This document shows positions 1 through 64,000 of a stretch of DNA of 64,000 nt, piece after piece. The stretch's first letter is position 1, and each line of letters opens with the position of its first letter. The notes under the pieces are model-generated. The model saw nothing but the letters and a program-made list of their open reading frames with translations, was not told the origin of the DNA and ran no database searches. Position numbers and translations under genes: made by a program. This DNA comes from Streptantibioticus ferralitis (GTDB taxonomy: Bacteria; Actinomycetota; Actinomycetes; Streptomycetales; Streptomycetaceae): the NCBI RefSeq assembly GCF_029223525.1, contig NZ_JARHTQ010000007.1, positions 124,001 to 188,000 on the forward strand. Reading direction: 5' to 3'.

Positions 1-1
1 C

Positions 2-319
2 ATGATCGTCGTGGTGGGCGGCCATGTGTACACCACGGAGCTTGAGGACCTGCTCAACTCACACCCGCAGGTGCTGCAAAGCGCCGTCTTCGGCGTCCGG
101 GACGACGACCGGATGGAGCGGGTGCACGCGGCCGTCGTACGCGTACCGGGCAGCGCGGTCGACGAGCGGCAGCTGCGCGAGATGGTGCGCGGGGAGCGCG
201 GTGCGATGTACGAGCCCGCCCGGATCACGTTCGTCGAGGCCTTGCCGTTGACGGACGCGGGCAAGCCGGACAAGAAGCGGCTGCGCCAGGAGGCTGAACG
301 GGCGCACGCTCTGAGCTGA
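2..319 (+). CDS. Acyl-CoA/acyl-ACP ligase (AMP-binding family), C-terminal end only
   Basis: Only the last 105 residues lie in the window and the frame is open at the left edge. They match the mobile C-terminal subdomain of ANL adenylate-forming enzymes: a GGHVYTTELEDLL segment (the usual place where the A8 hinge runs into VxPxEVE), the HPQVLQSAVFGV strand, and LPLTDAGKPDKKRLR near the end, which is the A10 motif whose lysine orients the acyl-adenylate. Such enzymes activate a carboxylic acid with ATP and pass it to CoA or a carrier protein. The substrate cannot be read from this fragment. A strong hairpin terminator follows 120 bases downstream. Confidence 0.85.
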   Translation: MIVVVGGHVYTTELEDLLNSHPQVLQSAVFGVRDDDRMERVHAAVVRVPGSAVDERQLREMVRGERGAMYEPARITFVEALPLTDAGKPDKKRLRQEAERAHALS

Positions 320-441
320 CCCGACCTCACTGAAGAATCGTTACTCCCCAGACGTTGGGGCGCAGCCGCACGTGGTCGGCGTGCGCTGCCTGACGACCTG
401 CCAGGTGTGGCGCTCGTCCTGTGCCGCTGCGGTCGTGATGC

Positions 442-481
442 CGCGAGGCCCCACCGGGCTGACGTCCGGTGGGGCCTCGCG
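442..481. terminator. Perfect 16-bp stem terminator
   Basis: A 16-bp perfect inverted repeat (442-457 with 466-481) encloses an 8-base loop. It lies between the ligase, which ends at 319 on the plus strand, and a minus-strand gene ending at 548, so it can stop transcripts from both sides. There is no U tract, as is usual in high-GC actinomycetes. Confidence 0.8.
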
Positions 482-547
482 ATGTCGATCGGGAGATCTC
501 CGTCAGCCATTCCCCGTTACCGCGACGAGTGCTCGGCCGGCCGGGTG

Positions 548-1228
548 CTATCCGGCGTTCTGGTGCGCTCGCGCCGCCAGATGGGCCGGGACCGGTATGT
601 CGTCGGGGAGTGTGGGGTCGGGTTCGAGGGCGCCCCAGCTGGCGTGGAGGGGGAGCACGCCCGCCCAGACGGCGCGTTCCGCGTCGGGGATGTCACCGTC
701 GTCCGGCGGACCGGTGCGGATCTTCACGGACGCTTCTTCGAGGGACAGGGCGAGCAGAACGGTGGCGGCGAGTTCCTTGCGGTTGGGCTGGCGGGCGTAG
801 TCCCACTGGCCGGGGACGATGTGTTCGGTCAGGCACCGTAGACCGGCGAGTTTCTCCTCCGGGTCGGTGAGCGCCCGCGGCACGCCGTAGATCATCGCGC
901 TGCGGTAGTTGACGCCGTGTTCGAACACGGAGCGGGCCAGCACGAGTCCGTCGACGTGAGTGACCGTGACACAGACCGTGGTCCGGGGCGAGGCGACCAG
1001 ACTGCGGCTGGCGACCGAGCCGTGGAGGTACAAGGTGGTCTCGTCGGCGCCGTAGACGGTCGGCACGACCATGGTGTGTCCGTCCACGACGACACCGAGG
1101 TGGCACAGGAAGCCGACCTTCAAGATGGCGTTGAGGTCCGCCCGGTCGCGGCTGCCCTGCTCGCGCAGGCGCCGGTGGCGGGTGCGTTCGGTCTCCGGCA
1201 GGACATGGCTCGGCGTCTGCTCGCTCAT
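548..1228 (-). CDS. Pyridoxamine 5'-phosphate oxidase family flavin-binding protein (NimA-like)
   Basis: The 226-residue product has the split-barrel FMN-binding fold of the PNPOx/NimA family. The N-terminal part carries the typical run LNAILKVGFLCHLGVVVDG followed by VVPTVYG and LYLHGSVASRS, which form the flavin-contacting strands. The later YRSAMIYGVPRAL and the NRKELAATVLLALSLEEASVKIRTG stretch are also characteristic. Members bind FMN or F420 and are usually cytoplasmic stress or reductive-detoxification proteins. The physiological substrate is unknown. The gene stands alone, with a hairpin and an inverted repeat in the 270 bases upstream. Confidence 0.85.
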   Translation of the reverse strand: MSEQTPSHVLPETERTRHRRLREQGSRDRADLNAILKVGFLCHLGVVVDGHTMVVPTVYGADETTLYLHGSVASRSLVASPRTTVCVTVTHVDGLVLARSVFEHGVNYRSAMIYGVPRALTDPEEKLAGLRCLTEHIVPGQWDYARQPNRKELAATVLLALSLEEASVKIRTGPPDDGDIPDAERAVWAGVLPLHASWGALEPDPTLPDDIPVPAHLAARAHQNAG

Positions 1229-1289
1229 TCGGTCTCTCTGTCGGTACGGCGACTGTCGGTACGGCAGCGCGAGCCGGTCAGCGGCACCC

Positions 1290-1311
1290 AGCCTGCGCCG
1301 TGGCGCAGGCT
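1290..1311. repeat. 10-bp palindrome with 2-base centre
   Basis: Arms of 10 bp (1290-1299 and 1302-1311) flank two bases. It sits between two minus-strand genes, upstream of the FMN-binding gene and about 190 bases downstream of the methyltransferase. It may end methyltransferase transcripts or be a regulator site; the sequence alone does not decide. Confidence 0.4.
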
Positions 1312-1386
1312 GGCGCTGCGGCCAAGTGGAGGACGCGTCGGTGATGATCGAAGACTAGCGATCTGCTTTGTGTATGACCATGGTCT

Positions 1387-1408
1387 CAACCGAATCAGTT
1401 GTCGGTTG
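1387..1408. promoter_or_regulatory. 7-bp inverted repeat upstream of the FMN-binding gene
   Basis: CAACCGA and TCGGTTG are perfect complements separated by 8 bases, about 160 bases upstream of the minus-strand start at 1228. The size and position suit a dimeric repressor site. No adjacent regulator gene points to the protein involved. Confidence 0.35.
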
Positions 1409-1499
1409 GAGAGATCGCAACGGATATCATGTCGAAGCCGCCTGTGACGCAGTGGAGCCACATGGCGTCGGCTGAGCACGGGCGGCCCGGCGGCCCCCC

Positions 1500-2132
1500 T
1501 CAGCCCAGGCGTCGTACTTTGACGGAGCCGTCCTTCCAGGTGGTCAACTGGCCGTCGGGGCCGGTCTGGACGCGTTCATGCTCCTCCTTGACCAGCACTT
1601 CCCACTGCCCCTCCGGAAGGTCCAGGTCTTCGATGACCTCGTCCGGCGTGGGCAGGCGCATCTCGGAGTGCGGGCTGTGTTCGGATGTGGGGAACGCCGT
1701 GTGTCCTGCGATGAGGAGCACCCCGCCCGGCGCGACGGCCGAGGCGGCGGTGTGCAGGATCCTCTCCCGCGGCAGGTCGCCGGGGGAGTGCAGGAACTGG
1801 GCGGAGACGAGATCGAAGGTGCCGGAAGGGAAGGACGCCGCGAGGTCGTACTGCTGCCAGTCGATCCGGTCGCGGACACCTGCGGTGGCCGCGTGCTTGG
1901 CCGCTCGGTCCAGGGCGACACGGGAGATGTCGACCGCGGTGACGCGCCAGTCTCGCTGCGCGAGCCAGATCGCATCGGCCCCCTCACCGCATCCCAGGTC
2001 CAGCGCCGTGCCCGGCGTGAGGTCGGCGGCTTCACGGACCAGGACGCTGTTGGGGTTTCCGCTCCAGATCTGGTCGCTCTGGGCGTAGCGGGCATCCCAG
2101 AACTGTGCTTCCGAGACGGTTTCGTCGGCCAT
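1500..2132 (-). CDS. Class I SAM-dependent methyltransferase
   Basis: The 210-residue protein has a Rossmann-type methyltransferase core: motif I LDLGCGEGA at residues 44-52, an acidic residue ending strand 2 (D68 in VTAVDIS), and the motif II/III region DLVSAQFLHSP. It starts with EAQFWDARY, typical of the small TehB-like group that methylates thiols, halides or small metabolites. I chose the ATG at 2132 over one 45 bases upstream because a GGAAGGG ribosome site lies 8 bases before it. The substrate is unknown. Confidence 0.85.
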   Translation of the reverse strand: MADETVSEAQFWDARYAQSDQIWSGNPNSVLVREAADLTPGTALDLGCGEGADAIWLAQRDWRVTAVDISRVALDRAAKHAATAGVRDRIDWQQYDLAASFPSGTFDLVSAQFLHSPGDLPRERILHTAASAVAPGGVLLIAGHTAFPTSEHSPHSEMRLPTPDEVIEDLDLPEGQWEVLVKEEHERVQTGPDGQLTTWKDGSVKVRRLG

Positions 2133-2286
2133 CGGCGTGTCCCTTCCGGTGTGGTGGTCTCGGGCGCGGTCGGTCACCGGTCACTTCGGCGGTGGGGGTG
2201 CTCGCGGAATGCCCCGTACCGGTACCGAGCGTCGTGCCGCGCCCGGGCCTGCGTTCACTGGAGAGCGTCGGCCAGCGCTCGGCAGT

Positions 2287-2322
2287 TTGACAAATATTTT
2301 TGCTGCGGCGGCAAATGGGGGC
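2287..2322 (+). promoter_or_regulatory. Promoter of the decayed XRE gene
   Basis: TTGACA at 2287-2292 is a consensus -35 box followed by an AT-rich run (caaatattttt) and a GCGGCGGCAAA segment that partly repeats in inverse. AT-rich sequence is rare here and marks a regulatory region. It lies directly upstream of an XRE regulator remnant, so autoregulation was likely. Confidence 0.5.
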
Positions 2323-2500
2323 ATGGCTGACGATGACCTCGCAAGTGTGTTGACCGCCGTGGGCCCGCGCCTGCGGGCACCGCGACGCGACCGCGGCGCC
2401 ACCTCGGCCCAGCTGAGCGAGACGACCGGCCTCCCGCTGAGCACCCTCTCGCGGCTGGAGTCCGGGCAGCGTAAACCGACCGACCCTGGAACTCCTCTTG
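2323..2500 (+). pseudogene. XRE-family regulator, frameshifted and truncated
   Basis: From ATG 2323 the first 50 or so residues read as an XRE helix-turn-helix domain (LASVLTAVGPRLR, TSAQLSETTGLPLSTLSRLE, SGQRKPT). Intact actinobacterial relatives continue PTLELLLPLAR and carry a C-terminal cupin domain. Here CCGA is repeated in tandem at 2476-2483; removing one copy restores PTLELLLP in frame. Even in the restored frame homology is lost within a few codons and a stop comes near 2620, so the cupin part is missing. It is unlikely to be a functional regulator, although a free HTH peptide could be made. Confidence 0.75.
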
Positions 2501-2674
2501 CCGCATGCAGGTACGCGCCCGCCCCGCCAGCACATGATCCGCCCGGCAGGACTTCTGGAGCACAGCACCAACGGATGCGCGCCACGGGGGTACAACCATC
2601 CTGCTTCCCGCATCAGTTGACCATCGCCGCTGCCCGAACACCACCACGCACCCCCGCCCAACGAGTTCCGTCCG

Positions 2675-2820
2675 CACTCGTGCGGTCATACCGACAGCAG
2701 CAACCAGCCGGCTGACCGTCACCGTCCCCTCGGCCCAGGCCACCGGCACGGTCTCCGTCTACGTCACCACGATCGGCGGGGTCTCCGACTCGCAGCCTTA
2801 CACCTACGAGTGGTCGGCTC
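2675..2820 (+). pseudogene. IPT/TIG-domain protein remnant
   Basis: One plus-strand frame encodes a run ending TAATSRLTVTVPSA, TGTVSVYVTTIGGVSDS, QPYTYEW. The pattern 'thresholds-of-valine then TVxVTTxGGxSN, PYTY' is the end of an IPT/TIG immunoglobulin-like repeat found in secreted actinobacterial surface proteins. No start codon, signal peptide or further repeats are present and the frame is not continued on either side. It is best read as the leftover of a much longer gene. The rest of 2500-2800 holds nothing I recognise. Confidence 0.55.
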
Positions 2821-3088
2821 CGTCGCGCGGACCTAGGGCCACCGAGGGTTCCCGGCCGACGGGTGTCCCCCAATCCGTCAGACCGGGCAGTGCGTCCTGG
2901 TCGACGTCCCCGCGGGCAGGCCTTGGAGCACTACGTTCCGCGAGCTTGGCGCGGCAGCCGTCACCCAGTCCCCACAGGCGTGCCTCCCGGCCGGTCAGGG
3001 GCCGCCCGCACAGGCGGCAGGTGACCCGGCGGCCTTCCTCCGGCTCGCCGTCCTCGTCGAGCGGAAGGGGCGTGTGGGGCGCGATCAC
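2804..3088 (-). CDS. Small zinc-ribbon protein, DUF6011 type
   Basis: The 94-residue product has the pattern CRLCGRPLTGREARLWGLGDGC, a CxxC...C cluster matching small actinobacterial DUF6011 proteins (CxxCxRPLxxxxSRxxGxGPxC). It probably binds one zinc ion, and its function is unknown. The start is the GTG at 3088, which overlaps the TGA of the Smr gene in a GTGA sequence, so the two are translationally coupled. Confidence 0.7.
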   Translation of the reverse strand: MIAPHTPLPLDEDGEPEEGRRVTCRLCGRPLTGREARLWGLGDGCRAKLAERSAPRPARGDVDQDALPGLTDWGTPVGREPSVALGPRDGADHS

Positions 3089-3339
3089 CGGACGGGCCTG
3101 AAGTGGACGAGGATCCGGCCCGGGTTGTTCGGGTCGGCTTCGACCCGGTCGTACAGCTTCCTGATGTGTTTCTGGCCGAGGAACGCGAGGGTGCGCTGCT
3201 TGAGTTGCCCTGACCCCTTGCCCGGGATGATCTCCACGACGGTCTCGCCGGTTCGAGCGGCCTTGAAGATGGTCTGCCGTAGGGCGAGTTCGATGTCGCG
3301 GTTGTTCCGGAAGATCGGGTGTAGGTCGAGGGTCAGCAA
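3085..3339 (-). CDS. Smr-domain protein (MutS2 C-terminal type nuclease fold)
   Basis: The short protein (84 residues) is a stand-alone Smr domain. It has LDLHP at residues 4-8 and GKGSG at 40-44, the two signature motifs, the second of which forms the nucleic-acid-binding loop. Stand-alone Smr proteins nick branched DNA or cleave RNA in ribosome quality control; which applies here is unknown. The start is TTG at 3339, because AGGAGG lies exactly 7 bases upstream, whereas an ATG 48 bases earlier has no ribosome site. It is the first gene of a two-gene operon with the DUF6011 protein. Confidence 0.75.
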   Translation of the reverse strand: MLTLDLHPIFRNNRDIELALRQTIFKAARTGETVVEIIPGKGSGQLKQRTLAFLGQKHIRKLYDRVEADPNNPGRILVHFRPVR

Positions 3340-3609
3340 CTGGACGCCTCCTGTCGGTTCCGGTGTCGAGTAGCCCGAGTGTGCCACGCCGTGGTCAGGA
3401 CAACACCCGGCGCGGTGCGCTCGGCCTGTGACGGCCCGTGTGATGTGGCTTTGCGCCGCGCGGTCATCGGCACTCCGTCCGGAACGTTGCCTCCCAGTTT
3501 CTGCATGTCTATGCCAATCGTCCGGGTTCGGTCTAGCGTGCTCCCGCTACGCCGCGCAGGGCGGCGGATCACGGTCCCGGGCCTCGCCCGGGGGCTGGGG
3601 GGAACAACC

Positions 3610-4212
3610 ATGCGCAATCGAACGCTGCTCGCTGTCCTGGCGGCCTCGGCCGCGATCGGCCTGGCGACTTCCGGTTCCGCGCACGCGGGTGTCGGTGCCG
3701 CCTCGGCCGGACCCCGCGTGATCGACGTGACGTCGATGGCGCAGATCCCGACCGTGCACAGTCACCTCAACAGACAGGCGGTGCCGAACCAGGTCTACCG
3801 GCTCACCATGACCAACAACGACCGTGGCGAGTGCCTTGACGGGGACACCAACACCATCCCCGCCAACGGCGCCAAGGTCCAACTGTGGGGCTGCAACGGC
3901 TGGACCAACCAAACCTGGATCTGGGCACCCGCGGCAGGACAGCCGGTCGGCTACTACACCATCCAGAACGCCGACGGCAGCGAGTGTCTCGACGGGGACA
4001 CCAACACGATCCCGGCCAACGGTGCCAAGGTCCAACTGTGGGGCTGCAACGGCTGGAACAACCAGATCTGGCAGTGGCACGGCGCCACGCTGACCAACAA
4101 CGACCGTGGCGAGTGTCTCGACGGGGACACCAACACGATCCCGGCCAACGGCGCCAAGGTCCAGCTGTGGGCCTGCAACGGCTGGACCAACCAGAACTGG
4201 ACGCTCCACTGA
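3610..4212 (+). CDS. Secreted ricin-type beta-trefoil lectin
   Basis: The 200-residue protein has a Sec signal peptide (cleavage likely after AHA at residue 26) and a single beta-trefoil domain. Three copies of ECLDGDTNTIPANGAKVQLW, each followed by (G/A)CNGW(T/N)NQ, lie at residues 74-101, 125-152 and 168-195; QxW is the hallmark of ricin-B folds. Such modules bind galactose- or xylose-containing polysaccharides. No catalytic domain is attached, so this is a free lectin or cell-wall-associated binder. The start follows a G-rich ribosome site (GGGGGGA). The three repeats are nearly identical at DNA level, and a terminator lies just after the stop. Confidence 0.9.
   Translation: MRNRTLLAVLAASAAIGLATSGSAHAGVGAASAGPRVIDVTSMAQIPTVHSHLNRQAVPNQVYRLTMTNNDRGECLDGDTNTIPANGAKVQLWGCNGWTNQTWIWAPAAGQPVGYYTIQNADGSECLDGDTNTIPANGAKVQLWGCNGWNNQIWQWHGATLTNNDRGECLDGDTNTIPANGAKVQLWACNGWTNQNWTLH
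3829..4194 (+). repeat. Three near-identical 84-bp in-gene repeats
   Basis: Copies at 3829-3912, 3982-4065 and 4111-4194 each encode one trefoil arm. They differ by only a few mostly silent bases, far less than expected for ancient trefoil arms, so they have been homogenised by gene conversion or are recent duplications. Confidence 0.85.
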
Positions 4213-4232
4213 AATCCCGCACCGCTCCACAC

Positions 4233-4262
4233 GGGCCCGCCGACCACCAGGTCGGCGGGCCC
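4233..4262. terminator. 13-bp stem terminator after the lectin
   Basis: Arms 4233-4245 and 4250-4262 are perfectly complementary around a 4-base loop, starting 20 bases after the lectin stop codon. The stem is almost all G and C. Confidence 0.85.
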
Positions 4263-4360
4263 CCTCAACGTCCGGACCCGCGCCGATGGATCGGGGGGCG
4301 CGCACGACCACGAGAAATTCGGGGGCTCCTCGATGCCCACCGTCGATAGTGTCGATGGCC

Positions 4361-5332
4361 ATGCGCATTCTCGTTCTTGGCGGTACGTCATTCGTGGGCC
4401 GCGCCATCGTGGAGGACGCCCTACGCACCGGGGCCGAAGTGACCCTGTTCGGCAGGGGCAGGACCGGGACCGAACTGTTCCCCGAACTGACCCGGCTCAT
4501 CGGCGACCGGGACACCGGCGACTACACCGCGCTGCGCGGCGGCAGTTGGGACGCGATCGTGGATGTCAGCGGCTACCTTCCACGACACGTCGGGCAGGCG
4601 ATGGACGCGGTGGGTGACCGCGTCGGCCGGTACCTGTTCATCTCCAGCCATGCGGTGTACCAGCGCACGGGGTTGGCGCCGGGCTCGACCGAGGACACGC
4701 CGCGCCGTCCGCCCGTTCGGGACACCGAGGAACTCAACGACGACACCTACGGTCCGCTCAAGGTGGCCTGTGAGGACGATGTGCTGGCCCGGTACGGCAC
4801 GCGGGCCACGATCGTACGGCCGGGGAAGGTGGCCGGGCCGTACGACCCGTCAGACACCTTCACCTACTGGGCGCGCCGGGCCGCGCGCGGTGGGCGGGTG
4901 GCGCTGCCTGCCGACCCCGAGCAGCCGGTGCAGATCATCGACTCGCGCGACCTGGCCCGCCTGGTGGTCCAGCTGCTCGTCGACGACCGTCCAGGTGTGT
5001 TCCACGCAGTGGGACCGGCCGAGCCGATCACGTTCGGCGGGCTCATCGAGACCTGCGCACGGGTGGCGGGCACCCGGGTGGAGATCGTGCCGGTGTCACC
5101 CGAAACGCTGCCGCCGCTGTTCCCGCTGGTACGGCCGAACTGGCCGACGCAGCAACGCAGCTCGGCGCGCGCCCGGGCGGCGGGTATGCCCTCGACTCCG
5201 CTGGAGGTGACCGCGGCCGACGTCCTGGCCTGGGACCGCGAGCGCGGTGAGCCGCCGCTGCGGCGGGGCTTCTCGCCCGAGGAGGAGCGAGCGCTGCTCG
5301 CGCGGCGGGACGGCGGGGCCCTGGCCGACTGA
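4361..5332 (+). CDS. NAD-dependent epimerase/dehydratase (extended SDR)
   Basis: The 323-residue protein opens with MRILVLGGTSFVGRA, the GxxGxxG nucleotide-binding loop of extended SDRs, and has the active-site YGPLK at 130-134. FISSHAVY corresponds to the catalytic serine strand. These proteins act on nucleotide-sugars or similar small molecules in the cytoplasm. Substrate residues are not diagnostic. Two ATGs in frame (4355 and 4361) are possible. No ribosome site is visible, but TAGTGT at 4347-4352 lies 8 bases before 4361, which fits a leaderless transcript. Confidence 0.8.
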   Translation: MRILVLGGTSFVGRAIVEDALRTGAEVTLFGRGRTGTELFPELTRLIGDRDTGDYTALRGGSWDAIVDVSGYLPRHVGQAMDAVGDRVGRYLFISSHAVYQRTGLAPGSTEDTPRRPPVRDTEELNDDTYGPLKVACEDDVLARYGTRATIVRPGKVAGPYDPSDTFTYWARRAARGGRVALPADPEQPVQIIDSRDLARLVVQLLVDDRPGVFHAVGPAEPITFGGLIETCARVAGTRVEIVPVSPETLPPLFPLVRPNWPTQQRSSARARAAGMPSTPLEVTAADVLAWDRERGEPPLRRGFSPEEERALLARRDGGALAD

Positions 5333-5487
5333 CAGCCACCACGTGCGCCAGTGGTGTGAGACGGCCGTGCATCGGTTTGGCGCGGGCTCGGAACGGTTAG
5401 CCCGAAACGCTGTGCCGATGTGCTGATCCACCCAAAACGCGCGGGAAGACGCGGAGGGCACAGCAAGGCACGGGAAGGAGACGCGCC

Positions 5488-6003
5488 ATGGGGGCCATGA
5501 CCGCGGTCACCCTGCACATCAACGGCGAGCGGTTCTCACGCGAACTCGACAACCGCACCACGCTGTTGGACCTGCTGCGCGAACACGCGCATCTGTCAGG
5601 GGCGAAGAAGGGCTGCGACCACGGACAGTGCGGGGCCTGCACCGTCCTGCTCGACGGCCGCCGCGTCAACGCGTGCCTGCTGCTGGCGGTCTCCATGGAC
5701 GGAACAGACGTCACCACCATCGAGGGGCTGTCGGACGGGAACGCCCTGCACCCGCTCCAGCAGGCGTTTCTCGACCACGACGCGTTCCAGTGCGGTTTTT
5801 GCACCCCGGGCCAGATCTGCTCGGCGGTCGCGGCGATCGCCGAGGCGCGGGCAGGGTGGCCGAGCGTCGTCACGGCCCAGGACGAGCCCGAGGGCCCGGT
5901 CGAGCTGACCGCACCCGAGGTCCGTGAGCGCATGAGCGGCAACCTGTGCCGCTGCGGTGCGTATGTGAACATCGTCAGCGCGGTACGGGAAGTGGCCAGG
6001 TGA
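5488..6003 (+). CDS. Molybdenum hydroxylase small subunit, two [2Fe-2S] clusters (PaoA/XdhC type)
   Basis: This is the electron-transfer subunit of a xanthine dehydrogenase/aldehyde oxidoreductase complex. The plant-ferredoxin-like cluster ligands are C43, C48, C51 and C63 (CDHGQCGAC...NAC). The helical-domain cluster ligands are C102, C105, C154 and C156 (QCGFC...LCRC). It is 171 residues long and lacks the twin-arginine leader found on E. coli PaoA, so a cytoplasmic complex is inferred. GGAAGGAG lies 7 bases before the ATG. It heads a tightly overlapping three-gene operon with the FAD and molybdopterin subunits. Confidence 0.92.
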   Translation: MGAMTAVTLHINGERFSRELDNRTTLLDLLREHAHLSGAKKGCDHGQCGACTVLLDGRRVNACLLLAVSMDGTDVTTIEGLSDGNALHPLQQAFLDHDAFQCGFCTPGQICSAVAAIAEARAGWPSVVTAQDEPEGPVELTAPEVRERMSGNLCRCGAYVNIVSAVREVAR

Positions 6004-7001
6004 AGGAATTCCGGTACGAACGGCCCGCCGACGCGGATGCGGCCGTCGCTCTGTTGACCGACGCTCCCGGTGCCGCCTACCTCGGCGGTGGCACCAACCT
6101 CGTCGACCTGATGAAACTCGGTGTGGCGGCCCCCGACCTGCTCGTCGACGTCAGCCGACTGCCGTTCGAGGAGGTCACGGAGACCGACGGCGGCGGCCTG
6201 AGCATCGGCGCCGCCGTACGCAACAGCACGCTCGCGTCCCGCGGGATCGTGCGCGAACGCTATCCGATCGTCTCCGAGGCACTGCTGTCCGGTGCCCCGG
6301 CGCAGTTGCGGAACGCGGCCACCGTCGGCGGCAACCTGCTGCAGCGGACCCGGTGCCTGTACTTCCAGGACGTGGGCAAGCCGTGCAACAAACGTCAGCC
6401 CGGCTCCGGCTGCCCCGCTCGCGAGGGCGTCCACCGGGACCTGGCGATCCTCGGCGCCTCCGAACACTGCGTCGCCACCAACCCCTCCGACCTCGCCGTG
6501 GCACTGGCCGCGCTGGACGCCATGGTGCACCTGGTCTCCGCCGCGGGACCGCGTTCGCTGCCGCTGACCGAGCTGCACCGGCTGCCGGGCGACGAACCAC
6601 ACCGCGACACCGTCCTCAGACACGGCGAACTGATCACCGCCGTGGAGCTTCCGCCGCCGGTGCCGGACGGCCGCTCGGCGTACCGCAAAGCCCGCGACCG
6701 CGCCTCGTTCGCCTTCGCGCTCGCCTCCGTCGCGGCCGTCCTCCAGGTGCGCGGAGGCCTTGTGCACCACGTGCGGATCGCCTTCGGCGCGCTGGCGGCC
6801 AGGCCGTGGCGGGCGCGGGTCGCCGAGGAGGCGCTGCTGGGCCAGCCGGCCACCGAGGAGGCCTTCGGGCAGGCCATCGACCGTGAGCTGGCCGCGGCCC
6901 GGCCGCTGCGGGACAACGGCTACAAAGTCCCCCTCGCCCGACGCCTGGCCGTGAGTGTGCTGGCCGACCTGGCGGCTCCCGAGCACGGAGGCCCGCGATG
7001 A
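6000..7001 (+). CDS. Molybdenum hydroxylase FAD subunit with extra [4Fe-4S] motif (PaoB type)
   Basis: The 333-residue protein has the FAD-binding YLGGGTNL (27-34) and TVGGNLLQRTRC (108-119) of the CO dehydrogenase/xanthine dehydrogenase medium subunit. An insertion carries four cysteines, C119, C129, C138 and C157 (RTRC...PCNKR.PGSGC...HC), the pattern of the additional cluster seen in E. coli PaoB. It therefore belongs with PaoABC-type aldehyde oxidoreductases rather than plain xanthine dehydrogenases. Its GTG start overlaps the stop of the small subunit (GTGA), and its own stop overlaps the ATG of the large subunit (ATGA). Confidence 0.9.
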   Translation: MKEFRYERPADADAAVALLTDAPGAAYLGGGTNLVDLMKLGVAAPDLLVDVSRLPFEEVTETDGGGLSIGAAVRNSTLASRGIVRERYPIVSEALLSGAPAQLRNAATVGGNLLQRTRCLYFQDVGKPCNKRQPGSGCPAREGVHRDLAILGASEHCVATNPSDLAVALAALDAMVHLVSAAGPRSLPLTELHRLPGDEPHRDTVLRHGELITAVELPPPVPDGRSAYRKARDRASFAFALASVAAVLQVRGGLVHHVRIAFGALAARPWRARVAEEALLGQPATEEAFGQAIDRELAAARPLRDNGYKVPLARRLAVSVLADLAAPEHGGPR

Positions 7002-9118
7002 CCACCACCCGGCCCCTCCTCGGCTCGCCCATGACCCGGCTGGAAGGCCGCGAGAAGGTGACCGGCACCGCCCGCTATGCCGTCGACTACCCTGTCGACC
7101 GTGTGGCGTACGCGTGGCCCGTCCCCGCCGCGGTCGCCCGCGGCGAGATCACCGCGGTCGACGCGACCGCGGCCCTCGCCGACCCGGCCGTCCTGGCCGT
7201 ACTCAGCTATGAGAACGCTCCCCGGCTGCACGACACCGACGACCGGACCCTGGCCGTACTGCAGAGCCCGCACATCGCCCACCGCGGCCAGTTCGCCGCG
7301 CTCGCCGTCGCCACGTCCCTGGAGGCCGCGCGGGGCGCCGCCGCCGCGATCCGCGTGGCCTACGCACCCGAGCCGCACGACGTCATCCTGACCCGCGATC
7401 ACCCGGGGCTCTACAAACCTGACGAGGTCGACGAGGGCATGCCGACCGACCGTGAGCACGGTGACTTCGACACCGTCTACGCGCGGGCTCAGGTGCGGCT
7501 CGATGCCGTCTACGAGACTCCGCCGCTGCACAACCACCCCTTGGAACCGCACGCGGCCACCGCGATGTGGGACGGCGACGACCTGACGGTGTACGACTCC
7601 AACCAGGGGGCCACCGCCGTCCAGCACGTGCTGGCGGAGCTGTTCGGACTGGCGACCGGCAAGATCCACGTGATCAACGAGCACGTCGGTGGCGGTTTCG
7701 GCTCCAAGGGCACCGCGCGACCCCATGTCGTACTCGCGGCGATGGCCGCCCGGGTCGTACGCCGTCCGGTCAAGCTCGCCCTGCCGCGCAACCAACTCGC
7801 CGCGGTGACCGGGCATCGGTCCCCCACGATCCAGCGGATCCGTATCGGCGCCGACACCGAAGGGCACGTCCAGGCCCTCGCCCATGAAGTCACGACACAG
7901 ATCTCGGCGCTCGACGGGTTCGTCGAGCCGGCCGCTGTGGTCAGCCGCGTCATGTACGCGGCTCCGAACAGCCGCACCACCCATCGGGTCACCCGGCTCG
8001 ATGTCCCCACTCCCTCATGGATGCGCGCGCCGGGGGAGTGTCCGGGGATGTTCGCCCTGGAGTCGGCGATGGACGAGCTCGCCATCGCCTGCGGAGTCGA
8101 TCCGATCGAACTCCGGGTACGCAACGAGCCGACCGTCGAGCCCGACTCGGGGCTACCGTTCAGTAGCCGCCATCTCGTGGAGTGCCTGCGCGAAGGCACC
8201 CGCAGGTTCGGCTGGCACGACCGCGACCCGCGGATCGCGGGCAAGCACGAGGGCCGCCTGCTGATCGGCAGCGGCGTCGCCGCCTCGACGTACCCGGTGT
8301 ACGTCATGGCCTCGCACGCCGAGGCGCACGCCGGTCCCGACGGGAGCTACGAGGTACACGTCAGCGCCAGCGACATCGGCACTGGCGCCCGTACCGTGCT
8401 GACCCAGATCGCCGCCGACGCCCTCGGCGTCCCGCTGGACAGGGTCCGGGTACGCGTCGGCAGCAGCGATCTGCCGCCCGCCTCGGTGGCCGGCGCGTCC
8501 TCGGGTACGGCCTCCTGGGGCTGGCCGGTGCACAAGGCCTGCACGGAACTGCGGCAGCGCCTGGAGGCACTCGGCCACTCGGTTCCCGAACAGGGACTCA
8601 CCGTCGCCGCGGACATCGCGGAGGACCTCGACGACCGGGAGGACTACGCACGCCACGCCTTCGGCGCGCAGTTCGCCGAGGTCCAGGTCGACACGGTCAC
8701 CGGTGAGACACGGGTACGACGCCTGCTCGGCGTGTTCGCGGCGGGCCGGATCCTCAACCCCCGCACCGCACGGTCGCAGTTCATCGGCGGAATGACAATG
8801 GGCCTGGGAATGGCGCTACTTGAGGGCAGCACCATGGACCCGGCCTTCGGCGACTACGCGGAACGCGACCTGGCCTCCTACCACGTGCCCGCCTGCGCGG
8901 ATGTCCCCGAGATCGACGTGCACTGGATCGAGGAGGAGGATCCGCAGCTCAACCCGATGGGGTCCAAGGGCATCGGCGAGATCGGCATCGTCGGCACCGC
9001 GGCGGCGATCGCCAACGCCGTGCACCACGCCACCGGCGTACGGATCCGTGCCCTGCCCATCCATCCCGCCGTGCTGATGCCCCCGCTGGCCGGTGCCCGA
9101 CAGGCCAGCCCCTCGTAG
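6998..9118 (+). CDS. Molybdenum hydroxylase catalytic subunit, molybdopterin-binding (PaoC/YagR type)
   Basis: The 706-residue subunit has the xanthine-dehydrogenase fold: the a/b hammerhead N-terminus (GREKVTGTARYAVD), EHVGGGFGSKG for dinucleotide binding, WMRAPGECPGMFALESAMDELA, and GSKGIGEIGIVG with the catalytic glutamate at E661. It oxidises aldehydes or N-heterocycles at a Mo=S centre, using water as the oxygen source. The length is close to E. coli PaoC (732). No chaperone of the PaoD/XdhC kind, needed to sulfurate and insert the cofactor, is encoded nearby, so it must be supplied from elsewhere. Substrate is inferred only from class: aromatic or other aldehydes. Confidence 0.92.
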   Translation: MTTTRPLLGSPMTRLEGREKVTGTARYAVDYPVDRVAYAWPVPAAVARGEITAVDATAALADPAVLAVLSYENAPRLHDTDDRTLAVLQSPHIAHRGQFAALAVATSLEAARGAAAAIRVAYAPEPHDVILTRDHPGLYKPDEVDEGMPTDREHGDFDTVYARAQVRLDAVYETPPLHNHPLEPHAATAMWDGDDLTVYDSNQGATAVQHVLAELFGLATGKIHVINEHVGGGFGSKGTARPHVVLAAMAARVVRRPVKLALPRNQLAAVTGHRSPTIQRIRIGADTEGHVQALAHEVTTQISALDGFVEPAAVVSRVMYAAPNSRTTHRVTRLDVPTPSWMRAPGECPGMFALESAMDELAIACGVDPIELRVRNEPTVEPDSGLPFSSRHLVECLREGTRRFGWHDRDPRIAGKHEGRLLIGSGVAASTYPVYVMASHAEAHAGPDGSYEVHVSASDIGTGARTVLTQIAADALGVPLDRVRVRVGSSDLPPASVAGASSGTASWGWPVHKACTELRQRLEALGHSVPEQGLTVAADIAEDLDDREDYARHAFGAQFAEVQVDTVTGETRVRRLLGVFAAGRILNPRTARSQFIGGMTMGLGMALLEGSTMDPAFGDYAERDLASYHVPACADVPEIDVHWIEEEDPQLNPMGSKGIGEIGIVGTAAAIANAVHHATGVRIRALPIHPAVLMPPLAGARQASPS

Positions 9119-9150
9119 ACGCATCCAGACAGCTAGTCCCTCGTAGACGC
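9110..9150. repeat. 13-bp direct repeat around the operon end
   Basis: CCCTCGTAGACGC occurs at 9110-9122, where it includes the TAG stop of the catalytic subunit, and again at 9138-9150. It looks like a small slippage duplication. Confidence 0.6.
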
Positions 9151-9279
9151 CCCGAGGCCCCGGCGAGCGGCCCCGCCAAACGGAACAAAGTGACCACAGA
9201 GCCACAAGGTGTACGGGAAGCGTAGTGGGGGCAGGTGTCACACCAGGACAAGAGCTCACCCGGCGGTGAGGAGGGTCCC

Positions 9280-9765
9280 ATGTCCGACGAGGTGTGGGCC
9301 AACGAGGTCTACCAACCCGATGGCTCGGAGGTCCAGGACGACGCCGGCGTCCTCGACCCGGAGGACACGCTCGATGACCGTGGCGTCACCCCGGCCATCG
9401 ACGAGGGATATTCGCCGCCGGAAAGGCCCCTGGAAGTGGAGCGCACCGGCATCACCGTGAGCGAGCAGCGCCGAGGGGAGACGCTCGACCAGCGGCTGGC
9501 GGAGGAGGAACCCGACGTCGGCGAGGCCATGGGGGACGGGATCGGGGACCTGCCCGGTGGCAACGGGGAGCTGATCGACCGCGAGGTCGGCGATGCGCGG
9601 TCGGGGCGACTGGTGGCCGCCGACGAAGGAGTGCCGCACGGCTTGGAGCAGGCGGACGACACGGCGGCCTTCGACGCCGGAATCGCCGGCGGGGCCGCGT
9701 CCGCCGAGGAGGCGGCCGTCCGCATCGTCGATGAGCTGGAGGGGCCCGAGCCCGAGGACATCTGA
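9280..9765 (+). CDS. DUF5709 protein
   Basis: The 161-residue acidic protein matches the actinobacterial DUF5709 family. Diagnostic segments are DEGYSPPERPLEVERTG, ETLDQRLAEEEPDV, DREVGDARSGRLVA and ASAEEAAVRIVDE. It has no signal peptide or membrane segment and its function is unknown; the composition suggests a soluble, partly disordered stress protein. The ATG at 9280 was chosen over one 45 bases upstream because GAGGAGGG lies 6 bases before it. The following small gene begins 42 bases later and may be co-transcribed. Confidence 0.85.
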   Translation: MSDEVWANEVYQPDGSEVQDDAGVLDPEDTLDDRGVTPAIDEGYSPPERPLEVERTGITVSEQRRGETLDQRLAEEEPDVGEAMGDGIGDLPGGNGELIDREVGDARSGRLVAADEGVPHGLEQADDTAAFDAGIAGGAASAEEAAVRIVDELEGPEPEDI

Positions 9766-9807
9766 TCGGCACCCCCGAGGTGCCGCCGCGCCGACAGGAA
9801 CTGCGTC

Positions 9808-10095
9808 ATGGCTGGACAGTTCGAGATACGCCCCTTGGGCGGGCACGAGTATCTGCTGCGTACCCGCTCCACCAACCAGATGGTCGAAACCCGCCTGCAA
9901 CTCACGGACGACGACCTTGAGCAGCTGGGAGTGGCATCGGCGGACGAAGCCCGTGTCGTAGCGGCGACCACGGAATACCTCGCGGAGCGCGAACCAGAGC
10001 TCGACATGCCGGGTCTGCTCGATCTGCACGACATCGCGGAGACCCACCAGGACTTCCCCGAACGGCTGCGCCAGCGGATCACCTCAGGCCGTTAG
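9808..10095 (+). CDS. Conserved hypothetical protein, 95 residues
   Basis: I do not recognise a family. The product is a small, acidic, soluble protein that starts MAGQFEIRPLGGHEYLLRT and ends in charged helices (DDLEQLGVASADEARVV, DFPERLRQRI). Codon usage is strongly coding. AGGA lies upstream of the ATG. It directly follows the DUF5709 gene on the same strand. Confidence 0.65.
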   Translation: MAGQFEIRPLGGHEYLLRTRSTNQMVETRLQLTDDDLEQLGVASADEARVVAATTEYLAEREPELDMPGLLDLHDIAETHQDFPERLRQRITSGR

Positions 10096-10215
10096 CGGGA
10101 CTCCGGTCGGTCCCATCCGCGGCGGCCGCTGGGACCGGCGCGCAGCCTGGTACCGCCGGTCCCAGGAAGAACGATGCACTTCCTGCCCGTCGACCTCGGA
10201 GCGAGGCTGACGGGC

Positions 10216-10911
10216 ATGACGACAACACTCATCACCGGAGCCAACAAGGGGCTGGGCCTGGAGACCGCACGCCGTCTCGTCGCGGCGGGGCACACCGTCT
10301 TCCTGGGGGCACGTGATCCCCAACGCGGGCAGCAGGCAGCAGAGCGGATCGGCGCCCGCCCGTTGCGGATCGATGTCACCAGCGAGGAGTCGGTGCGGGC
10401 GGCGGCGGACGTGGTACGCGAGGAGGCGGGCCTGCTCGACGTACTGGTCAACAACGCCGGGATCAGCGGCGGCTCGAAGCCGGTCGGCGAGGTCACCGCG
10501 ACGGAACTGGAGACCGTCTACGCCACCAACGTGTTCGGCATGGTGCGCGTCACCCGCGCCTTCCTGCCGTTGCTCAGCGTCAGCGCCCATCCCGTGGTGG
10601 TGAACGTCAGCAGCGGCCTGGGCTCCCTCGCCCGGGTATCCGATCCCCAACGGTTCGAGTCGGCCTGGCCCGTTCTGACCTACGCCTCCTCCAAGAGCGC
10701 GGTCAACATGCTCACCGTCCAGTACGCCAAGGCGTTCCCCGAGATCAGGGTCAACGCTGTCGATCCCGGGTACACCGCGACCGACCTCAATGGCCACCGC
10801 GGAACCCAGACGGTCGAGGACGGCGCTGAAATCATCGTGCGCATGGCCACGATCGGCGCCGACGGTCCGACCGGCGGCTACTTCGCGGCCGACGGTCCGG
10901 TGCCGTGGTGA
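10216..10911 (+). CDS. Short-chain dehydrogenase/reductase
   Basis: The 231-residue classical SDR has the cofactor loop TGANKGLG at residues 7-14, NNAGIS, the catalytic serine strand VNVSS, and YASSK with Y156 and K160. An NAD(P)H-dependent reduction of a carbonyl substrate is expected in the cytoplasm. The start is the ATG at 10216, where the Rossmann strand begins at once; an upstream in-frame ATG would add 14 residues without homology. The TGANKGLG loop is common in carbonyl-reductase-like SDRs. Substrate unknown. Confidence 0.88.
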   Translation: MTTTLITGANKGLGLETARRLVAAGHTVFLGARDPQRGQQAAERIGARPLRIDVTSEESVRAAADVVREEAGLLDVLVNNAGISGGSKPVGEVTATELETVYATNVFGMVRVTRAFLPLLSVSAHPVVVNVSSGLGSLARVSDPQRFESAWPVLTYASSKSAVNMLTVQYAKAFPEIRVNAVDPGYTATDLNGHRGTQTVEDGAEIIVRMATIGADGPTGGYFAADGPVPW

Positions 10912-11026
10912 CGGTGGTGGACAGGCCGACCGCGAACCAGGCCGTTCGGAGGCACGCGGCCAGGATCGACTTCGCCAGGACCGGCGGGCCCGGCTGGGGC
11001 TCGTACGACCTGGACTGCCGGGCCGG

Positions 11027-11434
11027 TCAGCGGTCCGACACGGCCTCCTGGCCGATCTGATGGGCACGGTTGATCTCGGCCATGTGTTCCTCCGCCCAGG
11101 CCCGCACCATCGCCAGCGGGACCTCGAGCGACAGGCCGAGATCGGTGATCCGGTAGTGCACGCGCGGCGGGACGGTCGGCTCCACCCGGCGGCTGACCAA
11201 ACCGTCGCGTGCCAGGTTCCGCAAGGTCACGGACAGCATCTTCTGCGAGACACCGGCCATCCGGCGCTGGAGTTCGGCGAAGCGCACCTCGTCAGGGGAG
11301 GACTCCGCCAGCACCTTGATCGCCATAGACGTCCACTTGGTGCCGATCCGGTCCAGCAGTTGTCGGGTCGGACATTGCGGATCGAACACATCACCGCGCG
11401 CGCCGTCGGAGGTACGCGCCGCCGAGGAGGTCAC
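11027..11434 (-). CDS. HxlR-family transcriptional regulator
   Basis: The 135-residue winged-helix protein has the HxlR signature: a single N-terminal cysteine in CPTRQLLDRIGTKWTSMAIKVL, then RFAELQRRMAGVSQKMLSVTLRNL and the wing DGLVSRRVEPTVPPRVHYRITDLG. Such regulators bind DNA as dimers and often sense reactive electrophiles through the cysteine. It is transcribed divergently from the alpha/beta hydrolase, and a matching inverted repeat lies between them, so it probably controls both. Confidence 0.88.
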   Translation of the reverse strand: MTSSAARTSDGARGDVFDPQCPTRQLLDRIGTKWTSMAIKVLAESSPDEVRFAELQRRMAGVSQKMLSVTLRNLARDGLVSRRVEPTVPPRVHYRITDLGLSLEVPLAMVRAWAEEHMAEINRAHQIGQEAVSDR

Positions 11435-11483
11435 CTGGAACTCACCACCTGTCGCGAGAGTGCGGTCTTGGAACGCCCACCTT

Positions 11484-11518
11484 AGTTACCTAACGTTGTG
11501 TTGTCACCATTGGTAACT
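11484..11518. promoter_or_regulatory. Candidate HxlR operator
   Basis: AGTTACC (11484-11490) and GGTAACT (11512-11518) are perfect 7-bp complements 21 bases apart, lying in the 98-base divergent interval between the HxlR gene and the hydrolase. The surrounding sequence is unusually AT-rich for this genome, as expected of overlapping promoters. Confidence 0.6.
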
Positions 11519-11532
11519 GCATCGGAGGCGTC

Positions 11533-12417
11533 GTGTCCGTCCCCCCATCCTTCTTCGCCGATCCCCGTCCCGGTGCGATCGAGCTGCGCCGGGTCGCGAC
11601 CAACGGCGTCGAGCTGAACGTGGCGCTGGCGGGGGACGGCCCCGCGGTCCTGCTGCTGCACGGATTTCCGCACACCTGGCAGCTCTGGGTCGAGGTGATC
11701 GGCAAGCTCGCCGACCAACACCGGGTCATCGCACCGGACTTGCGCGGACTCGGCGCCAGCCCCCGGGCGGCGGACGGCTACGACGCCGCGAACCTCGCCG
11801 CCGACGCCGAAGGCCTGCTGACCGCGCTCGGGGAAAGCTCCGCGGCGGTGGTGGCGATGGACGCGGGCACCCCGCCTGCCTTCCTGCTCGCGATGCGGCG
11901 GCCGGACCTGGTCCGGCGACTGGTGGTCATGGAGTCGCTGCTGGGCAGGCTGCCAGGCGCCGAGGAGTTCCTCGCCCCCGGTGCGCCGTGGTGGTTCGGC
12001 TTCCACGCGCAGCCCGGCCTCGCGGAATCCGTACTGACCGGCCATGAGGCGGAGTACCTCGACTGGTTCCTCAACTCCGGCACCCACGGCCGCGGCGTGC
12101 GCGCCGACATCCGCGACGCCTTCGTCAACGCCTACACCGGAGGCGAAGCCCTGCGCTGCGCCTTCTCGTACTACCGCGCCCTACCCACCAGCGCACAGCA
12201 GATCCAGGACGCCGTCGACACGGCCCGACTCACGGTCCCCACCATGGCGCTCGGCGCCCACCCCGTCGGCACCGCACTCGAACAGCAACTGCGGCCAGTC
12301 GCCGACCATCTCGAAAGCCATCTCATCGAGGACTGCGGCCACATCATCCCGCTGGACCGCCCCCAAGCCCTGCTCGACCTACTGAAACCGTTCCTCGCGA
12401 CGGACCCGGCCAACTGA
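11533..12417 (+). CDS. Alpha/beta-fold hydrolase (epoxide hydrolase/dehalogenase-like)
   Basis: The 294-residue protein has the oxyanion-hole HGFP (43-46), a nucleophile elbow VAMDAGT with Asp110 instead of serine, and the catalytic histidine H270 in DCGHII. An Asp nucleophile together with HGFPHTW points to the epoxide hydrolase/haloalkane dehalogenase branch. The usual G-H-D-x-G elbow is altered to A-M-D-A-G, which may affect activity. The start is GTG at 11533, preceded by GGAGG. It is divergent from the HxlR regulator. Confidence 0.85.
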   Translation: MSVPPSFFADPRPGAIELRRVATNGVELNVALAGDGPAVLLLHGFPHTWQLWVEVIGKLADQHRVIAPDLRGLGASPRAADGYDAANLAADAEGLLTALGESSAAVVAMDAGTPPAFLLAMRRPDLVRRLVVMESLLGRLPGAEEFLAPGAPWWFGFHAQPGLAESVLTGHEAEYLDWFLNSGTHGRGVRADIRDAFVNAYTGGEALRCAFSYYRALPTSAQQIQDAVDTARLTVPTMALGAHPVGTALEQQLRPVADHLESHLIEDCGHIIPLDRPQALLDLLKPFLATDPAN

Positions 12418-12534
12418 CCGTCGATGCAACCGAAGCCCACCGCTGCGGACGGTACGGATCGGCCACCGTCACGCCGCTGACCCCCGGTGGCCGGTTCGGT
12501 CCGGTGAGAAGTCCGCGGGCCGGGCAGGGCGTAG

Positions 12535-12711
12535 GGCGCTCCGGCGTAGGGCGGGGGCGGGCACTACCAGTACCGGACAGTACGCCTTGGCCAGCACGTG
12601 ATGGCGGACCGTGCCGCAGCCGACATGTGTCAGCAGGCCGTGTCGGCCCACGCCGATCACCCGCAGATCGTCCGCATGGCCCGCGATGCTGCACGGCGCG
12701 TGCCCGGGGCC
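12535..12711 (-). pseudogene. Universal stress protein, C-terminal remnant
   Basis: A minus-strand frame reads HADDLRVIGVGRHGLLTHVG, then GTVRHHVLAKAYCPVLVVP. This is the end of a UspA domain (A.DLLVVG.RGHGG...LGSVS..V...A.CPVLVV), including the ATP-contact loop. The N-terminal two thirds are absent and the remnant starts two bases after the stop of the SRPBCC gene, so the junction is a deletion or insertion scar. Confidence 0.7.
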
Positions 12712-12712
12712 G

Positions 12713-13177
12713 CTACGTACCAGTCGCATTTCGGTGCGTGTGATCGGCTTCCAGCAGCTGCTTGAGCTTTGCCAGGTCCTTGTTGTTCGCGCGGCGGATC
12801 GCGGCGGCCATGACGGGTGCGGTGAACCTGGCGAAGCCGGCGGCTTCACCGCGGTTGCGCAGCGTCATTCGAGTGTGGGTGGGATCGACGGGTTCCCAGG
12901 TGTAGGTGGTCTCCATGGGGAACGGCCCTTGGGCGGTGCGCATGACCAGCCGATCGGGGGCGTACTCGGCCACCTCGTAGGTGTAGGTCAGGGTGCGGCC
13001 GAGGAACTGGGCGACGAAGTCCAACTTCGTGCCCACGGCGAGCGGCGGTGGGGTCTGCCATCGGACAGAAGTGATGTTGACGTACCACTCAGGAGCGTTC
13101 GACGGGTCGCTGGCGTAGGCCGCGACCTGCTCGCATGGGCGCGCGATGACGATCTCGGTCAGCACGTCAACGGACAC
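12713..13177 (-). CDS. SRPBCC-family protein
   Basis: The 154-residue protein has the START-like pattern of the polyketide-cyclase/SRPBCC superfamily: an opening beta strand with VDVLTEIVIARPCEQVAAYASDP, then APEWY, a central sheet (GTKLDFVAQFLGRTLTYTYEV, LVMRTAQGPFPMETTYTWEP), and a C-terminal helix ending in LAKLKQLLEA. These proteins bind hydrophobic ligands in a deep cavity; no specific ligand can be inferred. It is followed directly by a UspA remnant on the same strand. Confidence 0.85.
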   Translation of the reverse strand: MSVDVLTEIVIARPCEQVAAYASDPSNAPEWYVNITSVRWQTPPPLAVGTKLDFVAQFLGRTLTYTYEVAEYAPDRLVMRTAQGPFPMETTYTWEPVDPTHTRMTLRNRGEAAGFARFTAPVMAAAIRRANNKDLAKLKQLLEADHTHRNATGT

Positions 13178-13539
13178 AGTTCCTCCCGGGAAGGTTTCAA
13201 CGCTGTCGCATTGTGCCGGGTCGTGCGGCCCAGGACGATGGACACGCGGCCGGCGAGGGGCGTCCGTCAGTCAGGTGGGTCCGCGCTTCAGGGAGCACTG
13301 GCCACGTCGACGGCAACCTCCGGCCCTGAGCGTCCCCGCCCGAGGCATCGCTCACGAGTGACAACCGTTCCCGGGCGACGTTCCACGAAGCTCTCCGCAT
13401 CGGCTAACATCGGGCGCTTGAGTCCGGTGGCTCAGCAGCATGGCACGAGGCACCGACAAACCCGTGGGTGTCCGCGGTTGGCGAGCGGCGAAGCCGACGC
13501 GAGGGGCTCCGGGGCGCCCCTATCGCACCGGCCGCGAGG
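13178..13539. other. Intergenic stretch without recognisable features
   Basis: These 360 bases separate two minus-strand genes. I see the upstream region of the SRPBCC gene near 13180-13200 (GGGAGGAACT on the minus strand is its ribosome site) and no coding signal, tRNA or clear hairpin beyond that. Confidence 0.5.
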
Positions 13540-14244
13540 TCAGTTGCCGTGGACGAGCGGGATGGTGCGGGTTACCAGGTCCTCGTAGCCCCGCTCCGAC
13601 CAGGCGCCGAAGTGCACCTGGACCGACTTCAGTTGCCTGGCGGCGGTGGCCGCGATCGAGAAGCGGAACAGGAATCGGGTGTTGTGACCGCTGGGCAGAT
13701 CCTGCAACAGGAAGCCGGTGTTGGCGCCGATGACCGGGTCGCAGCCGGTCGACAGGCCGAGCTTCTGCCAGCGGCCCTGGTGGTAGACCTCGACGGTCAC
13801 ATCCTTGGGCGCGAGGGAGACCGCCTTGCCGTTGCCGCGCTGGTCCGGGTTGCCGACCGGAGTCCAGGCGTACAGGCCGAGCGTGGGGCGGACGCTGTCG
13901 AACGCTGCGCCCGTGCCGTTGTAGATCATCCCTCCGATCTTCGCCCTGGGGCCTCCCGCGAGAACCTCCTTCGGTATCGCCAGCGGGTCGAAGGTGGCCT
14001 TGGCATGGCCGTGATGGACCGCGGCCGACGTCCGGGCGGTCCGGGTGGTGGCGGGTTGCACGTGCGCGGCATCGGCGTTGACGGACGCGGTGTCCGGTGT
14101 ACCGCAGACGGCGGCGGGGGTGGCAGAGGCCAGCAGCGGAACGGCGGTGAGCATCAGCCCGGTGACGGTTCCGGCGGCGGCGGTACGGTCCGGGCGAACT
14201 CGGCGGGGCCTTCTGGTGAAACGGCGTGCCAGGTTCCTGCTCAT
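13540..14244 (-). CDS. Secreted hypothetical protein, 234 residues
   Basis: No family is recognised. The N-terminus is strongly basic (several RR pairs) followed by a hydrophobic stretch and an Ala-X-Ala region, a long Sec-type signal peptide. The mature part has an Ig-like character: IGGMIYNGTGAAFDSVRP, VTVEVYHQGRWQKL, GCDPVIG and RFLFRFSIAATAARQLKSVQVHFGAW. Such beta-rich secreted proteins with conserved domain position are common but uncharacterised in Streptomyces. It is encoded upstream of, and in the same direction as, the SRPBCC gene, but separated by 360 bases. Confidence 0.7.
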   Translation of the reverse strand: MSRNLARRFTRRPRRVRPDRTAAAGTVTGLMLTAVPLLASATPAAVCGTPDTASVNADAAHVQPATTRTARTSAAVHHGHAKATFDPLAIPKEVLAGGPRAKIGGMIYNGTGAAFDSVRPTLGLYAWTPVGNPDQRGNGKAVSLAPKDVTVEVYHQGRWQKLGLSTGCDPVIGANTGFLLQDLPSGHNTRFLFRFSIAATAARQLKSVQVHFGAWSERGYEDLVTRTIPLVHGN

Positions 14245-14501
14245 GATGATCCCCCAGGGATGGCGTCGCGGATGTGTGTTTCGCGTACGAACCGGTGGAC
14301 GGCCCTCGCAACTCGCTTCCGGGGCCCTCGCTTTCGGGGGCCTATGTCGTCAGCGGTGAAACCATGATCCTTCCGCGAGATCGCCGGGCGGTGGGGGAAT
14401 CGCCAACGCCGGGTAACGGCGGACTTGCCCAGGACGGCAACCGCCCCGCCGTACGGCTGGCACCGCGACGGCTACGGCACTGATGGGCGCACCCCCCCAT
14501 G

Positions 14502-14936
14502 TCACCGCACGGTGACCATGGCCGCCCAGCGTCGGACGACATGCGGGCAGAGATGGCCGGGGTCGGGGACGCACCGCTCGAACGAGTCGATGGCCGTGCT
14601 GCCCTCGCCTGCAGCCCGGAGGGCGGCCCTGGTGACGCCGCCTGGTGACGTGACCGTGCCGGTGCGCCGGAGGACTCGGCCGTCGGCGGCGCTCGGCAGG
14701 CTCCAGGTCCAGGTCAGCCCGTTGTGATGGGAGCCGGTGAGCCGGACCGTGATCACGCCCCCTCGGTGGACGGTCACCGCGCGGCCGTCGTCACTGTTCG
14801 ACAAGGCGAGCTCGACGGCCTTCTCCGGCCGGTCCCTGTGCGGGGCGGCAGACGCAGGCACGGGGACGCAGATCGCGGTGGCGGACAGCGCCAGCCCCGC
14901 GGCGAACCCGGTAACGGTGAACCTGGCGCTCCTCAT
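14502..14936 (-). CDS. Secreted chagasin-like (I42) protease inhibitor family protein
   Basis: The 144-residue product has a Sec signal peptide ending near ASA|AP and a compact beta domain. VHRGGVITVRLTGSHHNGLTWTWSLP resembles the L0 and L2 regions of chagasin-type inhibitors of cysteine peptidases, and GTVTSPGGVTRAALRAAGEG-STAIDS is the L4 part. In the classical family the TGYxW loop contacts the protease; here it is NGLTWTW, so inhibition is plausible but not certain. The second of two ATGs is chosen because GAGG lies 8 bases before it. Confidence 0.6.
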   Translation of the reverse strand: MRSARFTVTGFAAGLALSATAICVPVPASAAPHRDRPEKAVELALSNSDDGRAVTVHRGGVITVRLTGSHHNGLTWTWSLPSAADGRVLRRTGTVTSPGGVTRAALRAAGEGSTAIDSFERCVPDPGHLCPHVVRRWAAMVTVR

Positions 14937-15601
14937 GTTCATCACCTCGGCAGTCCGGTGCAGATATGCGGATCTGTCTCCACTGTCGCCCCTCGGTGGC
15001 ACCGCTCGGCCCCGGTCACCGTCCCATTCACTCCTTCGAGAACTCCACAACGGCCACCGTGACGACCCGTACCCGTCTTGCGCCTGCCCGCCGCCCCTGC
15101 CCAGGCCGGGAGGAGCCCGCGGCGTCGAGTCTCAGCGGAGGAAGCGCTGCGCGGTGGCAGTGGTGAGCGGGTACCGTCCAAGAACGAGGCGGCGCTTACC
15201 GCTCGGGATCAACGACCGCCCGAAGCACGGAACTCACCGGCGCCGCCAACAGCAGGACCGCCTCCTGAAGCACGACGACTTCCTTACCGACCGCGCGGTG
15301 TCCCAGCGGGTACGCGCGTTCTGCCGCACAGGGGAGACGGTGCGCTGACCCCTGCGACGGCCCCCGTCACGGTGGCGGTCCCTCGTCCGGGCAAACCGTT
15401 GTGCCCCGGGGGAATTGAACCTCGATCCGTCGTCGTACGTGTGGAGGGCGGCTCGGGTTCGCCGCTGACTGACGAAGCCGTTCGGAGGCGAAGCCGGCTC
15501 AACAGGACAACACCTCGCCAGTGGCCGCTTACCGCCCGGGGCAATGCACCCGGAGTGCGGGGCGGGCCAGCGATGGGCGAGGGAAGATGGGAGCTGGATT
15601 C
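14937..15601. other. Long intergenic stretch with a coding-like tail
   Basis: About 660 bases separate a minus-strand and a plus-strand gene. The plus strand at about 15235-15348 reads QDRLLKHDDFLTDRAVSQRV, then RAFCRTGETVR and a stop, with coding-type third positions. It has no start or upstream continuation, so it may be the last 40 codons of a lost gene of unknown family. I see no RNA gene or terminator of note in the rest. Confidence 0.35.
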
Positions 15602-17188
15602 GTGTCGCACATACGCACAGAGAAATCCCGTCGGTCGTTGCGACGGCAACGGGTACGCCGCCGAAGGTTCTCCAAGCTGACGCTCACGCTGGCGGGCGTA
15701 CCGCTGATCACGGGCGTACTGGCAGGCTCCGTGTTCGCCGCGGTCGGCGGCCAGCACCACCGCGCCGGTACCGCAGCCGCGTCCCCCGGTGCGAACGCCA
15801 ACGGCGCCGCGCAGGCGGCCGCGGCGGCGAACCCGAACTGCACCTTGGTCGTGCCCGCCAACCCGTTGAGCGCCCAAGGACTGGCCACCCCCTACCAGTT
15901 GACCGCGACCAACCCGGCGATGGGGCCGTGCAACGAGGCCAACGCCAACCAGTCGGCGTTCGTCGAGGCGGCGGTCATGGGCAACAACGGCCAACTGACG
16001 TTGTACGACCCGCTGGTCATCGACAAGGGCACACAACCGGCCGCGGCCCCCGCCCCCGCACAGGTCCCCGCGGGATCGACGGTCGGCATCTGGTTCGGCT
16101 TCAACGGCACCAACCTGACCTTGCAGTCGGCGGCGGGCGCCAACAGCCTCACCCAGGGAAAGTGCGTCAACGGCCAGAACGGATCGATCTTCGGGCAGTT
16201 CGCGCAGTGCAACGCCCCGGCGTTCTTCCAGGCCGCCAACGCCCAGATCACCCAGAACCAGTTGCAGGTCCCACCGGTGGGCACCGCCAAGGACGGCATG
16301 CCCTGTCCCACCACCCGCGACTTCTCGGTGGTGGACCAGGACCCGAGCGACAACGTGGTCACCCACTACCTCGCCAACGCCAAGGGACAGACCGCCCAGA
16401 ACAACGCCGCGGGCAAGGCCGCGGTGCCGAACGCCACCGACCTGGCCAACGGCAGTGACAACCTCCTGCTGACCAAGTTCATCGACCCGGCCCTGGGCTG
16501 CACACCGTTGACCAAGCCCGACCAGGCCACTGACGGTCAGCCGAGCGCCGCGCTTCCGCTGGACGAACTGTCCGCCGCGGCCAACCAGAAGGCCCCGATC
16601 GCCCTCGTACCGCTGAACGACCCGATGACGCTCAACAACGCCAACGCCAGCCCCGCCAAGGCCAACCTCTACCGCATGGGAGTCGACCAGCCCGCGATCG
16701 GCGCCGCCGACAACGGCAACGGCACCACGTTCTGCCAGAACATGTTCAACAATCCGGCAGGCATCCAGCGGGTGTTCAAGGACCAGGCGATGTTCGCCAA
16801 CGCTCCTTCGGTGGACGCGGCGATGGCCACCAACCTGTTCACCTTCCTGGCGATGCGGGCGAACCAGAGCTTCACCAACCTGGGCTGCGGCAAGCTCCTG
16901 AACGCGGCCAACCCGGTCACCCTGACGACCAACGGCAACGGCGTGGTCACCGCCGCCACCCTCACCCCGTTGGGCAAGATGCCGCCGCCCGGCGCGCCGA
17001 TGCCCAGCGCCCCGGCCAACCCGAGCGCGCCCGCCGGCACCGGCAGCATGCCCCCCACGGCGACCGCCCCTGCACCGGCGCCCAGTGCGAGCGCCAGCGC
17101 TTCCGCCCCGGCGGGCGGCACCAACGGCAACGGCCCCACTCCCGCGCCCAGCAAGTCCTGCCGACCGCCCAAGAAGGTCCATTGGTAG
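15602..17188 (+). CDS. Large secreted hypothetical protein, Asn/Ala/Pro-rich
   Basis: The 528-residue product carries an arginine-rich N-terminus (RRSLRRQRVRRRR) and a hydrophobic core ending GSVFAAVGG, a long export signal. The mature region is rich in N, A, Q and has scattered Cys (CTLVVPANPLSAQGLATPYQ, GKCVNGQNGS, CNAPAFFQAAN, MPCPTTRDFSVVDQDPS), which suggests a disulfide-bonded beta-rich domain. The last 80 residues are a Pro/Ala/Ser linker ending in SCRPPKKVHW. I do not recognise the family. GTG at 15602 is preferred to an ATG 15 bases upstream because GGGAG lies 8 bases before it. Confidence 0.7.
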   Translation: MSHIRTEKSRRSLRRQRVRRRRFSKLTLTLAGVPLITGVLAGSVFAAVGGQHHRAGTAAASPGANANGAAQAAAAANPNCTLVVPANPLSAQGLATPYQLTATNPAMGPCNEANANQSAFVEAAVMGNNGQLTLYDPLVIDKGTQPAAAPAPAQVPAGSTVGIWFGFNGTNLTLQSAAGANSLTQGKCVNGQNGSIFGQFAQCNAPAFFQAANAQITQNQLQVPPVGTAKDGMPCPTTRDFSVVDQDPSDNVVTHYLANAKGQTAQNNAAGKAAVPNATDLANGSDNLLLTKFIDPALGCTPLTKPDQATDGQPSAALPLDELSAAANQKAPIALVPLNDPMTLNNANASPAKANLYRMGVDQPAIGAADNGNGTTFCQNMFNNPAGIQRVFKDQAMFANAPSVDAAMATNLFTFLAMRANQSFTNLGCGKLLNAANPVTLTTNGNGVVTAATLTPLGKMPPPGAPMPSAPANPSAPAGTGSMPPTATAPAPAPSASASASAPAGGTNGNGPTPAPSKSCRPPKKVHW

Positions 17189-17233
17189 ACGGCCCGCACC
17201 GGCCACCAAACGGCCGCGGGTACGCGCCTGAGG

Positions 17234-18019
17234 CTAGTCGCCGTCGCTGTCCTCGGCAGCCGAGTGGGGCGTGGTGAAGCGGTATCCAGCGGCGATGAGG
17301 CGAGGAAGGTAGGTGCGCACAGCCGCCAGCGTCTGGGAGCGGTCGCCGCCACCGTCGTGGTTGATGATGATCGACCCGGTGCGGGTGCGACTGAGCACGG
17401 TGGCGGCTATGCGGGCACTGCCCGGACGGGACCAGTCACGGGGGTCCACCGACCACGCCAACGGCTGCAGGTCGTACGCCGAGCAGGCGGACAGCACCGC
17501 AGGGGTGAACGTCCCGAAGGGGGCACGGAAAAGCCCTGGGCGTATGCCGCCGGAGGCCGATTCGATGGCGTCGGCGGCCTGTTCGATCTGCTCGCGGATC
17601 TTGGCCGGGCTCAGGGGCCGTAGATTGGGATGGGACCAGGTGTGGTTGGCCAGGGTGTGTCCTTCGTCGACGACACGGGCCACCAACTCCGGGTGCTTTG
17701 CGGCGTGTTCACCGATCATGCAGAACGTGGCGGTGACGCCGTAGCGCCGTAGCGCGTCCAGGATGTCGGGCGTGTACCGGGGGTCCGGCCCGTCATCGAA
17801 GGTCACGGCTATGGTCTTGGGCCCGGCATCCACGTGGTACTGGGGCCCGCGCTGCTCCCCGGTCGTGGCGGGGCCGGGGGTGGGGAATCGGGACCGTGAC
17901 TGTGCCCCAGCGGCCGAGTGCCGCCAGGGGGGATCGGTCAGGAGTTCCCATCCACCCACGGCCGCCACCATCAGACCGGTGGTGTACAGCACAGCCCGCC
18001 GAGGCATGCTCACCGACAC
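17234..18019 (-). CDS. Secreted polysaccharide deacetylase (NodB domain, CE4)
   Basis: The protein is membrane-anchored or secreted through an N-terminal hydrophobic segment (VLYTTGLMVAAVGGW). All CE4 motifs are present: TFDDGPD (metal-binding Asp and catalytic base), HTWSHPNL (the metal His pair), RAPFG, and the late DPRDW and NHDGGG. It removes acetyl groups from peptidoglycan GlcNAc, chitin or xylan. The start is uncertain: GTG at 18019 has AGGGAG ten bases upstream, and GTG 18013 and ATG 18007 are alternatives. It is convergent with the secreted Asn-rich protein gene. Confidence 0.88.
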   Translation of the reverse strand: MSVSMPRRAVLYTTGLMVAAVGGWELLTDPPWRHSAAGAQSRSRFPTPGPATTGEQRGPQYHVDAGPKTIAVTFDDGPDPRYTPDILDALRRYGVTATFCMIGEHAAKHPELVARVVDEGHTLANHTWSHPNLRPLSPAKIREQIEQAADAIESASGGIRPGLFRAPFGTFTPAVLSACSAYDLQPLAWSVDPRDWSRPGSARIAATVLSRTRTGSIIINHDGGGDRSQTLAAVRTYLPRLIAAGYRFTTPHSAAEDSDGD

Positions 18020-18218
18020 CGGACATCGTCTCCCTCGAAACGGTTGCCCCCACTTCACGACGCACGGGCTGGGCCCGCTGCTGCGTACACCGTCAGCGTG
18101 ACATCAGGCATCGGCCGTGGCAGGCGGGAGTACTCCATCAGACTGACGGCCCGCCTTCGCCGCCACCCTCGTCGGAAGGGGCGAGGACCGCGTACGGAAC
18201 CGTGCGGACGGGCCGCGT

Positions 18219-19505
18219 TCAGGCCCGGCCGTGCGACTTCTGGGAGTGGCGTGACAGCGAGTCGAGGACCACGGCGGCGAGCAGCACACCACCGGTGATC
18301 ATGTACTGCACCGTCGTCTGGATGCCCAGGAGCAGCATGCCGGAGGCGATCGACTGGATGACGAGCATGCCGAGCAGCGCGGACCAGGGTCTACCGCGCC
18401 CACCGAACAGGCTGACGCCGCCGATGACGGCCGCGGCGATGGAGTTGATCATCAGGATGCTGGAGCCCGCGGTCTGGCCCACCGAGGCGACCCGCGAGGC
18501 CAGGAACAGCCCGCCCAGCGCGGCTAGTGTTCCGGATACCGCGAACACCGAGACCCGTACCCACGCCACGTTGATGCCCGCGCGCCGGGTCGCTTCGACC
18601 CCGCCGCCGATCGAGAAGATCTTCCGGCCGTACTTCGTGCGGCGTAGCACGAAGTCGAGGCCGACGACGACGGCCAGGAAGATCAACAGGGCCAGCGGCA
18701 GACCCTCGAACTGGTTCAGCACATAGGCGACGGCGAACGCGATCACCGCGACCGCGCCGGTGCGCATGGCGATCTCGGTCAGTGGCCGTGCCAGCACCTC
18801 GGCGGCCCTGCGGCGCCGCGCGTCGTGGTACGAGGTGACGAAGAACGCCACCGTGCCGAGCGCGGCCAGTCCGTACGCCGCCGCGGTGTTGTGGAAGTAG
18901 TGGTTGGTCAGGCCGTAAACCAGTCCCTGGGGGCGCAGGTTGATGGTGCCGCTCGCACCCAGAACGTGCAGCATCAGTCCGTTCCAGGCCAGCAGTCCCG
19001 CCAGGGTGACGACGAACGCGGGGACGCCGATCGTGGCGAAGAAGAACCCCTGCACGGCACCGATCGCCGCGCCGACGAGCACCGCGGCGATGACCGCCAA
19101 CCACTCCGGCACGCCGTTGTTCACGTTGAACACGGCGAACACGGCCGCGGAAAGCCCGCTGACCGAGCCGACCGAGAGGTCTATCTCGCCGAGGAGCAGT
19201 ACGAAGACGATGCCCACCGCGATCAGTCCGGTGCCGACGATGTCCACGCTGAGGTTGGACAGGTTGCGGGGGGAGAGGAACTGATGGTCCAGGATCTGGA
19301 ACACCGTCCAGATCACGACGACGCTGAAGACGCCCGGAAGCGCGCCGAGTTCGCCGCTGCGCAGCTTGCGGGTGATCTCGCTGACGTAGCCCCTGAAGCC
19401 CTGTTCGCCCTCGGCCGACTGGCGCCGGTCGGCGGCGGGCCCGGCGCGGGCGGTGCCGCCGCCTGCCCTGGTGGTGTTGAGGTCGGATGCTTCGGACTTG
19501 TTCAC
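18219..19505 (-). CDS. xylH: Xylose-type sugar ABC transporter permease
   Basis: The 428-residue permease has roughly ten hydrophobic segments of the BPD_transp_2 (ribose/xylose) family. VGIVFVLLLGEIDLSVGSVSGL and the EAA-like loop KYGRKIFSIGGGVEATRRAGIN are diagnostic and match XylH. It forms the membrane channel for the ATPase and binding protein encoded immediately upstream. GTG at 19505 is the start: it overlaps the ATPase stop (GTGA) and is preceded by GGAGG 7 bases away, so translation is coupled. Confidence 0.88.
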   Translation of the reverse strand: MNKSEASDLNTTRAGGGTARAGPAADRRQSAEGEQGFRGYVSEITRKLRSGELGALPGVFSVVVIWTVFQILDHQFLSPRNLSNLSVDIVGTGLIAVGIVFVLLLGEIDLSVGSVSGLSAAVFAVFNVNNGVPEWLAVIAAVLVGAAIGAVQGFFFATIGVPAFVVTLAGLLAWNGLMLHVLGASGTINLRPQGLVYGLTNHYFHNTAAAYGLAALGTVAFFVTSYHDARRRRAAEVLARPLTEIAMRTGAVAVIAFAVAYVLNQFEGLPLALLIFLAVVVGLDFVLRRTKYGRKIFSIGGGVEATRRAGINVAWVRVSVFAVSGTLAALGGLFLASRVASVGQTAGSSILMINSIAAAVIGGVSLFGGRGRPWSALLGMLVIQSIASGMLLLGIQTTVQYMITGGVLLAAVVLDSLSRHSQKSHGRA

Positions 19506-20287
19506 AGCATCGCCTCCCACGCCCACGCCTTGCGATGGGTGATGGCGTTGTCGGTGGCGCCGGTGATGGAGGAAACGATCTGTTCCTGGGATGTGGTCAG
19601 CACGTCGAAGAAGCCGTTGTTGCGGCCGAGGCGCAGCACCGCCACCTGGTCCGCGACGGCCTTGACGTCGCCCAGGTTGTGACTGATGAGCAGCACGCCG
19701 ATGCCGCGTTCCCGCAACCGCTCGATGAGATCGAGGAAATGGGCGGTCTGCTCGACGCCCAGCGCGGCGGTGGGCTCGTCGAGGATGAGGATCTTGGGAT
19801 CGCTGAGCAGCGCGCGGGAGATGGCAACCGTCTGCCGCTGGCCCGCGGAGAGGGAGGCGACCGGGACGCGCACGCTGGGGATGCGGATGGACAAGGTGTC
19901 CATCAGTTCCAGTTCTCGGGTGCGGCGCTCCATGGCCACCTCGTCGAGGACGCCGGCCGTGCAGATCTCATGGCCGAGGAAGACGTTCCCGACGACGTCG
20001 AGGCTCTCGCACAGCGCGAGGTCCTGGTAGACGCCCGCGATGCCCAGGGTCTGGGCGTCGTGGGGGCGATGGATCCGGACGGGCCGGCCGTTCCACTCGA
20101 TGACGCCCTCGTCTGCGGGACCGACACCGGTGATCACCTTGACGAGGGTCGACTTGCCGGCGCCGTTGTCGCCCACCAGGGCGACGACCTCACCGGCGTG
20201 GATCTCCAGCTCGACGTCCGTGAGCGCTCGGACGGCGCCGAACCGTTTGCAGATTCCGCGTAGCGCCAGCACGGGCGTGGTGGACAC
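19502..20287 (-). CDS. xylG: Xylose-type sugar ABC transporter ATPase
   Basis: This 261-residue single ABC domain has Walker A GDNGAGKST (39-47), the Q-loop YQDLAL, signature LSAGQRQ, Walker B ILILDEPT and the switch histidine in LLISHN. E. coli XylG has two fused ABC domains; streptomycete family members with one domain presumably dimerise. The GTG at 20287 is preferred because AAAGGAG lies 9 bases before it, whereas the ATG nine bases further up abuts the ribosome site. It is the second gene of the importer operon. Confidence 0.88.
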   Translation of the reverse strand: MSTTPVLALRGICKRFGAVRALTDVELEIHAGEVVALVGDNGAGKSTLVKVITGVGPADEGVIEWNGRPVRIHRPHDAQTLGIAGVYQDLALCESLDVVGNVFLGHEICTAGVLDEVAMERRTRELELMDTLSIRIPSVRVPVASLSAGQRQTVAISRALLSDPKILILDEPTAALGVEQTAHFLDLIERLRERGIGVLLISHNLGDVKAVADQVAVLRLGRNNGFFDVLTTSQEQIVSSITGATDNAITHRKAWAWEAML

Positions 20288-20394
20288 GTGGACCATCTCC
20301 TTTGCCCATCGCCTTCTGAGCGGCGGTGATGTGGTGCGCCTTGTGGGAGATACGGGTGGCGGCTCGACCCGGACGGCCTCCGCGAAGGCCGGTC

Positions 20395-21501
20395 CTAGCC
20401 GAAGAGTCCGGCTTTCTGGCAGGCGGACTTCAACTTCGGTGTGCAGATCTGGCTGACGGTGTACGGACCGTGGTTGACGATGGTTTGCTTGACGGTGCCG
20501 ATGGTCACCGGCACGAGGGTGCCCAGGACGGCCGGAATCCGATTGCTGGTGTCGTTGCTGACCCGGTCCTTGGCGATGGCGTTGATGCTCTCGCCACGGC
20601 CCAGGGCGACAGCCATCTCCGCGGCGGCGTCGGCCTCCGCCACGAAGGACTTGTAGACGGTGACGCACTGCTCGCCGGTGAGGACCCGCCGCACCGCCGC
20701 GAGGTCGGCGTCCTGGCCGGTGATCGGCGGCAGCGGCTTGATGTCGGCGGCCTTGAGGGCGGACAGCGCGCCGTATGCGAGGCCGTCGTTGGCGGACAGG
20801 ACGCCGTCGATCTTGCCCGCGCCCAGCCCGGCGATGGCGGCGGACATGTTGCTGAAGGCGTTCTCGGGTATCCATCCGGCGGTGTAGTAGGCCATGCCGA
20901 TCTTCGTCTTGCCCTTGAGTACGGAGAGCGCGCCGTTCATCAGGGCTGCCGTGTTCGGATCGGTGGGGTCTCCGTTCATCATGACGATCTGCGGGGCCTT
21001 CGCCCTGTGCCCCATGGCGGCGAGCAGCGCTTGGGCCTGGATCTTGCCGATCTGCCGTGAGTCGTAGCTGGAGTAGGCGGAGATGGGGCCCTGGGCGAGG
21101 CGGTCATAGGAGACGACGGGTATGTGCGCGTCGTGCGCCCTGGTGACCGAGGAGCGGAGCGCCTTGTAGTCGACCGGATCGAGGACCAGCACCCTGACCC
21201 CGTTCGCGATCATGGAGTCGATCTGCTGCTGCTGGGTTGCCACGTCCGCCGAGGCGTTGGCGTACCGCACCGTGCAGTCGCGGCACAGTTGCTTGACCTT
21301 CTTCTCGACCAGGGGCCTGTCGGAAGTCGCCCAGCGGGCGGTGTGGGTGTCGGGGAACAGCAGGCCGATCGTGAAGCCGCCGTGGGCGGAGACACTCCCG
21401 CTCGGGGTGCCGGGCCCGCGCGCGGCCCCGCACGCGGCGAGGCTGACGGCCATGGACACCGCTGTCACCGCAACGGCAGCGCGACCCAGATTGCTCTTCA
21501 T
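20395..21501 (-). CDS. xylF: Xylose-type sugar-binding lipoprotein
   Basis: The 368-residue protein has a lipoprotein signal with lipobox LAAC and the lipidated cysteine at residue 24. The mature part is a periplasmic-binding-protein type I fold: FTIGLLFPDTHTARW, QQQIDSMIANGVRVLVLDPVD, VVSYDRLAQGP, GQDADLAAVRRVLTGEQ. This closely resembles XylF-type binding proteins, with the acidic and aromatic residues used for pentose binding. It is the first gene of the binding-protein/ATPase/permease operon; a GC-rich hairpin just downstream may favour its higher expression over the next genes. Confidence 0.88.
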   Translation of the reverse strand: MKSNLGRAAVAVTAVSMAVSLAACGAARGPGTPSGSVSAHGGFTIGLLFPDTHTARWATSDRPLVEKKVKQLCRDCTVRYANASADVATQQQQIDSMIANGVRVLVLDPVDYKALRSSVTRAHDAHIPVVSYDRLAQGPISAYSSYDSRQIGKIQAQALLAAMGHRAKAPQIVMMNGDPTDPNTAALMNGALSVLKGKTKIGMAYYTAGWIPENAFSNMSAAIAGLGAGKIDGVLSANDGLAYGALSALKAADIKPLPPITGQDADLAAVRRVLTGEQCVTVYKSFVAEADAAAEMAVALGRGESINAIAKDRVSNDTSNRIPAVLGTLVPVTIGTVKQTIVNHGPYTVSQICTPKLKSACQKAGLFG

Positions 21502-21642
21502 CCGCGGGCACTTCCTGCCACGTCTGTCGGCGCCCGTTCGCCGCCGGGGGGCGGACCGGTCGCACGCGGTCGAGGCGTTGCGCGATCGCAGGGCACTCGC
21601 GAACAGGCCGTGTTTTCTTCAAACGACAATAGTCGCAATACG

Positions 21643-21652
21643 CGAAATTTCG
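21643..21652. promoter_or_regulatory. CGAAATTTCG palindrome upstream of the xylose-type operon
   Basis: A perfect 10-base palindrome lies about 140 bases upstream of the binding-protein start, in the most AT-rich part of the interval. It is a candidate site for a sugar-responsive ROK or LacI regulator; no such regulator is encoded next to it. Confidence 0.4.
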
Positions 21653-21769
21653 ATCCGGGAGGCCGGGGGACAGCCTGTCCCGCTCCGAGCCGCCACGAGT
21701 TCCGGGTGCACGCGGCGGCCCGGCCCTGGCGCATGAGCTGACGCGAATGTCTCCTCAACTCCCAGTGCG

Positions 21770-24196
21770 TCAGAGCTCGCACGACGGGAGGATGATCTCA
21801 CCCCACACCTGTTTGCCACCGCTGAGCGGCACCGCGCCCCAGGACCCCGACATCGCCTCCACCAGCAGAAGGCCCCGGCCGCCGGTGACTTCCCAGTCCA
21901 CACTCGTCGGCTTGACGGGGGCGCGCGGCGACGAGTCGCTGACCGCCACCCGCAGGCGCTCTCCGGCGAGTGTGAGATCGAGGCGCACCTCGCCCTGGGT
22001 GTGCACCAGGGCGTTGGTGACCAGTTCGGAGACGATCAGCAGGACCGCGTCCGTCTCCTGCGTCACGTTCCAGGTGCGCAGGGTGCGCGCGGTGAACCGG
22101 CGGGCGTGCATCACGGCGTCGGGAAGCCGCCACACCGCCCAGCCCGCCCGTAGCGGTCGGGCGCGCAGCCCGTCGTAGCGCAGGAGCAGCAGCGCCACGT
22201 CGTCGTCACGTTTGTCGGCACCGCTGATCAGCGCGTCGGCCATCCGGTCGGCGTCGGACGGGTCGGTGGCGGAGAGCACCTCGCACACGCGGCGCAGGCC
22301 GTCTTCCAGACGGAGGCTGGAGGACTCCACCAGGCCGTCCGTCAGCAGGGTGAGGACCGTTCCGGCCGACAGCCCGACCACGGTCAGGGGGAACTCCGCG
22401 TCCGCCAGCACTCCCAGCGGGGGCCCGCCCTCGGCCGCCACCTCGCAGGTGCTGCCGTCGGGATCACGCAGCAACGGCGGCAGGTGCCCCGCCCGGACGA
22501 ACCAGGCGTCGCCTTCCTCGGTGTCCAGGGCGACATAGCAGCAGGTGGCGAAGGCGTCGGTCTCCATGCTGACCAGCAGCCGGTTAGCGTGCGAGACCAC
22601 CACATCGGGCGGGTGGCCCTCCAGGGCGTAGGCCCGGATCGCTGTGCGTATCTGGCCCATGATCGTCGCGGCCTCGGCGCTGTGTCCCTGCACATCTCCG
22701 ATGACCAGCGCCACATGCCGATCGGACAGCGGGATCACGTCGTACCAGTCGCCGCCCACCTCAAGCCCGGCCGTAGCGGGCAGATAGCGCGCGACAGCCG
22801 CACAGCCGGGCAGCGAAGGAAGCTTGCGGGGCAGCAGACTGCGCTGCAGCATCGCGGCGAGCTCGTGCTCGGCGTCGAAGGCGCGGGCTCGAACCAGCGC
22901 CTGCCCCACCAGGCCCGCGGTCGCGGTCAGCAGCGAACGTTCCTCGGTGCCGAACTCGTGAGGTTCGTCCCAGCCGAGCAGGCACGCGCCGACCAGCCGC
23001 CCATCGGCCGGGAGCGGCAGGACGGCGAGACCGCCGCGTCCGACCGCCGCAAGACCGGGCTCCAGGCCGGTGCTGGTGGTCCAGAGGCTGGCCCGGCCCT
23101 CGCGTAGGGCGGCCTGCAGGGTGGGCAGGGCACGGGCCGGGGCGTCCGGCCACTCGGACCGCCACTCGGAGCGCCAGATCTCCGGCCATGCCGAGGGTTC
23201 CGGCGGGTCCAGGACGGTGACCACCAGTCGGCTGGCGTGCAGTTCGGAGAGCGCCACCCGATCGGCTCCCAGAGGCTCCCGCAGGGCGGCGACCACGCCG
23301 CGGCTGACGTCGCGGACGGTCATCGCGGTGGCCAGGATGGCGGACAGCCGCTGTACCCGGGAGACCTCGTCCGTGCTGGGGCGCAGATGCGAGGCTTCGG
23401 CGACCACGCCCAGCATCCGCTCCGGCTTGCCGTCGGCGTCGGCCAGCACCCGGCAGCGCAGCCGCAGCCAGCGCAACTCTCCGGTGGGCCAGCGGATACG
23501 GAACTCCAACTCCCGCCCGCCGGGCGTCATATGGCCCGGCTCGACGACGGACATCAGCGCGGGCAGGTCCTCCGGGACGGTGTGCGCGAGCAGTGTCTCC
23601 ACGCGTCCGTCGAATTCGTCCCGGTCGATGCCCGCGAGTTCCAGCACCTGCGCGTCCGCGTCGATCCGTCCCGTCTCGAGTACCAGGGTGAACGAGCCGA
23701 CGCGCATGTACCGCAAGGGGGAGCACGGCGCCCTCCCGGGCTCTGCGCCGCCAACGGGCCCACCGCCGCCCGGTTCGTCGCACGCTTCGAGCAGCGCGGC
23801 GACCTGGTCCGCATACAACTCCAGAAAGTTGCGCCGCACGGTGTCAAAGCCGTCCCCGCCGTGGTCCACGACGACCAGGCAGCCCAGCCGCCTGCCATCG
23901 GCGCCCAGTGGCAGGGCGCCCAGCGAAACATCGGCTGCGGCTGCCTCCGCGCGGCCGTCGCCGTGCGCGGTCACCTCCGCCGGTGTCAGCCACAGGGGTT
24001 GGCCGCTGCGGAAGGCGTCGGCCACCGGTGAACGGCCGGACAGGGGGTAGCTCGACGACAGCCCGTACACGGTGCCGGGGCAGTCCCCGACCGTCTCGGC
24101 CTGCCGCAGCTCGTCAGTGTTCTCGTCCAGCACGTAGACGGCGGCGAGCGCCGCCCCGGCGAACCCCACCACCCTTGTCGTCACAGCCAGCAGCAC
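21770..24196 (-). CDS. Multi-domain SpoIIE-type PP2C phosphatase with GAF/PAS sensors and anti-sigma-type ATPase
   Basis: The 808-residue protein has a GAF-like N-terminus (about 1-135), a PAS/PAC domain (about 165-275, with FRIRWPTGELRWLRLRCRVL), a second GAF (about 290-445), a SpoIIE/RsbU-type PP2C domain (about 475-675; VGGDWYDVIPL, VIGDVQGHSAEAA, LTDGLVES, DDDVALLLLR), and a C-terminal HATPase_c (about 690-808; VSELVTNALVH, GGRGLLLVEAMS). It probably dephosphorylates anti-anti-sigma factors and itself acts as an anti-sigma kinase, so it can rewire stress sigma factors. The GTG start has no clear ribosome site and the first GAF lacks some usual N-terminal residues; the true start may be mis-set. 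Confidence 0.88.
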   Translation of the reverse strand: MLLAVTTRVVGFAGAALAAVYVLDENTDELRQAETVGDCPGTVYGLSSSYPLSGRSPVADAFRSGQPLWLTPAEVTAHGDGRAEAAAADVSLGALPLGADGRRLGCLVVVDHGGDGFDTVRRNFLELYADQVAALLEACDEPGGGGPVGGAEPGRAPCSPLRYMRVGSFTLVLETGRIDADAQVLELAGIDRDEFDGRVETLLAHTVPEDLPALMSVVEPGHMTPGGRELEFRIRWPTGELRWLRLRCRVLADADGKPERMLGVVAEASHLRPSTDEVSRVQRLSAILATAMTVRDVSRGVVAALREPLGADRVALSELHASRLVVTVLDPPEPSAWPEIWRSEWRSEWPDAPARALPTLQAALREGRASLWTTSTGLEPGLAAVGRGGLAVLPLPADGRLVGACLLGWDEPHEFGTEERSLLTATAGLVGQALVRARAFDAEHELAAMLQRSLLPRKLPSLPGCAAVARYLPATAGLEVGGDWYDVIPLSDRHVALVIGDVQGHSAEAATIMGQIRTAIRAYALEGHPPDVVVSHANRLLVSMETDAFATCCYVALDTEEGDAWFVRAGHLPPLLRDPDGSTCEVAAEGGPPLGVLADAEFPLTVVGLSAGTVLTLLTDGLVESSSLRLEDGLRRVCEVLSATDPSDADRMADALISGADKRDDDVALLLLRYDGLRARPLRAGWAVWRLPDAVMHARRFTARTLRTWNVTQETDAVLLIVSELVTNALVHTQGEVRLDLTLAGERLRVAVSDSSPRAPVKPTSVDWEVTGGRGLLLVEAMSGSWGAVPLSGGKQVWGEIILPSCEL

Positions 24197-24370
24197 CCCT
24201 GTAGCAGAGAGTCGACTTCATGTGCCCCGGCCGCCAGGTTTCGCGGCATCAGGGCCGCCCTCACTCTGACCTTTTATCATCACATATTCCCCTTACGGGC
24301 GTGACTGTCGCGGCTCTGTGAGTGACCTGTCGCGCTGCCCGCAGGGCGGGGGTGCTGGCGCCGTGGGGCC

Positions 24371-24766
24371 TCAGGTGCGGTCGATGTGGACGTTGGTGGA
24401 CTTCACGCGGGCGGTGGCCTGGACGCCGACCTCCAGTCCGAGTTCCTCGACCGCCTCCCGGGTGAGCAGGGAGACCAGCCGGTGGGGGCCCGCCTGGATT
24501 TCGACCTGGGCGGCCACGTCGCCGAGCTTGACCGCGGTGACGATGCCCGGGAAGGCGTTACGGGCCGTGGTGTACGAGGCGTCGTCCTCTCCGCCCGCGC
24601 TCTGCGCCAGTTCCACGGAGAAGGCGGCCAGATCCCGGCCGTCGATGAGACGTCGGCCTGCCTCGTCGCGATGTGTGGGGACCCGGCCGCCGTCCGCCCA
24701 GCGCCGGGCGGTGTCCGGACTGACGCCCAGCAGCCGCGCCGCCTGGCCGATTGTGTAGGACTGCAT
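24371..24766 (-). CDS. MerR-type HTH plus TOBE molybdate-responsive regulator
   Basis: The 131-residue protein joins an N-terminal MerR/excisionase-type HTH (QSYTIGQAARLLGVSPDTAR, RWADGGRVPTHRDEAGRR) to a C-terminal TOBE/Mop domain (NAFPGIVTAV, QVEIQAGPHRLVSLLTREAVEELG, ARVKSTNVHID) that binds molybdate or tungstate. This is the ModE idea in a compact form. It is divergent from the Mop gene at 25038, with two identical-architecture palindromes between them. A close paralogue lies at 26249-26647. It is inferred to control the molybdenum block. Confidence 0.85.
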   Translation of the reverse strand: MQSYTIGQAARLLGVSPDTARRWADGGRVPTHRDEAGRRLIDGRDLAAFSVELAQSAGGEDDASYTTARNAFPGIVTAVKLGDVAAQVEIQAGPHRLVSLLTREAVEELGLEVGVQATARVKSTNVHIDRT

Positions 24767-24791
24767 GTCCCTCAGATTAGGACCGCATGCC

Positions 24792-24803
24792 TTGCATTTG
24801 CAA
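24792..24803. promoter_or_regulatory. Candidate TOBE-regulator operator, site 1
   Basis: TTGCA-TT-TGCAA is a perfect 5+2+5 inverted repeat 26 bases upstream of the MerR-TOBE start. Its architecture is repeated 32 bp away. Confidence 0.6.
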
Positions 24804-24823
24804 TCGTCTTTCGTCGCTGAGCA

Positions 24824-24835
24824 TCGCAAATGCGA
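24824..24835. promoter_or_regulatory. Candidate TOBE-regulator operator, site 2
   Basis: TCGCA-AA-TGCGA is a perfect 5+2+5 inverted repeat. It shares the core YGCAnnTGCR with site 1, and its centre is 32 bp from the centre of site 1, close to three helical turns, so two dimers could bind on one DNA face. Confidence 0.6.
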
Positions 24836-25037
24836 GGGTCGGCGGAGGTCTGCCGAGGCGCCCGGACGGTGGCGTCCCCCCGTTCGCCAGGTGGTGGCTC
24901 TGGTCTGCCAACTGGTGCGCAGGCAACGCCTGGCGTTTACGAGGGGTTGCCGCCACGCGGTGTCGGCGCTGGTTAATCTACCTCTGCCGCTAAGGAGCAA
25001 GTGGGAAATTCCGCACGATGGACTTGAGGTGGCTTCC

Positions 25038-25457
25038 ATGAGCCTGAGCATTCGCAATCAGCTTCCCGGCACCGTCGTCTCCGTGACCCCCGGCACGGTC
25101 ATGGCCACCGTGAAGACACGCCTGAACGGCGGTCAGCAGATCACCGCCGCGGTGACCCTGGAGGCGGTCAAGGACCTCGGGATCGCCGAGGGCAGCGCGG
25201 TGCGCGCCCTGGTCAAGTCCACCGAGGTGTCGTTGGCCACCGGCCCGGTGACCGGTCTCACCATCCGCAACCAGATCCCCGGTACCGTCTCGTCGGTCGC
25301 CACCGGCGACGCCATGGCGACGGTGAAAGTGGCCGTGGAGGGTGGGGAGTTGACGGCTGCCGTCACCAAGGACGCCGTCGACGACCTCCGGCTGGCCGAG
25401 GGATCCTCGGTCGTCGCCCTGATCAAGTCGACCGAGATCTCACTCGCCGCCGCCTGA
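25038..25457 (+). CDS. Mop protein with two TOBE domains (molybdate binding)
   Basis: The 139-residue protein is two tandem TOBE/Mop domains, residues about 3-67 and 74-138. Each begins IRNQ(L/I)PGTV and ends (V/L)IKSTE(I/V)SLA or the like. Mop proteins assemble into rings that store molybdate or tungstate in the cytoplasm or buffer it for cofactor synthesis. GAGGTGG lies about 6 bases before the ATG. Divergent from the MerR-TOBE gene, it is the probable main target of that regulator. Confidence 0.9.
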   Translation: MSLSIRNQLPGTVVSVTPGTVMATVKTRLNGGQQITAAVTLEAVKDLGIAEGSAVRALVKSTEVSLATGPVTGLTIRNQIPGTVSSVATGDAMATVKVAVEGGELTAAVTKDAVDDLRLAEGSSVVALIKSTEISLAAA

Positions 25458-25546
25458 CAGCACGAGCGCGGCCATCTGGTGGCGACGTCACGGCTGTGCC
25501 GGGGCCTGCCGGCCACCGGGCCGTCACACGTCGGCCGTCGATGTCG

Positions 25547-26044
25547 CTACACCTGGTGTTCTCCGCTCCCCGGCGGAAGATAGGCGCCGACCCAGATACT
25601 GGTGATCGCGCTGACGTAGCGTGCCCCGCACGCATCGCCGGGCACGACGAGCTGGCTGCCCTCCGCGTCGAGCGGATGCCCGTCCAGGCTGGTGGCCAGC
25701 AGTACGGGAGAGTCGCCGAACTCGGCGTCGATCTCCGGCCAGGACAGCACCGCCCGATGACCGTCACCGCCGAAGACCGCTATCAGGAAGTGCGAACGGT
25801 CCTTGCGGCGGCGCACATCGAACGTCGGTCCCGCCTCGGCCACCACATCACGCAGCAGAGGCCCGGCGAAGACATGGTGCTGGGCGCCGTTGGCCGCGCA
25901 GTCGAAGACCACTTCGGCCTGGTGGGTGGGCCAGCGTCGCAGCTGGGCCACCGACAGGTTGACGGGGCGTTCGAGGTCGCCGTACAAGCGCAGCGTCCGA
26001 ATACGGACAGTCGGCATCAGAGGCGGTGCTGTGATGCGGCTCAT
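25547..26044 (-). CDS. Small molybdopterin-dependent oxidoreductase, sulfite-oxidase fold
   Basis: The 165-residue protein matches the oxidoreductase molybdopterin-binding domain. The EVVFDCAANGAQHHVFAGP segment carries the cysteine that normally ligates molybdenum, followed by GPLLRDVVAEAG, and the C-terminal half (LVVPGDACGARYVSAITSIWVG) holds the RYV/W pterin contacts. It lacks a heme domain and dimerisation domain, so it is a minimal enzyme of unknown substrate, likely needing a partner. GAGGGG lies 6 bases before the ATG. It lies within the molybdenum block, between the Mop and second MerR-TOBE genes. Confidence 0.8.
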   Translation of the reverse strand: MSRITAPPLMPTVRIRTLRLYGDLERPVNLSVAQLRRWPTHQAEVVFDCAANGAQHHVFAGPLLRDVVAEAGPTFDVRRRKDRSHFLIAVFGGDGHRAVLSWPEIDAEFGDSPVLLATSLDGHPLDAEGSQLVVPGDACGARYVSAITSIWVGAYLPPGSGEHQV

Positions 26045-26248
26045 CGGCGTCCCCTCATTCCCCTGTGAACCCGAGTGCGTCGAGGTGTCCGGAGAACGTG
26101 ATGCCCGCCCGCGAAGATCAGGAACCGAAAATGCCGCACCTTTCGGCCAGTCAGCCTTGCGAATGTTTGGGGTGGATGAGTGAACCCCTGTCAGATGCGT
26201 AACTCTCCATGCCCACCGCTAGGCATCTGCCTGCCACTGCCATCGCAT

Positions 26249-26647
26249 TCACCGGCGGCGGTCGACGTGCACGCTGGTCGACTTCACCCGGGCCGTAGCC
26301 GCGACCCCCACGGCCAGCCCCAGATCCTCCACCGCCTCGCGCGTCACCAGCGAGACCAGCCGGTGTGGCCCAGCCTGGATCTCCACCTGTGCCACCACAC
26401 CGTCCGTGTGGACAGCGGTGACGATGCCCCGGAACCCATTGCGCACCGACGTCGGGACCTCGGCACCCGCACCGTCGACCCCCGCCGCCCAATCGACTGC
26501 GAACGCGGCGAGACTTGCCCCGTCGATCACCCGGTTCCCGGCGTCGTCCCGCTCGGTGGCCACACGCCCCGCATCGGCCCACCGCCGGACAGTCTCCCCA
26601 CTGACCCCCAGCAGGCGGGCGGCCTGGCCAATGCTGTAAGACGGCAT
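26249..26647 (-). CDS. Second MerR-type HTH plus TOBE regulator
   Basis: At 132 residues this is a clear paralogue of the protein encoded at 24371-24766: same HTH (SYSIGQAARLLGVSGETVRRW), same TOBE (QVEIQAGPHRLVSLVTREAVEDLG, ARVKSTSVHVD). The linker region differs (AAGVDGAGAEVPTSV), and the TGCA palindromes are not found upstream. It lies 79 bases downstream of the nitrate reductase on the same strand of reading but separated by a gap, and may be the local regulator of that gene. Confidence 0.83.
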   Translation of the reverse strand: MPSYSIGQAARLLGVSGETVRRWADAGRVATERDDAGNRVIDGASLAAFAVDWAAGVDGAGAEVPTSVRNGFRGIVTAVHTDGVVAQVEIQAGPHRLVSLVTREAVEDLGLAVGVAATARVKSTSVHVDRRR

Positions 26648-26725
26648 ACCCGCACTCTAACGACCGCGCACCGTCACAACCGCGCTGCAGGCCACCGCGG
26701 ATGGGGCGGGCATTCGGTCCGCTGA

Positions 26726-29700
26726 TCAGTAGATGTCGCGGAGGTAGCGCTTGTCGGCGGCGAGCTGCTTGACGTACACGGTCGCGGCGTCCTCGCTCAG
26801 GCCGCCGTGGACTGTGGCGATGTCACGCAGCGCCTGGTCGACGTCCTTGGCCATACGGGATGCGTTGCCGCAGACGTAGAAGTGCGCGCCGTCCTGGAGC
26901 CAGGACCACAGCTGGGGGCCGTGCTCGCGCATCCGGTCCTGGACGTAGACCTTGGCCCGCTGGTCACGGGAGAACGCGGTGTCGAGACGGGTGAGGGTGC
27001 CGTCCGCGAGGTGGGCGGCCAGCTCGTCCTCGTAGTAGAAGTCGGTGGCGCGGTGCTGTTCGCCGAAGAACAGCCAGGCGGGGGAGCGCTGGCCGAGGGC
27101 GCGGCGCTCGTCGAGGAAGCCGATGAACGGGGCGACACCGGTGCCGGGGCCCACCATCACCATCGGGGTGGCGGGATCCGCCGGCGGCCGGAAGTGCGGG
27201 GAGCTTTGGACGAAGACCGGCACCGGGCTGTCGGGTGCGGAGTCGGCGAGGAAAGGCGAGCAGACGCCGCCCCGCGAGTGGCCGCGGGGATTCTCGTACC
27301 GGACGACGGAGACGGTCAGCGAGATCAGGTGCGGGTCGCTGAGCGGGCTGGAGGATATGGAGTACCGGCGCGGGTGAAGGTGTTTGAGGACCGTGGACCA
27401 CTCCTGGGCGGTGGCGCGGACCGCGTGCTCGGCGATCACATCGACGGCCTGGCGGCCCCAGCACCACTTCGCCAGTTCGCCCTTGTTGTCGGGGCGCAGC
27501 AACTTCTTCAGCAGGCGGTCGCCGGTGCGCTCGGTGACGAAACGCAGTAGGGCGGGGGTGATTCCGGTGATGTCCAGGTGCCGGTGCAGGGCCTGGTGCA
27601 GGGGGACCTCGCCGATGCCCTCGACCTCCACACCGGTCGCCGGGTCGAGGCCGGTGACGGCCAGCCATTCGGCGACCAGCTGGGGCGAGTTGACGGGGCG
27701 GACGCCGAGCGCGTCCCCCACCTGGTAGGCCAGCGGCGTCTCGCTGTCGCGGGTGTCGAAGGTGAACCGGCGCACCTCCTTGCCCGCCCCCGGGCCGCTG
27801 AGCAACCGGTTGCCGGTCAGTCGAGCGGCTACGGAGGCGGGCTTCCGGGAACTCGGGGCCAGGGCGAGGGCGGATGCCGGAGCCGTCGCGGTCTCGCAGG
27901 CCAGGGCGGTGAGGACCTGGTCGAGCCAGGCGTGGGCGGAACGCTCGTAGTCCGGTTCGCAGTCCGTGCGCGGCGCCAGCCGCATCGCGCCCAGTTCGTC
28001 CAGGCGCTCGTCCAGTCGGCGGCCGTGGCCGCAGAAGTCGTCGTACGAGGAGTCGCCGAAGGCGAGGACGGCATACCGCACCCCCTCCAGGCGCGGGGTG
28101 TCGGGCGCGGCCAGGGCGTCCCAGAAGCCGGAGCCGTTGTCGGGGGCGCCCCCGTCGCCGAACGTACTGGTGATCAGCAGGAGGTCGGCGGCGGTCGGCA
28201 GCGCGCCGGGAGTGGTGTCGTCCATGCCGACCAGCGTCGCCTTGTGGCCGTTGGCGATGAGCCGTTCAGCGGTGGCCGCCGCGAAGTCCTCGGCGTTGCC
28301 GGTCTGCGAGGCCCACAACACGAAGACCTGGTCGCCGCTGCCGCCGCGGGCTTCGGTCTGCGGGGCGGCGGCCCGGGAGTACATCCCGGCCAGCACACCG
28401 TTCACCCACAGCGCGTGTTCCGGGCTGAAGGGCGCCGACGGCGGCAGCACCGGCACGCCGGGCGCGCCCACTTGGAGTCCGGCCAAGAAGCCTGCCAGGT
28501 AACGGCGTTCACGCTCGGCCAGTAGGGGTGGGGGCGTGCTGGCTATGCCCAGTTGCTCCCAGGCCGAACCGGCGGTTGGTGCCTCGTCGGCGGCCTGCGG
28601 GGCGGCGGGCGGGTTGTGCCCGCCCCTTCCGCCCTGCGCGACGTCCGCCCACGGCCGGGTGGCGGGGGCCGAGACTCTCGTCAACGACACCGCGCAGACC
28701 TTGAACTCCGGCTGGAAGGAGATCGGGTCCACCGCATCGCTGGTCACGGCGTTGACACTGAGGTACTCGCCGAACAGGTCGTTCCAGTGGAACGGCGCGA
28801 AGCAGCACCCCGGCCGCACCCGGTCCGTCACCACCGCCGGGAGCACCGCGCGGCCCCGCCGCGAGGCGACCTCCACCGAGTCGCCCTCCGCGATGCCCAA
28901 CTCCCCTGCGTCCTGCGGATGCAGCTCCACGAACGGCCCCGGATTGCCCTTGTTGAGCTTGGCTACCTTCCCCGTCTTGGTGAGGGTGTGCCACTGGTGC
29001 TGCAGCCGACCGGTGTTCAGCACGTACGGGAAGTCGTCGTCCGGCATCTCGGCGGCTGTCATGAACGGCCGAGCGTGGAACACCGCCCGCCCGCTCGCTG
29101 TGGGGAAGACCGGGCCGTCGCCGCTGGCGTCCATGTACCGGATCGGATTGCGGTCCGGGCCGTCCTCGGCGGGCGCGGGCCACTGCACGGGCATGGCACG
29201 GAGCCGCTCGTAGGTCACCCCCCGCAGGTCGTAGCCGGTCTTCGGATTCCAGGCGCGTTTGATCTCCTCGAAGACCTCCTCCGCGCTGCCGTACGAGAAC
29301 CCGTGCTCGTATCCCATCTCGCGGGCCACGGCCGCGATGATCCGCCAGTCCGCCAGTGCCTCTCCAGGAGGATCCACCGCCTGCTGGGCAAGGGTGAGAT
29401 CGCGCTCGCTGTTGATCAGCACGCCCTCGGCCTCGACCCACATGGCGGCGGGAAGCACGACATCGGCGTAGGCGTTGGTCTCGGTCTCGGCGAAGACGTC
29501 CTGTGTGACGACGAACTCGGCCGCCTCCAACCCCTCGATGACGGTCCTCCGGTTGGCCACCGAGGCCACCGGGTTGGTGCAGATGATCCAGCAGGCCTTG
29601 ATGGCACCGTCCACCATCCGCTGGAACATCTCCACGGTGCCCTGGCCGACACCGTCCTTGCGAAGCGTCCCCGCGGGCAGCTCCCACAACTCCTCGACGA

Positions 29701-30829
29701 ACGCCCGCTCCTCGTCCACCAGCACCGACCGCTGGCCGGGCAGACCCGGGCCCATGTAGCCCATCTCGCGCCCGCCCATGGCGTTGGGCTGGCCGGTGAG
29801 GGAGAACGGGCCGCTGCCGGGACGGCAGATCGCGCCGGTGGCGAGATGGAGGTTGACCAGCGCGTTGGTGTTCCAGGTGCCGTGGGTGGACTGGTTGAGG
29901 CCCATGGTCCAGCAGCTCATCCACTCCCCGGCCTCGCCGATCAGCCGTGCCGCCCGCCGGATGTCCTCCTCCGGTAGGCCGGTCAGCTCGGCGACGGCGG
30001 CGGGGGAGAAGTCCTGGAGGAACTCCGGCATCACCGCCCAGCCCTCGGTGTGCCGCTCGATGAACTCGGGATCGGTGTGCCCGTTCTCGTGCAGCAGGTA
30101 CAGCAGCCCGTTGAGCAGCGCCAGATCCGTCCCCGGCCGGATCTGCAGAAACAGATCCGCCTTGTCGGCGGTCGCGCTGCGGCGCGGGTCGACGACGATC
30201 AGCTTGGCGCCCGCCCTGACCCGGGCCATCAGACGGAGGAAGAGGATCGGGTGGCAGTCGGCCATGTTCGAGCCGATGACGAAGAAGACGTCCGCCTTCT
30301 CGAAGTCCTGGTACGACCCGGGCGGGCCGTCCGCGCCGAGCGACAGCTTGTAGCCGCTGCCCGCACTGGCCATGCACAGCCGGGAGTTCGACTCGATCTG
30401 GTTGGTGCGCACGAAGCCCTTGGCCAGCTTGTTCGCCAGGTACTGGGCTTCGAGGCTCATCTGTCCGGACACATAGAACGCGACGGCGTCCGGCCCGTGT
30501 TCGTCGATGACGGCCCGCAGCCGCCGGGCGGTCTGGCCGATCGCCGCCTCCACGGGGGAGGGCGCCGGCTCCGCGCCACGTTCGGCGCGGGTCAGCGCGG
30601 TGGTCAGCCGCCCAGGGGCGGCGAGCATGTCGGCCGTGGTCGCGCCCTTGGTGCACAGTCGCCCGAAGTTGGCGGGGTGGTCCTTGTCGCCGGACGCCTT
30701 CAGGACGGTACGCCGCCCGTCCGGGCCGAACCCGATGTCGAGGACCATCCCACACCCCACACCGCAGTACGAGCAGACCGTCCGCACCTGTGCGGTGTCA
30801 CGGATACCCGGCTCCTGCACGGTCGTCAC
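26726..30829 (-). CDS. Fused assimilatory nitrate reductase and sulfite-reductase-type flavoprotein
   Basis: The 1367-residue protein unites two enzymes. Residues about 1-710 are a NasA/NapA-type molybdopterin oxidoreductase: a [4Fe-4S] site C19-C22-C26-C59, a molybdenum-ligating cysteine C152 in SRLCMAS, and a dinucleotide-binding domain ending [10 protein letters not shown] short linker follows. Residues from about 830 are a CysJ-like NADPH reductase: flavodoxin ([14 protein letters not shown]), FAD domain (RRYSISSSP), and NADPH domain ([46 protein letters not shown]). It should take electrons from NADPH to nitrate in one chain. The start is GTG, with GGGGGG upstream. Confidence 0.9.
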
Positions 30830-31030
30830 GGACGGCCCCCCTTGTGATCGGCTTGTGCGCGCTCAGCGTAAGGAGTGCCCGTTGCGCGGTCGTCACACGA
30901 CTTGACCATGGCGGTTACGTCAGCTCGACAGCCGCCGCGGGGGCGTGTGAGATGCCGCAGGGCCGTACATATGCGACGTGAAGTGTGTTACCGGATGGGG
31001 GCGATTTCCGGTGCGCTGGACTCCCTTTGA

Positions 31031-31045
31031 TGAAAATGAAAACCG
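31031..31045 (+). promoter_or_regulatory. Zur-like box A
   Basis: TGAAAATGAAAACCG matches the streptomycete Zur box TGAAAATGATTTTCA in the first nine positions. It lies 20 bases before the ATG of the winged-helix regulator and closely resembles the box before rpmG at 34748. Confidence 0.6.
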
Positions 31046-31064
31046 ATTGCGTTAAGCTGGGGTC

Positions 31065-31505
31065 ATGCTGGTCCGCTATCCCCGAACGCGATACCCGATC
31101 CGCCGAAACTGCCTCTACCAACAGCCGGTTCGAGACCACCGCGATGCCCGGCCCGCGCAGGAACCCCTTCCGCGGCCCACGCCACCGGCGCAGGGCCTCG
31201 TCATCGACCGGGAGCGGCGCACGGCGTCGATCGACGGACGGTTCCTCACCCTGACCTACCTGGAGTTCGAACTCCTCGCCCACCTCGTCGCACATCCGCG
31301 ACGCGTCCACACCCGCGCACAGTTGACCAGCGAAGTCTGGGGGCAACCGCCCGTCGGCGACACCCGCACGGTGGACGTCCACATCGCCAGGCTCCGACGC
31401 AAGCTCGGCCCGGAGCGCCGGGCCCTCATCGTGACCGTCCGCCAGGTCGGCTACACCTACGCCCCGCCGCGAACGGAACGCGCCCTCCCCGGGTGCATGG
31501 GCTGA
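31065..31505 (+). CDS. Winged-helix (OmpR C-terminal type) transcriptional regulator
   Basis: The 146-residue protein is a DNA-binding domain of the OmpR/PhoB type without any receiver domain. Residues about 45-135 hold LVIDRERRTASIDGRFLTLT, YLEFELLAHLVAHP, RAQLTSEVWG, RTVDVHIARLRRKLG, VRQVGYTY. The N-terminal 44 residues are arginine-rich and unlike a receiver. Preceded by a Zur-like box, it is likely induced when zinc is scarce and may pass the signal on. TTAAGC 8 bases before the ATG suggests a leaderless transcript. Confidence 0.82.
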   Translation: MLVRYPRTRYPIRRNCLYQQPVRDHRDARPAQEPLPRPTPPAQGLVIDRERRTASIDGRFLTLTYLEFELLAHLVAHPRRVHTRAQLTSEVWGQPPVGDTRTVDVHIARLRRKLGPERRALIVTVRQVGYTYAPPRTERALPGCMG

Positions 31506-31618
31506 GCCAGCGGTGCCCCAACGAGCGTTCGGACTACCCGTTTCCGGCCGCGAGGCGCTTTACGCCCCCTTCGCCCAGGGGCCTGATGTCGGCGGTGGTC
31601 CGAAACATCATGTAGACA

Positions 31619-31633
31619 TGGAAGTCATTTTCA
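31619..31633 (-). promoter_or_regulatory. Zur-like box B
   Basis: On the minus strand TGAAAATGACTTCCA matches 13 of 15 positions of TGAAAATGATTTTCA. It lies 52 bases before the start of the Fur-family gene, consistent with autoregulation. Confidence 0.7.
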
Positions 31634-31684
31634 TTTAGCCTCGACGGCATGATCGGCGCCGACTCTCAAGGGAGGTGATCCGCC

Positions 31685-32194
31685 GTGGGCGGCCGCACAG
31701 CCGACAAGCCGCCGCGTGGTCCGGCGCAGGTCCGGACGACCTGGCAGCGGACCGCGGTGCTACGGGTGCTGGCGGGCTGTCAGGACTTCGTCTCGGCCCA
31801 GGAGTTGCACGGACTGCTGGCCGCCGCCGGGAGCGGGGTCGGGCTGACCACCGTCTATCGCGCGCTGCGGGACCTGGAGACGGCCGGGCGCGTCGACGTC
31901 GTACGCGATGACGCGGGGGAGCGGCTCTACCGGCGGCGGGTCTCGGACGGTCATCGCCACTACCTGATATGCCGCTGCTGCGGTCGCAGCCAGCCGGTGG
32001 CCTCCGAGGTGGTGGAGGAATGGGCGGACCGGGTCGGCGAGGGCGCGGGGTTCGCCGCGGTCCAGCACACGGTCGAGCTCACCGGCATCTGCGCCGACTG
32101 CCTGCCCACCGTCGACAACGGAGAGCCGCCCTGCCGCTCGGCCCCCACCCGCCACGGCGACTACCGAACCCACTCGAACCGCGAAGAAACCTGA
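31685..32194 (+). CDS. Fur-family regulator, Zur-like
   Basis: The 169-residue protein has the Fur HTH (QRTAVLRVL, SAQELHGLLAAAGSGVGLTTVYRALRDL) and metal-binding half: DGHRHYLICRCCG (His/Cys sensing and structural site) and a second CxxC in CADC, the structural zinc site. These match Zur rather than Fur or PerR. The start is GTG with GGGAGG upstream. With Zur-like boxes at five places around it, it is probably the repressor of the island or a paralogue of the main Zur. The tail (from NGEPPCRSAPTRH) is poorly conserved. Confidence 0.85.
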   Translation: MGGRTADKPPRGPAQVRTTWQRTAVLRVLAGCQDFVSAQELHGLLAAAGSGVGLTTVYRALRDLETAGRVDVVRDDAGERLYRRRVSDGHRHYLICRCCGRSQPVASEVVEEWADRVGEGAGFAAVQHTVELTGICADCLPTVDNGEPPCRSAPTRHGDYRTHSNREET

Positions 32195-32251
32195 CCCAAC
32201 AGGTCGTGTTCATCGGCGCGTTCGGGCTGGCATTGACCCGCCGGTGAGCTC

Positions 32252-32515
32252 AGCTGTAACGAGCTCAACCAGTGGCCCGATGGCCTGTTGCGCGCCAAGG
32301 GTGCTGATATCTTCCGGTCAAAGGGCATCCCCGGCATCGCGGGTGAGCCCAGGACAGTACGTCTTCCAGGGGGGCAGATGCTGTTGGACGGCGCGTCCGG
32401 CCGCGGCTGGAACGACGGCGAAACCCAGGGCAATCGAACTGACTTCATCGAACCCGACCTCGACCGCGACGGCCGGGTAAGGGCCCATCATCTGTCCTCC
32501 CGGACGGCTCTGTGA
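32252..32515 (+). pseudogene. COG0523 (CobW-type) GTPase, C-terminal remnant
   Basis: One plus frame reads LNQWPDGLLRAKGADIF, GEPRTVRLPGGQMLLDG, GRGWNDGETQGNRTDFIEPDLDRDG. In COG0523 proteins the C-terminal domain has PxxVLRAKG followed some 50 residues later by RxVFIGRDLD, so this is that domain in decayed form. The GTPase part is absent. It overlaps by four bases the start of the [2Fe-2S] gene. Resemblance is judged by eye and is moderate. Confidence 0.5.
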
Positions 32516-32940
32516 GCGGCCGAATGGTGATCGGTGCCGCCCGCAACCGCCCGTGCACGGTGATGGTGTGCCGGGGCTGCTGCTGCGGCGACTCCCGCAA
32601 GCACCCCGGTACCGACCACCAGTGGCAACTGGAGCGGCTGCTGGCCGCCGCCACGCAGTCCGCGGGTCGGCTCGCTGTCCGGACGACGGACTGCCTGGGC
32701 CCCTGCGGTCAGGCCAACGTCATCGTGGTCCAACCTTCCGGCGAGGGAAGGCGCAATGGCGGCCGGGCGACCTGGATCGGCTGGGCCCTGGACGACGACT
32801 GCACCGACGACATACTGCGCTGGGTCGCCGACGGTGGCCCCGGCGTCAGCGAACCGCCAGCGACCCTGGAACTCCAGTTCATCCCACCGGCGGGCGAAGC
32901 ACGGGCACGAGCCCGCGGCCGCGGCCGTGCACGAGGGTAG
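32512..32940 (+). CDS. [2Fe-2S] thioredoxin-like ferredoxin-domain protein
   Basis: The 142-residue protein has VCRGCCCGDSRKHPG and, about 45 residues later, TTDCLGPCGQANV, the four-cysteine pattern of thioredoxin-like [2Fe-2S] ferredoxins. Downstream WIGWALDDDCTDDILRWV and GGPG are conserved in actinobacterial members, which accompany zinc-starvation genes. The tail is an Ala/Arg low-complexity stretch. GTG 32512 lacks a clear ribosome site, and ATG 32524 is an alternative start. Its role is presumably electron transfer or metal handling. Confidence 0.75.
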   Translation: MSGRMVIGAARNRPCTVMVCRGCCCGDSRKHPGTDHQWQLERLLAAATQSAGRLAVRTTDCLGPCGQANVIVVQPSGEGRRNGGRATWIGWALDDDCTDDILRWVADGGPGVSEPPATLELQFIPPAGEARARARGRGRARG

Positions 32941-33079
32941 GGGCACGGGCCGACCAGCCCGCGTCCCGCCCGCGGGGCTGCACGACGACCACGTCGCCCA
33001 ACTCCTCAACGAGGCCGTCTACCACATCGAGCACCTCAAGATCGAACACTCGGCGATCGGTGCCCCGGACAAGGCCTGA
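32927..33079 (+). CDS. Short histidine-containing protein
   Basis: A 50-residue reading frame starting at GTG 32927 overlaps the end of the previous gene. The last 33 residues (LHDDHVAQLLNEAVYHIEHLK, then IEHSAIGAPDKA) have almost all G or C at third positions, which argues for real coding. Five of six His residues are in the HxxH/HIEH helix and could bind metal. I do not recognise the family. No ribosome site is visible, so expression may rely on coupling to the upstream gene, and the fragment may be the end of a longer lost gene. Confidence 0.45.
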   Translation: MHEGRGTGRPARVPPAGLHDDHVAQLLNEAVYHIEHLKIEHSAIGAPDKA

Positions 33080-33213
33080 ATCCGGACAAGGTCGGATTCC
33101 AGTCGACAAGTGTCACTCGGGTGCAATCCCGATCGCAGGGTGACAGGATCGAAGACGAAGTACACGACGACGCGGGGCAGACTGACGTAACCGAAGGGAA
33201 AGAGGGAATCACT

Positions 33214-33513
33214 ATGGTGACCGCCACGCACGCTCCCCACACCAACCACACCCACCAGCACGGTGCTGGTTGCGGCCATGTGGCCGTCCCGCACGGCGAC
33301 CACGTCGACTACGTCCACGACGGGCATCTGCACCGCGCTCATGAGGGCCACACGGACGAGTGCGAGCCCGGCGGTCACACCGTCCACGCCAGCCACACCC
33401 ACCAGCACGGTGCTGGTTGCGGCCATGTGGCCGTCCCGCACGGCGACCACGTGGACTACATCCACGACGGCCACCGCCACGCCCCGCACGACGACCACTG
33501 GGACGACCACTGA
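33214..33513 (+). CDS. Histidine-rich metal-binding protein with two repeats
   Basis: The 99-residue protein is about one quarter histidine and has no signal peptide. Two nearly identical units read HTHQHGAGCGHVAVPHGDHVDY followed by (V/I)HDGH. The separating part is HLHRAHEGHTDECEPGGHTVH. Each unit has a CGH in a His cage and should bind zinc or nickel. In actinobacteria such proteins are often mislabelled 'zinc transporter'; it has no membrane segments. AGAGGGA lies 6 bases before the ATG. It is probably a zinc store or chaperone in the island. Confidence 0.75.
   Translation: MVTATHAPHTNHTHQHGAGCGHVAVPHGDHVDYVHDGHLHRAHEGHTDECEPGGHTVHASHTHQHGAGCGHVAVPHGDHVDYIHDGHRHAPHDDHWDDH
33245..33464 (+). 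repeat. Two ~68-bp direct repeats inside the His-rich gene
   Basis: The repeats at about 33245-33313 and 33396-33464 encode the same His/Cys unit and differ at only a few bases (for example GTC versus GTG codons), showing recent duplication or gene conversion. Confidence 0.8.
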
Positions 33514-33531
33514 CCGCTGTCCCCGCCGCAT

Positions 33532-33580
33532 CAGCGAAGGTCGGCGCCTCGGTCCGGGACCGAAGCGCCGACCTTCGCTG
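33532..33580. terminator. 16-bp perfect bidirectional terminator
   Basis: A 16-bp inverted repeat (33532-33547 with 33565-33580) lies between the convergent His-rich gene and the zinc-binding lipoprotein gene. It can terminate both. Confidence 0.9.
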
Positions 33581-33591
33581 TTCGACCGCGC

Positions 33592-34566
33592 CTACTTGCC
33601 GGTCGCCTTGGCCAGGGCCTGCTCGATGCCCTGCAACTGGCTGGTCTGCCACTGCTGGAAGCTGGCGTTGGCGGGGGCGAGCGTCTCGGTCACGGTGGTG
33701 ACCGGAATGCCCTGCGCCTTGACCTCCTTGACCTGCGCCTGCACGTCCGGCGTGGAGTTCTGGCTGTTGTAGACGTAGATCTTGATCTGCTTGTTCTTGA
33801 TCTGCTGGTCGATGGTGGCCTTGTCCTTGGCCGTGGGGTCGGAGCCCTCGCTCATCGCGTCCAGGAACGTCTCCGGCGTCATCATCTTCAGCCCGAGGCC
33901 CTCGGCGAGCGGGGTGACGATGGACTCCGAGGCCCCGATCGGGGTGCCCGCGTACTTGCTCTTGATCTGCGATATCAGCTGGTTGTACTGGGTGAGAGTC
34001 TTCGTCTCGAAGGTGTTCTTCTGCTGGTCGAAGTAGGCGGCGTCGGCCGGGTCGATCTTCTTGTAGTCGGCGGTGATCTTCTCGATGACCTGGTGGACGT
34101 TGTCGGGGGAGTACCAGCGGTGCGGGTTGCCGCCCGGCTTGACGCCCACCAGATCGCCGACCTTGAGCTCGGTGCGGTCGCTGCCGGAGTTGCTGGCCAG
34201 CAGCTTGTCGGTCCAGGCGTCGTAGCCGATGCCGTTGACGATCGCGTACTGGGCGGAGGCGACGGTGCGGCCGTCGGCGGCGGTCGGCTCGTAGGAGTGC
34301 GGGTCGGTGTCCGGGTTGGTGATGACGCTGCTCACCTTCACATGGCTGCCGCCGAGTTGGGCGGCGATGCTGCCCCAGAAGTTCTCCGCCGCCACGACCT
34401 GGATCACTTTTCCGGACCCGGAACCGCCAGCGCTGGACGACGAGTTGCCCGTGCCCGAGGACGAGGTGGAACAAGCGGTGGCCGTGGCGGCGGTCAGCGT
34501 GGCGACGGCGGCGACCAGCGCGAGCCGGGCAGGCCGGTGACCGGCGGAACGGGGGACGGACGACAT
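33592..34566 (-). CDS. Zinc ABC transporter substrate-binding lipoprotein (ZnuA/AztC family)
   Basis: The 324-residue lipoprotein has a lipobox with C32 and the cluster A-I binding fold. The metal-ligand histidines H90 (NPDTDPHSYEPT) and H149 (GGNPHRWYSPDNV) are present, and ENFWGSIAAQLGG is the first strand. No histidine-rich loop is present, which resembles AztC. It captures zinc at the cell surface; genes for the permease and ATPase are not adjacent. A Zur-like box pair 70-115 bases upstream and AAGGAG before the ATG indicate zinc-starvation induction. Confidence 0.88.
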   Translation of the reverse strand: MSSVPRSAGHRPARLALVAAVATLTAATATACSTSSSGTGNSSSSAGGSGSGKVIQVVAAENFWGSIAAQLGGSHVKVSSVITNPDTDPHSYEPTAADGRTVASAQYAIVNGIGYDAWTDKLLASNSGSDRTELKVGDLVGVKPGGNPHRWYSPDNVHQVIEKITADYKKIDPADAAYFDQQKNTFETKTLTQYNQLISQIKSKYAGTPIGASESIVTPLAEGLGLKMMTPETFLDAMSEGSDPTAKDKATIDQQIKNKQIKIYVYNSQNSTPDVQAQVKEVKAQGIPVTTVTETLAPANASFQQWQTSQLQGIEQALAKATGK

Positions 34567-34637
34567 GGGCGACTCTCCTTGCGATGACCTTCCGGACCCA
34601 CGACAGGGCCCGGCGATGAGGCTTCACCCAAGATAAT

Positions 34638-34652
34638 CGGTAATGATTTTCA
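34638..34652 (+). promoter_or_regulatory. Zur-like box C
   Basis: CGGTAATGATTTTCA matches 12 of 15 positions of the Zur consensus. It forms one half of a larger inverted pair with box D, 13 bases away, in the divergent region between the zinc-binding lipoprotein and rpmG. Confidence 0.65.
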
Positions 34653-34665
34653 TATCATCCAGGCA

Positions 34666-34680
34666 TGACAATCGTTACCG
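34666..34680 (-). promoter_or_regulatory. Zur-like box D
   Basis: On the minus strand CGGTAACGATTGTCA is 13/15 identical to box C. The two face each other, suggesting two Zur dimers that control the divergent genes together. Confidence 0.55.
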
Positions 34681-34747
34681 TCTCTTGATGGGGAGTGTTG
34701 GGGTCCACTGGAACTGGCGGCGTGCGGCCGAGGCGCCCCCCCCGTGA

Positions 34748-34762
34748 TGAAAATGAAAACCA
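34748..34762 (+). promoter_or_regulatory. Zur-like box E before rpmG
   Basis: TGAAAATGAAAACCA lies 21 bases upstream of the rpmG ATG and matches 11 of 15 consensus positions. It is almost identical to box A. Confidence 0.7.
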
Positions 34763-34783
34763 GTTCCGTGTACGCTGTCGTCC

Positions 34784-34948
34784 ATGGCTCGCAACGAACT
34801 ACGCCCGATCATCAAGCTCAGGTCCACCGCCGGAACCGGCTACACGTACGTGACCCGCAAGAACCGCCGAAACGACCCCGACCGGCTCACCCTGCGCAAG
34901 TACGACCCGGTCGTCGGGCGCCATGTCGACTTCCGAGAGGAGCGCTGA
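34784..34948 (+). CDS. rpmG: Ribosomal protein L33, zinc-independent paralogue
   Basis: The 54-residue protein ([17 protein letters not shown]..., [15 protein letters not shown]...) is L33 without the CxxC pairs of the zinc-binding form. It replaces the zinc form in ribosomes when zinc is short, releasing stored zinc. It starts an operon with L31 type B (5 bases apart) and the COG0523 protein. TACGCT seven bases before the ATG, plus the Zur-like box just upstream, suggests a leaderless Zur-controlled transcript. Confidence 0.93.
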
Positions 34949-34953
34949 CCGTC

Positions 34954-35205
34954 ATGAAGCCCGGCATCCACCCCGAATACCGGCACGTCGTCTTCCGCGA
35001 CCGCTCAGCCGACTTCGCCTTCCTCACCCGGTCCACCGCCACCAGCGACAGGACCATCGAGTGGGCGGACGGCAACACCTACCCCGTCATCGACGTCGAG
35101 ATCTCCTCCGCCAGCCACCCCTTCTACACCGGCAACCAGCGCGTCCTGGACACCGCCGGCCGCGTCGAGCTCTTCCAGCGCCGATACGGACGGAGGTCAC
35201 GGTGA
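34954..35205 (+). CDS. rpmE2: Ribosomal protein L31 type B
   Basis: The 83-residue protein starts [16 protein letters not shown] and contains [31 protein letters not shown] and [10 protein letters not shown], the pattern of type B L31. The zinc-binding cysteines of type A are absent. It substitutes for type A under zinc starvation. The GAGAGGAG within the end of rpmG provides its ribosome site, and its stop overlaps the GTG start of the COG0523 gene. Confidence 0.93.
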
Positions 35206-36359
35206 GCTTCGCCGAGCGCCGACTGCCGGTGGCGATCGTCGGCGGTCTGTACGCCGATGCGCGCCGCGCCGCGGTCGGCGACATCCTGCGCACCGTGCCC
35301 GGCACGGTCGTTCTGCACCACGACCTGTCCGCGGCACCCGACGGCACGGTGTACCGCACCATCCGCGACCTGAGCGGACCGGTCAGCGATGGCCACACCC
35401 CGCTGGTCAACGACTGCGCCTGCTGCGCCCTGCGCGAGGACCTGGTCCCCGAGTTGCTGCGGCTCGCCCGGGCCGGGACGTACCGGCTGGCCGTCGTCGA
35501 GCTGTGGGACTCCGTCGAGCCGCAGGCCATGGCCGCCGTCATCGACGCGGCGGGCGCTCCGCTCGAACTGACCGGTGTGGCCACCGCGGTGGACCCGGCC
35601 CTCGTCCTGCCGTACCTGGCCAACGGCGACGACCTCGCCGAGGTCGGCCTGGCTGCCGCACCCACCGACCAGCGCACCGTCGCCGACACCTTCGCCCGGC
35701 AGATCGAGTACCCCACCGTGCTCGCCATCGCCGAAGGCGAGGAGCGGCCGGAAGACGCCGATTACGCGCTGCTGGCCCAAATCACCCCCACCGCACGGCG
35801 GTTGCGGGTCGGCGAGGGCGCTCTCGGCCCGGCACTGCTGACCGGATTCGACCTCGGCGCCGCGGCAGCACGGCAGCACCCGTCCTGCGCGCTGCTGCCG
35901 CAGGAGGCCGATGCCCACGGTGTGACCACTGTGGCCTGGCGCCGGGACCGCCCCTTTCATCCGCAACGGCTCTACGCGGCGCTGGAGGATCTGGCCTGTG
36001 TCGCCGCTCGCAGTCGCGGCCGGTTCTGGCTCGCCGACCGCCCCGACACCCTGCTGTCCTGGGACGCGGCGGGAGGCGCGCTGTGCGTCGAGTCCACCGG
36101 GCCGTGGCTCGCCGCGTTGCCCGAGGCCGCCTGGGAGATGGTCCCGCCCGAACGCCGGGCCGCCGCCGCCCTCGACTGGCACCCCGAACACGGCGACCGC
36201 TGCCAGCACCTGACGTTCACCTCTCCCGGCCTGGACCGTGAAGGCCTGCTGCAACTCCTCGACTCCTGCCTGCTCTCCGACGACGAGTACGAGGCCGGCC
36301 CTGCCGTGTGGCAGCACCTACCGCACACCTTCGACGAGTTCCTCGACCCCGTCTCCTGA
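35202..36359 (+). CDS. COG0523/CobW-family protein with degenerate P-loop
   Basis: The 385-residue protein has the CxCC metal motif at C72-A-C74-C75 within [14 protein letters not shown], followed by [15 protein letters not shown] and a C-terminal CobW domain ([46 protein letters not shown]). Canonical relatives begin with GFLGSGKTT. Here residues 9-24 are [16 protein letters not shown], without the lysine-Ser/Thr of Walker A, so GTP hydrolysis by the classical route is doubtful. COG0523 proteins insert or shuttle zinc under starvation. It is translated from a GTG overlapping the L31 stop, in a Zur-box-preceded operon. Confidence 0.85.
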
Positions 36360-36400
36360 CCCCTTGGGGTCCGCTGTCCCCCGTTGGAAAGGTCCCGGCC

Positions 36401-36646
36401 ATGTCCCGCCGCGTGTACACCAAGACCACAGACCGCCGCCGTAAGCAGCGCGTCAACCCGCTCGAAGCCGCAGGCATCACCTACGTCGACTACAAGGACA
36501 CCGACCTGCTGCGTAAGTTCATCTCCGACCGAGGGAAGATCCGCAGCCGCCGTGTCACCGGCGTAACCCTTCAGCAGCAGCGCCAGTTGGCCCAGGCCAT
36601 CAAGAACGCCCGCGAGATGGCCCTGCTGCCCTACGCCGGTCGATAG
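36401..36646 (+). CDS. rpsR: Ribosomal protein S18, second paralogue
   Basis: The 81-residue protein ([58 protein letters not shown]) is S18 lacking the N-terminal zinc-ribbon cysteines. In streptomycetes this copy is found with L31B and L33 in the zinc-starvation locus. It follows the COG0523 gene by 41 bases and ends the operon before a strong terminator. Confidence 0.93.
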
Positions 36647-36675
36647 GCACCGGCATCTCAGAGAACAAGGCGTTC

Positions 36676-36709
36676 AGCCTCCGTCAGCCGCACCCGGCCG
36701 ACGGAGGCT
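36676..36709. terminator. 10-bp stem terminator of the ribosomal-paralogue operon
   Basis: The arms AGCCTCCGTC (36676-36685) and GACGGAGGCT (36700-36709) form a hairpin 30 bases after the S18 stop. The remaining 240 bases up to the next small gene contain no other feature I can support. Confidence 0.8.
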
Positions 36710-36945
36710 GCTTCATGAAGCCTTGGGATTGACCTGTTGCGACGTCAAGTGCGTCTGCCCGCGATCGGTTGAGGTGAGCTCGGATGGGGAGGCGAGCCGA
36801 TGGGCGGGCCCGGGTGCTGCCCACCCCTATGATCGGGTCGCGGATCGCCGATTCCCCTGCTGAGCAGGTGAGTTGGACGTCCACGTACATTCGGCCGTCC
36901 CGTTTCGGTCGGAACGACCCGCACTGAGGGAAATGAGGAAGCGCC

Positions 36946-37107
36946 GTGCGTGAAGAGTTCTTCGAGCGCGAAGAGATCATCGAGCGGGACGGGTTCTTCG
37001 GCGAGGAGGAGATCATCGAACGCGAGACGGTTGTCGAGCACGACGGCTTCTTCGGGCGCGAGGAGGTCATCGAGCGGGAGGAGATAGTCGAGCGCGACTT
37101 CTTCTGA
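36946..37107 (+). CDS. Acidic repeat peptide with FF motifs
   Basis: A 53-residue peptide starting at GTG 36946 with GAGGAAG 6 bases upstream. It is built of three or four units of the form FF-x-(R/E)-E-E-(I/V)-IER-(D/E), for example EEFFEREEIIERDGFFGEEE, then VVEHDGFFGREEVIERE. More than one third of residues are Glu or Asp and FF pairs recur every 15-18 residues, which suits an amphipathic coiled coil or metal-binding helix. It ends in RDFF. No family is recognised. A hairpin terminator follows directly, so it is a self-contained transcription unit. Confidence 0.6.
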   Translation: MREEFFEREEIIERDGFFGEEEIIERETVVEHDGFFGREEVIEREEIVERDFF

Positions 37108-37115
37108 CAGCCGGC

Positions 37116-37140
37116 GCCGCCGGGCCTCGGGCCCGGCGGC
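37116..37140. terminator. 10-bp stem terminator
   Basis: Arms 37116-37125 and 37131-37140 are perfectly complementary around a 5-base loop, nine bases past the end of the acidic peptide gene, and lie between it and the convergent zinc-finger ORF. Confidence 0.85.
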
Positions 37141-37160
37141 TCCCATGACGGTGAAGGACT

Positions 37161-37376
37161 TCACCAGCGCAGTGCGCTGATGCGGTCCTCGACCTCCCCG
37201 GGCCAGTACGGGTTCGGCAGACCGACGTTGGCCATGTGCTCCCGACGCCACAGGCCGGGCCACAGGTCCTTCTCACGCGGATGAAGGTAGTGCGGCTGGC
37301 CGCAGACGCAGGAACGCAGTAACGCCCCGCAACCCCGGCAAAGGTCGATGAACCCATGGCCGGTCGAACGGGACAC
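37161..37376 (-). CDS. Zinc-ribbon-like hypothetical protein
   Basis: The C-terminal 70 residues of this frame look like real protein: FIDLCRGCGALLRSCVCGQP, then HYLHPREKDLWPGLWRREHM, ANVGLPNPYWPGEVEDRISA, LRW. The CxxC...CxC pattern suggests one zinc site. A GTG at 37376 is the best start but no ribosome site is visible. It overlaps antisense an aldo/keto reductase remnant, so it may be the intact member and the remnant the relic, or it may be chance coding. I do not recognise a family. Confidence 0.4.
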   Translation of the reverse strand: MSRSTGHGFIDLCRGCGALLRSCVCGQPHYLHPREKDLWPGLWRREHMANVGLPNPYWPGEVEDRISALRW

Positions 37377-37431
37377 GCCGGACCGCAGGCCGCCGCTGCG
37401 TGCGCAACCGGTCAACGCCGCGCCGTTCGCG

Positions 37432-37599
37432 GACGGAGTGTCGCCCGCACGGATCCGGCTGCCGTGGACCCTGCACCAGGGCCCGCGCGTGCTGGCCATC
37501 CCCGGCACCGGCAACCCGGATCACCTCGCCGACACCGTGGCCGCCGGCGCGCTGCGGCTCACGGCGGAGGACATGGCCCTCCTCGACTCGCTCGGCCAC
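37432..37599 (+). pseudogene. Aldo/keto reductase, C-terminal remnant
   Basis: The plus frame reads GVSPARIRLPWTLHQGPRVL, AIPGTGNPDHLADTVAAGAL, RLTAEDMALLDSLG. This is the end of an aldo/keto reductase, with the NADPH-binding IPGTxxPxHLxEN region. The TIM-barrel part with the catalytic Tyr is missing, and no in-frame start gives a complete enzyme. Confidence 0.7.
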
Positions 37600-37685
37600 C
37601 ACGCGAACCGAGCGAGGCGCCCGCGACGTCCCGGAGCAGCCGACATCAGGGGGCGCCTTACTGCCGCCAGACGAGGGATGACCGC

Positions 37686-38750
37686 GTGCCTAGCGGCGTC
37701 ACCCGCGCTCCGGAGGGCAATGCGTCGTTCATGGACGCCGTCACCGCGCTGGATCGCATCGCGTTCCTCCTGGAGCGCCGCCACGAGCCCACCTACCGGG
37801 TGCGTGCCTTTCGCAACGCCGCCGCCACGATCGCGGCCCTGCCACCCGAGGAACTGCGCGCCCGGACCGCAGCGGGCACACTGACCGCCCTACCGGGCAT
37901 CGGCCCGGTCACCGCACAGGTCATCAGCGAAGCCACGGCCGGGCGGGTACCGGGCTACCTGGCCGAACTGGAAAGGACGTCCGCGCAGCCGCTGACCAGC
38001 GGTGGGCGACAACTGCGCAGCGAGTTGGTCGGCGACTGCCACATGCACTCCAACTGGTCAGACGGCGGAAGCCCGATCGCGGACATGGCATACGCCGCCC
38101 GTGACCACATCGGGCACCGCTGGGCGGTACTGACCGACCACTCGCCACGACTGACGATCGCCCGAGGCCTGTCCGCGGACCGGCTGCGGGAGCAACTGGA
38201 CGTCGTCGCCGAACTCAACGCGGAGCTGACCCCGTTCCAACTGCTCACCGGCATCGAGTGCGACATCCTCGACGACGGCTCACTGGACCAGGAGGAGGCA
38301 CTGCTGGACCAGCTGGACGTTGTCGTGGCATCGGTGCACTCCAAGCTCCGAATGGACCCGGTGGCCATGACCCGACGGCTTGTCGCGGCGGTCCGCAACC
38401 CCTTGGTCGATGTGCTCGGCCACTGCACCGGACGCATCGTCGCGGGGCGCCAGCGGCCGCCCTCGCTGTTCGACGCCCCGGCCGTGTTCGCCGCGTGTGC
38501 CGAGTCCGGAACCGCCGTGGAGATCAACAGCCGACCCGAACGCCTGGACCCGCCACGGGACCTTCTGCGCTTGGCCGTGGAGTGCGGCACGCTGTTCGCC
38601 ATCGACAGCGACGCACACGCACCGGGCCAGCTCGACTGGCAGATCCACGGCTGTGCCCGTGCCGAGGAGTGCGGCGTCCCCGCCGATCGGGTGGTCACCA
38701 CCTGGCCTGTCGAACGCCTTCTGGCGTGGACCCGGAACCACGCGGGCTAG
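37686..38750 (+). CDS. PHP-domain phosphoesterase with helix-hairpin-helix, PolX-like
   Basis: The 354-residue protein begins with an HhH region (ALDRIAFLLERRHEPTYRVR, TALPGIGPVTAQVI), followed by a PHP domain: DCHMHSNWSDGGSP (metal His and Asp), LTDHSP, GIECDIL, VVASVHSK, DVLGHCTGRI and AIDSDAHAP. These are the trinuclear-metal motifs of PHP phosphoesterases, and the combination matches the C-terminal half of bacterial PolX without the polymerase fingers and palm. It probably acts as a 3'-phosphatase or nuclease in repair. The GTG start is preceded by GAGGG. Confidence 0.85.
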   Translation: MPSGVTRAPEGNASFMDAVTALDRIAFLLERRHEPTYRVRAFRNAAATIAALPPEELRARTAAGTLTALPGIGPVTAQVISEATAGRVPGYLAELERTSAQPLTSGGRQLRSELVGDCHMHSNWSDGGSPIADMAYAARDHIGHRWAVLTDHSPRLTIARGLSADRLREQLDVVAELNAELTPFQLLTGIECDILDDGSLDQEEALLDQLDVVVASVHSKLRMDPVAMTRRLVAAVRNPLVDVLGHCTGRIVAGRQRPPSLFDAPAVFAACAESGTAVEINSRPERLDPPRDLLRLAVECGTLFAIDSDAHAPGQLDWQIHGCARAEECGVPADRVVTTWPVERLLAWTRNHAG

Positions 38751-39071
38751 GGGTACGCCCATCGAGGGCGGGCGGACGTCGATGTGATCACCGTCTGGTG
38801 ACCGCCGTCCGTCACGTCACCGCCTCCTCGCCCAGATGGCCGACAGCACCGGACTCCGCCAGCCGCGGGTACTGGTCGGGCCCGCCGATCCACCGGGCCG
38901 TGACCGTCGGGCTGCTCCCCGACGTGGCTGACGCGGCATTCGACTGCGCACCGGCCTCAACGCCTTGTATTCTCACCGTAGTTCCGCCAGTTCCTCCCCA
39001 CAGCTTCGTTGGCAGTGACGCCAGCGAGGGCCCTGTCCTTCGGGGCCTGTTCGGAGGGGCGAGGAGGAGCG
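38751..39071. other. Intergenic stretch without recognisable features
   Basis: About 320 bases between the PHP-domain gene and a small membrane-protein gene. Several plus-strand frames are open but show no homology, ribosome site or hairpin I can support, except the promoter/ribosome site of the small protein at the end. Confidence 0.45.
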
Positions 39072-39197
39072 ATGGACGATCAAGACGAGGGCGAGACGAA
39101 CGACCACTGGACCACCCCTGAAAGGTGGGATGTTGTGATCAGGGTCCTGGGTCTGCTCGTGGCGATCGTCGCCTGTGTGGGGCAGTTCGCGCGTTAG
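39072..39197 (+). CDS. Single-span membrane miniprotein, 41 residues
   Basis: MDDQDEGETNDHWTTPERW is followed by a hydrophobic helix (VVIRVLGLLVAIVACVGQFA) and a terminal Arg. GGAGGAG lies 2-7 bases before the ATG. It is likely an inner-membrane miniprotein with the acidic N-terminus outside the bilayer. No family is recognised. Confidence 0.55.
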   Translation: MDDQDEGETNDHWTTPERWDVVIRVLGLLVAIVACVGQFAR

Positions 39198-39380
39198 CGC
39201 GTTCGGGCGCCGCATCGGAGGTCCGGACACGGCCGGTGCTCGCTGATAGAGCGAGTTCGGTCAACGGGAGAGTGTCCGGCCACTCCGTCATCCCGACCCC
39301 GGCATCCGCCAGGTGCCTCGTTTGCCCGCTACCAGGGACCCCTCACGCGACGGCGCGCGCTCGTCGTTTGAGGCGCGCTG

Positions 39381-40850
39381 TCAGGCAGGACGCTGATGCA
39401 CCGGCCACATTCCCGGCTGCTCCGCGCGGCGGGCGAGGAAGTGCAGGCGGTCCGCTCCACTCAGGCCCGCGCGGCTGTGCGGACGTTCGGTGGTGGCGCG
39501 CTCGGCTCCCGCGGCGTACGACGCGGCGTCGTCGGGGAGCCAGTTGCCGTGGAACCCGGCCGGGACGCGGCGGGGCAGGTGGATGGTGGCGACCGGGGGC
39601 CCGGCCAGGTCGTCCGCGTCGAGGATGACCAAGTCGCTGCGGTCGGTTGCCGCGTCGTGGACGTAGGCCATCAGCCAGCCGGGCCCGCCCGCAGTGTCAT
39701 CGGCGGGGGCGAAGGCGGCCTCGCCGGGTGTGCGGCCCTGGCCGAAGACATGGCTGGTGACGGTACCGTCCCGCAGGTCGTAGCGGTGGATCGCGCCGCC
39801 GTCCGGGCCGTGCCCGGTGCTTGCGTGGCCGTGCCGGCAGGGAAGGCCGGTGAGGCGGTCGTCGATACGCGGGAACTCGGCTCTACGGTCGTCCAGTTGT
39901 TCCTCGCGGACCGTCCCCGCCGAGAGGTCGATGGTCCACCGCCACAGTGAGCCGTGCCCGTTGACGTCCACGCCGTCGCCCAGCGTGTCATACCGGATGA
40001 CATGCAGGACCAGGCGCTGTCCGGCGGCCTCCTCGTGGCCGCCCAGGGCGTGGAAGACGTAGCACGGCTCGATGTCGAACCAGCGCACCGCGCCGTAGGG
40101 GTCCGTACGGCGTAGGACGCCGAGCCGGGCGCCGTAGTCGGGGGCCCAGGTGTAGGGCAGGCCGACACCTGCCATGGCCTTGGACCGGTCGAACACCACC
40201 GGCAGGTCCATGAAGACCACATGCCCTGAGGTGAGCTGGAAGTCGTGCATCATCGTCAGCGCGGGCACGTCGATGGGCCGGCTGACGGTGAGTTCGCCGC
40301 TCATGTCGGCGCGGTGATAGGTCAGATAGGGAGCGGTGGGGCCGCCGTAGCCGAAGAAGTGCAGTTCGCCGGTACGGGGACAGGTCTTGGGGTGGGCCGT
40401 CATGGGCGTTCGCAGGCGTCCGTTGAAGTCGTGGGCCCCGATGGTCTCCAGCTCGTGGCCGGGCTGGCAGTTGAGCTCGTAGGGGTAGGAGGACTCGACC
40501 AGGGCCAGCGTACGTCCGGCGTGGCGCACGACGTGGGTGTTGGCGACACCGGCGGTCAGATCGAGGTTGCCCTGTTCATCGCGTGCGCGGGCGCCGCGGG
40601 TGAGGGTGGCGGTCTGCACCCAGCGGTTGCGGTACGAGACGGCGGTCCCGCCTTCCAGCCGCACCCCGTGGACCATGCCGTCGCCCAGGAACCAGTGCTG
40701 CGAGGCGGCCTCGCGGGGGTTGGGGCCGTTGCGTAGGTACCAGCCGGTCAACTCGGGCGGTATGGAGCCGGTTACCCGCAGTTCGGTGACGGTGAGTTCG
40801 TCGGGGACGGGCGCGAAGTTGCCCAGCAGATGAGGTGCGGTGGTGGTCAT
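39381..40850 (-). CDS. Carotenoid oxygenase/carotenoid-cleavage dioxygenase family protein
   Basis: The 489-residue protein matches the RPE65/carotenoid cleavage family. It contains GWYLRNGPNPR, HWFLGDGMVHGVRLEGG, and the iron-ligand-type histidine regions THVVRHAG, TAHPKTCPRTGELHFFGY, MMHDFQLTSGHVVFMD, and HGNWLPD. Four His and second-shell acidic residues bind iron in known enzymes. It cleaves a double bond in carotenoids or stilbenes. GGAG lies 6 bases before the ATG at 40850. It is transcribed with the membrane protein upstream and is divergent from a PadR regulator. Confidence 0.88.
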   Translation of the reverse strand: MTTTAPHLLGNFAPVPDELTVTELRVTGSIPPELTGWYLRNGPNPREAASQHWFLGDGMVHGVRLEGGTAVSYRNRWVQTATLTRGARARDEQGNLDLTAGVANTHVVRHAGRTLALVESSYPYELNCQPGHELETIGAHDFNGRLRTPMTAHPKTCPRTGELHFFGYGGPTAPYLTYHRADMSGELTVSRPIDVPALTMMHDFQLTSGHVVFMDLPVVFDRSKAMAGVGLPYTWAPDYGARLGVLRRTDPYGAVRWFDIEPCYVFHALGGHEEAAGQRLVLHVIRYDTLGDGVDVNGHGSLWRWTIDLSAGTVREEQLDDRRAEFPRIDDRLTGLPCRHGHASTGHGPDGGAIHRYDLRDGTVTSHVFGQGRTPGEAAFAPADDTAGGPGWLMAYVHDAATDRSDLVILDADDLAGPPVATIHLPRRVPAGFHGNWLPDDAASYAAGAERATTERPHSRAGLSGADRLHFLARRAEQPGMWPVHQRPA

Positions 40851-40906
40851 GGCGGGCTCCGTGAGCACGGTTGAGGACGGTGGGGACCCGAAGCGTGGCG
40901 GGGGCT

Positions 40907-41473
40907 TCAGCGGGTGGGTTGGCCACCCGAGGCGAGGCGGGCCTGGATGATCGCGCGGTAGCGGTTGGTGAACGCGGCGGGGGCGAGGAAGCCGACGACC
41001 TGGCAGGCGGTCGTGGCCAGCGCACTGGTGTGTGTGGCGTCGCAGGCGGCGATGGCGGCGGCGGTCAGGGCGAAGGAGGTGGCCCAGACGGTGGTGATGA
41101 CGGTGTTGATGCGCAGGAACTGCGGGGTGTGCCACAGCTCCTGCGGGGTGCTGCGCCGGGCGATGCCCAGGGTGAACGGGCGGCGGACGGCCAGCGTGCT
41201 CCAGGCGGTGGCGGCGAGCCAGGTGAAGGACAGCGCCCCGACGTAGTGCTCGACCGGCGAGTGCGGGGCGGCGAACGCGAAGGCGGTCAGGGCGGCGAAG
41301 TAGGCGATGGTGCTGGCCTCCAGGATCAGCGCATCGAGAGCCACCCCCGACCTGCGGTCCTTGATCAGCAATTGCAGGCCGATGAGCAGTCCGGCCAGCG
41401 CTCCCCACTGCCAGCCGACGGTGGAGATGACGGCGAAGGCGATCCACGGGATGAAGCCGCGCAGGTAATTCAT
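40907..41473 (-). CDS. Integral membrane protein, about six helices
   Basis: The 188-residue protein is hydrophobic almost throughout, with about six helices (FIPWIAFAVISTVGWQWGA, GLLIGLQLLI, STIAYFAALTAFAFA, VGALSFTWLAATAWSTL, INTVITTVWATSFALTAAAI, CQVVGFLAPAAFTNRY). No family is recognised. GGGGG lies about 7 bases before the ATG. It is upstream of and in the same direction as the carotenoid oxygenase (56-base gap), so the two likely form an operon under the divergent PadR regulator. Confidence 0.72.
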   Translation of the reverse strand: MNYLRGFIPWIAFAVISTVGWQWGALAGLLIGLQLLIKDRRSGVALDALILEASTIAYFAALTAFAFAAPHSPVEHYVGALSFTWLAATAWSTLAVRRPFTLGIARRSTPQELWHTPQFLRINTVITTVWATSFALTAAAIAACDATHTSALATTACQVVGFLAPAAFTNRYRAIIQARLASGGQPTR

Positions 41474-41513
41474 GACAGGTCCCCCTTGGCGCAGGCTCGG
41501 ACATTCCAAGACT

Positions 41514-41554
41514 GACATGTCGAACATAGAACCTCATGGATCGACCTGTCAAAC
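41514..41554. promoter_or_regulatory. PadR-type direct repeats
   Basis: GACATGTCGAAC (41514-41525) and GACCTGTCAAAC (41543-41554) are related 12-base units, 29 bp apart, in the divergent interval of the carotenoid oxygenase operon and the PadR gene. GACATGTC is itself a palindrome. They fit PadR dimer sites. Confidence 0.55.
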
Positions 41555-41575
41555 CTGGAAGGTAGAATCGTTCGT

Positions 41576-42100
41576 ATGAGCCTTCGCCACGCAGTCCTCG
41601 GCCTCCTCGTCGACAAGCCCGCCAGTGGGTACGACCTGATGAAGCTGTTCAACACCTCGCTGGCCAATGTCTGGCCGGCCACGCAGAGCCAGGTCTACGG
41701 GGAACTCGCCCGCCTCGCCGCTGGCGGACTGATCGACGTTGCCGCCGAAGGCCCGCGCGGACGCAAGGAGTACGCGCTGACAGACGACGGCCTGGCCGAA
41801 CTGCGTCGCTGGCTGGCCGAGGCCCAACCCGGGCAGCAGCGCAGCGCCGCCCTGCTGCGTGTGTTCTTCCTCGGCGTGCTCACCCCGGAGCAGGCCGTGC
41901 ACCACCTGGCCGAGGTGGCCGAGCAGGCCGCCTCTGACCATGCCCGACTGCGGCAACTCCAGGACTCCCTCGACTGGGATGAGGAGGGCATGCTGACCGC
42001 CAACGGCCGACTCGCGCTCGAATACGGGCTGCGTCTGCACGCGATGCGGGAGGAGTGGGCACAGTGGGCCGCCCAGCAGCTCACTGCCACGACCGAGTGA
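41576..42100 (+). CDS. PadR-family transcriptional regulator
   Basis: The 174-residue protein has the PadR winged helix ([58 protein letters not shown]) and a C-terminal VirR-type helical dimerisation domain ([19 protein letters not shown]). Such proteins often sense small phenolic or lipophilic molecules. It is divergent from the carotenoid oxygenase operon and very likely controls it. Confidence 0.88.
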
Positions 42101-42180
42101 ACCGGCTTCCCGCATTGGACCACCGAGATGTTCACCGAGTGGCCCATATGTCGGGCCAACCGGCCGGTTACCGTCGCTGT

Positions 42181-42843
42181 GTGACCAAAGATCATCAGAG
42201 TCTGTCGGCGGCGGCGGTGAATACCGCCGCAGCCACGCAAGCGACCACCGTCGACTTCTACTTCGACTCCGCCTGCCCCTTCGCCTGGATCGCCTCCCGC
42301 TGGATCCTGGAGGTCGAGGCACAGCGCGACGTCGACGTGCGGTTCCACGCAATGAGCCTGTTCCTGCACAACGTCGGCAATGAACTTCCCAGCTGGTACC
42401 GCGAGTTGGTCGACAAGTCGATCGGCCCGGCACGGGTGGCCGCGGCCGTGGCGCAGCACCATGGCGAGGAGCGACTCCGCGACCTGTACACGGCCTTCGG
42501 TACCCGCATCCACCAGCGGAAGAACGACGACTTCGACGCGGTGATCGGCGAGTCCCTCGGCGAGCTTGGCCTGTCGGCAGAGCTCGCCGGCGCCGCACAC
42601 AGCACCGAATACGACGAGGCGCTCCGGGCCAGCCATGACGCGGGCATGGATCCAGCGGCCGGGGCGTATGTCGGCACCCCCACCCTCCACATCGACGGTG
42701 TCGCGTTCTTCGGCCCGGTGCTCAGCTCCATACCGCGTGGCGAGGACGCGCTCCGGGTCTTCGACGGCGTACGGCTGCTCGCCGGGTACCAGGACTTCTT
42801 CGAGCTCAAGCGCACCCGTACGGGCTCCCTGGACGTCAACTGA
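42181..42843 (+). CDS. DsbA-family mycothiol-dependent oxidoreductase (nitroreductase-like)
   Basis: The 220-residue protein has a thioredoxin/DsbA fold with the single-cysteine active site [14 protein letters not shown] and a cis-proline region [10 protein letters not shown]. It matches the actinobacterial mycothiol-dependent nitroreductase family (Rv2466c type), in which CPFxW carries the redox Cys. It supports identification of the organism as a mycothiol producer. The start is GTG 42181; TACCGT ends seven bases before it, which suggests a leaderless transcript, and no ribosome site is visible. Confidence 0.82.
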
Positions 42844-42955
42844 AGCGTCTGGCGCGGCCGTCGGCGGTGCGATGAACTCGACGGGCGGGGCTGCCGTGGC
42901 CCCATGCCGACGCACGCACGTCGGGGGCGGCGTGGAGCCGCCGGAATGCCGCTTC

Positions 42956-43251
42956 GTCGCGGTCAGCGACCGCGGAGAGGAGCTCGCGGCGGCTGCGAGT
43001 GGCCAAGGCGGTGTCCAGGTCCACGCGACTGGTGATGTCGGGATGCCGCAGCTGCACGGGTGGTGCACACAGTCGCCGGTGACGACGGCTGACCGGCCGG
43101 CGCCGCGCAGTTCTTCGGCGACCTGCCCCGGAGTGCGGCCGGGTGTGGGCAGCGGGCGGATGCCGGGGGCCACTTCGGTACCCGTTCGCGGTACGTCGGT
43201 CCGGTCGAGCAGACCGGCGTCGTGGATCGGGTGGACCGAGTCCCGGAACAT
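42956..43251 (-). pseudogene. Metallo-beta-lactamase-fold hydrolase, truncated and frameshifted
   Basis: The minus frame from 43251 reads MFRDSVHPIHDAGLLDRTDV, GTEVAPGIRPLPTPGRTPGQ, GAGRSAVVTGDCVHHP. A frameshift near 43060 moves the homology to another frame (RHPDITSRVDLDTALATRSR, RELLSAVADRD). The region corresponds to the middle of MBL-fold hydrolases (PTPGHTPGH, TGDxxHHP). The HxHxDH zinc motif that precedes it is missing, and the PGH-TPG histidine is now Arg. It is non-functional. Confidence 0.7.
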
Positions 43252-43399
43252 CTGCCGTCGGCGAGCCGTGCGGGGGCGTGGTGTGGGTCATCTGGGTCTC
43301 TCCCCGGGGAACACGGCGTTCGCGGGCGGCGGGCGAGAAGTGCGCAAGCGGTGGGCAAGGGGCAGGGCACCTGCCTCCCGAGCAAGCTAAAGCACTTTA

Positions 43400-43442
43400 T
43401 TTGCGTTAGTGGACCGCATGTCATACGCTCCACTAACACAAA
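43400..43442. promoter_or_regulatory. 14-bp inverted repeat, candidate TetR operator for the amidase genes
   Basis: TTTGCGTTAGTGGA (43400-43413) and TCCACTAACACAAA (43429-43442) are complementary in 13 of 14 positions, with a 15-base spacer. The half-site TTTGCGTTA recurs at 45246-45254, in front of the TetR gene, so the same regulator is expected to bind both. It lies about 90 bases upstream of the first amidase gene. Confidence 0.7.
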
Positions 43443-43533
43443 CGTTCCGCTTTTGCAGTTGGATGGACACCGCGAGCTCTGCGTCCAGAGAAGCTCCATG
43501 CCCAGAAGCTCCGTGTCCAGGAAGGGCGCTCTC

Positions 43534-43782
43534 ATGACCACCGCAGATCTCTCCCCGGACGAGGCGGCCCGATGGGCTCTCCGGGCCGGGCTGCCACTTG
43601 AAGCCGGGCGGCCGGACACGGTGGCCGCCACCGCGAACCACATCCAGAACGTCATCGCCGTCCTCCGGGAGCTGGACTTCGGGGAAACCGCTCCGGCAGC
43701 GACGTACCAGGCCGCGTATGCCGCAGACGCTCTGCCGGATGCCGTAGCAGGAGCAGAGGAGCGGGCCGATGCGGCCGTATGA
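43534..43782 (+). CDS. AtzG-like (GatC-like) small amidase subunit
   Basis: The 82-residue protein, with DEAARWALRAGLPLEAGRPD, TVAATANHIQNVIAVLRELD and ETAPAATYQ, resembles AtzG-type small subunits (DUF4089), which fold like GatC and form a dimer with the AtzE amidase. It overlaps the following amidase gene by 14 bases, so both are co-translated. The role is structural stabilisation of the amidase. Confidence 0.72.
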   Translation: MTTADLSPDEAARWALRAGLPLEAGRPDTVAATANHIQNVIAVLRELDFGETAPAATYQAAYAADALPDAVAGAEERADAAV

Positions 43783-45166
43783 GCTGACGCTGGCCGACGC
43801 GGCGAAGGCGATCGCGTCAAGAGAACTCTCGCCCGTGGAACTGACCGACTCGGTGCTCGGGCGGATCGAGGCGGTGGAGGGACGTCTGGGAGCCTACGTC
43901 GCGGTCTTCGCGGACGCGGCACGCCACACGGCCGCGCGGGCGGAACGGGACATCGCCGCAGGTGGGTACCGGGGGCCGCTGCACGGCGTCCCGATGGGTC
44001 TCAAGGACCTCATCGACGTCGCGGGCCTGCCGACCACGGCGAGTTCCCGGGTGCGCGAGCACCATGTGGCCGTCAGGGACAGCGCGGTCGCGGCGCGGCT
44101 CCGGGACGCGGGTGCGGTCCTGCTGGGCAAGACCCACACCCATGAGTTCGCCTATGGACTGACGACTCCTCAGTCCCGTAACGCGTGGGCCGCGGACCGG
44201 GTGGCCGGTGGATCGAGCGGCGGTTCGGCGGTGGCGGTCGCGGCGGGTGCGGCGACCTTCGCCCTGGGCACGGACACCGGCGGCTCCATCCGGGTTCCCT
44301 CGGCGCTGAACGGCGTCGTGGGCCTCAAGCCCACCTACGGGCTCGTCTCCCGACATGGTGTGACGTCGCTGTCCTGGTCCCTGGACCATGTCGGCCCCAT
44401 CACCCGTACGGTGGCGGACGCCGAACTCGTACTCGCCGCCCTCGTCGGGCCCGATCCGAGCGACCGGGCCGCGCTCGGTGAGCCGCCGACCGGCCACCCG
44501 CGCCGCACGGATGCGGACCTGACCGGGCTGCGGGTCGGCGTCCCCCGGAACTACTACTTCGAGCGGGTCGCACCCGAGGTGGCGGAGGCGGTCCACAGCG
44601 CCATCGTGCACCTGGGCGAACTCGGGGCCGAACTCGTAGCCGTCGACATACCGATGACCAAGTACATCCAGGCCACCCAGTGGGGGCTCATGGTTCCCGA
44701 GGCCACCGCCTACCACGAAGGAACACTGCGCTCGTCGCCCGAGCTGTACGCCCCCGACGTCCGCGTTCTGCTGGAGGCCGGCGAACTCGTCCTGGCGGGC
44801 GACTATCTGCGCGCGCAGCGCTCCCGCACGCTCATGCGGCGCGCGTGGGCGGAACTGTTCACCGCGGTCGACGTCATCGCCGCACCGGCCGTGACCTCCA
44901 CCGCCGCCCGCAGCGACCAGCAGACGGTCGAATGGCCGGACGGAACGATGGAGAGCGTCTCCGACACCTACGTCAGGCTGTCCGCCCCGGCGAACATCAC
45001 CGGCCTACCGTCGCTGTCCCTGCCCGTCGGCCTCGACAGCGCCGGGCTGCCCATAGGCATGCAACTCATCGGCAGACCGCTCGGCGAGGCCACGATCCTG
45101 CGCACCGGTCGCGCCTACGAGACGACCCGGGAGAGCGTCTCGCGGCTCGCCCCGATCGCGGTCTGA
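43769..45166 (+). CDS. Amidase signature enzyme, AtzE-like
   Basis: The 465-residue amidase has the Ser-cisSer-Lys triad: K79 in GLKDLIDV, S149 in GGSSGGSA and S173 in TDTGGSIRVPS; the spacing of 70 and 24 agrees with fatty-acid amide hydrolase (75 and 24). Paired with a GatC-like subunit, it most resembles AtzE-type hydrolases acting on 1-carboxybiuret or similar amides. No cyanuric acid, biuret or allophanate hydrolase genes are nearby, so the actual substrate is unknown. A 10-bp stem terminator follows at 45189. Confidence 0.88.
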   Translation: MRPYELTLADAAKAIASRELSPVELTDSVLGRIEAVEGRLGAYVAVFADAARHTAARAERDIAAGGYRGPLHGVPMGLKDLIDVAGLPTTASSRVREHHVAVRDSAVAARLRDAGAVLLGKTHTHEFAYGLTTPQSRNAWAADRVAGGSSGGSAVAVAAGAATFALGTDTGGSIRVPSALNGVVGLKPTYGLVSRHGVTSLSWSLDHVGPITRTVADAELVLAALVGPDPSDRAALGEPPTGHPRRTDADLTGLRVGVPRNYYFERVAPEVAEAVHSAIVHLGELGAELVAVDIPMTKYIQATQWGLMVPEATAYHEGTLRSSPELYAPDVRVLLEAGELVLAGDYLRAQRSRTLMRRAWAELFTAVDVIAAPAVTSTAARSDQQTVEWPDGTMESVSDTYVRLSAPANITGLPSLSLPVGLDSAGLPIGMQLIGRPLGEATILRTGRAYETTRESVSRLAPIAV

Positions 45167-45188
45167 CCTCGGTTCGACCGTCGATCCA

Positions 45189-45218
45189 GCCCCTGGCCGG
45201 ATGCGTCAGGCCAGGGGC
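45189..45218. terminator. 10-bp stem terminator after the amidase
   Basis: Arms 45189-45198 and 45209-45218 are complementary around a 10-base loop, 22 bases after the amidase stop. It separates the amidase from the TetR gene. Confidence 0.8.
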
Positions 45219-45245
45219 GGAGGGACCGCAGAGCCAAGCAATGAT

Positions 45246-45264
45246 TTTGCGTTAAGGTGAGGGT
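45246..45264 (+). promoter_or_regulatory. Leaderless promoter and half-operator of the TetR gene
   Basis: TTTGCGTTA at 45246-45254 is identical to the left half of the operator at 43400. TAAGGT (45253-45258) lies 6 bases before the ATG, suiting a leaderless transcript. The regulator would repress itself by covering the -10 region. Confidence 0.55.
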
Positions 45265-45837
45265 ATGAGCCCCAGACCATCCGTACGCCCAGGAGGACGC
45301 AGCGCCCGCGTTCAGCAATCGGTGCACACGGCTGTGCGCGAGCTCCAGGCCGAACGAGGCCGCCCCGACCTCACCGTGCCCCTGATCGCCGCGCGCGCCG
45401 GTGTCACCCCGTCGACGATCTACCGCCGTTGGGGAGACCTGAAGGAACTGCTGTCGGACGTCGCGGTGGAGCGGCTGCGCCCCGAGGCGCCCCCGGCCGA
45501 TCTCGGCAGCCTGCGCGAGGACTTGGAGCACTGGGCCGTCTCCTTCCTTGAGGAGATGTCCTCGCCGGCGGGCCGCTGCTACATCCGCGACGCCCTCGCG
45601 GGCGATCCGGACGGAAGCAACGCCGGGCAGTGCTCCGCCTATGCCATCGAAGCGGTCGAGACCATCCTCGCCCGTGCGGCGCAGCGCGGCGAGCACGTAC
45701 CGCCCACCGACGCCGTCATGGACCATGTCGTGGCGCCCATGATGTACCGCATCCTGTTCCGCCAGGGGCTCCTTGACCCGCAGTACGCCCGCGATCTGGT
45801 CGCCACCGTCTTCTACCGCCTGATGCCTCTGCCGTGA
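45265..45837 (+). CDS. TetR-family regulator
   Basis: The 190-residue protein has the N-terminal TetR HTH (DLTVPLIAARAGVTPSTIYR, RWGDLKELLSDVAVERL), preceded by a short basic extension, and a variable C-terminal ligand-binding half with LEHWAVSFLEEM and VMDHVVAPMMYRILF. Based on the shared half-site it probably represses the AtzG/AtzE-like genes immediately upstream. Confidence 0.88.
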   Translation: MSPRPSVRPGGRSARVQQSVHTAVRELQAERGRPDLTVPLIAARAGVTPSTIYRRWGDLKELLSDVAVERLRPEAPPADLGSLREDLEHWAVSFLEEMSSPAGRCYIRDALAGDPDGSNAGQCSAYAIEAVETILARAAQRGEHVPPTDAVMDHVVAPMMYRILFRQGLLDPQYARDLVATVFYRLMPLP

Positions 45838-45901
45838 AACGGGAATGCGCCTCTCGGTCACGAGTGGGCGCACTTCCGCATAGCTCCTCACCGCCCGACG
45901 G

Positions 45902-46513
45902 CTAAGGGAGGAGCTGCGCCCTGAGGCGCTCGAACGCGGTGGGAGCCGGTCGCTGTGGCAGGAAGTCCCTGATCCGCCGAGCGCACTTGGCGGCGCTGGC
46001 GGTGGTGGTGTCGCACTCGATGTCGTACAGACCGTGGGCGTGGACCTGTGCCAACTGGCGTGCCGCAAGGCCGATCGGACGGTCGCCGCGCAGACGCTCG
46101 CGCCGCTCCAGCTCCTGGCGCGAACAGCGTACGCCGACCAGGACGACATCCTCGGGAGGGAACAGCCCAAGGCAGTCCAGCAGACGCCACTGCTCGCTCA
46201 GCACATGGTCCACCACCACGTGATTGCCGCCCGCGGCCATACCGGCGACCGCGCGGTGGAATCCCATCCACGTACGCCGAAGCACATCGGGCAACTGGTC
46301 CGGGGCCAACTCACGGCGAGACCGCATGGCGTGGAAGGCGTCCACGGGCAGATGGAAGTACGGCTCGTCCAGAACCCGGAGCAGTTCCTTGGCGATACTC
46401 GACTTCCCGGAGCTGGACGTCCCGTTCAAGAAGATGATCTGGCCGCGCTGATGCACCGCGGAGCCAGCTTCGAACTCGGCCCGACCGAGGGCGCTTTCAC
46501 CGACTCCAGGCAT
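45902..46513 (-). CDS. Chloramphenicol phosphotransferase-like kinase
   Basis: The 203-residue P-loop protein has IIFLNGTSSSGKSSIAK with the Walker A at residues 31-39, then PVDAFHAMR, and VGVRCSRQELERRERLRGDR. This matches the CPT family, represented by chloramphenicol 3'-phosphotransferase of S. venezuelae. Whether chloramphenicol or another hydroxyl substrate is used here cannot be told, and the gene is not in an antibiotic cluster. The ATG at 46513 has AAGGAG 5 bases upstream; the longer upstream open frame was rejected. Confidence 0.78.
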   Translation of the reverse strand: MPGVGESALGRAEFEAGSAVHQRGQIIFLNGTSSSGKSSIAKELLRVLDEPYFHLPVDAFHAMRSRRELAPDQLPDVLRRTWMGFHRAVAGMAAGGNHVVVDHVLSEQWRLLDCLGLFPPEDVVLVGVRCSRQELERRERLRGDRPIGLAARQLAQVHAHGLYDIECDTTTASAAKCARRIRDFLPQRPAPTAFERLRAQLLP

Positions 46514-46655
46514 CCTGGCTCCTTCGCGGTTGGCCGAACGATGCTCGATCATCGCGCAATTCGCGGGAGCGTGACCCGCACGGACGGCTTCCCCGTGGCC
46601 AGCGGGCCAGTGGCGTGGACGACTTGATCGTCCCGCCGGACAGGTGCTCATGCCC

Positions 46656-46988
46656 TTACAGCACGTCTTCCAGTTCCTTGCGCAGACGCCGCTTGGGCCT
46701 GGCGCCGACCATCGACTTCACCGGCTCGCCGCCGCGGAAGAGGATGAGCGTGGGCGCCGACAGCACACCGTACGCGATCATCGTCTCGGGATTGGTGTCC
46801 GTGTCGATCTGTACCACCTTGATCCGGTCGCCGTTCTCCGCAGCGAGCGCACTCAGCACCGGAGCCAGCTGCCGACACGGGCCGCACCAGTCGGCGGTGA
46901 ACTCCACCAGCACTGGAAGGTCCGCCTTCAGCACCACGTCGGCGAAGTTCGCGTCGGTGACCTCGTCCAAACCTGCTGCCTTGATCAT
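46656..46988 (-). CDS. trxA: Thioredoxin
   Basis: The 110-residue protein has the redox centre WCGPC (C35 and C38), preceded by VLVEFTAD and followed by the cis-proline region SAPTLILF. It lacks an export signal, so it reduces disulfides in the cytoplasm. It overlaps the stop of the MerR gene; the third in-frame ATG at 46988 is chosen because AGAGG lies 6 bases upstream. It is in one operon with the MerR regulator. Confidence 0.9.
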   Translation of the reverse strand: MIKAAGLDEVTDANFADVVLKADLPVLVEFTADWCGPCRQLAPVLSALAAENGDRIKVVQIDTDTNPETMIAYGVLSAPTLILFRGGEPVKSMVGARPKRRLRKELEDVL

Positions 46989-46990
46989 CG

Positions 46991-47383
46991 TCATCCTCTC
47001 AGTTCGCACCGCGGCTCCGGCCCACCCGGCAACTCCGCCTCGGCCCTCAACAACTGCGCACCCACTTGGTCGCGCACCGCCCCCAACTCACCTATCAGCA
47101 CATCGAGTTCGGCAAGCTTCCTGCGGTACACATCGAGCGAGGCCGGACAGGAGTCCCCGGCCGGATGTCCCGCCTGCAGGCACTCCACAAACGGCCGGGT
47201 CTCCTCAAGGCCGAACCCGAAGTCCTGCAGCGTGCGGATCTGCCGCACGAGCCGCAGATCGCCGTCGCCGTACACGCGGTATCCGTTGACCGCACGACGG
47301 GCAGGGAGCAACCCACGGGACTCGTAGTAACGCAGAGTCCGGGTGCTGACCCCTGCCCGCTCCGCAAGTTCGCCGATGCGCAT
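46991..47383 (-). CDS. MerR-family regulator
   Basis: The 130-residue protein has a MerR HTH (RIGELAERAGVSTRTLRYYE, SRGLLPARR) and a helical effector region with two Cys (ECLQAGHPAGDSCPAS) that might sense thiol stress or metal. Its gene is immediately upstream of and overlaps trxA, so the pair is probably a redox-inducible unit. An inverted repeat fits the promoter position. Confidence 0.86.
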   Translation of the reverse strand: MRIGELAERAGVSTRTLRYYESRGLLPARRAVNGYRVYGDGDLRLVRQIRTLQDFGFGLEETRPFVECLQAGHPAGDSCPASLDVYRRKLAELDVLIGELGAVRDQVGAQLLRAEAELPGGPEPRCELRG

Positions 47384-47398
47384 GGCTCTGACGCTAGA

Positions 47399-47418
47399 CC
47401 TTGACGCCTACGTCAAGG
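47399..47418. promoter_or_regulatory. MerR operator in the promoter of the MerR-thioredoxin operon
   Basis: CCTTGACG (47399-47406) and CGTCAAGG (47411-47418) are perfect complements 4 bases apart and contain a TTGACG -35-like box on the minus strand. It lies 16 bases before the MerR start, the classic place for MerR autoregulation. Confidence 0.7.
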
Positions 47419-47641
47419 CAAAGAGGGCTCGCACGGGGCCCGTAGGTGAGCAGCGGATGGAGGCAGAGCGCCCACGCCCGAGTTCGGCCGCGCACTCCGC
47501 TGCGGCACGAAGGTAGTTCCGCGGATCTCCTCAAGAATCTCGGAGTTGACGGATACCTACCGCGGCGACGTCACCAGCCAGTGTGGGAAGGCAGCGAAAA
47601 GCCGCTGGTGTGGCCGCGTTGATTCAGACAAGCTGCGGCGC

Positions 47642-48121
47642 ATGGACTGGATGCCACTGCTCTCCACACTGACCGGTGCCCTTATCGGAATCACCGCCAC
47701 CTTGACCGCCGATCGCAACCGATGGCGGCGCGAGGAGTCCCGTCACGCGCTGGAACTGCGGCGCGAGGTGTACACGGAGTACGTCTCCGCGCTGAAAGCG
47801 ACCGGTGAGGAGATCCGGGCCGTCGCATTGGGCGATCACATGTCCGAGTCGGCGCGTGACGCGGCCGTGCGGGAAGCCTTCCGCAGCACCGGCGTGTACA
47901 CGGCCAGCGAACGCCTTTGGCTCGTAGGGCCGCCGCAGGTCGTGGCGGCCGGAAACGAGGCATTTCACGGCCTGCGCCGGATACGCGACGCATACGCCCG
48001 GGGGGTGGCTGTCGGCTCCGACGAGGATGCCCCTCTGATCGCACAGCGTCGCACGGCCATGGCGCGGATGCGCGACCTCATGCGTGAGGACCTGGGCATC
48101 GGGCCGCTTGGGATCGAATGA
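47642..48121 (+). CDS. Membrane-anchored hypothetical protein
   Basis: The 159-residue protein has one N-terminal membrane helix (LLSTLTGALIGITATLTADR) followed by a long charged helical region, RREESRHALELRREVYTEYV, SALKATGEEIRAVALGDHMS. This arrangement is common among uncharacterised actinobacterial proteins, with a soluble coiled-coil domain in the cytoplasm. The ATG at 47642 starts just before the helix; the ORF's upstream extension is not membrane-like. Confidence 0.68.
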   Translation: MDWMPLLSTLTGALIGITATLTADRNRWRREESRHALELRREVYTEYVSALKATGEEIRAVALGDHMSESARDAAVREAFRSTGVYTASERLWLVGPPQVVAAGNEAFHGLRRIRDAYARGVAVGSDEDAPLIAQRRTAMARMRDLMREDLGIGPLGIE

Positions 48122-48173
48122 CCGTACGGCTCCGTTGGAACGGAACGGTGGTTCTTCGTCGGCCCGCATCCGT

Positions 48174-48246
48174 TGGTTCGTAGCTCAATTGGTAGAGCAA
48201 CGGTCTCCAAAGCCGTGAGGGGCAGGTTCGAATCCTGCCGAGGCAG
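48174..48246 (+). tRNA. tRNA-Trp (anticodon CCA), unusual acceptor stem
   Basis: A full cloverleaf can be drawn: D-arm GCTC...GAGC, anticodon arm ACGGT-CTCCAAA-GCCGT with anticodon CCA, variable loop GAGGG, and T-arm GCAGG-TTCGAAT-CCTGC. The acceptor stem TGGTTCG/CGAGGCA has one G-G mismatch and one T-G wobble. CCA is not encoded at the 3' end; the discriminator base is G. Its acceptor sequence looks unlike the usual tRNA-Trp, so it may be a second, divergent copy. Confidence 0.8.
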
Positions 48247-48426
48247 CCGGCACCCGGTGCGGCGACCATGCTCGTCCGCACCACGCGCCGCACGCTGCCG
48301 CCCGGGGCACGCCGGCAATCGTGGCAACCAGCTACCCGATGCACCTTCCACCACCGCACTACGCCTACGGAATTACCGTCTGGCGACCGACGAGAGCGGT
48401 AGGACCCCGACTTTGCGAGGTGCCGC

Positions 48427-49266
48427 ATGCGCCGAATCGCCGCGATCGGTCTCGCGATTTCCGCCTTGCTCGGCATGGGCGCCGCGCCAGCGCGAGGGGC
48501 GTCAGCACGGCCTGGCTTCCACCTGATCTTCGCTGACGGTTTCAACTCGCCCACGAAGCTGGGCTCGTTCTCCGGCTGTGACAACAACGTGGACACCCCG
48601 CAGGCCTATTGCTCCGGCCTCACCGGGGCCATGCGGGAGAACTGGTGGGCGTACCCGGCGGGTTGGCCGGACACCGCTACGCAGCGGGGCTATCCGGTCG
48701 GCGGATACTACGACCCGGCCGCCACCTTGTGGGTGAGCCCCGGTCCTTGGGGCGATGGCCAGTTGCACATCCGAATGTGGCGCGGCGCCGCCGGACCCGT
48801 CCACTCCGCGGCGGTCGTTCCCAAGCGGCTCATGGGGCTGCGGTACGGCAAGGTCGAGGAACGCTTCCGCGTGTCCACAGCAGCGCCGGGCTACAAGTCC
48901 GCGCACCTGCTCTGGCCGGACAGCGCCACCGCCTGCCCGAACTGCGAGGAGGACTTTCCTGAGGGCAACTGGAACGGCGCCATCTACGCCTTCGCCCATC
49001 ACAAGAACAGCATCGGCGGCGACCAGGACGCCTACAGTTCGGGCGCCACGTTCATGTCCTGGCACACCAGCGACATCATCTGGCAGCCGGGCAGTGTCAC
49101 CTTCGAACTCGACGGCAAGGTGATCGGCCGTTCGACCACCGCCGTTCCGAATGCGGACATGTCCTGGATCATCCAGAACGAATCCGCGCTGGGTGGGCCA
49201 TCCGCCGCCCCCAACACCTGGGCGCAACTGGACGTGACGTACGTCAAGGGGTGGTCCTGGCCGTGA
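48427..49266 (+). CDS. Secreted GH16-like glycoside hydrolase
   Basis: The 279-residue protein has a signal peptide ending near ARG|ASA and a concanavalin-A-like beta-jelly-roll. The catalytic motif ExDxxE is met by E174-x-D176-xx-E179 in CEEDFPEG. Other GH16-type pieces include FHLIFADGFNS, GKVEERFRVS, SAHLLWP and FMSWHTSDIIWQPGSVTFEL. It probably cleaves beta-1,3/1,4-glucans or other cell-wall or plant polymers outside the cell. The minus-strand regulator remnant downstream has lost its stop and now runs antisense to the end of this gene. Confidence 0.85.
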   Translation: MRRIAAIGLAISALLGMGAAPARGASARPGFHLIFADGFNSPTKLGSFSGCDNNVDTPQAYCSGLTGAMRENWWAYPAGWPDTATQRGYPVGGYYDPAATLWVSPGPWGDGQLHIRMWRGAAGPVHSAAVVPKRLMGLRYGKVEERFRVSTAAPGYKSAHLLWPDSATACPNCEEDFPEGNWNGAIYAFAHHKNSIGGDQDAYSSGATFMSWHTSDIIWQPGSVTFELDGKVIGRSTTAVPNADMSWIIQNESALGGPSAAPNTWAQLDVTYVKGWSWP

Positions 49267-49910
49267 ACGGCCTTGGCACGACGAGCCGTTCCGTCGCCGC
49301 GGCGCTGGTGGTCGCTGTCCTGACGGAGCTGGTCGGCTCGTTGGGTTATGCCGTCGACGCGGGCCGCGAGGTCGGGGTGGCCGTGCTGCGGATGGGCGCG
49401 GGCGTCGGCCAGGGGGCCGATGAGGTTGGCGGCGTCGTCGTCGGCCTGGGCGCGGGCCAGGCTTCCGATCGGGGCGCGAGCCTCGGCGGGGACGTCGGTC
49501 AGGGCGGTGATCTGGCCGGCGAGTCGGCGCAGCTCGGCCGCGTTGCCGCGGGCCCATGCGGTGACGGTGCGGTCGTCGGCTCGTCGGCTCGGCGGTCCCG
49601 GGTGGCCTTGACGCGTTGTTCGGCCGTGGTGCCGACGTCGCCCGGGCGTAGGCGCACGTAACGGCGTGCTGCGGCCTGACGGCTGGTGACGCCGAGGGGG
49701 TGAGCTGGGTCCGCCCGGCTGGCGCCCGCTGCGCGAGCCGCCTCGATCAGGGTCGGTTCCCAGCCGGCCAGCGGGTGGCGCACCTCGCGCAGCAGGAGAA
49801 GGGCGGCCGGTGCCTGCTCACGGCTGCTGGCGTCGGCGCCAGGACGCTCATCGGCCTCCGCCGTGTGGGCGGCGCTGACGGCATGGTCGATGGAGCTCGG
49901 CGCCGCGCCG
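49263..49910 (-). pseudogene. Helical regulator of Hsp18 type, broken at both ends
   Basis: The minus strand encodes HTAEADERPGAD, then LLLLREVRHPLAGWEPTLIE, AARAAGASRADPAHPLGVTS, RQAAARRYVRLRPG and TAEQRVKATRDRRAD. This is the streptomycete protein annotated as HSP18 transcriptional regulator. At 49573-49588 an 8-bp unit is duplicated (TCGTCGGC twice on the plus strand), shifting the frame; on removing one copy the rest reads DRTVTAWARGNAAELRRLAG, QITALTDVPAEARAPIGSLA. The N-terminus and the natural stop are missing. Confidence 0.78.
49573..49588. repeat. 8-bp tandem duplication causing a frameshift
   Basis: TCGTCGGC occurs twice in tandem (49573-49580, 49581-49588). Removing one copy restores the reading frame of the Hsp18-type regulator remnant, so this is a recent slippage event. 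Confidence 0.75.
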
Positions 49911-49944
49911 GCGGCGAGCAGGGACACGGGGGTGGGCTGCGCGG

Positions 49945-50247
49945 GCCGACCTGCCCGGCGTGTCCCCGGACGCGAGCGACATCGACGTCGAGCGGAACAT
50001 ACTGACCGTGAAGGCGGAGCGCCCACCGGTCGCCAAGGCGGACAGCGTACAGATGGAGCTGTCCGAACGTCCTCTCGGTGTCTGCTCCCGCCGGCTCGTG
50101 CTGGCCGATAGCCTCGATGTCGACAACATCAAGGCCGAGTACGACGCAGGTGTCCTGACTCTGCGCATCCCGGTCGCCGAGCGCGGCAAGCCCCGCAAGA
50201 TCGCCGTTGGTGCTGGGACCACCGCGCACGAGCAGATCAGCGGCTGA
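49945..50247 (+). pseudogene. Hsp20/alpha-crystallin small heat-shock protein, N-terminally truncated
   Basis: The frame reads ADLPGVSPDASDIDVERNIL, TVKAERPPV, VQMELSERPLGVCSRRLVLA, DYDAGVLTLRIPVAERGKPR in close match to the alpha-crystallin domain and the C-terminal extension of Hsp20 (Hsp18). The N-terminal arm and roughly 50 residues are missing. It starts about 35 bases from the truncated end of the divergent Hsp18-type regulator, so one deletion removed both 5' ends and their promoter. An internal GTG could allow a short product, but chaperone function is unlikely. Confidence 0.75.
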
Positions 50248-50270
50248 GGCAGGCCCCCGCCCGCACAGCA

Positions 50271-50313
50271 CGCGGAGGGCGGCAGTCCCCTCCCCTTCGG
50301 CCCGCCCTCCGCG
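50271..50313. terminator. 12-bp stem hairpin between Hsp20 remnant and DUF2267 gene
   Basis: Arms 50271-50282 and 50302-50313 are fully complementary, about 25 bases past the Hsp20 stop. It should end read-through from the left. Confidence 0.8.
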
Positions 50314-50333
50314 CACCATGAAGGGGGAGCGCG

Positions 50334-50765
50334 ATGCATCTGACACAGGAGGCGTTCCTGGCAGCGGTCCAGGAGCGTGGTGAGTACCCCTCGCAGCAGG
50401 AAGCGGAACGGGCAGCCCGAGTTGTCCTCGCCCTGCTGGGCGCCCATGTCGTCGGCCAGGAGAGAGCCGAGCTCGCGGCCCGGCTGCCCGAAACATACGC
50501 CCTGATCCTGCTCAACCCGCTGCAGGCCGCCGAGCCGCTCGGTCCCGAGCGGTTCGTCCGAGCCACTGCGGCATGGATCGAGGGGGCCACTGAGGAGACG
50601 GCCAAATGGGACACCGGTGCGGTGCTGAGCGTGGTCGCCGACGCCGCCGGTGAAGATCTCATGCACCGCGTCCTGCTTCAGCTACCCCCCGGCTACGACC
50701 TCCTCTTCGGCCACCCCGACCGGCATGAGGCCGACAGTCGGCAACCCGGGGAACGAGGGGCTTAG
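50334..50765 (+). CDS. DUF2267 protein
   Basis: The 143-residue protein matches DUF2267: AFLAAVQERGEYPSQQEAER, AARVVLALLGAHVVGQERAE, LAARLPETYALILL, FVRATAAWI. It is an all-helical protein seen in stress islands of actinobacteria and other bacteria, with unknown biochemical role. GGGGGAG lies about 5 bases before the ATG, and a terminator follows. Confidence 0.85.
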   Translation: MHLTQEAFLAAVQERGEYPSQQEAERAARVVLALLGAHVVGQERAELAARLPETYALILLNPLQAAEPLGPERFVRATAAWIEGATEETAKWDTGAVLSVVADAAGEDLMHRVLLQLPPGYDLLFGHPDRHEADSRQPGERGA

Positions 50766-50798
50766 GCAGCCCAGGGAATGACGGGAGCGGCAGCCCGA

Positions 50799-50835
50799 AG
50801 GATCGGCGGGAGCCGCGGTAGGTCCCGCCGATCCT
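50799..50835. terminator. 13-bp stem terminator
   Basis: Arms 50799-50811 and 50823-50835 are complementary around an 11-base loop. It lies between the convergent DUF2267 gene and the minus-strand hypothetical at 50859. Confidence 0.85.
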
Positions 50836-50858
50836 CGCGTTCGCTTGGCGAACTTGCC

Positions 50859-51119
50859 TTACCTGCCGCGGGGCTCGTCGCGGGGCGGCCAGTTGGCCTG
50901 GCGTAGTACGGCGACGGCCTGGAGCAGATCGGGGGTTCGGGTGACGTGGACGCCGCGGGTGGTGTGGACTTCCCATGTCCCGGTGTCGTTCGCTCGGGCG
51001 GTTCCCAGCGGAACGGGATGGGTGATGTCGGTGAGGTCGCTGATGGCTATCGTGCCGTCCGTCGCGGCGGTCCCGTAGGTGCGGCCCATGCACTTGACGG
51101 TGGTGGCCAGCGGCGTCAT
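50859..51119 (-). CDS. Hypothetical protein, 86 residues
   Basis: I do not recognise a family. The protein begins TPLATTVKCMGRTYGTAATD, then ISDLTDITHPVPLGTA and ends in LLQAVAVLRQANWPPRDEPR. It is soluble, with a mainly beta N-terminal half and a helical end. The ribosome site is weak, so the start may lie further in. A palindrome in the region upstream might regulate it. Confidence 0.55.
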   Translation of the reverse strand: MTPLATTVKCMGRTYGTAATDGTIAISDLTDITHPVPLGTARANDTGTWEVHTTRGVHVTRTPDLLQAVAVLRQANWPPRDEPRGR

Positions 51120-51225
51120 CCCGGTGTGCCTGCGGACTTTGGAGGGCGGTTGGCGGCGGTGTTCCCGGCGCGGATGAGGCAGATCATCGCTCGGCCATGA
51201 CTTTCGGTCGTCACGTGAATTCGCA

Positions 51226-51242
51226 CAGTGACTATATCACTG
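51226..51242. promoter_or_regulatory. CAGTGA-N5-TCACTG inverted repeat
   Basis: A perfect 6-bp inverted repeat around CTATA, in an AT-rich patch between a minus-strand hypothetical and a plus-strand SDR relic. It is a likely repressor site for one of these; no regulator gene is next to it. Confidence 0.5.
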
Positions 51243-51346
51243 CCGGTTGGGGGAGTTCCTCGTGGTTCAGGTCTCGGTGGTGAGGCCCGGTCTGGGGGGA
51301 GACGACGAAGGGGGCCGATCGCTACAGGTCGAGAGAGGTGCCGAAG

Positions 51347-51765
51347 ATGGGCGAGCGGTTCACGGGCAAGGTGGCGCCGGCGACCGGGGGGAGCCGCGGG
51401 ATCGGCGCGGCGGTCCCCACTCGCCTGGCACAGGAGGGCGCCTCGGTGGTGATCGGGTGCCGGGACAACCGGGCCGCGGCCCATGAGTCGGTGTCCCGTC
51501 TGACCACGGACGGCGCCCGGGCGGTCGAGGTGCAGGCGGATGTGGCCGATCCCGAGCGGTGGACCGCCACTGGCATGGCCGCCGAGAACGCCGAGTCGTA
51601 CCAGCGTCCGGGGCTGGAGCTGCCGACCGGCAAGTGGCTGGAGGCGCAGGTGGCGTTGGGGCGGTTTGCGGAGCCCGCCGAGACAGCGCCCGCGTTCGCC
51701 TTCCTGGCCAGTGACGACGCCTCCTCCCGGGCCGCACCCTCGCCGTCGACGGCGGCTTCTTCTAG
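51347..51765 (+). pseudogene. Short-chain dehydrogenase, internally deleted and frameshifted
   Basis: The frame begins MGERFTGKVAPATGGSRGIG with a good ribosome site. It runs through GASVVIGCRDNRAAAHESVS to VQADVADPERW, then jumps to a C-terminal piece (LGRFAEPAETAPAFAFLASD). The part with NNAG, the catalytic Ser and YxxxK is deleted. A shift near 51740 moves the final TLAVDGGFF to another frame, ending at TAG 51763-51765. That TAG overlaps the stop of the phosphoglucomutase gene on the other strand. Confidence 0.75.
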
Positions 51766-53414
51766 GCGCCGGGGCGGCTGCCCATGGCGGCGGTCACCAG
51801 CGCCCTGGCCTCTTCCTGGACGCGGCTGAGGTGGTCAGGGCCGAGGAAGGACTCGGCGTAGATCTTGTATATGTCCTCGGTGCCGGAGGGGCGGGCGGCG
51901 AACCACGCGTGCTCGGTGGTCACCTTGATACCGCCGATCGGCGCGCTGTTGCCGGGTGCCTTGGTGAGAACGGCGGTGATCGGCTCGCCCGCGAGGGTGT
52001 CCGCCGTCAGTTGCCCGGGGGAGAGTCGGGAGAGTGCGGCCTTCTGCTCGCGCGAGGCGGGCTGGTCGATCCGGGCGTAGGCGGGCGCTCCGAAGCGTCC
52101 GGTGAGCGTCGCGTAGTGCTGGGACGGGGACTTGCCGGTCACCGCGGTGATCTCGGAGGCGAGCAGAGCGAGGATGATTCCGTCCTTGTCGGTCGTCCAT
52201 ACCGATCCGTCACGGCGCAGGAAGGAGGCACCGGCTGACTCCTCGCCGCCGAAGCCGAGCGAACCGTCCAACAGACCGTCGACGAACCACTTGAAGCCGA
52301 CCGGCACTTCGACGAGCTCGCGCCCCAACTCCGCGGCCACACGGTCGATCATGCTGGAGGACACCAGGGTCTTGCCGACGCCCGCGGTACGGGACCACTG
52401 CTCGCGGTGCGAGTACAGGTACGAGATGGCCACGGCGAGGTAGTGGTTGGGGTTCATCAGAGCGGCATCCGGGGTGACGATGCCGTGCCGGTCGGCGTCG
52501 GCGTCGTTGCCGGTGGCCACCTGGTACGCGTCGCGCTGGTCGATCAGTGAGGCCATCGCATGGGGCGAGGAGCAGTCCATGCGGATCTTGCCGTCCCAGT
52601 CCAGCGTCATGAAGCGCCAGGTGGGGTCGACCAGTGGATTGACCACGGTCAGGTTCAGCCGGTGGCGCTCTGCGATCCGGCCCCAGTAGGCGACCGACGC
52701 GCCACCCATGGGATCCGCGCCGATGCGCACGCCCGCCGAGCTCACGGCGCTGACATCGACCACGGCGGGCAGGTCGTCGACGTAGCGGTTCAGGAAGTCG
52801 TATCGGCCGGTCGCCGGCGCGGACAGGGCGCGGGCGTAAGGGATCCGCCGTACGCCCTTGAGGCCGCCTGCGATCAGTTCGTTGGCCCGGTCCTGGATCC
52901 ACGCTGTCGTCGCCGAGTCGGCCGGGCCGCCGTTCGGCGGGTTGTACTTGAAGCCGCCGTCCGCCGGCGGATTGTGGGACGGCGTGACCACCACACCGTC
53001 CGCGAGGCCGCCGGTACGGCCGCGGTTGTGGGTGAGGATGGCGTGTGAAACGGCCGGTGTGGGGGTGTAGCCGTCGGCGCTGTCGATGAGCACGGTGACG
53101 TCGTTGGCGACGAGTACCTCCAGGGCGCTCACCTTCGCCGGCTCGGACAGTGCGTGGGTGTCGGCGCCGAGGAAGAGCGGGCCGTCCGTACCGCGCATTG
53201 ACCGGTAGTCGCAGATCGCCTGGCTCGTCGCTGTGATGTGGTCCTCGTTGAACGCCGTGGCCAGCGACGACCCCCGGTGGCCTGAGGTGCCGAAGACCAC
53301 GCGCTGGGATGGTTCGGCGGGATCCGGATGCAGGGCGTAGTACGCCGTCACCAGCCGTGCGACATCCACCAGGTCTTCCGGCTGCGCGGGCTGTCCGGCT
53401 CGTTCGTGCGGCAT
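51762..53414 (-). CDS. pgm: Phosphoglucomutase (alpha-D-glucose phosphate specific)
   Basis: The 550-residue enzyme matches E. coli Pgm (546). It has [10 protein letters not shown] near the start, the phosphoserine loop TPSHNP (144-149, S146), the metal loop [10 protein letters not shown], the sugar-binding [11 protein letters not shown] and the phosphate-binding [12 protein letters not shown]. It converts glucose-1-phosphate and glucose-6-phosphate, linking glycogen/trehalose and glycolysis. GGGAGGAG is 5 bases before the ATG. It sits just downstream of the heat-shock block on the same strand, with a 360-base gap to the UBP-zinc-finger gene. Confidence 0.93.
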
Positions 53415-53776
53415 CTCGGCTCCTCCCGATCCGGCCCTCTCATCGCGACGTGTACGTGCGGTGGCGCCCGGCCGGGCCGGAGCCGTGTCCATACTCCACC
53501 CCTGCCGGACCCGGAGCGACCAGTTCTGGCCTTCTGGCCTTCTGGCCGACTCCGTTCTCGGGACCGCCGCTGCCCTCAACGGAGCAGGTCGAACAGGCTG
53601 AGGACCTGCTCCCGGTACGCAGTGAGCGGGTGAGTGCGGTCCGGAGCGACGACCCCCCCGCATCCGGAGTCGCCCGTGGATCAGGTGTAGGCCATCGCGC
53701 CCTCGCCGATGGCGGAGGCGCACGGCGTCACCGCTGCCCATGACGGCTCCCTCGCGCCTGTCCGGTGCTTGGCGGC

Positions 53777-54040
53777 TCACACGAACGCCTCATGCGTGTA
53801 GCACCAGCGCCAGTTCTCCCCCGGTTGCAGCGAACGGACGATGGGGTGTCCGATGGCGGCGGCGTGCCCCCTGGCGTGCTGCCCCGGCGACGAGTCGCAG
53901 CAGCCCACATGCCCGCAGGTGAGGCAGAGGCGCAGGTGCACCCAGTCCATGCCTAGCCTGAGGCACTCCTCGCATCCGTTCGGAGTCCTCGGAACGACGT
54001 TGCGCACCAGGCTCAGATGGGGGTCGTGAAGGACAGTCAT
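53777..54040 (-). CDS. UBP-type zinc-finger protein
   Basis: The 87-residue protein has the ZnF-UBP pattern: C in [38 protein letters not shown], and H in [12 protein letters not shown] followed by WRWCYTH. It binds three zinc-like sites in eukaryotic relatives and recognises C-termini; bacterial members have no assigned ligand. It is found beside ClpB/thioredoxin in actinobacterial stress islands. GGAGG lies 5 bases before the ATG. Confidence 0.85.
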
Positions 54041-54055
54041 GGTTGCCTCCGGGTG

Positions 54056-54508
54056 TCATGCGGGCTGGGTGCGGCCGGCGAGGGTCTTCTCCACCCAGTC
54101 CCGCAGTATGTTGGGTGGTGCGGCGCCGGTCTGCCGCGAGATCTCCTTGCCCCGGTCGAGGATGAGCAGGGTCGGTATCGCCTGTACACCGAACCGCTGC
54201 TGCAGTTGCGGGGACTTGTCCACGTCCACCTTGACCAGCTTGATCCGGCCGGCCATCTCCCGCGCGACCCGTTCCAGCGCGGGGCTGACCATCCGGCACG
54301 GGCCGCACCAGGTCGCCCACAGGTCCACCAGGACCGGGAGCGTTGACTGTTCGGCGATCTCGGCGAAGTCCTGGCTGTCGGCGTCGGCGATCCACGGCAG
54401 CGGCTGGTGGCAGTTGCCGCACCTGGGACTGCCCTGCGCGGCGGCTGGAATCCGGTTGGCCCTACCGCAGTTCTCGCAGCTGACGGTCTGCGTCCGTGTG
54501 CCGCTCAT
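54056..54508 (-). CDS. Thioredoxin 2 (zinc-ribbon type)
   Basis: The 150-residue protein has an N-terminal zinc ribbon with C11, C14, C30 and C33, and a thioredoxin domain with WCGPC (C68, C71) and IPTLLIL cis-proline region. TrxC of E. coli has the same layout; its expression is oxidant-induced. It lies in the clpB-dnaK block, 21 bases after clpB. Confidence 0.9.
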   Translation of the reverse strand: MSGTRTQTVSCENCGRANRIPAAAQGSPRCGNCHQPLPWIADADSQDFAEIAEQSTLPVLVDLWATWCGPCRMVSPALERVAREMAGRIKLVKVDVDKSPQLQQRFGVQAIPTLLILDRGKEISRQTGAAPPNILRDWVEKTLAGRTQPA

Positions 54509-54529
54509 GACACCTCCTGACGACCGCGA

Positions 54530-57166
54530 TCACGCGGCCCTGGCTTGTTGCCGCGTGGCATCGGGGATCTCCACCACCAACTCGCCGTCGCGAGCGGTGA
54601 CCACCACCGTGACCCCCTCCCGGATCTGGCCGCGGATCAGGGCACGGCCGATCTTGGTCTCCACCTCATGCGAGATGAAGCGGCGCAGTGGCCGGGCTCC
54701 GAAAACGGGGTCGAAGCCCTCCTGGGCGATGAGGCGGCGGCCCTTCTCGGTCAGCTCCAGGGAGATCTGCTGGTCTGCCAGCCGCTTGCGCAGCTCGTCG
54801 AAGAGCAGGTCGACGATCCGTTCGATCTCGGGGAGGCCGAGTGGCCGGAAGAGCACCACGTCGTCCACCCGGTTGAGGAACTCGGGCCGGAAGTGGGCGT
54901 GCAGCTCGGCCATGACCAACTCCCGCACCTCGGGCTTGATCTCGCCGCCCGCGGTGGCGTCCTGCAACAGGTGCTGGGAGCCGAGGTTGGAGGTCATGAT
55001 GATGACCGTGTTGCGGAAGTCGACGGTGTGCCCCTGGGAGTCGGTGATCCGGCCGTCGTCCAACACCTGCAGCAAGGTGTTGAAGACGTCCGCATGCGCC
55101 TTCTCGATCTCGTCGAAGAGCACCACGGAGTACGGCTTGCGGCGCACCGCCTCGGTCAGCTGGCCGCCCTCCTCGTATCCGACGTAGCCGGGGGGCGCTC
55201 CGAGCAGGCGGCTGACGGTGTGCTTCTCCTGGTACTCGCTCATGTCGAGGCGGATCATGGCGTCCTCGCTGTCGAACAGCGCGGCGGCCAGCGTCTTGGC
55301 GAGTTCGGTCTTGCCCACGCCGGTCGGTCCCAGGAAGATGAACGAGCCGATGGGCCGACGCGGGTCGCGGATCCCGGAGCGGGCCCGGATGACGGCGTCG
55401 GCGACCAGCTGTACGGCCTCGTCCTGGCCGATGACCCGCTCCCGCAGGATCTCGTCCAGACGCAGCAGCTTCTCCCGCTCGCCCTCCTGCAGCCGGGCCA
55501 CCGGGATGCCGGTCCAGGCGGCGACGATCTCGGCGATCTCGTCCTCGGTGACCACCTCGGGCAGCAGCCGCTGTTCGCCCTGTTTGGCGGCGAGTTGCTG
55601 CTCCTCGGCGGCGAGTTTGCGTTCCAGTTCGGCGATCTTCCCGTAACGGAGTTCGGCGGCCCGGTTCAAGTCGTAGTGCCGCTCGGCCTCTTCGGCCTCG
55701 TGACGGGCCTGTTCCAGCTCCTGGCGCAGTTCCTGGACGCGCCGGATGGCCTGCCGCTCGGCGTCCCACTGCGCGTGCTTGGCGTCCGCTTCGGCCCGCA
55801 GATCGGCCAGTTCGCGGCGGAGTTCCGCAAGCCGGGCCTTGCTGGCCGGATCGTCCTCCTTGGACAGTGCGGCCTCCTCGATCTCCAGCCGGGTGACTCG
55901 ACGGGTGAGCTCGTCCAACTCGGCCGGCAGGGAGTCGATTTCCGTGCGCAGCCGCGCGCAGGCCTCGTCGACCAGGTCGATCGCCTTGTCCGGGAGGAAC
56001 CGGTCGGTGATGTAGCGGTGGCTGAGGGTCGCCGCGGCGACCAGGGCGGTGTCCTGGATCTTGACGCCGTGGAAGACCTCAAGGCGTTCGCGTAGCCCCC
56101 GCAGGATGGAGATGGTGTCCTCGACGCTGGGTTCGTCCACCATCACCGGCTGGAAGCGCCGCTCCAGTGCCGCGTCGGACTCGACGTGCTTGCGGTACTC
56201 GTCCAGTGTGGTGGCGCCGATCATGTGCAACTCGCCGCGGGCCAGCATCGGTTTGAGCATGTTGCCCGCGTCCATCGCGCCCTCGGCCGCGCCCGCTCCG
56301 ACCACGGTGTGGAGCTCGTCCACGAAGAGCAGGATCCGGCCCTCGGCGGCCTTCACCTCCGCCAGTACCGCCTTGAGGCGCTCCTCGAACTCGCCGCGGT
56401 ACTTGGCACCCGCCACCAACGACCCCATGTCCAGCGCGAATATGGTCTTGTCGCGCAGGCCTTCGGGGATGTCCCCGCGCACGATGCGCTGTGCGAGGCC
56501 CTCGACGATGGCCGTCTTGCCGACGCCGGGGTCGCCGATGAGGACGGGGTTGTTCTTCGTCTTGCGGCTGAGGATCTGGATCACCCGGCGGATCTCCGCG
56601 TCACGGCCGATCACCGGGTCGAGTTTTCCTGCCTCGCCCTCGGCGACGAGGTCCCGGCCGTACTTCTCCAGCGCCTCGTACGCGCCTTCCGGAGTCGCGG
56701 AGGTCACCCGCTGGGCGCCGCGTACCTCGGTCAGCGCGGACAGGAAGGTTTCCCTGGTGACGTTGTGCTCCTTCAGACGGCGCCCGGCCTGGGTGGATGT
56801 GCCCTCGTCGATCATCGCCAGGATCAGGTGTTCCACCGAGACGTACTCGTCCTTCAGCCGCTTCGCCTCGCGGTCGGCGGCGTCGAGCAGCCGGGCGAGC
56901 CGCTGGGTGACGTACACCTGTCCCGGCGTGGCGCCCGGGCCGGTGACCTTGGGGCGCTTCTTCAAGTCGTCGCGTACATCTGCCGGCAGCGCGTCGAGGC
57001 TGGCGCCGCACCGCTCCAGCAGGCGCGGTACGAGGCCGTCGACCTGGGTGATCAGGGCGAGCAGCAGATGTTCGCCGTCGACCTCGGTGTGGCCCATCTC
57101 CGTCGCCGTGGTCTGTGCTTCCTGCAGCGCTTCCTGGGACTTCTGGGTGAGACGGTTCATGTCCAC
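54530..57166 (-). CDS. clpB: ClpB disaggregase
   Basis: The 878-residue AAA+ protein has an N-domain (Clp_N repeats, [21 protein letters not shown]), NBD1 with [13 protein letters not shown], a coiled-coil M domain at about 400-530 that docks DnaK, NBD2 with [12 protein letters not shown], and the arginine-finger region. It extracts proteins from aggregates together with DnaK. The GTG at 57166 overlaps the CbpM-type gene by 10 bases; AAGGAG is 9 bases before it. The IGF/IGL loop of ClpA/ClpX is absent, so no ClpP partnership is implied. Confidence 0.95.
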
Positions 57167-57555
57167 GGCGGTCCACTCCTTGGCTGTCCGATGGGCGCGT
57201 CGGCCTGGGGATGGGCGGCGTTCGCGCGGCGCAATGCGGCCTCCAACGACTCGATCCGGTCCAGGAGGTCCATGACCAGCCCGATCGCGGCGTAGTTGAG
57301 GCAGAGCCCGGTTCGTAGTCGTTGGACGCGGGCGATGGCGGCGGGCGCGCTCGCGGTGAACCAGAGTTCTCCGGAGGCGTCCCGGGCGGCGTCCACCAGG
57401 CTCAGTGCGACGAACCGGCGGACGAGGTCGGGGTGCAGGCCGCTGCGGCGGGCGACGACGTCCAAGCTGAGCCGGTACGGGCGGGTCAGCGGGTAGTGGA
57501 TCGCTGCCGCCTCTCGTGCGCGTTGCGCCGCGGCCGGCGTGGGGCGCAGGCCCAT
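57157..57555 (-). CDS. cbpM: CbpM-type chaperone modulator
   Basis: The 132-residue protein has a MerR-like winged-helix half ([40 protein letters not shown]) and a helical C-terminus. CbpM proteins bind the J-domain of CbpA and inhibit it. The gene lies directly between dnaJ and clpB, one base after the former, which fits this role. It might also act as an HspR-like regulator; the C-terminal hydrophobic HspR tail is missing. Confidence 0.72.
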
Positions 57556-57556
57556 C

Positions 57557-58516
57557 TCAATGCCTCCTCGGGTCGAAGGTCGATACGGCGGCCAGCTCCT
57601 CGAGCAGCTCCTTCTCCCTGGGAGTCGGCGAGGGCGGGACCACTATGCGGATGTGGGCGTACAGGTCGCCTGGGGTGCCCTTCGGGTTGGGCATGCCCTC
57701 CCCGCGCAGTCGCAGTTGGCGGCCGCTGGAGGAACCGGGAGGGACGGTGACCTTGGCGGTGCCGCTCGGTGTCGTCAGCGGCACGGTCGCGCCCAACGCC
57801 GCCTCCCACGGGGCCACCGGCAGGTCGACGTGGATGTCGCGTCCGGACAGCCGGTACCGCTTGTGGGGGAGGATCTTCACCCTCAGGTAGAGGTCGCCCG
57901 CGGGACCGTCGCCCGTGCCTTGTCCGCCCTGTCCGGCGAGCCGGACCCGCTGGCCGTCGACCACACCGGGCGGAATGTTCACCTCGTAGGTGCGCGGGTG
58001 GTCCGGGCCGCCGAGGGGCACCCGCCGCTTGCCGCCGCGGTGCGCCTCCTCCACAGTGAGCCGGAGCTCGGCCTCCTGATCGGCGCCGGGCATCGGGCCA
58101 GGCGCGCCGCGTCCGCCGAACATGCCGCTGAACAGGTCCTCGATGTTGATTCCGGCGCCTTCGAAGCCTTCGCCACCGGTCCAGACCCGAGCCCCGCCCC
58201 CGCCGGGCGCGCCGCCGGTGGACCAACGGACCCGTCCGCCGCGGCCGCCACCGAATCCGGCGCCTGCGGCGACCCGCTCGTCGTAGTCTTCCGGGATCTG
58301 CCGGAAGTCCGGACCGAAACGGTCGTACCGTGCGCGGGTCTTCGGGTCGGACAGCACCTGGTACGCCTCGTTGATCTCCTTGAACCGCTCTTCGGCTGCC
58401 GGGTCGCGGTTGATGTCCGGGTGGTGCCGGCGGGCGAGCTTGCGGAAGGCCTGCTGGATCTCGTCCGCGCTCGCATTGCGCGACACACCCAGCACCTCGT
58501 AGTAATCGCGCGCCAT
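57557..58516 (-). CDS. DnaJ/CbpA-type J-domain chaperone
   Basis: The 319-residue protein has an N-terminal J-domain (H32-P33-D34), a Gly-rich region and two C-terminal substrate-binding domains, with no cysteine-rich zinc-finger domain. That makes it a class B (CbpA-like) co-chaperone. GGP(D)HP...[20 protein letters not shown] is diagnostic. It stimulates the DnaK encoded in the same operon. Confidence 0.93.
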
Positions 58517-58520
58517 GCCG

Positions 58521-59036
58521 TCACTCCTGTTTCCGGCTCACGGCCACGGCAGCCGGCCGAAGCTGCTGCCGATCGGGGTCGCCGTATCCGGGCCGCAGCA
58601 CACGAACCACGGTGCCCGGCGCGGTGCCCGGCTCGTCGACCACGGTGACCACCTCGTGCCGAGCGGGGTCGAACGGCACATCCGTCTCGTCGTGCCGCGG
58701 ATAACCGAGGTCCCGAAGGATCTGCACGGCCAGGTCGCGCACCGCCCGTACTCCCTGGACTACGGAGCTCGGGTCGGCCTCGGCGTGCGAGAGCGCCAGT
58801 TCGAGGTTGTCGACCACCGGCAGCCAGGCGGCGGCGAGCCGGCCGCGTTCGGCCTCCCGCACCTGATCCAACTCACGGATGTGGCGCTTGCGTTGGTTGT
58901 CCAGCTCGGCCATCGCCCGCCGCCAGCGGTCGTCCAGCTCCTCGACGGTGGGGGTGGCAGCCGAGCCCTCGTCCTGGCCGGTCGGCGGTTCCACTGCCGG
59001 TTCGTCCGGCCGGTGCTGGTCCTCGTGCTGGGACAT
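58521..59036 (-). CDS. grpE: GrpE nucleotide-exchange factor
   Basis: The 171-residue protein has the GrpE central coiled-coil ([20 protein letters not shown]) and the beta domain with [34 protein letters not shown] and VRVLRPGY. It releases ADP from DnaK. The acidic, disordered first 30 residues are typical. It is 9 bases downstream of dnaK and 4 bases upstream of the J-domain gene. Confidence 0.93.
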
Positions 59037-59045
59037 GGCGTTGCC

Positions 59046-60941
<1,896 letters not shown>

Positions 60942-61056
60942 CTGGCACTCCTAGATCGTTGCTCCCCCCTGGGGACGGCGCGATCCATCGGGTCGGGTTC
61001 TCATCGCACCTTCTGCCAGCGTGCGCGGGCGGGTAGCCGCTGACATGGCCCCGAGG

Positions 61057-61071
61057 GGACGAATTACGTCC
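61057..61071. promoter_or_regulatory. GGACG-N5-CGTCC repeat upstream of dnaK
   Basis: A 5-bp inverted repeat around AATTA lies in the 280-base region upstream of the dnaK operon, with GGTAC-tc-GTACC a little further on. Neither matches CIRCE (TTAGCACTC-N9) or the HspR box (HAIR), so the control of this operon is not the classical one. Confidence 0.4.
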
Positions 61072-61222
61072 TCCGTACCGACCTGCCAGGTCGAGGCGGA
61101 GCGCTGACCTGCCGCTTTCCGGTACTCGTACCGGGGTTGCCCCAGGTAGTGGCGAGGTCGGATCCGCCCCGACGGCCTGCCCGGCTCCCGCCCGGGATCG
61201 GGGCAGTTCGCTGCTCGGCCGC

Positions 61223-62047
61223 TCAGCGGAACCGGGCGGTGACCGCGGAGAATCGGTCCAGCTGCGCCAGCGACTCCCGCTCCGGCATCGTCTCCAGGTT
61301 GAGCAGCACCCGGTCCACCCCCACCTTGCGGAAGCCCTCCAGCAACTCGGGATCCGCGGGCGTGTAGGCCATCGTCACCGTCACATCACGGTGTGCCATG
61401 CCGTGCAGCCGCTCCATCCGCCGGCGGAGCTCCTCCGGAGGCATCACGTTGGCGATCCAGGCGTCGCCGAGCTCCGCGATCCGGGGGAACGCGGCCTCGC
61501 CTCCTCCCACGTAGATGGGCGGGTGTGGGCGCTGTACCGGCTTGGGCCAGCTGTACACCGGGTCGAAGTCCACGAACTCCCCGTGGAACTCGGCCTTCTC
61601 CTTGGTCCACAGCTCCCGGATGGCGCGCAGCCGCTCGTTGACCAGTCGGCCGCGAACGGCCGGATCGGTGCCGTGGTTCTCGATCTCCTCACGCAGCCAG
61701 CCCACGCCCACGCCGAAGATGGCCCGGCCGCCCGAGACCAGGTCAAGGGAGGCGACCTCCTTCGCCGTGATGATCGGATCCCGCTGCACCACCAGGGTGA
61801 TGCCGGTGCCGAGGAGCAGCCGTTCGGTGACCACCGCCGCGGCGGTCAGCGCGACGAAAGGGTCCAGGGTGCGGTAGTACTTCTCCGGCATCTCCCCGCC
61901 GAAGGGGTACGGCGTACGGCGCTCCACCGGGATGTGCGTGTGCTCGGCGATGAACAGCGAGTCGAATCCGCGCTCCTCCACGGCCGGCCCCAGTACGGTC
62001 GGCGTGACGCCCTGGTCGGTGACGAAGGTCGAGATCCCGAACTTCAT
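61223..62047 (-). CDS. LLM-class F420-dependent oxidoreductase
   Basis: The 274-residue protein begins MKFGISTFVTDQGVTPTVLG and has ERGFDSLFIAEHTHIPVERR, LLLGTGITLVVQRDP and ATIFGVGVGWLREE-like residues. This is the luciferase-like F420-dependent family, common and expanded in actinobacteria, reducing or oxidising small organics by hydride transfer. GAGGAG lies 5 bases before the ATG at 62047. It is upstream of the dnaK operon on the same strand, with a 280-base gap. Confidence 0.85.
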   Translation of the reverse strand: MKFGISTFVTDQGVTPTVLGPAVEERGFDSLFIAEHTHIPVERRTPYPFGGEMPEKYYRTLDPFVALTAAAVVTERLLLGTGITLVVQRDPIITAKEVASLDLVSGGRAIFGVGVGWLREEIENHGTDPAVRGRLVNERLRAIRELWTKEKAEFHGEFVDFDPVYSWPKPVQRPHPPIYVGGGEAAFPRIAELGDAWIANVMPPEELRRRMERLHGMAHRDVTVTMAYTPADPELLEGFRKVGVDRVLLNLETMPERESLAQLDRFSAVTARFR

Positions 62048-62476
62048 GGCAACTCCTCGGCTCGATGGTGGGACGCGTTGGCCCGCGGCCGTTGCGGCGC
62101 CGGGCACTCGGCCGCGTCCGTCTCGCAACGATCATCAGGCCCGCGGGCACTCGGGCACCCGCGGCACGCCCCGCGCCGGTCGTCCGCGGCAACCTCTCTT
62201 GCCGGAAGTGTTCGGCGCGGGCGACCCGGGCGACACGGCAGGATCTCCTGTCTTGTGTCAGCCTGCTCTTGTGTCAGCCTGCCGGGGCGGGTATCCCAGG
62301 ACATGGGCCTGGGGGGACGAATTGCATGCATCGACTCACCCCCGCAGGCCGAGGGCTCCTGTCTGACCTGTGCTTTCCGGTGGCGCGGGGGAAGCCCCGA
62401 TCGGCCTGCGGTGCGGAGTCCGCACGGGCCCAGCGGCCCGCGCGGACACGGCGGCGGTCTTCGGGAAGGAGGCGGC
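62048..62476. other. Divergent intergenic region with a tandem repeat
   Basis: About 430 bases between the LLM gene and a PucR-type gene. It holds a 16-bp unit repeated exactly in tandem at 62251-62266 and 62267-62282, and no other feature I can support. Confidence 0.5.
62251..62282. repeat. 16-bp tandem repeat, two copies
   Basis: TCTTGTGTCAGCCTGC occurs twice without interruption. It lies about 200 bases upstream of both divergent starts, so it might be a regulator site doubled by slippage. Confidence 0.75.
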
Positions 62477-64000
62477 ATGGATGCCATCCCGGTGAAGGGG
62501 GCGCCGCCGGACATGCGGACCCAGAAGTGTCTGGGGAGGATGGCCAGCCTCTGCGAGCTGACTACCACGATGTTCGACAGCCGGGACGAGAACGACGTCC
62601 TGAAGCTTGCCGCCTCCTGGATCGCCTCGCTGGGAAGCTCGCTGACCGCTGTGGGGTACTTGCAGCGCGATGGGCGGCTGCTGCGCGGTGGGACCTCCGC
62701 GCCTGAGCCCGAGGACCGGGCCATGGATTCCCGGGTGCGGGCGCTGAGCGGCAAGGACACCGCGCTCGACCTGCCGGGATTCGCCTGGGCCTGGGCCCTG
62801 GCGCTGACGCACCGGAGCGCCTGCCTCGGCTACCTCGTCGTCAGGTCGCCCGCGACCCCGGCCGATGACGAGACGTACCTCGCCACCCTCCTGGCACGTC
62901 AGACGGCCGCCGCTCTGGATCATGTCCAGGCAGGTGAAGGCCAGCGCGAGCGCGTGCGGCAGCTGCGCCTGCTCAACCACGGCGTGACCGCGGTCAACGA
63001 GTGCCTGCGGACCGAGGTGGCCGAGCTCCAGCGCCGCATGGTGATAGCCGAGGTGCTGAACCGGGTCTCGTTCTCCGGAGAGGGCGAGCAGGGCATCGTT
63101 CGGGCGCTGCACGAGCTGACGGGCTTCCCCGCACTGGCCGAGGATCGCTTCGGCAATCTGCGGGCCTGGGCCGGCCCCGACGGCTCGGAGCGGCCCGCCG
63201 CAATGGCCCCCGGGCACAGGGCGGCGGTGCTGCGGCGCGCCGAGCGCGAGCGCAGGCCGGTGCGCGACGGGGACCTGCTGGTCCGCGTGGTGCGACCGCA
63301 CGGCGAGGTGCTGGGCGTACTCGTACTGGCCGACCCGGAGCACCAGGTGGGGGAGACCGAGACGTTCGCGTTGGACCAGGCCGCCACGGTACTCGCCCTC
63401 GAACTCTCCCATGAGCGCGGCCTGGCAGACGCTGACCTGCGCATGCAGTGCGACCTGGTCGAGGACCTGGTGACCGGCACGGATGAGCAAAGTGCGTTCG
63501 CCCGGTCCGAAGCGGTCGGCCACAACCTGCACGGTTCCCACCATGTGGTGGTCGTCAAGTGGACGGGGCCCTGGGGCGACGGAACGGTCACCGTGGCGGT
63601 CGGGCGGGCCGCCGCGGCAAGTCGGCTCGACTTCCTGCTGGGGCGCCGGTCAGGGGCGGCGATCCTCATCGTTCGAGGGCCGGCCGTCGGGGACGAGTTC
63701 TACGACGAGGTGTCAAGGGAACTCGGCTCCGCGGACGGTGTGATCGGGGTCGGAGGCCAGTGCGATGCTCCGTCCGACTTCTCGCACTCCTATCAGGAGG
63801 CACTGCGAGCCCTGGAGATCCGGCAGAATTCCCTTGACCCCCATGGCTTGATCGCATTCGACCGGCTCGGTCTCTACCGGGTGCTGCGCACCAGCGATCA
63901 CGACGCGCACACCGAGCAGTTCGTGCGCGAGTGGCTTGGCCCCCTCATCGACTACGACCAGGCGCACCACGGCGAACTCGTCGCGACGCTCACCGCCTAT
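62477..64000 (+). CDS. PucR/CdaR-type regulator, 3' end outside the window
   Basis: A reading frame of at least 508 codons starts at ATG 62477 with GGAAGGAGG upstream and is open to the window end. Residues about 15-160 form a GAF-like sensor (LAASWIASLGSSLTAVGYLQ, YLVVRSPATPADDETYLATL). The middle section has RMVIAEVLNRVSFSGEG, then a second part with VVVVKWTGPWGDGTVTVAVG and SYQEALRALEIRQNS, and YRVLRTSDHDAHTEQFV typical of the CdaR GGDEF-like and adjoining region. The PucR HTH expected next is beyond the window. It probably controls a catabolic or stress operon nearby. Confidence 0.8.
   Translation, partial: MDAIPVKGAPPDMRTQKCLGRMASLCELTTTMFDSRDENDVLKLAASWIASLGSSLTAVGYLQRDGRLLRGGTSAPEPEDRAMDSRVRALSGKDTALDLPGFAWAWALALTHRSACLGYLVVRSPATPADDETYLATLLARQTAAALDHVQAGEGQRERVRQLRLLNHGVTAVNECLRTEVAELQRRMVIAEVLNRVSFSGEGEQGIVRALHELTGFPALAEDRFGNLRAWAGPDGSERPAAMAPGHRAAVLRRAERERRPVRDGDLLVRVVRPHGEVLGVLVLADPEHQVGETETFALDQAATVLALELSHERGLADADLRMQCDLVEDLVTGTDEQSAFARSEAVGHNLHGSHHVVVVKWTGPWGDGTVTVAVGRAAAASRLDFLLGRRSGAAILIVRGPAVGDEFYDEVSRELGSADGVIGVGGQCDAPSDFSHSYQEALRALEIRQNSLDPHGLIAFDRLGLYRVLRTSDHDAHTEQFVREWLGPLIDYDQAHHGELVATLTAY

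Follow-up and report, generated by a model that had tools for sequence, protein, structure and literature searches.

The window analysed here, a 64,000-nt stretch of Streptantibioticus ferralitis DNA, contains a minus-strand gene (24371-24766) encoding a 131-aa regulator with a MerR/HTH_17-type winged helix-turn-helix (wHTH) and a single TOBE domain, as assigned from domain profile matches, a structure model and an alignment. Divergent from it lies a plus-strand gene (25038-25457) for a di-TOBE Mop protein (molybdate binding), recognized by profile matches. The original prediction placed two palindromes in the divergent gap between these genes, and both the gap and the palindromes were borne out by the sequence: TTGCATTTGCAA at 24792-24803 and TCGCAAATGCGA at 24824-24835 are 12 bp long, have centres 32 bp apart, and contain the asymmetric core GCAAATGC in mutually inverted copies. 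The pair that it described is real and rare, but the array comprises three sites, and the third had been overlooked. This predicted site 3 (24763-24770, minus strand) is a degenerate GGACATGC with 5/6 consensus bases, which overlaps the start codon and lies 31 bp away from site 2. Predicted operator sites 1 (distal, TCGCAAATGCGA), 2 (proximal, TTGCATTTGCAA) and 3, all read on the minus strand, lie at -67, -35 and -4 of the regulator gene but over 200 bp away from the start of Mop, and they were therefore assigned to the regulator promoter. The Mop gene is divergent and adjacent to the regulator in only some relatives; its control by the array was considered and left as a possibility.

The wHTH of the regulator matched the MerR profile PF00376 with 40.6 bits (cut-off 28.2), and its one TOBE domain, at residues 66-128, matched PF03459 with 64.6 bits; the ModE_repress model gave no match in the 131-aa protein. 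An AlphaFold2 model (mean pLDDT 89) placed the wHTH at residues 1-56 and the TOBE domain at 71-129, with a predicted helix at 43-56 leading into the linker and TOBE domain, and without the classical MerR coiled coil. The nearest structural relatives were HiNmlR, RacA and BldC for the wHTH, and ModE, ModG, Mop and tungbindin for the TOBE part. Among 49 sequences, S16, R21 and R22 of the HTH and R69, N70 and K122 of the TOBE domain are invariant, and residue 67 is Ser or Thr in nearly all. In the alignment, T/S67, R69 and K122 of the regulator correspond to Ser4, Arg6 and Lys60, the oxyanion (tungstate) ligands of Tub (PMC11980592), and the regulator shares with TOBE/Mop proteins both the TOBE fold and the Ser-x-Arg and Lys ligand residues.

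A paralogous wHTH-TOBE regulator, 68% identical, is encoded at 26249-26647 (minus strand). It follows, on the same strand, a gene (26726-30829) for a 1367-aa protein in which a nitrate-reductase/formate-dehydrogenase-like molybdoenzyme is fused to a CysJ-like flavoprotein reductase, and on its other side lies a molybdopterin-domain gene (25547-26044, minus strand). The gap between the paralogous regulator and the molybdopterin-domain gene, upstream of the latter, holds a candidate second operator pair (26191-26230, no strand assigned), made up of TCAGATGC (26191-26198) and GCATCTGC (26223-26230), 32 bp apart and with 11/12 consensus bases. Its presence in that gap is unlikely by chance because a genome scan found only about 25 other pairs of the same quality in 8.8 Mb. 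No counterpart was seen near the molybdopterin-domain gene in relatives.

To examine conservation, 80 relatives of the regulator were taken from species-level genomes, the tallies thus counting such genomes and not independent events. In 37 of the 80 (type I), the regulator gene leads directly into a modABC operon of the same type as that of this genome. The original prediction had been made to stand or fall with conservation of the palindromes in orthologous intergenic regions, and they proved to be conserved at fixed positions in the 37 type-I operons of the Streptomyces group as well as class-wide. Counted from the start codon, matches to GCANNTGC concentrate at exactly -66 and -35, with mean matches of 5.2/6 (z 7.1) and 5.3/6 (z 7.4), respectively, relative to all other positions. 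The -66 equivalent of site 1 has at least 5/6 matches in 32/37 operons and the counterpart of site 2 in 35/37, while the -4 site over the start codon is exact in 34/37 and has at least 5/6 matches in all 37; sites at -66, -35 and -4 are present together in 36/37. The start-codon site is mostly absent from type-II regulator genes (see below), and thus it is not a general translation signal. The upstream flanks are near random, with a pairwise identity of 0.30 against 0.70 at the proximal site, and such saturation of the flanks argues against simple inheritance of the predicted sites. The 12-bp palindrome follows the consensus TNGCANNTGCNA in Streptomyces; in other actinomycetes it is approximately YCGCANNTGCGG. 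Many type-I operons also carry TTCCTCCA at -82 to -75 and TGGAGA at -56 to -51, which form an imperfect inverted repeat on either side of the distal operator and are absent from this window.

The sites coincide with what reads as a leaderless promoter, its -35 box within site 2 and its start within site 3. The predicted -35 hexamer, TTGCAA (24798-24803, minus strand), lies inside site 2; the predicted -10 hexamer, TAATCT (24774-24779, minus strand), follows it by 18 bp and precedes the ATG by 7 bp. The same layout recurs in the type-I operons, where the proximal site holds TTGCAN, TANNNT follows 18 bp on, and 7 bp separate its end from the ATG. Within the 37 operons, TTG..A at -37 to -33 is nearly invariant, and T(-13), A(-12) and T(-8) are invariant or nearly so. 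A generic consensus scan of 24700-25100 returned no promoter; such scans commonly miss GC-rich actinomycete promoters.

These positions bear on the direction of control. The protein might activate modABC at low molybdate, with the apo form binding, instead of repressing at high molybdate. Activation from operators near promoter boxes, or between them, is typical of classical MerR proteins, and outside Streptomyces the proximal site is often found immediately before the presumed -10. The type-I sites, however, lie over the -35 box and over the start codon or presumed transcription start, which are usually repressing positions, and the spacer is 18 bp, compared with 19-20 bp in classical MerR promoters (PMC5045206); we consider activation unlikely. 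Control at the RNA level, with a Moco riboswitch or leader hairpins behind the inverted repeats, is highly improbable. Moco riboswitches do control molybdate transporters elsewhere, including in some Actinobacteria (PMC2408646), but the only Rfam match in the window and at modABC is a tRNA, the predicted transcript begins downstream of two of the sites, and a constant 31-bp phasing suits DNA and not RNA. The Moco riboswitch was rejected as a candidate, its Rfam model being unmatched in the window or at modABC and the position of the sites also contradicting it.

Across the 8.8-Mb genome, the exact pair GCANNTGC-N24-GCANNTGC occurs in three places: the window locus, the modABC promoter and an unrelated repeat. 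The last, on another contig (C54), was discarded as a local inverted or tandem repeat in a repeat-rich stretch. A single-site search with the extended ATYGCAAATGCRA, allowing 2 mismatches, gave 85 matches against 78 in the reversed control, a small excess, and was informative only through its two exact matches and the match before modA. At modABC, on contig C22, GCATCTGC, GCAGATGC and GCATATGC follow one another at 32- and 31-bp steps, and this three-site array is succeeded by a decayed wHTH-TOBE gene, modA and a modBC reading frame. In the two congeneric genomes, modA is likewise preceded by three sites with these steps, and the regulator remnant has shrunk to about twenty codons. All three genus genomes have the wHTH-TOBE gene before modA reduced to a pseudogene or mini-ORF (L117, at about 4495-4670 of G000:C22; L250; L251), with the array intact. 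Both congeners keep an intact regulator elsewhere in the genome (94-97% identical), in one of them beside Mop. At the regulator-Mop locus in these two genomes the array is weakened, the site near -36 reading GCAAACGC or GCAATCGC and an exact distal site being absent, while the copies before modA are intact. Retention of the array where the local regulator gene has been lost suggests binding in trans, with the reservation that the decay may be recent.

The regulator was detected in 108/148 class genomes (E ≤1e-15), and 98 loci from other families were searched for the sites. Within 150 bp upstream, 55 of the 98 carry the exact octamer (shuffles: mean 5.4, maximum 12), 31 carry exact pairs spaced 30-34 bp (0.3, maximum 3), and 56 carry relaxed 12-mer pairs at 30-34 bp (1.0, maximum 4). 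The commonest spacing is 31, echoed at 62 and 64; no 30-34-bp pairs were found in the first 150 bp inside the gene. In the 43 loci that lack the exact octamer, the relaxed form is often present, although some loci (for example L170, L171 and L222) have not even a relaxed site. In 90/98 loci, modA, modB or modC lies on the same strand as the regulator. A variant site, CCGnAAnTnCGG, occurs at the same 31-bp steps in five loci (L156, L157, L158, L161 and L165), which suggests co-evolution of the site and the recognition helix.

Type-II modABC is a second, divergent type, in which modA is 44-49% identical. Its independent triple array, AAACGCACATGC, GCTCATGC and GCANNTGC at steps of 31 and 32 bp, is located directly before modA rather than before the regulator, and the third site adjoins a TATCAT-like -10. 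Many type-II regulator genes have in common a different palindrome, TAACGCTATATCGCGTTATA; at L040, L064, L072, L079, L082, L097 and L107 it lies at about -75 to -40 of the regulator start and replaces the GCANNTGC array.

The distribution of the sites leaves almost negligible probability that the palindromes arose by chance or reflect shared ancestry without function. In GC-rich DNA the octamer on its own occurs commonly, and YGCANNTGCR alone is ordinary in the window (8 occurrences against 7.3 expected); the octamer alone, being at chance level there, was rejected as evidence. Against a chance origin stand the positional conservation with saturated flanks, the rarity of the pair and the excess over shuffles in the 98 loci. 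A different reading accepts the array as real and assigns it to another factor controlling molybdate uptake, for instance a nitrogen or redox regulator, instead of the wHTH-TOBE protein. Linkage is not equal to binding, and with TTCCTCCA near -80 and TGGAGA near -53 beside site 1, several factors may act. We nevertheless regard another binder as quite unlikely: the array and the regulator co-occur across many families, the array before modA persists in the genus while the intact regulator sits elsewhere in the genome, and no pairs were found at modB in regulator-less genomes, a small control with only two usable loci.

Collectively, these observations make it very probable that the adjacent wHTH-TOBE ('MerR-TOBE') regulator has three operators, of which the palindromes are two, and that the oxyanion-loaded protein represses its own gene and molybdate uptake. 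The original prediction that a small, MerR-like substitute for ModE has its operator here gains support from the positional conservation and the 90/98 modABC linkage, and it needs amending as to the unit concerned, which in relatives would be the regulator-modABC operon. The regulator is normally the first gene of this operon. Sites repeated every 31-32 bp run from upstream of the predicted -35 box as far as the start of transcription and translation, and with steps equal to three helical turns all of them lie on one DNA face. The protein, loaded with molybdate or tungstate as the presumed co-repressor, most likely binds the array cooperatively and would block RNA polymerase at the -35 box and the start, such that high molybdate would turn off both the regulator gene and molybdate uptake. 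Co-repression is the best-supported reading of the sequence data, and would parallel ModE with another fold and another operator. As to the oligomeric state, single TOBE domains of storage proteins assemble as trimers of dimers (PMC11980592), and one may speculate that a trimer-of-dimers TOBE assembly would fit three palindromes. A molybdate-filled, Mop-type hexamer with three wHTH pairs, or three dimers joined by it, might then clamp or wrap the three-palindrome promoter, an arrangement that we put forward tentatively, as possible if somewhat doubtful.

ModE is the textbook molybdate regulator. Its N-terminal domain (TIGR00637) gave nothing above the cut-off in this genome, and its DNA-binding domain (E ≤1e-10) was found in none of 60 actinomycete class genomes, although most of the sampled actinomycetes carry modABC. 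A compact, one-TOBE repressor, co-repressed by molybdate, presumably acts in place of ModE in actinomycetes and is its likely replacement there. In an incomplete literature search we found neither a description of this operator nor a study of an HTH-TOBE molybdate regulator from an actinomycete, and a regulator combining an HTH with a molybdate-binding domain of this kind has apparently gone unstudied so far. With three palindromes at 31-bp steps as the operator code, regulons can be predicted for each genome in turn, and molybdate control in Streptomyces and its relatives becomes directly testable; for sensors, a small oxyanion-responsive switch is added. Since Mop-type TOBE domains form trimers of dimers, the array geometry also raises a structural question, and a hexamer clamping the promoter would, if true, represent a geometry new to one-component metal-oxyanion repressors.

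Compared with known systems, the regulator shares with the Mop/Tub storage proteins a single TOBE domain with matching ligand residues, but those proteins have no DNA-binding domain. TaoR and TaoR-like regulators of tungstoenzymes (Rajeev et al. 2019, as cited in PMC11980592) likewise combine HTH_17 with a molybdate/tungstate role; in domain content, TaoR differs by a periplasmic-binding-protein-like domain that is absent from the 131-aa regulator. Classical MerR proteins resemble it in the N-terminal wHTH, which it possesses with a fold match to HiNmlR, and in palindromic promoter sites. They differ in using one 21-22-bp site in a 19-20-bp spacer, in contrast to short repeated sites and an 18-bp spacer here, and in their long coiled-coil dimerization helix, which the regulator model lacks. 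BldC, a MerR-like wHTH protein of Streptomyces, has a very similar wHTH fold (TM 0.80 by target length) and also lacks the classical coiled coil, but recognizes direct repeats of 9 bp arranged head to tail, AATTNNNN(C) (PMC5859096). Here we see no direct repeats but GC-core palindromes 31 bp apart, together with a TOBE domain, and the regulator scores 21.4 on the BldC family model NF033787 (cut-off 77). ModE of Escherichia coli is likewise a modABC-linked DNA-binding protein with TOBE domains, and an oxyanion co-repressor controlling molybdate uptake is predicted here. It differs in having another N-terminal HTH domain and two TOBE domains, as against a MerR/HTH_17 wHTH and one TOBE domain, and its operator consensus, ATCGNTATATA-N6-TATATANCGAT (PMC545781), is of a TATATA type distinct from the GCANNTGC sites that recur every 31 bp in the operator described here.
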